Assembly (NCBI GenBank): GCA_002429615.1
Contig: DJAN01000074.1
Span: 465 to 22,973 of the forward strand
Length of the DNA stretch: 22,509 bases
Origin: Lysobacteraceae bacterium UBA6001
GTDB taxonomy: Bacteria > Pseudomonadota > Gammaproteobacteria > Xanthomonadales > Xanthomonadaceae
Reading direction: 5' to 3'
A program made the position numbers and the translations under genes. Positions 1 to 22,509 of this stretch are shown here, in pieces. Within the stretch, counting starts at the first letter, position 1, and each line of letters begins with the position of its first letter. Under the pieces are notes generated by a model, which was not told the origin of the DNA, made no database searches, and saw only the letters and a program-made list of their open reading frames with translations.

Positions 1-1434
1 CACCCACGACACCAGCAGCGCGATGGTCACCACCTGGAACAGCGAGCGGGTGTATTCGCCGGTACTGGAGGCTGCGGTGGCGATCGGCAGGAAGCCGGCA
101 GCGGTGATCAGCGTGCCGGTCAGCATCGGGAAGGCGGTGGAGGTCCAGGCGAAACTGGCCGCGCGCAGGCGGTCATAGCCCTGTTCCATTTTGATGGCCA
201 TCATCTCCACCGCGATGATCGCGTCGTCCACCAGGAGGCCCAACGCCAGCACCAGCGCGCCCAGCGAGATCTTGTGCAGGCCGATGCCGAAGTAATGCAT
301 CACCGCGAAGGTCATCGCCAGCACCAGCGGAATCGATACCGCCACCACCAGGCCGGTGCGCAGGCCCAGCGAGAACAGGCTGACCGCCAGCACGATGATC
401 ACCGCTTCGGTGAGCACATGGACGAATTCGCCGACCGATTCCTCGACCGCATGCGGCTGGTCGGAGACCTTGCGCAGCTGCATGCCGGCCGGCAGCGTCT
501 TCTGCAGGCGCTGGAACTCGCTTTCCAGCGTGCTGCCCAGGCGCAGGATGTCGCCGCCGTCCTTCATCGCCACGGCGATGCCGATGGCGTCCTCGCCCAT
601 GAACCGCATCTTCGGCGCGGCCGGGTCGGAGAAGCCGCGATGCACGGTGGCGATGTCGCCCAGCCGCACGGTGCGGCCGTTGGCGTGGATGGGGAATTCG
701 TTGATGTCCTCCACCGAGTTCAGCTGCCCGGTCACGCGCAGCTGCACGCGCTCGCCGGCGGTCTCGACGAAGCCGGCCGGGGCCATCGCGTTCTGCTGCT
801 TGAGCGCGTCCTGCACCGCGCTCATCGGCACGCCGAGCGTGGCCAGCTTGGTGTTGGAGATCTCGATCCAGACCTTCTCGTCCTGTAGGCCCACCAGGTC
901 GACCTTGCCCACGTCCGGCACGCGCTGCAGTTCGAGCTGGATGCGGTCGGCGTAGTCCTTCATCACCGCGTAGTCGAAGCCGTCGCCGGTGAGCGCGTAG
1001 ATGTTGCCGAAGGTGTCGCCGAACTCGTCGTTGAAGAACGGGCCGACCACTTCCGATGGCAGGTTGGCCTTGATGTCGCCCACCCGCTTGCGCACCTGGT
1101 ACCACAGCTCAGGCACGTCCTTGGACTTCATCGAGTCGCGGGCCATGAAGATGATCTGCGATTCACCCGGGCGCGAGTACGAGCGGATGAACTCGTACTC
1201 GCCGGTGTTCATCAGCGCCTTCTCGATGCGCTCGGTGACTTCGCGCGAGACCTGCTCGGCGGTGGCGCCCGGCCACAGGGTGCGCACCACCATCGCCTTG
1301 AAGGTGAACGGCGGATCTTCGGACTGGCCAAGGTGGCGGTAGGACCAGGCACCGATGATCGCCATGGCGATCATCGCGTACAGCACGAGCGCGCGATTGG
1401 TGAGCGCCCATTCGGAGAGATTGAAACGACGCAT
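1..1434 (-). CDS. smeP: RND efflux pump inner-membrane subunit SmeP (N-terminal part)
   Basis: Proton-driven RND transporter of the inner membrane that would expel drugs through a tripartite complex with SmeO and TolC. The reading frame is open from an ATG at 1434 down to the window edge: 478 codons, a little under half of the usual length of about 1,030 residues, cut only by the window. Visible are the first membrane segment after MRRFNLSEW, a periplasmic porter domain, and near residue 410 the segment LGLLVDDAIIAVE, whose Asp pair is the proton-relay signature of RND membrane segment 4. The gene starts 27 bases after smeO stops, so the two are one operon. The symbol rests on layout: this order matches the described S. 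maltophilia smeRo-smeO-smeP cluster. RND family membership is certain; the exact pump name is likely. Confidence 0.9.
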   Translation of the reverse strand, partial: MRRFNLSEWALTNRALVLYAMIAMAIIGAWSYRHLGQSEDPPFTFKAMVVRTLWPGATAEQVSREVTERIEKALMNTGEYEFIRSYSRPGESQIIFMARDSMKSKDVPELWYQVRKRVGDIKANLPSEVVGPFFNDEFGDTFGNIYALTGDGFDYAVMKDYADRIQLELQRVPDVGKVDLVGLQDEKVWIEISNTKLATLGVPMSAVQDALKQQNAMAPAGFVETAGERVQLRVTGQLNSVEDINEFPIHANGRTVRLGDIATVHRGFSDPAAPKMRFMGEDAIGIAVAMKDGGDILRLGSTLESEFQRLQKTLPAGMQLRKVSDQPHAVEESVGEFVHVLTEAVIIVLAVSLFSLGLRTGLVVAVSIPLVLAMTFAVMHYFGIGLHKISLGALVLALGLLVDDAIIAVEMMAIKMEQGYDRLRAASFAWTSTAFPMLTGTLITAAGFLPIATAASSTGEYTRSLFQVVTIALLVSWV

Positions 1435-1461
1435 GTGGGGTATCCGCGGGGGTCGGGGGCG

Positions 1462-2592
1462 TCAGCGCTGCGCGGCGGGCGCGGCGGCGGCGGAAGTGCG
1501 CAGCGGTCGATTGCTGCGGTCGACCGGGGTGACCTGCTCGCCTTCGCGCATCAGGTGGCCACCGGCGGCGATGACCCAGTCGTCGGCGCCGACGCCGGAA
1601 AGCACCGGCACCTGCTCGCTGGCATACGCGCCGATCTTCACCGCCTGCGCATGCACCTTGCCGTCGGCCAGGTTCACCACCCACACCGAGGTGGCGTCCT
1701 GCGCACCGCGCTGGATCGCGGTCAACGGCAGGGTCAGCCCGCCGTTGTCGGCGCCGGCGAGATAGACCCGCGCGCTCTGCCCGAGCTCCACCGCTGCCAC
1801 CGCGTCGGGGGCGAGGGCCACGCGGGTGGCATGGGTGCGGGTCTGCGAATCGGCGGCCGGGGCGATCTCGCGGATCGTGCCCTGCAGGCGTTCGCCGGGG
1901 CGGTTCCATAGTTCGATCTCGGCCGGCTGGCCCACGCTGAAGCGCTGCGCGCTGCCCTCCGGCAGGTTGATCGCGATCTCGCGCGCGCCATCGGCGGCGA
2001 GGGTGAAGACGGTCTGGCCGGCGGCCACCACCTGCCCGGCTTCGGCCTGGCGGCTGGCGATCACGCCATCGGCCGGTGCCACCAGCTGCGCATAGGCCGC
2101 CTGGTTGCGCGCCACGTCGTAGCTGGCGCGCGCCGCTTCGGCCTGGTTCTGCGCGGCCTTGTAGGCGGCGTTCTGCGCGTCATAGGTCGAGCGGCTCACC
2201 AGTTGCTGGTCGACCAGCTTGGCGTAGCGCTGGAAGTCGTCGCGCGCCCGCGCCAGGTCGGCCTGCGCCGATTCGTACTGCGCCTGCGCCGAGCGCGCCT
2301 GCAGGGCCAGGTCGGCCGGATCCAGCTCGGCCAGCACCTGGCCACGCTGCACGCGCTGGCCCGCATCGACCAGCCGCTTGATGATGTGGCCGCCCACGCG
2401 GAACGCCAGCTCGCTCTCCTGCCGCGCGCGCACTTCGCCCGGGAAGGTCGCCATGCCGCGCGCCTCGGCCCGGGCCGGCTGCACCACCAGCGCCGGCGGT
2501 GCCGGCGGCGCGGGCTTGTCGCCGCCACCGCAACCGCTCAGGAGAAGAACGAACAGGCTACCGCCAATCCAGGAAGCAGTACTCGGGCGCAT
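1462..2592 (-). CDS. smeO: RND periplasmic adaptor lipoprotein SmeO
   Basis: Membrane-fusion (adaptor) protein linking the inner-membrane pump SmeP to an outer-membrane channel. It has 376 residues. The N-terminus is a lipoprotein signal with lipobox LLSGC, so Cys21 should be lipidated and the mature protein tethered in the periplasm. Then follow a lipoyl/biotinyl-like half, an Ala/Gln-rich alpha-helical hairpin (about residues 95-165) and the beta-barrel part, the normal AcrA/MexA order and length. Translation starts at an ATG with only a weak upstream AAGG. It is divergent from the TetR gene and followed after 27 bases by smeP. No outer-membrane factor gene follows smeP within view, which fits use of the TolC encoded on the opposite strand. 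Confidence 0.9.
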   Translation of the reverse strand: MRPSTASWIGGSLFVLLLSGCGGGDKPAPPAPPALVVQPARAEARGMATFPGEVRARQESELAFRVGGHIIKRLVDAGQRVQRGQVLAELDPADLALQARSAQAQYESAQADLARARDDFQRYAKLVDQQLVSRSTYDAQNAAYKAAQNQAEAARASYDVARNQAAYAQLVAPADGVIASRQAEAGQVVAAGQTVFTLAADGAREIAINLPEGSAQRFSVGQPAEIELWNRPGERLQGTIREIAPAADSQTRTHATRVALAPDAVAAVELGQSARVYLAGADNGGLTLPLTAIQRGAQDATSVWVVNLADGKVHAQAVKIGAYASEQVPVLSGVGADDWVIAAGGHLMREGEQVTPVDRSNRPLRTSAAAAPAAQR

Positions 2593-2629
2593 GGGTGTTC
2601 CGGCCTTGGAAAAGTGAGGAGTGAATATT

Positions 2630-2674
2630 GAACCTACCGGTATAGTATAAATATAGAACCGAATGGTCTAGTAT
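2630..2674. promoter_or_regulatory. Tandem operator-like direct repeats between smeO and smeRo
   Basis: Two 19-base direct repeats at 2630-2648 and 2656-2674 share the form GAACC-N4-GGT-N-TAGTAT (15 of 19 bases identical), and their starts are 26 bases apart. Each contains the small dyad ACC-N4-GGT. The first overlaps a minus-strand -10-like TATACT (2649-2644) suited to smeO. The second ends in TAGTAT, 7 bases before the smeRo ATG. Another plus-strand promoter reading is TTGAAC (2628-2633) with TATAGA (2652-2657). Placement over both divergent promoters next to a TetR gene makes this the best candidate SmeRo operator. Binding is inferred, not shown. Confidence 0.6.
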
Positions 2675-2681
2675 TCTCGGC

Positions 2682-3362
2682 ATGTCGACCTCGATCTCAC
2701 CCCAGCCCCCGAAGGCGACCGCTTCCAGGAGCGGCGCCGGCAAAGGCAATGGACCCGGGCGACCCAAGGATCTGGGCAAGCGCGCCGCCATTCTGCAGGC
2801 GGCGAAATCCCTGTTCGTCGAGCAGGGCTATGCCGGCGTGAGCATGGACGGCATCGCCGCCCTGGCCGGTGTATCCAAGCTCACTGTCTACAGCCATTTC
2901 GGCGACAAGGAGACATTGTTCTCCGAGGCGATCCGCGCCCAGTGCCAGGAAATGATGCCGGACAACCTGTTCGAGCCTGCGCCCAAGGGCCCGCTGCGGC
3001 AGCAGCTGATCGGCATCGGCGAGGCCTTCTTCGCCATGATCAGTTCCGACGCGGCGATCGCCACCCATCGCATGATGCTCGCCCCGGGCACCGGCGACGA
3101 GCACGTCCGCGAGATGTTCTGGACCGCCGGCCCGATGCGCATCCAGCAGTCGCTGGCCGACTTCCTGGCCGCGCGCACCAGCGCCGGCGAGCTGGAGGTG
3201 GCCGACCTGGGCCTGGCCGCCTCCCAGTTCTTCTGCCTGCTCAAGGGCGAGCTGCACCCGATGCTGATGTGCGGGCTGGGCGGCACCCCCAGCGCGGCCG
3301 ACGTCCACCGCCACGTGGCGGCCAGCGTGGACTTCTTCCTGCGCGCCTATGCCCCGCGCTGA
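2682..3362 (+). CDS. smeRo: TetR/AcrR-family repressor SmeRo
   Basis: One-component transcriptional repressor of 226 residues. A basic, Pro/Ser/Gly-rich N-terminal arm of about 30 residues precedes the TetR DNA-binding domain (residues 35-80). Its helix-turn-helix is at residues 58-77, ending in the family motif VSKLTVYSHFGDKETLF. The C-terminal half is the variable ligand and dimer domain. In the matching S. maltophilia cluster SmeRo represses both smeOP and its own operon with pcm and tolC. The ATG has no Shine-Dalgarno sequence and stands 7 bases after TAGTAT, so the message may be leaderless; a start further inside the arm cannot be excluded. The next gene, pcm, begins 139 bases downstream and may also have its own promoter. 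Confidence 0.87.
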   Translation: MSTSISPQPPKATASRSGAGKGNGPGRPKDLGKRAAILQAAKSLFVEQGYAGVSMDGIAALAGVSKLTVYSHFGDKETLFSEAIRAQCQEMMPDNLFEPAPKGPLRQQLIGIGEAFFAMISSDAAIATHRMMLAPGTGDEHVREMFWTAGPMRIQQSLADFLAARTSAGELEVADLGLAASQFFCLLKGELHPMLMCGLGGTPSAADVHRHVAASVDFFLRAYAPR

Positions 3363-3422
3363 ATGCGGGCCCGCCGAGCCGGTGGTCGCGGTGACTTCCG
3401 GCACTGCGACCCCCGTGCCCCC

Positions 3423-3468
3423 CCGGTGATGCTACGAGCGCGCCGAGCAGCCGCTTCACCGGTAAAAT
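3423..3468 (+). promoter_or_regulatory. Possible internal promoter of pcm-tolC with flanking inverted repeat
   Basis: A -10-like TAAAAT at 3463-3468 lies 33 bases before the pcm ATG, within GGTAAAATGC. Directly upstream is an inverted repeat, CCGGTGA (3423-3429) and TCACCGG (3456-3462), whose right arm touches the -10. No good -35 was seen. It suggests that pcm-tolC can be transcribed separately from smeRo, which would make sense for a TolC serving several systems. Confidence 0.35.
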
Positions 3469-3501
3469 GCCCGCCCCACCGTGTAGTTGGATAACGCCCC
3501 C

Positions 3502-4158
3502 ATGACGATCGATTTCTCCCAGGCCCGCGAAAAGATGGTCGAGCAGCAGATTCGTCCCTGGGACGTTCTGGACCTGCGCGTCCTCGACGTCCTGGCGCGC
3601 CTGCCCCGCGAGGCTTTCGTGCCGCAGGCCTACCAGGCCCTGGCCTATGCCGACCTGGAGATTCCGCTGGCGGGCGGCCAGAAGATGATGAAGCCGGTGG
3701 TGGAAGGCCGCATGCTGCAGGCGCTGGATCTGCAGCCGGGCGAAGACGTGCTCGAGATCGGCACCGGCAGCGGTTTCGCCACCGCCTGCCTGGCCGCGCT
3801 GGGCCGCGAGGTGGTCAGCCTGGAAATCGACCCGGCGCTGGCCGCCGGGGCGCGTGCCGCGCTGGACGCCACCGGCCTGGGCAGCAATGTGCGCATCGAA
3901 ACGGCCGATGTATTCGGTTGGCAGAGTGAGCGTCGCTTCGATGCCATCTGCGTGACCGGCGCCGTCGATACGCTGCCCGCGCAGTTCCTGCAGTGGTTGC
4001 GCCCGGAGGGCCGCCTGTTCGTCGTGCGCGGTCACGATCCGGTGATGGAAGCCGTCCTTGTCCACGCCGATGTCAACGGTCCGCGCGTCGAGTCGTTGTT
4101 CGAGACCGATATCGCCTACCTGCGCGGCGCGGCCCCCACGCCTCAGTTCAAATTCTGA
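3502..4158 (+). CDS. pcm: Protein-L-isoaspartate O-methyltransferase-like protein (Pcm)
   Basis: S-adenosylmethionine-dependent methyltransferase of the isoaspartate repair family, 218 residues from the ATG at 3502. A TTG five codons upstream is less likely; GGAT at 3489-3492 lies at a workable ribosome-binding distance. The SAM motif I is VLEIGTGSGFATACLA (residues 83-98). The substrate loop is unusual. Classic enzymes read G-x-GQTIS-x-P before motif I, whereas this one has GGQKMMKP at residues 58-65, so the usual Thr-Ile-Ser is absent. It may therefore be a relative with another or weaker activity. The gene ends 16 bases before tolC, a pairing known from the S. maltophilia pcm-tolCSm operon. 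Family certain, exact reaction uncertain. Confidence 0.85.
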   Translation: MTIDFSQAREKMVEQQIRPWDVLDLRVLDVLARLPREAFVPQAYQALAYADLEIPLAGGQKMMKPVVEGRMLQALDLQPGEDVLEIGTGSGFATACLAALGREVVSLEIDPALAAGARAALDATGLGSNVRIETADVFGWQSERRFDAICVTGAVDTLPAQFLQWLRPEGRLFVVRGHDPVMEAVLVHADVNGPRVESLFETDIAYLRGAAPTPQFKF

Positions 4159-4174
4159 ATCCCAAGGAAGCCCT

Positions 4175-5536
4175 ATGATTCGCCGAACCCTCGCCCTGGC
4201 GCTGGCCGCCGCCCTGTCACCGATGGCCGCCCAGGCCGCCGATCTGTTGCAGGTCTACGAAATGGCCCGCAATGGCGATCCCCAGCTGGCGTCGGCGGAG
4301 TCGACCCGGCTGTACAACAAGGAAGGCCAGGTGCAGGCCATGGCCGCGCTGCTGCCGCAGTTGGATGGCACCGCGTCGTTGACGCGTACGCACACCAACA
4401 ATGACGACCCGGTCGGCTCGACCACCAGCAAGACCCGCCGCTACTCGGTCAATGGCACCCAGACCGTGTTCAACTGGGCGCAGTTCGCCAACCTGAAGGC
4501 CGAGAAGGACGTCAGCAAGGCCGCTGACTTCACGCTCGAATCGGCCAACGACGACCTGATCGTGCGCACCTCGGCCGCCTACTTCAACGTGCTGGTCGGC
4601 ATCGAGTCGCTGGCTGCCGCCGAGACCAACGAAGCCGCGGCGAAGAAACAGTTCGACTATGCCGACAAGCGCCTGGAAGTCGGCCTGGCCCCGATCACCG
4701 ACGTGCACGAAGCGCGCGCCGAGTACGACCAGGCCCGCGCCAACACCATCCTGGCCCGCAACAACCTGAAGGACTACTACCAGGCGCTGACCGAACTCAC
4801 CGGCCAGCCGGTCACCGGCCTGCGCGCGCTGCCGGAAGAGTGGCGCCCGGAAGTGCCGGCCCAGTACAGCAACGTCGATGAGCTGGTGACCACCGCCGTC
4901 AGCGAGAACCCGGCGCTGAAGGCGCAGGGCCTGCAGGTGAGCGCAGCCGAGTCCAGCGTGTCGGCCGCCCGTGCCGGCCACTATCCCACCCTGGCCCTGG
5001 GCGGCAGCTGGGGCAAGGGCGCGACCTGGGGCGATGCGGTCGGTTCTGACGGCATCATTCCGGAGAGCAACTCCATCGGCCTGACCCTGTCGGTGCCGAT
5101 CTTCTCCGGTGGCGCCACCCAGTCGCGTGTTCGCCAGGCCCTGGCCCAGCGCGACATCCAGCAGGACACCTTCGAGCAGCAGAAGCGCGCCCTGGACCGC
5201 AACACCCGCAATGCCTACCAGACCGTGGTCGCCGGCATCAGCGAAGTGGAAGCCCGCCGCCTGGCGGTGGTCTCGGCGCAGGCCGCGTTCGACGCTTCGC
5301 AGGTCGGCCTGGAAGTCGGTACCCGCACCGTGCTGGACGTGGTGCAGAACCAGCGCACCCTGTTCGCCGCGCAGGTGGACTACGTGCAGGCCCGCTACAA
5401 CTTCCTGCAGAACCGTCTGCTGCTGGCGCAGGCCACCGGCAAGCTCGACATCGCCGACCTGCAGGACGTCAACCGCATGCTGACCCAGGATGCGGAGTCC
5501 AAGCTGCAGAACGCCAACGACGCGCTGCAGCAGTAA
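4175..5536 (+). CDS. tolC: TolC outer-membrane efflux channel
   Basis: Trimeric outer-membrane channel for RND pumps and type I secretion, 453 residues, close to E. coli TolC. The start is the ATG at 4175, which has an ideal AAGGAAG four bases upstream; an open frame further upstream overlaps pcm and is not used. The signal peptide MIRRTLALALAAALSPMAAQA should be cut before ADLL. The mature protein has the two repeated OEP halves, with long Ala/Gln-rich helices and conserved pieces such as LTGQPVTGL and VGTRTVLDVVQNQRTLF. It follows pcm by 16 bases and is closed by a terminator. In the matching S. maltophilia cluster it works with SmeOP. The peptide exporter at 10.6-14 kb may also use it (inference). 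Confidence 0.94.
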   Translation: MIRRTLALALAAALSPMAAQAADLLQVYEMARNGDPQLASAESTRLYNKEGQVQAMAALLPQLDGTASLTRTHTNNDDPVGSTTSKTRRYSVNGTQTVFNWAQFANLKAEKDVSKAADFTLESANDDLIVRTSAAYFNVLVGIESLAAAETNEAAAKKQFDYADKRLEVGLAPITDVHEARAEYDQARANTILARNNLKDYYQALTELTGQPVTGLRALPEEWRPEVPAQYSNVDELVTTAVSENPALKAQGLQVSAAESSVSAARAGHYPTLALGGSWGKGATWGDAVGSDGIIPESNSIGLTLSVPIFSGGATQSRVRQALAQRDIQQDTFEQQKRALDRNTRNAYQTVVAGISEVEARRLAVVSAQAAFDASQVGLEVGTRTVLDVVQNQRTLFAAQVDYVQARYNFLQNRLLLAQATGKLDIADLQDVNRMLTQDAESKLQNANDALQQ

Positions 5537-5562
5537 TCGCGGCACACGCCAGGCGCATCAGG

Positions 5563-5593
5563 AAAGGGCGGCCCTCGGGCCGCCCTTTCTGTT
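5563..5593 (+). terminator. Rho-independent terminator of the smeRo-pcm-tolC operon
   Basis: An 11-base-pair GC-rich stem, AAAGGGCGGCC (5563-5573) with GGCCGCCCTTT (5578-5588), closes the loop CTCG and is followed by CTGTTT. It starts 26 bases after the tolC stop, in the gap to the convergent waaA gene. Confidence 0.85.
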
Positions 5594-5613
5594 TGGGGAA
5601 TGCCGCTGCGCGC

Positions 5614-6939
5614 TCAATCGGCGCAGGGCACCTCGGAATCGGCGGCCACCGGCGGCAGATGCGGCGCCACCTGCACCAGCGTGCGCGCCACCGCGCCGCG
5701 GCCGTTCGCCACCAGTGCCAGCCCGGCATCGCGCATGCGCTGGCGCGCGGCCGGGTCCGACAGCAGTTCCTGCAGCGATTCACCCACCCCATCCACATCG
5801 TCGCGGATCGCCACCGCGCCGGCTTCGCGCATGCGCCGCGAGATCTCCGCGAAGTTGTGCAGGTGCGGGCCGGTGACCGCCGGCGTGCCGACCGCCGCCG
5901 GCTCCAGCAGGTTGTGGCCGCCGATCGGCTGCAGGCTGCCGCCGACGAAGGCGACCTCGGCACAGGCGTAGAACGCCATCAGCTCGCCCAGCGTATCGAT
6001 CACGAACACCTGGGTGTCCGCGCCCGGCCAGCGCTGCTGCTTGCGCGTGGCCACGCGCCAACCCTGCTCGCGCGCCTGTGCCTCGACCTTGGGAAAACGC
6101 TCCGGATGGCGCGGCGCCCACAACAGCAGCAGGTCGGGAAACACCCGGCACAGGCGGCGATGCAGGTCGATCACCGCGGCTTCCTCGCCCTCGTGGGTAC
6201 TGGCCGCGATCCACACCGGCCGCGACGCCGGCACCCGCTCGCGGAATTCACCCACGAAGCCGGGCAGTTGCTCGGGCACGGCAATGTCGAACTTGAGATT
6301 GCCCAGCGCGACCACCTGTTCGGGCCGCGCGCCCAGGCGCACGAAGCGCTCGGCGTCGTCCTGCGATTGCGCGCACACGCAGGTCACCGTGCGCAGCGCG
6401 CGGCCGATCAGCGGCGCCAGCAGGCGATACCCGCGCAGCGAGCGCGCCGACAGCCGCGCGTTGAGGATGTACACCGGGATATCGCGATCACGGCAGCCGA
6501 ACAGCATGTTCGGCCACAGCTCGGTCTCCAGGATCAGCGCCAGGCTGGGCTGGAAATGGCCCAGGAAGCGCCCCACGCTGCCCGGTACGTCGTAGGGCAG
6601 ATAGACGTGGTCCACGGCATCGCCCCACAGCGCGCGCACGCGCTCCGAGCCGGTCGGGGTGATGGTGGTGATGACCCAGCGGATGTCCGGACGCTGCGCG
6701 CGCAGCGCGTTGACCATCGGCGCTGCGGCGTTGACCTCGCCCACCGACACCGCGTGCACCCATACCTGCGGGCGGCCGCAGCCACTGGGATAGGCCGCGT
6801 AACGCTCGCTCCAGCGGTTGAAGTACTCGCGCACGCGGAAGCCGCGCCATACCAGGTGGTACACCGTGATCGGCAGCAACACGTACAGCAGGGCCGAGTA
6901 CAGCCCGCGCAACAACCATTCGACAGGGTCTTTCCGCAT
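5614..6939 (-). CDS. waaA: 3-deoxy-D-manno-octulosonic acid (Kdo) transferase
   Basis: Adds Kdo from CMP-Kdo to lipid A precursor, the first step of the LPS core, at the cytoplasmic face of the inner membrane (glycosyltransferase family 30). From the ATG at 6939 it has 441 residues (E. coli 425). One N-terminal membrane anchor lies at about residues 10-30. The acceptor motif HAVSVGEVNAA (residues 62-72) carries the Glu expected to be catalytic, and GGSLQPIGGHNLLEPAA near the C-terminus is the nucleotide-sugar site. The frame extends to an ATG at 7008, but that would leave no room for a promoter against the divergent gene and adds residues unlike the family. It is convergent with tolC. Confidence 0.92.
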   Translation of the reverse strand: MRKDPVEWLLRGLYSALLYVLLPITVYHLVWRGFRVREYFNRWSERYAAYPSGCGRPQVWVHAVSVGEVNAAAPMVNALRAQRPDIRWVITTITPTGSERVRALWGDAVDHVYLPYDVPGSVGRFLGHFQPSLALILETELWPNMLFGCRDRDIPVYILNARLSARSLRGYRLLAPLIGRALRTVTCVCAQSQDDAERFVRLGARPEQVVALGNLKFDIAVPEQLPGFVGEFRERVPASRPVWIAASTHEGEEAAVIDLHRRLCRVFPDLLLLWAPRHPERFPKVEAQAREQGWRVATRKQQRWPGADTQVFVIDTLGELMAFYACAEVAFVGGSLQPIGGHNLLEPAAVGTPAVTGPHLHNFAEISRRMREAGAVAIRDDVDGVGESLQELLSDPAARQRMRDAGLALVANGRGAVARTLVQVAPHLPPVAADSEVPCAD

Positions 6940-6996
6940 CGGCGAAGGATACGCGGCCCCCGCGCCGGACGCGACGCGGGCCCGCGGGAGGGGCGA

Positions 6997-7002
6997 TAGA
7001 AT
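6997..7002 (+). promoter_or_regulatory. -10-like TAGAAT placing the lpxL start at the transcript end
   Basis: TAGAAT ends 6 bases before the ATG at 7009, so transcription from it would begin at about the start codon and give a leaderless message. A GGGAGG lies at about 17 bases, too far for a normal ribosome-binding site. No -35 was recognised. Confidence 0.4.
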
Positions 7003-7008
7003 GGGCAC

Positions 7009-7935
7009 ATGTCAGAAGCTGCCGATGTTGCCACCCGCCCTTCCCTGCGCAAGCCCGCGCACTGGCCGATGTACCTCGCCCTGGTGGTGATGGTCTTTGC
7101 CGGGCGCCTGCCGTGGCTGCTGCAGCGCGCGCTCGGCCGTGGCATCGGCTGGATCGCCTTCCACGTGGCGGGCACCCGCCGCCGCGCCGCCGAGGTCAAC
7201 CTGCGCCTGTGCTTCCCCGAGCAGGACGATGCCTGGCGCGCGCGCCTGCTGCGCGACAGCTTCGACGCGCTCGGCGTGGGCCTGTTCGAGTTCGCGCGGG
7301 CCTGGTGGGGCAGCATCGAGGTGATCCGCCCGCGCGTGCGCATCGAAGGCATCGAGCACCTGCGTGCGCTGCAGGCCGAGGGCCGCGGCGTGCTGCTGGT
7401 CTCCGGCCACTTCATGACCCTGGAGATGTGCGGCCGCCTGCTGTGCGACTACGTCCCGCTGGCGGGCATGTATCGCCGCCACCGCAACCCGGTGTTCGAA
7501 TGGGCGGTCAAGCGCGGCCGCCTCCGCTACGCGCAGGCGATGTTCGCCAACGAGGACCTGCGCGCAACCATCAAGCACCTGAAGAAGGGCGGCTTCCTGT
7601 GGTACGCGCCGGACCAGGACATGCGCGGCAAGGACACCGTGTTCGTGCCGTTCTTCGGCCATCCGGCGGCGACCATCACCGCCACCCACCAGCTCTCACG
7701 CCTGACCGGCTGCGCGGTGGTGCCGTACTTCCATCGCCGCGAGGGCGGCGACTACATCCTGCGCGTCGGCGCGCCGCTGCCGGGCATTCCTTCCGAGGAC
7801 GCCGTGGCCGATACCGCGCAGGTCAACGCCGCGATCGAGGACATGGTGCGCGAGGCACCGGACCAGTATCTGTGGATCCACCGCCGCTTCAAGCGCCAAC
7901 CTGGCGGCGGCCCGAAGCTGCGCATGTACCAGTGA
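7009..7935 (+). CDS. lpxL: Lipid A biosynthesis (lauroyl) acyltransferase, LpxL/HtrB family
   Basis: Transfers a secondary fatty acyl chain from acyl-carrier protein to Kdo-lipid A at the inner membrane. It has 308 residues, the normal family length. A hydrophobic N-terminal anchor (about residues 18-32) is followed by the catalytic H-x4-E motif (His134, Glu139 in SGHFMTLEM), then GMYRRHRNP (153-161) and WYAPDQD (198-204), all typical of LpxL/LpxM enzymes. Whether it is the LpxL, LpxM or LpxP type cannot be settled from sequence alone; the symbol is the family's. It is divergent from waaA, the preceding enzyme in the pathway. Its stop codon abuts the stop codon of the convergent ligase gene with no spacer. 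Confidence 0.88.
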   Translation: MSEAADVATRPSLRKPAHWPMYLALVVMVFAGRLPWLLQRALGRGIGWIAFHVAGTRRRAAEVNLRLCFPEQDDAWRARLLRDSFDALGVGLFEFARAWWGSIEVIRPRVRIEGIEHLRALQAEGRGVLLVSGHFMTLEMCGRLLCDYVPLAGMYRRHRNPVFEWAVKRGRLRYAQAMFANEDLRATIKHLKKGGFLWYAPDQDMRGKDTVFVPFFGHPAATITATHQLSRLTGCAVVPYFHRREGGDYILRVGAPLPGIPSEDAVADTAQVNAAIEDMVREAPDQYLWIHRRFKRQPGGGPKLRMYQ

Positions 7936-9255
7936 TCAGGGCGCGTCGCGCCGATCCTCGTTGAGCAGCGCGCCGGCGTACAGGCCGGCCAGCATCAGGG
8001 TCAGCCCACCCCAGAAGCTCGAATAGAACGCCAGGTGGGTGTTGAGCGGGAACACCGTGACCAGCAGGGCCACCATCGCCGGACGCGCCTGCTCGCGCGC
8101 CGCCGGGCTGGAGTAGCGCCACGCGCGCCAGGCCTGCGCCACGCCGGCCAGCCACAGGAACAGGCCCAGGAAGCCGGTCTCGGCGAGGATTTCCAGCACG
8201 ATCTGGTGGGCATGGAAGGCCGGGCCTTCACCCCACGCCGGCGCCTGCCCGGGCGTCGGGTCGCATTGCGGATAGGCCTCGCGGAAGCCGCGCGCACCGA
8301 CACCATTGAGCGGATGCTCGCGCACCATGCACAGCGCGGCCGACCAGATCTGCGCGCGCCCGGACAAGGCGGCATCCACGCCGCCGATGCCGCCACCGAT
8401 CAGCGTGGTCGTGCGCAGCACGCGCTCATGCACCTGCGGCGACACGTTGAACAGCACCACCACCCCGACCACCGCGGCGGCGGCCACGCCGAGCATGCCG
8501 CGCCAGCCGATCAGCCGCCCGCCGGAAAACAGCAGTACCAGCGCATAGGTGATCCACGCCGCGCGCGCGCCGGCCATCACCACCACCGCGCCACAGGCCA
8601 GCGCCACCAGCAGCCACGCCACGCGGCCGCGCGCGGCGGCGGCGAACAGCAGGAACGGCGACAGGCTGGCCAGGGTCTGGCCGAACTTGAGGTTGCACGG
8701 GCCGAGCAGGCCGCTCAGGCGGTCCACCGCGGCGATTTCCTGCGGCGTGCACAGGCCATGGCCGTTGATCGCCCATTTCAGCTGGTCCATCGACCAGAAC
8801 AGCGGACTGGTGCCCCAGAGCGCCTGCAGCAAGGCATCGACCGTCCATATGCCGCCGATGATCGCCAGCCCCGCGAAGGTGCGACGCCGCCGCACCGGAT
8901 CCGCTACCGCGATCGCGCACAGCCACATGAAAGGCAGGTAACGCAGATCGGTCAGCGACTTGCGCAGCGCCACCGGCACATCGATGGCGTCGAAGGCCGA
9001 CAGCAGTTCGGGCAGCCAGTAGGCGAAGAACAGCACGCTGGTCAGTGCCCAGGCCGCGCCGCTGAGCAGCTGCGTGCCGCCGCGGAAGCGCCGCCGCAGC
9101 AGGCGCCAGATCGCGAACACCGCGCCCAGCGACAGCACGGTCTCGGCCAGGCCCGGCGCCGGCCACAGCGCGACGAATACGATCACCCACACCGGCGCCC
9201 AGCGCCCGGCATGCGGCGGCAGCGGCGCGATGACGTCAGCGGGAGCGTTCGGCAT
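7936..9255 (-). CDS. O-antigen ligase/polymerase-family membrane protein (Wzy_C/WaaL-like)
   Basis: Polytopic inner-membrane protein of 439 residues with about ten to twelve predicted membrane segments. The long periplasmic loop before the last segments carries the family pattern: SGRAQIW, then HPLNGVGARGF, then HAHQIVLEILAETG. This family either ligates undecaprenyl-linked O-antigen to lipid A-core or polymerises glycans. The neighbours waaA, lpxL and a glycosyltransferase favour an LPS role, but the two activities cannot be told apart here. Its start overlaps the end of the glycosyltransferase gene by 20 bases, so the two are co-translated. It is the last gene of the minus-strand operon. 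Confidence 0.82.
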   Translation of the reverse strand: MPNAPADVIAPLPPHAGRWAPVWVIVFVALWPAPGLAETVLSLGAVFAIWRLLRRRFRGGTQLLSGAAWALTSVLFFAYWLPELLSAFDAIDVPVALRKSLTDLRYLPFMWLCAIAVADPVRRRRTFAGLAIIGGIWTVDALLQALWGTSPLFWSMDQLKWAINGHGLCTPQEIAAVDRLSGLLGPCNLKFGQTLASLSPFLLFAAAARGRVAWLLVALACGAVVVMAGARAAWITYALVLLFSGGRLIGWRGMLGVAAAAVVGVVVLFNVSPQVHERVLRTTTLIGGGIGGVDAALSGRAQIWSAALCMVREHPLNGVGARGFREAYPQCDPTPGQAPAWGEGPAFHAHQIVLEILAETGFLGLFLWLAGVAQAWRAWRYSSPAAREQARPAMVALLVTVFPLNTHLAFYSSFWGGLTLMLAGLYAGALLNEDRRDAP

Positions 9256-10348
9256 AGACCTTCAGGGTGCTGTCCTGCATCGCCTGCAGGGTATAGGGAA
9301 TCCGCGCCAACGGCGTCGGCGGCTGTTGCAGCAGCAGCGCAGCCTGGTGCGCCAGCGCGTCTTCATCGAACGGCGCCACCGCTCCCTGCGGCTGGAACTC
9401 GGCAAGCAGCTCGCCCACGCCGCCATGCGCCCAGCCCAGTACCGGACGACCCACCGACAGCGCCTCCAGCACGGTGCGGCCGAATGCCTCGGGCTTGCGC
9501 GACAACTGCAGCACCAGGTCGCTGGCCGCATAGGCCTCGGCGATGCGCGAGGTCGGTTCGGTGAAGGCCACCGCGTCGGCCACGCCCAGCCGCGCGGCCT
9601 CGCCTTCCAGTTCGCGCAGGTAATCCTCGCGACCCGGCTCGCGTGCCCCGGGCAGCCACAGCCGCGCGGCGATGCCCTCGGCGCGCAGCCGCGCCAGCAG
9701 GCGCAGGCCATCGGCATGGCCCTTCAGGCGCGTGCCACGCCCGGGCAGCAGCAGCAGCGGCCCTTCAGCATCCAGCGCCGGCGCCTGCGCCCGCGCCCAG
9801 GCGCGCGCTTTCGGGTCGGGCTGCAAACGGCGCGGGAATTGCGCCATGTCGATGCCACGCGGGATCGTGCGCAGCTTGTGCGGGTCGGTCGCGGGGTAAT
9901 GCCGCAGCACGTAGTCCTGCACGGTGCGCGATACGCAGATCACGCGCTCGCCATAGGTCATCACCGCGCTGTAGCGCCCGGGCGAATTGAGGCCATGCAC
10001 GGTGGTGATGAAGCGCGGCCGCAGGTCGGCCGACATGCCTCGCAGCGCATACCAGCCCAGCCAGGCCGGCAGGCGCGAGCGTGCGTGGACGATATCGGCC
10101 CCCAGCTCGGCGAACAGCCGGCGCAGCGCGGGCACATGGCGCAGGGTCAGCAGGGATTTGCGGCCGATATCGAGGGTGACATGCTCGGCGCCGCTGGCCA
10201 GCAGCGGCTCGACCAGCCGACCGCCGGCCGAGACCACGACCGCGCGGTGCCCGGCACGGACCAGTGCCTGGGCGATCTCCAGCGTGGAACGTTCGACGCC
10301 GCCGGAATGCAGGGCCGGCAGCAGCTGCACCACGGTCAGGCGGTGCAT
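9236..10348 (-). CDS. Family-4 glycosyltransferase, probably LPS core
   Basis: Cytoplasmic or membrane-associated retaining glycosyltransferase with the GT-B fold, 370 residues. The N-terminal domain begins with VVQLLPALHSGGVERST, whose Gly-Gly loop is typical of GT4 enzymes. The C-terminal domain has the donor-site basic residues in RGTRLKG (204-210) and the EX7E motif, Glu287 and Glu295, within KPEAFGRTVLEAL. The sugar and acceptor are not predictable, but the position between a zf-CHCC protein and an O-antigen ligase-like protein suggests lipopolysaccharide core or another surface glycan. It starts 10 bases after the zf-CHCC gene and overlaps the ligase start. Confidence 0.85.
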   Translation of the reverse strand: MHRLTVVQLLPALHSGGVERSTLEIAQALVRAGHRAVVVSAGGRLVEPLLASGAEHVTLDIGRKSLLTLRHVPALRRLFAELGADIVHARSRLPAWLGWYALRGMSADLRPRFITTVHGLNSPGRYSAVMTYGERVICVSRTVQDYVLRHYPATDPHKLRTIPRGIDMAQFPRRLQPDPKARAWARAQAPALDAEGPLLLLPGRGTRLKGHADGLRLLARLRAEGIAARLWLPGAREPGREDYLRELEGEAARLGVADAVAFTEPTSRIAEAYAASDLVLQLSRKPEAFGRTVLEALSVGRPVLGWAHGGVGELLAEFQPQGAVAPFDEDALAHQAALLLQQPPTPLARIPYTLQAMQDSTLKVYAERSR

Positions 10349-10358
10349 CGGAGCAGGT

Positions 10359-10556
10359 TCAGTCGACCAGGACGAAGGTCGCGCCGCAATAAGGGCACTG
10401 GGCCTGCTGGTTCGGCTCGTCCTCGATCGGCAGGTAGACGCGCGGATGCGAGTTCCACAGCGCCATCTCCGGCGTCGGGCAGCTCAGCGGCAGCTCGCTG
10501 CGGTGCACGTTGTAGCGCTTTTCGGCGTTGGCGGGCGCGGTGGCGGTATGGCTCAT
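10359..10556 (-). CDS. Small zf-CHCC zinc-finger protein
   Basis: A 65-residue protein with the zf-CHCC pattern also found in the NDUFS6 subunit of mitochondrial complex I: Cys26 (LSCP), His37 (NSHPRVYL), Cys54 and Cys57 (CPYCGATF). These four residues should bind one zinc ion. The bacterial proteins have no firmly known reaction. It leads a tight operon with the glycosyltransferase (10-base gap) and the ligase-like gene. A -10-like TAGAAT at 10598-10593 lies 36 bases upstream. Family assignment is firm, role unknown. Confidence 0.85.
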   Translation of the reverse strand: MSHTATAPANAEKRYNVHRSELPLSCPTPEMALWNSHPRVYLPIEDEPNQQAQCPYCGATFVLVD

Positions 10557-10592
10557 GGCGGGGGTCGCGGACAGAACGGAACGGATGCGCGG

Positions 10593-10598
10593 ATTCTA
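10593..10598 (-). promoter_or_regulatory. -10-like TAGAAT of the zf-CHCC/glycosyltransferase/ligase operon
   Basis: Read on minus, GGTAGAATCC gives a -10-like TAGAAT ending 36 bases before the zf-CHCC ATG. The same extended element precedes maeB. No clear -35 was seen. Confidence 0.4.
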
Positions 10599-10626
10599 CC
10601 AGCGGGCGGGGGCCGTGGCGTCGATC

Positions 10627-12723
10627 TCAGCCCGGCACCGCCCCGTCGGCCAGCGTGCCCGGCCGGATTTCCTCCACGATGCGCCCCCCGTCCATGACCA
10701 GGATGCGGTCCGCGCTGGCGATGGTTTCCGGCCGGTGGGCCACGATCAGCCGGGTCAGGCGCAACGCCCGCACCGCCTCGCTGACCTGGTGCTCCCGGGC
10801 CACGTCGAGATGGCTGGTCGCCTCGTCCAGCACCAGCACGCGCGGGCGCCGGTACAGGGCGCGGGCCAGGATCAGCCGCTGCTTCTGCCCACCGGACAAC
10901 ACGCTGCCCATGTCGCCGATCAGCCCGTGATAGCCCATCGGCATGTCGAGGATGTCCTCGTGCACCGCCGCCAGCCGCGCCGCCTCCTCGATCCGCGCCA
11001 TGTCGTGGGCCGGATCGAAGAAACTGATGTTGTCGGCGATGCTGCCGGCGAACAGCTGGTCATCCTGCATCACCACGCCGAACATCGTGCGTGCCTGCGC
11101 CGGCCCCAGCCGCCACAGGTCCTCGCCGCCCACGCGCAGGGTGCCGGCCTGGGGCCGCTGCAGGCCGAGCAGCAGCTTGAGCAGGGTGCTCTTGCCGCAG
11201 CCGGACGCGCCGACCAGCGCCACCGACTCGCCCTCCTCCACGCGCAGGCTGCAGTCCTCCAGCACCCACGGCTCGCCTTCGGCATAACGGAAGAACACGC
11301 CCTCGGCCTGCAACGAGGCCGCCGCCGGCAGCGGGACGGCGCTGCCATGCGCGGCATCGTCGGGCGTGGTCAGCACGACATCGGCGAGCCGCTCGCCGTG
11401 CAGCCGCAGCATGCGCAGCTCCATCCATTTGTCGATCAGCGCCGACGTGCGCCCGGCGAACTGGTCCTTGTAGGCGAGGTAGGCCACCAGCATGCCCACC
11501 GAGAACACGCCGCGCAGCGCCAGCACCGCGGCGATCCACACCACCGCCACCCGCTCCAGCCCGAACACCAGCTGGCTGGCGGTGCCGAAGCCCAGGCCCA
11601 GGCGCGCGAGCCGCACTTCGGCGTTCACGGTGTCCACCATCAGGTTCTCGTAGCCGGCGCGCCGGCGCGGCTCCTCGCCGGCGATCTTCAGGCTCTGCAT
11701 CCCGCGCAGCGATTCCAGCAGATGGCTTTCCTGGCGCGCGGCGGCGACCAGCTGGCGTTCGGTCCCATCGCGCAGCGGACGGAACGCCACCAGGCGGATG
11801 ACCAGGTAGGCCAGCACCGCGGCCAGCGTCACCAGCGCCAGCTTCCAGTTGTAGACCAGCATCAGCACCAGCGTCACCACCGCCATCAGGCCATCGATCA
11901 GCGCTTCGACGAAGTTGGTCGTCAGCGTCTTCTGGATGGCCTGCACCGCACCGAGGCGGGAAGTGATGTCGCCGAGATGGCGTTTGCCGAAATAGTCCAG
12001 CGGCAACCGCAGCAGGTGGGCGAACACATTGCCCATCCATTGCAGCCCGAGCGAGGCCGACAGCTGCACCACCGTCCAGCCACGCAGCAGGCCGATGGCG
12101 ACCTGCAGCAGCAGCGCCAGGCCGAAGCCCAGCCCCAGCACCGCGAGCAGGTCGCGGTCCGCCGAGACCAGCACCTGGTCGATCACCCACTGCGAATAGA
12201 ACGGTGCCAGCACCACGAAGACCTGCAGCGCCAACGACAGCGCCAGCACCTGTGCCAGCGACGACCACAAGCCGCGCACCGGGCCGGTCAGCTGCCGCAA
12301 CGATATCGACGGCGTATCGCGCCGGGCCTGGAACTGCGGACTCGGCGTCAACTCCAGCGCGATGCCGGTGAAGTGCGCCGACACCTCCGACAAGGGCACG
12401 TGACGCTCGCCCAGCGCCGGGTCGAGTATCGTCACCTTGCCGCGCCGTACTTTCGACAGCACCACGAAGTGGTTCAGGTCCCAATGCAGGATGCACGGCA
12501 GACGCAGCTGGTCCAGCTGCGCCATCTCCAGGCGCAACGGCCGCGCCGAAAAGCCCAGGTCCTGTGCGATGCCGATCAGCTGGGCCAGCGAGGCACCCTT
12601 GAGCGAGGTGGAATAGCGCTGCCGCAGCTCAGCCAGGGTGATGGCGTGCCCATGGGCGCACGCCACCATCGCCAGCGTGGCCAAGCCACACTCGGCAGCT
12701 TCGGATTGCAGGATGGTCTTCAC
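10627..12723 (-). CDS. Peptidase C39-containing ABC exporter (PCAT, CvaB-type)
   Basis: Bifunctional inner-membrane exporter that cuts double-glycine leaders and pumps out the mature peptide. It has 698 residues in the usual three-part order. The N-terminal C39 cysteine peptidase (1-130) has QSEAAECGLA with catalytic Cys12, His85 in NHFVVL and Asp101 in ILDPA. A six-helix membrane domain spans about 150-430. The ATPase has Walker A GASGCGKST (505-513), signature LSGGQ (609-613), Walker B VLVLDE (629-634) and switch His663. All catalytic residues are present, so it should be active. The start is GTG, matching the family's spacing to Cys12. It begins 24 bases after the HlyD-type gene, and both leader-peptide genes lie just upstream. 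Confidence 0.93.
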   Translation of the reverse strand: MKTILQSEAAECGLATLAMVACAHGHAITLAELRQRYSTSLKGASLAQLIGIAQDLGFSARPLRLEMAQLDQLRLPCILHWDLNHFVVLSKVRRGKVTILDPALGERHVPLSEVSAHFTGIALELTPSPQFQARRDTPSISLRQLTGPVRGLWSSLAQVLALSLALQVFVVLAPFYSQWVIDQVLVSADRDLLAVLGLGFGLALLLQVAIGLLRGWTVVQLSASLGLQWMGNVFAHLLRLPLDYFGKRHLGDITSRLGAVQAIQKTLTTNFVEALIDGLMAVVTLVLMLVYNWKLALVTLAAVLAYLVIRLVAFRPLRDGTERQLVAAARQESHLLESLRGMQSLKIAGEEPRRRAGYENLMVDTVNAEVRLARLGLGFGTASQLVFGLERVAVVWIAAVLALRGVFSVGMLVAYLAYKDQFAGRTSALIDKWMELRMLRLHGERLADVVLTTPDDAAHGSAVPLPAAASLQAEGVFFRYAEGEPWVLEDCSLRVEEGESVALVGASGCGKSTLLKLLLGLQRPQAGTLRVGGEDLWRLGPAQARTMFGVVMQDDQLFAGSIADNISFFDPAHDMARIEEAARLAAVHEDILDMPMGYHGLIGDMGSVLSGGQKQRLILARALYRRPRVLVLDEATSHLDVAREHQVSEAVRALRLTRLIVAHRPETIASADRILVMDGGRIVEEIRPGTLADGAVPG

Positions 12724-12747
12724 GTTGATTCGATCGCCAGCATGGGC

Positions 12748-14025
12748 TCACGGCGCGTCGGCTACGAGCTCGACACGGCCAGTCACGGTGTAAAGGGGTT
12801 CGAATATCCATTCGAACAGCCGCCGCTGTTCGCCGAGGATGTCCGCTTCCAGCAGCATCCCGGGATGCAGCGGCTCGTTCTTGCCATAGGCGGTGACACT
12901 CTGCCGGCCCAGCGCCACCACCACGCGGTAATAGGGCTCGCTGGCGTTCTCACCCAGCGCGCTGAGCTGCAACTCGCGCTGGCCGAGCGCGCTGCGCCCC
13001 ACCCGCCTGACCACGCCGCGCTGGTGGCCGAACTTCTGATACGGATACGCCTGATAGCGCAGCATCACACCGTTGCCCGGCGCGACGAAGCCGATCGCCC
13101 GGCTGGGCACCCACAGCTCGGCCTCCAGCGTGGCATCGGAAGGCACCAGCACCATCAGCGGCTGCCCGGCCTGTACCGCCTGCCCCACCTTGACCAGCTG
13201 CGTGGCGACCATGCCATCGATGGTGGCGGTGATCGCCTGCGCGCCGCGTGCATCGGTCTCCACCTGCTCCTGCGCCAGCTCGGCGAGCGCGCGGCGATGC
13301 TCCGCGCGCGCGGACTGCCGCTGTGCCGGCAACTCCGCCAGCGCCTGATCCAGCTGCGCGATCGCGCGCACGCCACTGGCCGCGGTACGGCGCATGGCCT
13401 GCAGCTGGGCGGCGTAATCGAGCACGGTGGCCTGCTGCTGTTCCACCTGCGAGGCGCTGACATAGCGATCCTGCTGCAACTGCTGCAGGCGCGCCAGCGA
13501 TTGCCGGGCCAGCGCCAGCGCATCCTCGCGCACCTGGATTTCCTCCACGACCTGCGCCTGCTCCTGCTGCATCGCCTCGCGTTGCGCGCGCAGGCCGCGC
13601 GACTGCGTATCCAGCACGTCCTCGCGTGCCACCTGGGCAGCGGCCAGTCCGTCGCGACGCTCGGTCAACCGGTTCGCAAGCGCCGCGATGGCATCGGTGC
13701 CACCGCCCGTCGCCAGCGGGGTTTCCAGGCGCAGCAGCGGCTGCGCGGCGCGTACCTGGCCGCCCTCGTCGGCGTGCAGCTGCGCGACCACGCCGGCCAC
13801 CGGCGCCACCACCGTCACCGCACCGCGCACCGGCACCAGCTGGCCGATCACGCTGGTACGCCGTGTGTAGGTCGCCAGCAGTACGAAGGACAACACCAGC
13901 GCCGCGGTGACCGCGGCGAGCAACGCCAGCACCTTCGACGACAACGGCTGCGCCAATGCGATGCCGCCCAGCCAGGTATCGCGCCGGGACGCCAGCACTT
14001 CTTCGCGGAAGAGGTCACCACTCAT
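12748..14025 (-). CDS. HlyD/CvaA-type membrane fusion protein of the peptide exporter
   Basis: Periplasmic adaptor for type I secretion that joins the PCAT to an outer-membrane channel. From the ATG at 14025 it has 425 residues; a GTG three codons upstream overlaps the AGGTG ribosome site and is disfavoured. A cytoplasmic tail (MSGDLFREEVL) precedes one membrane segment at about 29-52, then a lipoyl-like half, a long Ala/Gln/Glu-rich coiled-coil hairpin (about 110-250), the second lipoyl half (GMVATQLVKVGQAVQAGQPLMVL) and a beta-barrel end. This is the standard CvaA/HlyD order. It is the first gene of a two-gene export operon with the PCAT and lies just beyond the peptide terminator at 14050-14078. 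Confidence 0.9.
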   Translation of the reverse strand: MSGDLFREEVLASRRDTWLGGIALAQPLSSKVLALLAAVTAALVLSFVLLATYTRRTSVIGQLVPVRGAVTVVAPVAGVVAQLHADEGGQVRAAQPLLRLETPLATGGGTDAIAALANRLTERRDGLAAAQVAREDVLDTQSRGLRAQREAMQQEQAQVVEEIQVREDALALARQSLARLQQLQQDRYVSASQVEQQQATVLDYAAQLQAMRRTAASGVRAIAQLDQALAELPAQRQSARAEHRRALAELAQEQVETDARGAQAITATIDGMVATQLVKVGQAVQAGQPLMVLVPSDATLEAELWVPSRAIGFVAPGNGVMLRYQAYPYQKFGHQRGVVRRVGRSALGQRELQLSALGENASEPYYRVVVALGRQSVTAYGKNEPLHPGMLLEADILGEQRRLFEWIFEPLYTVTGRVELVADAP

Positions 14026-14049
14026 TGCGCGCACCTGCCAGGGGGCATG

Positions 14050-14078
14050 AAAAAGGCGCCGCCATGACGGCGGCGCCT
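14050..14078 (-). terminator. Terminator between the 62-aa peptide gene and the exporter genes
   Basis: Read on minus, a 10-base-pair stem AGGCGCCGCC/GGCGGCGCCT (14078-14069 with 14063-14054) with a five-base loop is followed by a run of T (14054-14050). It lies 17 bases after the peptide stop and 25 bases before the exporter start. It should stop most transcripts after the peptide and let a minority continue, so peptide mRNA would exceed exporter mRNA. Confidence 0.75.
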
Positions 14079-14095
14079 CCCTTCAGCTTTCGCTA

Positions 14096-14284
14096 TCAGC
14101 ACAGAGCCAGCGCGAGGAGCTTCAGCTTGACGACAGCCGCCACGCCCAGGGCAACGGCGCCACCGACGGCCAGCGCACCAACGAGGGCGAAGCCGCCCGC
14201 ATTCGGACGCGGCGGATAGCAATTGATCGGACGACGGCCCGCACCGTTGACGGCGGCGATTTCGGCGTTGGTCAGCTCACGCAT
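14096..14284 (-). CDS. Double-glycine-type leader peptide, bacteriocin/microcin-like (62 aa)
   Basis: Secreted peptide precursor of 62 residues. The leader MRELTNAEIAAVNGA lines up position for position with the colicin V leader (Leu4, Glu8, hydrophobic 9, Val12, Gly14, then Ala15 in place of Gly). The C39 peptidase should cut after Ala15. The predicted mature part has 47 residues: a polar, Pro-rich start with Cys22, then a Gly/Ala-rich hydrophobic helix with two AxxxG motifs (37-41, 43-47), and the end KLKLLALALC with a terminal Cys62. The two cysteines could form a disulfide. GAGGA lies 7 bases upstream of the ATG. Class and target are unknown; antibacterial activity is inferred from the exporter context. 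Confidence 0.85.
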   Translation of the reverse strand: MRELTNAEIAAVNGAGRRPINCYPPRPNAGGFALVGALAVGGAVALGVAAVVKLKLLALALC

Positions 14285-14302
14285 GAATATTCCTCATAGT
14301 TT

Positions 14303-14374
14303 TTGTTGTGTATGAAATGTGCCGCCGTTTGCACGACGGCGCGGCATAGTCGCCGCGCGCATGCCACACAACAA
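14303..14374 (-). promoter_or_regulatory. Structured leader upstream of the 62-aa peptide (three-stem fold)
   Basis: An outer 9-base-pair stem (TTGTTGTGT 14303-14311 with ACACAACAA 14366-14374) encloses two hairpins: 14321-14340 (GCCGCCGT/ACGACGGC, one mismatch, tetraloop) and 14339-14358 (GCGCGGC/GCCGCGC, 7 pairs). The inner stems share two bases. On minus the fold ends a few bases before the GAGGA ribosome site of the peptide gene. It could be a regulatory RNA leader or the transcript end of the preceding membrane-protein gene, but it lacks a T-run in the minus direction. Confidence 0.45.
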
Positions 14375-14401
14375 TCTCAAAACTGCATGAGTTTCATGGC
14401 T

Positions 14402-15187
14402 TCATCGTTGGATATCCTCTTCCATTGGAAATTCCTTACACGCTGTCGCGCAGGCGCGACACACCACTGCCCACTGCACCACAAACGCCATCAGCAGCAG
14501 CAGCAGCGCGGGCATCAGCACCCGCGAGTAGGGAACCCAGCCCATCCACTCCATCGCCAGATAGACACGACCGAAATAGACCCAGGGCAGGTAGAACCCC
14601 ACCGCAGACAGGCCCAGGTCCATATGGCGCCCCATGCCGAACAGACGTGCGATGCCGCCCGGCCGCATGCCCAGCATGGCGAGGGGAAGGGGAATGCGGC
14701 CGCGCATGCGCACCTCGCCGATGTACCACGACCACCGCGCCAGCAGGTTCCACCACAGGGAGATCGACAGCGAGACGAATGCCACCTGGACAATGCCGGC
14801 GCCCGCCAGGATCCAGGCCAGCGGCCAACGTGCCAGCAAAGGCCGTATCAGCAGGTTCGCCTCTTCATCCAGCGCGGGCGAATGCCACAGCGTGGCGGTG
14901 ATGTCGGCCGCGGCGGCCACGACAAAGAACACCGCGCCGTACCAGGCCAGCCGCCGCAAGCGACCCGCGGCGATGCGTCGTGGTAGTCGCCGCGCCACGA
15001 TGGCGCTCCCACATACGCATGCGGCCGCAAGCAGCACCCAGCTCGTCGGGACCTGTGCGCTGGGCAGGAACACCAGGCACGCCGCCACCAGTGCCGCCAC
15101 CAGCAGCAGACGCCCACACCACAGGTAGGCGGAGGCATCGGCGCAAAGCCGCCGCCCGGAGGCGGCGGCAGATTGCTCAGGCTTCAC
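14402..15187 (-). CDS. Multi-pass membrane protein coupled to the lipobox leader peptide
   Basis: Unrecognised inner-membrane protein of 261 residues with about six membrane segments (near 25-42, 48-65, 79-98, 123-147, 190-212, 223-244). A conserved-looking stretch is ADITATLWHSPALDEEANLL (93-112), in which Asp-x2-Thr and Glu-x-Asn recall small DUF5658-type membrane proteins; that link is tentative. The loop between segments 4 and 5 is basic. Translation starts at a GTG that overlaps the TGA of the upstream 45-aa peptide gene (GTGA), so the two are translationally coupled. Sitting in a peptide-export locus, it could be an immunity protein, an accessory to peptide maturation, or a sensor. No function is claimed. 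Confidence 0.75.
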   Translation of the reverse strand: MKPEQSAAASGRRLCADASAYLWCGRLLLVAALVAACLVFLPSAQVPTSWVLLAAACVCGSAIVARRLPRRIAAGRLRRLAWYGAVFFVVAAAADITATLWHSPALDEEANLLIRPLLARWPLAWILAGAGIVQVAFVSLSISLWWNLLARWSWYIGEVRMRGRIPLPLAMLGMRPGGIARLFGMGRHMDLGLSAVGFYLPWVYFGRVYLAMEWMGWVPYSRVLMPALLLLLMAFVVQWAVVCRACATACKEFPMEEDIQR

Positions 15188-15321
15188 TCGTCTGCCGGCT
15201 TGTCGCCGCGGCGCACTGGCTTGGTATGCGCACAGCCACTGAGCAGCAATGCAGCGACCACCACAAATGGCAACAGCCCGCCACCGACCTGCTCGACTTC
15301 TTCGTTCGTCAACTCACGCAT
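15184..15321 (-). CDS. Double-glycine leader peptide with embedded lipobox (45 aa)
   Basis: A 45-codon gene. The leader MRELTNEEVEQVGGG matches the colicin V-type pattern and shares its first six residues with the 62-aa peptide. After Gly14-Gly15 come a hydrophobic stretch (LLPFVVVAA) and the sequence LLLSGC, a standard lipobox with Cys30, then AHTKPVRRGDKPADE, a short charged tail. It can thus be read as a C39 substrate (30-residue product after Gly15) or as a tiny lipoprotein. Its N-terminus is acidic, unlike a Sec signal peptide. AGGAG lies 8 bases upstream of the ATG. Its stop overlaps the GTG of the membrane-protein gene. The ribosome site, shared leader and coupling make it a real gene; its role is unknown. 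Confidence 0.82.
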   Translation of the reverse strand: MRELTNEEVEQVGGGLLPFVVVAALLLSGCAHTKPVRRGDKPADE

Positions 15322-15574
15322 TCGCCTAACTCCTGTAGTGGGAAGGGTGCGCCATCGAACCGTGGACTCGACAACGCGCCATCAGCGTCCGACACGAACG
15401 GCGCACGCCGCAACCGCATGTACAGGTCAAATACGCTGACACTGACAAGCCATCTGCTTGCCGCACAAGGCGCGCGCACCGCAGTGCCATCACAAGTCAA
15501 CAAGATGCGTCAGAATTGCTGACAGCCCACCTGACTGTCATTTCACGCGCTATCTTCTGTTCCAGGAGAAGTGC
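15322..15574. promoter_or_regulatory. Divergent intergenic region between the peptide genes and xre
   Basis: A gap of 253 bases with no convincing gene. It contains an inverted repeat TGACAG-N9-CTGTCA at 15520-15540, centred about 45 bases before the xre ATG, a plausible operator. AGGAGAA at 15564-15570 is the xre ribosome site, and AGGAG (15332-15328 on minus) is that of the 45-aa peptide. Promoters for both directions should lie here, but no hexamers stood out. It reads as more AT-rich than its surroundings. Confidence 0.4.
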
Positions 15575-15937
15575 ATGGAACATGATCTTGGAAACCGGAT
15601 CAGGGGGGCACGAAGAATCGCCGGCATCACGCAAGCGGAGCTTGCTTCCATGCTGCGCGTCAGCCGCAGCGCCGTGGCGAACTGGGAGGGTGCCAGCGGC
15701 ATCTGGCCGGCGAGCGCACGCTTGTTGTCGATCGCGACACTGACCGGCGTGTCATACGAGTGGCTGGCCACTGGGCGCGGCGTGGCCAGCGATGCGACCG
15801 AGGGCTTGCCGGCGGTGCGTGGCGAGCTGATTGATGATCCGCAGGAGCTGCGCATGCTGCGCGCGTTCCGCGGCTGCCGGGTGCCGGTGCGGCGCGCGCT
15901 GGTGGACATGGCCGAGGCGCAGCGCAACCGGCGCTAG
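15575..15937 (+). CDS. XRE/Cro-family transcriptional regulator
   Basis: DNA-binding protein of 120 residues from the ATG at 15575, which has AGGAGAA just upstream; the open frame continues further upstream but without a good start. The HTH_3 domain covers about residues 5-62: LGNRIRGARRIAGITQAELA, then the recognition helix VSRSAVANWE, and ends with VSYEWLATGRG, typical of lambda-repressor-like proteins. A charged tail of about 50 residues follows, with no recognisable ligand domain. It is divergent from the leader-peptide operon and is its likely local regulator (inference). A REP-type pair separates its end from maeB. Confidence 0.85.
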   Translation: MEHDLGNRIRGARRIAGITQAELASMLRVSRSAVANWEGASGIWPASARLLSIATLTGVSYEWLATGRGVASDATEGLPAVRGELIDDPQELRMLRAFRGCRVPVRRALVDMAEAQRNRR

Positions 15938-15951
15938 CCCCGCGCCCCATT

Positions 15952-16073
15952 CTGTAGGAGCGGCTTCAGCCGCGACCGTGCGGCATCGGACGGCAGCAGG
16001 AATGATCCCCTGACATGCCGCATCGGCGCAGACGACGGTGACGCTGCGGTCGCGGCTGAAGCCGCTCCTACAG
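15952..16073. repeat. REP-type inverted repeat pair
   Basis: Two copies of a 27-base element beginning CTGTAGGAGCGGCTTCAGCC (15952-15978 and 16047-16073) lie in opposite orientation, perfectly complementary, 68 bases apart. Each has its own small hairpin (GCGGC-TTCA-GCCGC). A second nested pair, TGCGGCAT/ATGCCGCA (15979-15986, 16015-16022), lies inside. This matches the extragenic palindromes common in Pseudomonas and Xanthomonadaceae, here at a convergent gene junction. Confidence 0.85.
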
Positions 16074-16124
16074 GAAAATCAGATCGGAACAGATCAGCTC
16101 GGATTCCGGCAGAGCACAGAACCC

Positions 16125-16154
16125 CAAAACAACAAAGGCCGCCCGAAGGCGGCC
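16125..16154 (-). terminator. Rho-independent terminator of maeB
   Basis: On minus, the stem GGCCGCC/GGCGGCC (16154-16148 with 16143-16137) with tetraloop TTCG is followed by TTTGTTGTTTT. It begins 28 bases after the maeB stop. Confidence 0.85.
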
Positions 16155-16181
16155 CCTGCCAGCACTACACCCCACAGCCCA

Positions 16182-18470
16182 TCAGCCGCGCTCGGCATCC
16201 ATCTGCTTGCGGATCTGCGCATCCACGGCGGCGATCGCGGTCATGTTCATCACCCGGCGCGAGGTCGCGCTGGTGGTGAGGATATGCACCGGCTTGGAGA
16301 TGCCCATCAGGATTGGACCGATCGCCACGCCATCGGTGAACACCCGCACCAGGTTGTAGGCGATGTTCGCCGCTTCCAGGTTCGGCAGCACGAACAGGTT
16401 GGCCCGGCCCTTCAAGGTGCTGTTCGGCATGATCTTCTGCCGCAGCGCCTCGTCCCAGGCGGTATCGCCCTGCATCTCGCCGTCAATGTTCAGCTTCGGG
16501 TTGCGCTTGAGCAGCAGCTCGCGCACGTCGCGCATCTTCAGCGCATCGCGCGAGGTATGGCTGCCGAAGTTGGAGTGCGACAGCAGCGCGATCGCCGGCT
16601 CGATGCCGAACAGCTTCAGGCGATAGGCCGCCTGCAGCGTGGCCTCGGCGATCTGCTCGGCGGTCGGGTCTTCCTGCACGTGGGTGTCGAGGAAGAAGAA
16701 CGCCCCCTGCTGGTTGATCACGCCGGTCATCGCCGAGGTCGAGCTGACCCGCGGCTCCAACGGAATCACGCTGCGCACATAGCCCAGCTTCTTGTGGAAG
16801 CGGCCGACCACGCCGGTCAGCATCGCATCAGCCTCGCCCCGTGCCACCATCACCGCGGCGATCAGCGTCGGGCGCGAGCGCATCAGTTCCTTGGCCGCGC
16901 TCACGGTCACGCCGCGACGCTCGGTCAGGCGGTGGTAGTACTGCCAGTAGTCGTTGAAGCGCGGGTCATCGAGGACATTGGTGATCTCGAAGTCGTCACC
17001 GGCCTTCATGCGCAGGCCCATGCGCGTGATGCGGGTCTCGATCACGTCCGGGCGGCCGATCAGGATCGGGAAGGCCAGGCCTTCGTCGATCACGCTCTGC
17101 ACCGCGCGCAGCACCACTTCCTCCTCGCCCTCGGCATACACCACGCGCTGCTTGTCGGCGCGCGCGGCGTCGTACACCGGCTTCATCATCAGGCTGGTGC
17201 GGTAGACGAACTGGCTCAGCTGGTCGCGGTAGGCGGCCATGTCGGCGATCGGCCGGGTGGCCACGCCCGAATCCATCGCCGCCTGCGCCACCGCCGAGGA
17301 CAGCTCCACCAGCAGGCGCGGGTCGAGCGGACGCGGGATCAGGTAATCCGGCCCGAAGCTCGGGGTCTCGCCGCCATACGCGGCGCCCAGGTCCGAGGCC
17401 TCGCGGCGTGCCAGCGCGGCGATCGCGCGCACGCAGGCGATCTTCATCTCCTCGTTGATCGAGGTCGAGCCGACGTCCAGCGCACCGCGGAACAGGTACG
17501 GGAAGCACAGCACGTTGTTGATCTGGTTGGCGTAGTCCGAGCGGCCGGTGCCGATGATCGCGTCCGGGCGCACCGCGCGCGCGGCTTCCGGCATGATCTC
17601 CGGGTTCGGGTTGGCCAGCGCGAAGATCACCGGGTTCGGCGCCATCGTGGCGACCATCTCCGGGGTCAGGATGCCGGCGGCCGACAGGCCCAGGAAGATG
17701 TCCGCGCCATCGACGATCTCGGCCAGCGTGCGCTTGTCGGTATCACGCGCGTAACGCGCCTTCTCCGAATCCAGGTCGGTGCGGCCGGTGTGCAGCACGC
17801 CGTCGCGGTCATAGGCCAGGATGTTTTCCGGCTTCAGGCCCAGCGAGACCAGCATGTTCACGCAGGAGATGCCCGCCGCGCCCATGCCGGTGGTGGCGAG
17901 CTTGATTTCGCCGATCTTCTTGCCAGTGATCTCCATCGCGTTGATCACCGCCGCGCCGACGATGATCGCAGTGCCGTGCTGGTCGTCATGGAACACCGGG
18001 ATGTTCATCCGCTCGCGCAGCTTGCGCTCGACGATGAAGCACTCCGGCGCCTTGATGTCTTCCAGGTTGATGCCGCCGAAGGTCGGCTCCAGCGAGGCGA
18101 TGATGTCGACCAGCTTGTCCGGGTCCTGCTCGTTGACCTCGATGTCGAACACGTCGATGCCGGCGAACTTCTGGAACAGCACGCCCTTGCCTTCCATCAC
18201 CGGCTTGCCGGCGAGCGGGCCGATGTTGCCCAGGCCCAGCACCGCGGTGCCGTTGGAGATCACCGCCACCAGGTTGCCGCGCGCGGTGAGCTCGCTGGCC
18301 TGCTGCGGATCCTCGACGATGGCCTGGCAGGCGAAGGCCACGCCCGGCGAGTAGGCCAGCGACAGGTCGCGCTGGGTCAGCATCGGCTTGGTCGCGATGA
18401 CCTTGATCTTGCCCGCCGGGGCCATGCGGTGGTAGTCGAGGGCGGCGTTCTTGAACTCGTCGTTGGACAT
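16182..18470 (-). CDS. maeB: NADP-dependent malic enzyme (MaeB type)
   Basis: Oxidatively decarboxylates malate to pyruvate and CO2 with reduction of NADP, in the cytoplasm. It has 762 residues from the ATG at 18470 (E. coli MaeB 759). The frame extends about 39 codons upstream, but that part is low-complexity and crosses the probable promoter. Order: malic enzyme N-terminal domain with YSPGVA (40-45) and HDDQHGTA (161-168), NAD(P)-binding domain with GMGAAG (195-200), and from about residue 430 a C-terminal phosphotransacetylase-like domain, regulatory in this class. Next to dctA it supplies pyruvate from imported dicarboxylates. Identity is firm; cofactor preference is inferred from the class. 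Confidence 0.93.
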
Positions 18471-18517
18471 CGAGATTTCTGCGTGATCTTGGGCGCGGGC
18501 GCGGCGCGAGGGGGACG

Positions 18518-18577
18518 ATTCTACCCCCACGGGGTGACGGGCTGGCTGTCGCGCAGCTGTCGGCGGAGCCGTGGGGG
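18518..18577 (-). promoter_or_regulatory. maeB promoter region with flanking inverted repeat
   Basis: On minus, TAGAAT (18523-18518) forms a -10-like box about 47 bases before the maeB ATG. Touching it upstream is one arm of a perfect 9-base inverted repeat, CCCCCACGG (18524-18532) and CCGTGGGGG (18569-18577), 36 bases apart. The arrangement suggests a regulator site around the -10 and -35 region; no regulator is identified. Confidence 0.35.
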
Positions 18578-18595
18578 CATGCTGCAATGCGGCGC

Positions 18596-18621
18596 GGCCG
18601 CGCCCTGCAAGGGTCGCGGCC
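18596..18621 (-). terminator. Hairpin after dctA, possible weak terminator
   Basis: The stem GGCCGCG/CGCGGCC (18596-18602, 18615-18621) continues into CCCT/AGGG around a three-base loop, with one bulged base. It lies 14 bases after the dctA stop. There is no T-run, so it may be weak, factor-dependent, or only a GC-rich palindrome. Confidence 0.35.
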
Positions 18622-18635
18622 GGCCGGAAAACACG

Positions 18636-19997
18636 TCAGTCCGGGCTCTTTTCGTCGGTGGGGACGAAGGCCGCGGCAAGCGCGGGCGGCGCCGCATACG
18701 GATCCTCGCCCTGGTCGAGCACGCGCGCCAGCTGCTCGCGGTCCAGCGCGTTCTCCCAGCGCGACACCACCACCGTGGCCACCGCGTTGCCGACGAAGTT
18801 GGTCAGCGAACGGCATTCGCTCATGAAGCGGTCCACGCCGAGGATCAGCGCCATGCCGGCCACCGGCACTTCCGGCACCACCGACAGCGTCGCCGCCAGG
18901 GTGATGAAGCCGGCACCGGTCACGCCGGCCGCGCCCTTGGAGCTGAGCATCGCCACCAGCAGCAGGGTGATCTGGTGGCCGAGGGTCAACTCGGTATTGG
19001 TGGCCTGGGCGATGAACAGCGCCGCCAGGGTCATGTAGATGTTGGTGCCGTCGAGGTTGAACGAGTAGCCGGTGGGCACGACCAGGCCGACCACCGACTT
19101 GCTGCAGCCGGCCTTCTCCATCTTCTCCATCAGCGACGGCAGCGCCGACTCCGACGAGGAAGTGCCCAGCACCAGCAGCAGCTCGGCCTTGAGATAGCGG
19201 ATCAGCTTGATCACCGAGAAACCGCACAGGCGCGCCACCAGGCCCAGGATCACCAGCACGAACAGCAGCGAGCTGATGTAGAACGAGCCCACCAGCCACG
19301 CCAGGTTGATCAGCGAGGCGACGCCGTACTTACCGATGGTGAAGGCGATCGCGCCGAACGCACCGACCGGCGCGGCGCGCATCAGGATGTGCACCAGGCG
19401 GAACACCGGCGCGGTCAGCGCCTCCAGGAAGTTCTGGATCGGCTTGCCGCGCTCGCCCACCATCGCCAGCGCGATGCCGAACAGCACCGCCACGAACAGG
19501 GTCTGCAGGATGTTGCCGTCCACGAACGCGCTGACCAGCGTGTTCGGGATGATGTCCATCAGGAAGCCGACCAGGGTCAGGTCGTGCGACTTCTCGACGT
19601 AGCTGTGTACCGCCGTCTGGTCGAGATCGGCGACGTTCACGTTCATGCCCGCGCCCGGCTGCACCACGTGGGCGACGATCATGCCGATCACCAGCGCCAG
19701 CGTGGAGAAGAACAGGAAGTACACCATCGCCTTGGCGAACACGCGGCCGACGGTGCGCAGCTGGGTCATGCCGGCGATGCCGGTGACGATGGTCAGGAAG
19801 ATGACCGGGGTGATGATCATCTTCACCAGCTTGATGAAGGCGTCACCCAGCGGCTTGAGCGACTCACCCAGCGCCGGCTCATAGTGGCCGAGGATGGCGC
19901 CAAGCACGATCGCCACGACGACCTGGAAATACAGCTGCCGGTACAGCGGCAGCTTCGGGGGAGGGGTGTATGGGCCAGGGGTCGTGGCGATGTGCAT
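18636..19997 (-). CDS. dctA: C4-dicarboxylate transporter DctA
   Basis: Proton- or sodium-coupled importer of succinate, fumarate and malate in the inner membrane (dicarboxylate/amino acid:cation symporter family). It has 453 residues (E. coli 428), with eight membrane segments expected. The re-entrant loop serine motif is GTSSSES (278-284) and the substrate motif is [10 protein letters not shown] (314-323); both are intact and of DctA rather than glutamate-transporter type. The start ATG has GGAG 9 bases upstream. It is divergent from the porin and dctB genes, and maeB lies downstream on the same strand after 165 bases with its own promoter candidate. No sigma-54 -24/-12 site was found upstream by eye. 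Confidence 0.93.
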
Positions 19998-20229
19998 GGC
20001 GGAACTCCAAGCGGACGGCGCGCCGGTTGGCGCTCCTGCGGCGCACTTTTTAGCCCAGGGACGGGCGGGTGGCGGATAACCTATTGGTACTAGATCGCTG
20101 ATCCATCACGCGAGCGCCCCCTAGAATCCAGATTCCGGCACACCGGCCGTTATCGGGATGCATTGATCCACGCATCCCCCGGCCGCCCCCACGCCGCCGG
20201 TTGTCCTCCATCACGAAAGATTTCCCGCC
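19998..20229. promoter_or_regulatory. Divergent dctA-porin promoter region
   Basis: A gap of 232 bases without a gene. For the porin, a -10-like TAGAAT at 20122-20127 has TGATCC 17 bases upstream (20099-20104). The resulting leader of about 95 bases contains the stem GGGATGC/GCATCCC (20155-20161, 20172-20178; 10-base loop). At 20077-20095 a sequence with an ACC-N4-GGT dyad resembles the smeO-smeRo repeats. No consensus sigma-54 site was seen in either direction. Confidence 0.4.
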
Positions 20230-21411
20230 ATGAAGCCAACCGCCCTGTTCACCGCGCTCGCCGGCACCCTGTGCCTGGGTGCCCTGCCCGTCGCAGCCGC
20301 CGCCGCCGACTTCGACAACTGGCCCACCAAGTACACCTTCGACGACGGCACCGAGCTGGCCGGCACGCTCAACTTCGCCTATGACACCAACGACTTCTCC
20401 GGCGACGACCGCCTGGAGGACGACAACGGCATGCGCCGGCGCGAGTTCGGCGCCACGCTGAAGAAGAAGGGCGTGTACGACGCCATGGTGTACTTCGACT
20501 TCGAAGCCCACACCTGGCTGGACGTGTTCCTGCGCATGGAGACCAAGGCGCTGTTCGGCAGCGACTTCGGCCGCATCCGTGTCGGCTACATGAAGACGCC
20601 GGTGGGCCTGGACGGCAACACCAGCTCGCGCGCCACCAGCTTCATGGAAGTGGCGCTGCCGGTGCAGGCGTTCTATGCCGGTCGTCGTACCGGCGTGGAA
20701 TGGACCTTCGAGCAGCCGAAGTACTTCCTGCAGGCCGGTGCCTACGGCGGCAAGGACCTGCAGGGCGACAACCCCGGCACCATGCAGGCCGTGCGCGGCG
20801 TGTGGACGCCGATCAAGGCCAACGGCGACGTGCTGCACCTGGGCCTGTCGGCCTCGGTGGAGAACCCGCGCGGTTACCACAACGGCCTGGACCAGCACTT
20901 CGATCCGAGCGGCCGCCTGCGCGCGCGTCCGGAAGCCGGCCTGACCGACATCCGTCTGGTCGATTCCGGCTCGCTCACCCCGGTCGACCAGATCCGGCGT
21001 GCCGGCTTCGAGGGCATCTGGATCCACGGCCCGTTCTCGCTGCAGGGCGAGGCGCTGCAGGCCAAGATCACCCGTGACGACGGCCTCTCGGACTACAGCG
21101 CCAACGGCCAGTACCTCTACGGCAGCTGGATCCTCACCGGCGAGTCGCGGCCGTATGCCGGCGGCGCGGTGGCCAACATCAAGCCCGCGCACGACTACGG
21201 CGCGGTGGAACTGCTGGCGCGCTACAGCCGCCTGGACCTGCAGGACAACGGCATCGACGGCGGCCGCCAGCACGACTGGACCTTCGGCGCGAACTGGTAC
21301 CTGACCAGCCACTTCAAGTTCCAGGCCAACTACGTCAAGGCCGATGCCAGCCGTCGCGGCATCCACACCACGCCGGATATCTGGGAACTGCGCGCGCAGG
21401 TGATGTTCTAA
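20230..21411 (+). CDS. OprO/OprP-family outer-membrane porin
   Basis: Outer-membrane beta-barrel of 393 residues. The signal peptide (1 to about 26, MKPTALFTALAGTLCLG then an Ala-rich end) is followed by alternating strands and a C-terminal phenylalanine (RAQVMF), the usual barrel assembly signal. The order of strands, GRIRVGYMKTPVGLDG and AFYAGRRTGVEWTFEQP resemble the phosphate-selective porins OprO/OprP. That family also carries other anions, and the position between dctA and dctB points to dicarboxylate passage (inference). The ribosome site is weak. A long hairpin separates it from dctB. Family likely, substrate unknown. Confidence 0.85.
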   Translation: MKPTALFTALAGTLCLGALPVAAAAADFDNWPTKYTFDDGTELAGTLNFAYDTNDFSGDDRLEDDNGMRRREFGATLKKKGVYDAMVYFDFEAHTWLDVFLRMETKALFGSDFGRIRVGYMKTPVGLDGNTSSRATSFMEVALPVQAFYAGRRTGVEWTFEQPKYFLQAGAYGGKDLQGDNPGTMQAVRGVWTPIKANGDVLHLGLSASVENPRGYHNGLDQHFDPSGRLRARPEAGLTDIRLVDSGSLTPVDQIRRAGFEGIWIHGPFSLQGEALQAKITRDDGLSDYSANGQYLYGSWILTGESRPYAGGAVANIKPAHDYGAVELLARYSRLDLQDNGIDGGRQHDWTFGANWYLTSHFKFQANYVKADASRRGIHTTPDIWELRAQVMF

Positions 21412-21429
21412 GCCGGTACCGCTCCCCCG

Positions 21430-21479
21430 ATGCGCCGCGCGCCCGGGCTACCGCGTGTAGTCCGGGCGCCGCGGCGCAT
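21430..21479. terminator. Long hairpin between the porin gene and dctB
   Basis: A nearly perfect stem of about 22 pairs: 21430-21451 with 21457-21479, one bulged base and one G-T pair, loop CGCGT. It begins 18 bases after the porin stop. No T-run follows in the plus direction. It may act as a terminator or mRNA-end stabiliser for the porin, limiting read-through into dctB. Confidence 0.5.
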
Positions 21480-21482
21480 ATC

Positions 21483-21488
21483 TATATA
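21483..21488 (+). promoter_or_regulatory. -10-like TATATA upstream of dctB
   Basis: TATATA follows the long hairpin and lies 35 bases before the dctB ATG. It would allow dctB to be transcribed independently of the porin. No -35 was recognised, and the hairpin occupies that position. Confidence 0.3.
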
Positions 21489-21523
21489 GTGGCGGCCAGC
21501 TTCCGTCCGCCCTGCTCCGCCGC

Positions 21524-22509
21524 ATGCCCCTCGCGCGCCGCCCCCGCCTGTTCCTGATCCTGCTGCTGGTCGGCGGCGGCATGCTGCTGTCGATGGCCGC
21601 CGCGTCGCATTACGCCGAACGCCGCGCCCTGCAGGAAGAAAGCGCCAGCGTGCGGCGCCAGCTGGACCTCTACGCGCAGGCGCTGCAACAGCGCATCGAC
21701 CGCTACCGCACGCTGCCGCAGGTGCTGGCACTGGACCCGGAACTGCGCACCGCGGTGGATCATCCGCTCAGTGCCGGGGAAGTCGCCCACCTCAACGCCA
21801 AGCTGGAGGATGCCAACCGCATCACCCAGTCCTCCACGCTGACCCTGATCGATCGTCACGGCCGTGCGCTGGCGGCCAGCAACTGGCGCGATCCGCGCAG
21901 CAACGTCGGCGTCGACTACAGCTTCCGCCCGTATGTGCAGCAGGCACTGGCGCAGGGCAGCGGGCGCTTCTACGGCATCGGCATGACCACCGGCGAGCCG
22001 GGCTACTTCCTGTCCCAGGCGCTGCACGACGACGCCGGCCAGGTCAGCGGCATCATCGTGATCAAGATCGCGTTGGCCGCGCTGGAGCGCGAATGGCTGC
22101 AGACGCCGGACATCGTGATGGCCTCCGATGCTCACGACGTGGTGTTCCTGGCCAGCCGCCCGGAATGGCGCTATCGCCTGCTCGATCCACTGGACCGGCG
22201 CGAGCGCGCCGAGCTGGAAGCCACCCGCCAGTACGCCGGCCAGGTGCTGCTGCCGCTGCACGCGCGCTTCCGCGCCGCGCCCGGCGAGGGCAGCCGGCTC
22301 GCGCATGTGGACGAACCCGCGCTATCCACGCCGGTGCTGTGGCAGAGCCTGGACGTCGCCGATTCCGGCTGGCGCCTGCACCTGCTGCATGACGTGTCCG
22401 GGGCGGTAGGCGCCGGCCGCAGCGCCGCGCTCGCGGCCGGCGGCAGCTGGCTGGCGCTGTCGCTGCTGGTGCTGTTCGTCGAACAGCGCCGGCGCCTGGC
22501 CGCGCTGCG
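21524..22509 (+). CDS. dctB: C4-dicarboxylate sensor histidine kinase DctB (N-terminal part)
   Basis: Membrane sensor kinase that detects dicarboxylates in the periplasm and, in studied bacteria, phosphorylates DctD to activate dctA. The window ends after 328 codons, before the kinase core. Visible are membrane segment 1 (residues 8-27), a periplasmic double-PDC sensor domain with the DctB-type stretches TLIDRHGRALAASNW, FRPYVQQAL, GRFYGIGMTTGEPGYFLS and SGIIVIKI, and membrane segment 2 (about 302-320), after which a signalling helix starts (EQRRRLAAL). No clear ribosome site precedes the ATG; the N-terminus (ARRPRLFLILLLVGGG) supports it. dctD would be expected just beyond the window. The dctA neighbour supports the name. 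Confidence 0.88.
   Translation, partial: MPLARRPRLFLILLLVGGGMLLSMAAASHYAERRALQEESASVRRQLDLYAQALQQRIDRYRTLPQVLALDPELRTAVDHPLSAGEVAHLNAKLEDANRITQSSTLTLIDRHGRALAASNWRDPRSNVGVDYSFRPYVQQALAQGSGRFYGIGMTTGEPGYFLSQALHDDAGQVSGIIVIKIALAALEREWLQTPDIVMASDAHDVVFLASRPEWRYRLLDPLDRRERAELEATRQYAGQVLLPLHARFRAAPGEGSRLAHVDEPALSTPVLWQSLDVADSGWRLHLLHDVSGAVGAGRSAALAAGGSWLALSLLVLFVEQRRRLAAL

Follow-up and report, generated by a model that had tools for sequence, protein, structure and literature searches.

A C39-type double-glycine leader and a lipobox joined in one small peptide family at a PCAT locus of a Lysobacteraceae bacterium

Can a peptide of 45 residues carry the signals of two export routes at once, and if so, which of them would shape its product? 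Export by a PCAT and maturation as a lipoprotein are regarded as distinct routes, each with its own signal. The question is raised by a small gene in a stretch of 22,509 nucleotides from Lysobacteraceae bacterium UBA6001 (contig DJAN01000074.1; the whole stretch is called the window here), where the initial annotation had described a 45-codon gene with a good ribosome site encoding both a C39 leader and a lipoprotein box. We confirmed this description. The minus-strand gene has AGGAG 5' of its ATG, and the 45-residue translation of 15321-15184 consists of MRELTNEEVEQVGGG, LLPFVVVAALLLSG and CAHTKPVRRGDKPADE in that order: the leader of 15 residues ends in VGGG and gives way to a hydrophobic run, LLLSGC and, last, a tail of another 15 residues. 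The features of the window used below are as follows.

4070-5536, TolC-family gene, within the window
10627..12723, minus strand, PCAT of 698 aa, C39 peptidase plus ABC transporter (Pfam Peptidase_C39, 121.2 bits; ABC_membrane; ABC_tran)
12748..14034, minus strand, HlyD-type periplasmic adaptor (Pfam HlyD_3, 67.4 bits)
14096..14284, minus strand, second leader peptide of 62 aa, MRELTNAEIAAVNGA followed by G, in the same leader register with GA; a similar peptide occurs in the sister species G002
14402..15187, minus strand, 261-aa membrane protein, candidate immunity or partner protein, whose GTG start overlaps the TGA of the peptide gene (GTGA)
15184..15321, minus strand, GG-leader/lipobox peptide of 45 aa (open reading frame and translation, TIGR03949, profile searches)
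15187..15231, minus strand, 15-residue tail AHTKPVRRGDKPADE, with Ala, not Asp, as +2 residue (translation)
15232..15243, minus strand, lipobox codons L27-S28-G29-C30 (sequence; strict lipobox in 21 of 24 members)
15277..15321, minus strand, leader MRELTNEEVEQVGGG, with a C39 cut predicted after G15 from the residues at -15, -12, -7 and -4
15575-15937, plus strand, HTH gene (Cro/CI-like), divergent and upstream of the operon, candidate regulator

Each of the two signals is well formed. According to the sections of PMC7018657 consulted, PCATs recognise hydrophobic residues at positions -4, -7, -12 and -15 relative to the GG cut, and with a cut after G15 these positions are occupied in the window peptide by V12, V9, L4 and M1, respectively. 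The leader scored 24.2 bits against NCBIfam TIGR03949 (cut-off 21.5) and 23.1 bits, again above the cut-off, when the model was run on genomes; over 149 genomes this leader model gave seven matches above its cut-off, and reading their sequences revealed a lipobox only in that of the window. LSGC follows residues 14-27, which have a mean hydropathy of 2.5, the arrangement of a lipobox after a hydrophobic stretch. The short positive n-region of lipoproteins is absent, the leader having a net charge of -3. Pfam returned no match at E <= 0.1 for this peptide or for the second, 62-aa peptide.

Relatives of the peptide are few. A single-sequence search found one, P0002, at 82% (P0003 is the same protein with a longer start), while a five-sequence profile, A1, recovered 24 proteins at E <= 8.7e-5, the next match standing at 0.29, where ordinary lipoproteins begin. 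A precomputed Pfam domain was attached to none of these 24; P0027 and P0028 were named class IIb bacteriocin at source, and the other named hits 'hypothetical protein'. On genome contigs, A1 placed the family at a minimum of three loci, one in Cognatazoarcus halotolerans and two in Pseudoxanthomonas. When 297 genomes of the host family were searched with the peptide, 22 gave a match at E <= 0.05; close members were the window's own, G167 (68%) and G018 and G091 (48%), the remaining 18 matches being weak or partial. The A2 profile (21 rows), run on 369 genomes of the class, added one near-full-length member in G614, which belongs to a different family of the same class, and among 150 genomes of the Cognatazoarcus family a full-length member was present in G760 itself only. 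In a wide scan, 331 of 395 genomes matched at E <= 0.1. Of the matches listed, four are full-length members; the others were left uncounted, being partial and directed to leaders of other peptides or to hydrophobic or lipobox parts in other frames, and those in G713, G481, G763, G803, G813 and G817 were likewise partial and uncounted. Plasmid records searched with P0023 gave no match at E <= 1. The six genomic copies are thus those of the window, G018 and G091 (both Pseudoxanthomonas), G167 (Luteimonas), G614 and G760 (Cognatazoarcus, locus L044), and with lineages taken from these copies the family is, as far as sequence can tell, rare but scattered.

Within this family the two signals are kept together, which bears out the main point of the initial annotation. 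Among 24 distinct members, GG is present in 23 and the cysteine in all 24, counts that should be read knowing that the sequences are related and that the profile used to find them contains both motifs, which favours co-conservation and under-counts relatives with a single signal. These members are 21 of the 24 A1 hits plus the copies of G091, L044 and G614; P0003, P0013 and P0016, which repeat P0002, P0011 and P0014 with a longer start, were not counted, and 11 of the 24 were trimmed to the leader start (P0020, P0021, P0026-P0032, L044 and G614), the start of the metagenome ones being assumed. By a strict and a loose pattern, the lipobox was found in 21/24 and 23/24, respectively. The A2 alignment, which holds 21 of the members (without P0020, P0012 and G614), has L4, G14, G15, G29 and C30 as its invariant residues. 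At the leader positions, -12 is Leu in every member and -4 is V, I or L in 23, while -7 is mixed (V, I, L or M in 13, A or T in 11); the +2 residue after the cysteine is A, S or V throughout. Free loss of GG or of the cysteine, the behaviour that the initial annotation had held against the union, was for the most part not observed. It occurred in part: P0020 has CG instead of GG, three members have an altered residue at -3 or -2 of the lipobox (P0015, SGGC; P0021, TGGC; P0022, GPGC), and in the sister species G002 a 45-aa frame in the aligned region upstream of the membrane-protein gene (L041, about 9030-9300) has neither GG nor lipobox. This frame is apparently an eroded copy of the lipobox peptide. 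G002 still has the membrane protein, the GA peptide, an HlyD-like gene and the PCAT; since the locus persists there without the lipobox peptide, the peptide is dispensable in that locus.

A non-functional reading frame, or a lipobox that arose by accident, would also yield such a gene, and the shortness of the frame is in its favour, as is the strict lipobox that occurs once among 19 other GG/GA-leader peptides of the fetched loci (a non-random comparison, pattern-picked from the loci of several searches, in which one peptide looks like a chance frame). In shuffled cores, the mean probability of a strict lipobox with its Cys at 10-20 was 0.015, against 21/24 members, and conservation in 24 distinct sequences, with the spacing and partly the flanking genes kept, contradicts the idea, which we regard as extremely unlikely. 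Judged on these alignments, the double signal is real, beyond chance, and marks a small family.

The same comparison bears on a more serious rival, namely that the product is an ordinary PCAT-secreted, bacteriocin-like peptide, cut at GG, whose unlipidated hydrophobic core of 30 residues leaves through PCAT, HlyD and TolC. LLLSGC would then be kept for the target membrane, for insertion, for a disulphide or as a decoy for lipoprotein enzymes, and the membrane protein would confer immunity. A leader, a PCAT, an HlyD and a TolC-family gene are indeed all present. However, the strict lipobox stands in 21/24 members here against 1/19 other GG/GA peptides, the succession of Leu, a small residue, Gly, Cys and then Ala looks like selection by Lgt and LspA, and the tail beyond the cysteine is short and polar. 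We consider this alternative possible but rather doubtful.

The acidic N-terminus, which the initial annotation had found unlike that of a plain Sec lipoprotein, is a property of the family. The 15 leader residues carry a net charge of -4 to -1 in 23 members and 0 in one, as opposed to +1 to +3 before the Cys in eight ordinary short lipoproteins from the same search (P0033-P0040, at E 0.29 and worse, outside the family and basic-headed by eye; P0038 was cut at an internal Met). The second serious rival holds that the peptide is a small Sec lipoprotein, with an accessory, release or immunity function, whose GG leader is a relic no longer cut by a PCAT and whose N-terminus up to G29 is removed by LspA. 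It accounts for the conserved lipobox, but a leader charge of zero or below in 24/24 members differs from that of the eight controls, and GG in 23/24 together with Leu at -12 in 24/24 would be needless in a Sec signal. The spacing of the motifs raises a further idea. Enterococcal sex pheromones are cut from lipoprotein signal peptides; here, a C39 cut after GG and an LspA cut before the Cys could free the hydrophobic 14-residue LLPFVVVAALLLSG as a signal. Two processing motifs at a near-constant distance (15-17 residues from GG to Cys in 23/24 members) agree with this, but the segment varies among hydrophobic residues, and we hold a pheromone to be very unlikely.

The window offers the machinery for a GG peptide. 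Its PCAT aligns almost over its full length with a solved bacteriocin transporter, 4ry2 (residues 5-685), which we take to be PCAT1; PADLOC gave no match at E <= 0.1. The 62-aa GA peptide has a hydrophobic, Gly/Ala-rich end and could be the main cargo of this PCAT. In Cognatazoarcus (G760, L044) the peptide gene is followed directly by HlyD and C39-ABC genes, an order that speaks against the Sec lipoprotein. Upstream of the lipobox peptide in L044 lie another GG peptide, about 1 kb away (8742-8999, plus strand), and a 159-aa frame (8965-9444, plus strand) for which NCBIfam returned no match. In G057 (L043, around 8300-8563) we noted MRELTNEEMEQVGGG, whose leader is almost that of the window with an unrelated, Cys-rich core; a near-identical leader on an unrelated core implies that the leader is common to different cargoes.

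The association with a PCAT is less regular in the other genomes. A C39 match is present in 7/7 genomes tested (those of the six copies and G002), and the PCAT stands beside the lipobox peptide in two of the six genomic copies, the window and G760. In G091, G167 and G614, the C39-ABC genes lie on contigs other than that of the peptide. No PCAT was found in G018 (completeness 100): its sole C39 match, a frame of only 230 aa, is FapD-like (FapD was the best hit, with 139.9 bits against a cut-off of 330) and begins, by eye, like a signal peptide. The peptide genes of G018 and G091 differ at only 2 of 138 bases, so that a loss of the PCAT in G018 may be recent; for the same reason, conservation cannot separate PCAT loss from PCAT-free function in G018. 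Either the PCAT was lost or left unassembled there, or the peptide works without it. In G167 (L038, 9788-9922, minus strand) the peptide gene and a lolCE-family gene for lipoprotein release (TIGR02212, above cut-off) point away from each other, a neighbourhood that is probably accidental. For the Sec lipoprotein, then, count the gene retained in G018 where no PCAT was found, the four of six genomic copies that have no adjoining PCAT and, if not an accident, the lolCE-family neighbour. With the leader evidence against it, we judge this reading unlikely.

The gene that overlaps the end of the peptide gene encodes the 261-aa membrane protein. In G018, G091 and G614 the lipobox peptide is immediately followed by a homologue, which brings the peptide/membrane-protein pair to four loci including the window, against two for the PCAT/HlyD association; G167 and G760 gave no homologue at E <= 0.001. 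We saw nine genes of this membrane family in their genomic setting (those of the window, G002, G018 and G091, two in G614 and three in G498), and P0005, P0006, P0007 and P0009 are further family proteins outside these nine. A leader peptide adjoins the gene in 8/9 places: the lipobox peptide beside four, the GA peptide beside that of G002, GG peptides without a lipobox beside two of those in G498 (one divergent) and, beside the third gene of G498, a precursor-like frame (by eye) together with an ATP-grasp peptide maturase (E 7.5e-55, below the curated cut-off). No leader peptide was seen beside the second G614 gene. The nine-row alignment A4 shares D95, T99, H102-S103-P104, E109, N111, Q134, R207 and E213, with CSP replacing HSP in 3/4 of the further copies (G498, G614). 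The copies read have the motif D...T..[HC]SP.L..E.N. Pfam gave no match at E <= 0.1 for the window protein, and the best Pfam match over the nine, E 0.0095 in one member, was not taken as real. A model built from nine sequences is weak (mean pLDDT 66.9) and found no PDB match at E <= 0.001; on both grounds we draw no function from it.

By position, the membrane family is a candidate for a factor tied to leader peptides generally, which would suit a role in immunity or in peptide handling, and the 261-aa protein is the likely candidate for the immunity or partner protein of the peptide. This arrangement lends something to the bacteriocin-like reading, since many bacteriocin-immunity pairs show this gene order, with the peptide ahead of the membrane protein, and the same membrane family adjoins GG peptides without a lipobox in G498. 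It makes the self-protection role that the initial annotation had entertained for the peptide less likely: the membrane protein, which adjoins several kinds of leader peptide, is the better immunity candidate, and pattern scans of the G018, G091 and G614 loci showed no other leader peptide to protect from. An immunity lipoprotein was not favoured on the same ground of the adjoining membrane protein, nor was a release lipoprotein of the colicin type, as a PCAT system needs no lysis.

In the reading that we prefer, with a probability of about 0.4, the gene would encode a GG-leader peptide that matures into a miniature lipoprotein. As cargo of a PCAT it would lose its leader at GG, receive a lipid and be retained as a lipopeptide of 16 residues, and the membrane protein would serve as its immunity or partner protein. 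Firstly, the C39 domain of the PCAT would bind the leader and cut after G15. Secondly, the remainder, beginning directly with the hydrophobic segment, would be a lipoprotein signal peptide without the usual charged head, and the transporter would place it across or into the inner membrane. Thirdly, Lgt would lipidate C30 and LspA remove LLPFVVVAALLLSG, yielding the 16-residue lipopeptide CAHTKPVRRGDKPADE. As there is no Asp at +2, this lipopeptide would go to the outer membrane and may act at or from the cell surface, in a bacteriocin-like manner or in signalling. We favour trimming by the PCAT followed by lipidation because this route uses both conserved signals, and because trimming leaves exactly a headless lipoprotein signal. 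Lgt and LspA act in the periplasm, which the cargo of a type I system normally bypasses; for this reason the second step has no precedent known to us. Counting against the two-step route are the PCAT that adjoins only 2/6 copies and was not found in G018, the three altered lipoboxes, the CG of P0020 and the loss in G002, and the bacteriocin-like and Sec readings are serious rivals to it. We entertain rather tentatively that this constitutes a second lipoprotein route, in which the PCAT takes the place of Sec: it would trim the leader and pass the bare lipobox peptide on to Lgt and LspA, and the surface lipopeptide so made would serve against cells or between them. In a bolder form of the PCAT-lipoprotein reading, the ribosomally made core would mimic a lipobox and keep the lipoprotein enzymes of target cells occupied.

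The peptide resembles several known systems in part. GG-leader peptides, class II microcins and class IIb bacteriocins (TIGR03949, lactobin A/cerein 7B) are alike in leader type, adjoining PCAT and HlyD and short hydrophobic core, whereas the core of the window peptide has a conserved lipobox and a polar tail; to our knowledge no GG peptide with these two has been described. Bacterial lipoproteins, the substrates of Lgt and LspA, share the hydrophobic stretch ending L-[S/G]-G-C, Ala at +2 and the short polar tail, but start with a short basic n-region, where the window peptide has an acidic N-terminus of 15 residues bearing a C39 leader. In the parts consulted of PMC5380434, the Cdz system of contact-dependent inhibition in Caulobacter and its Cdz-like set offer small peptides with a leader ending G[G/A/S], a type I exporter, a cell-associated product and a membrane immunity protein; the Cdz-like proteins have 60-151 residues and glycine zippers, unlike the 45-residue window peptide, which has a lipobox and no GxxxG in its core and so falls outside that set as those parts define it. 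The nap island of Neisseria, as given in the parts of PMC11798529 consulted, likewise has short GG peptides and a C39 peptidase in a Gram-negative locus, but there the C39 protein is NapP, the channel is NapF and three peptides are cationic; the PMC11798529 text holds no word beginning lipoprotein or lipid. The union of a GG leader with a lipobox was absent from the portions consulted of PMC8386478, PMC3482391, PMC5380434, PMC11798529 and PMC7018657 ('lipoprotein' occurs once in PMC5380434, outside those portions), and no description of it was found in literature whose coverage leaves out most subscription papers. None of the three elements, leader, transporter or lipobox, is new by itself; the literature covered gave no account of their union in one conserved peptide.

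The preferred reading and the Sec and bacteriocin-like rivals each predict a different product. A small family with both signals at a near-fixed spacing, and with almost no annotation, makes the idea of a PCAT feeding the lipoprotein pathway directly testable, and if lipidation depends on the PCAT, this would be categorically new. A lipopeptide with its membrane protein would also form a simple two-gene unit in which to look for inhibition or signalling.
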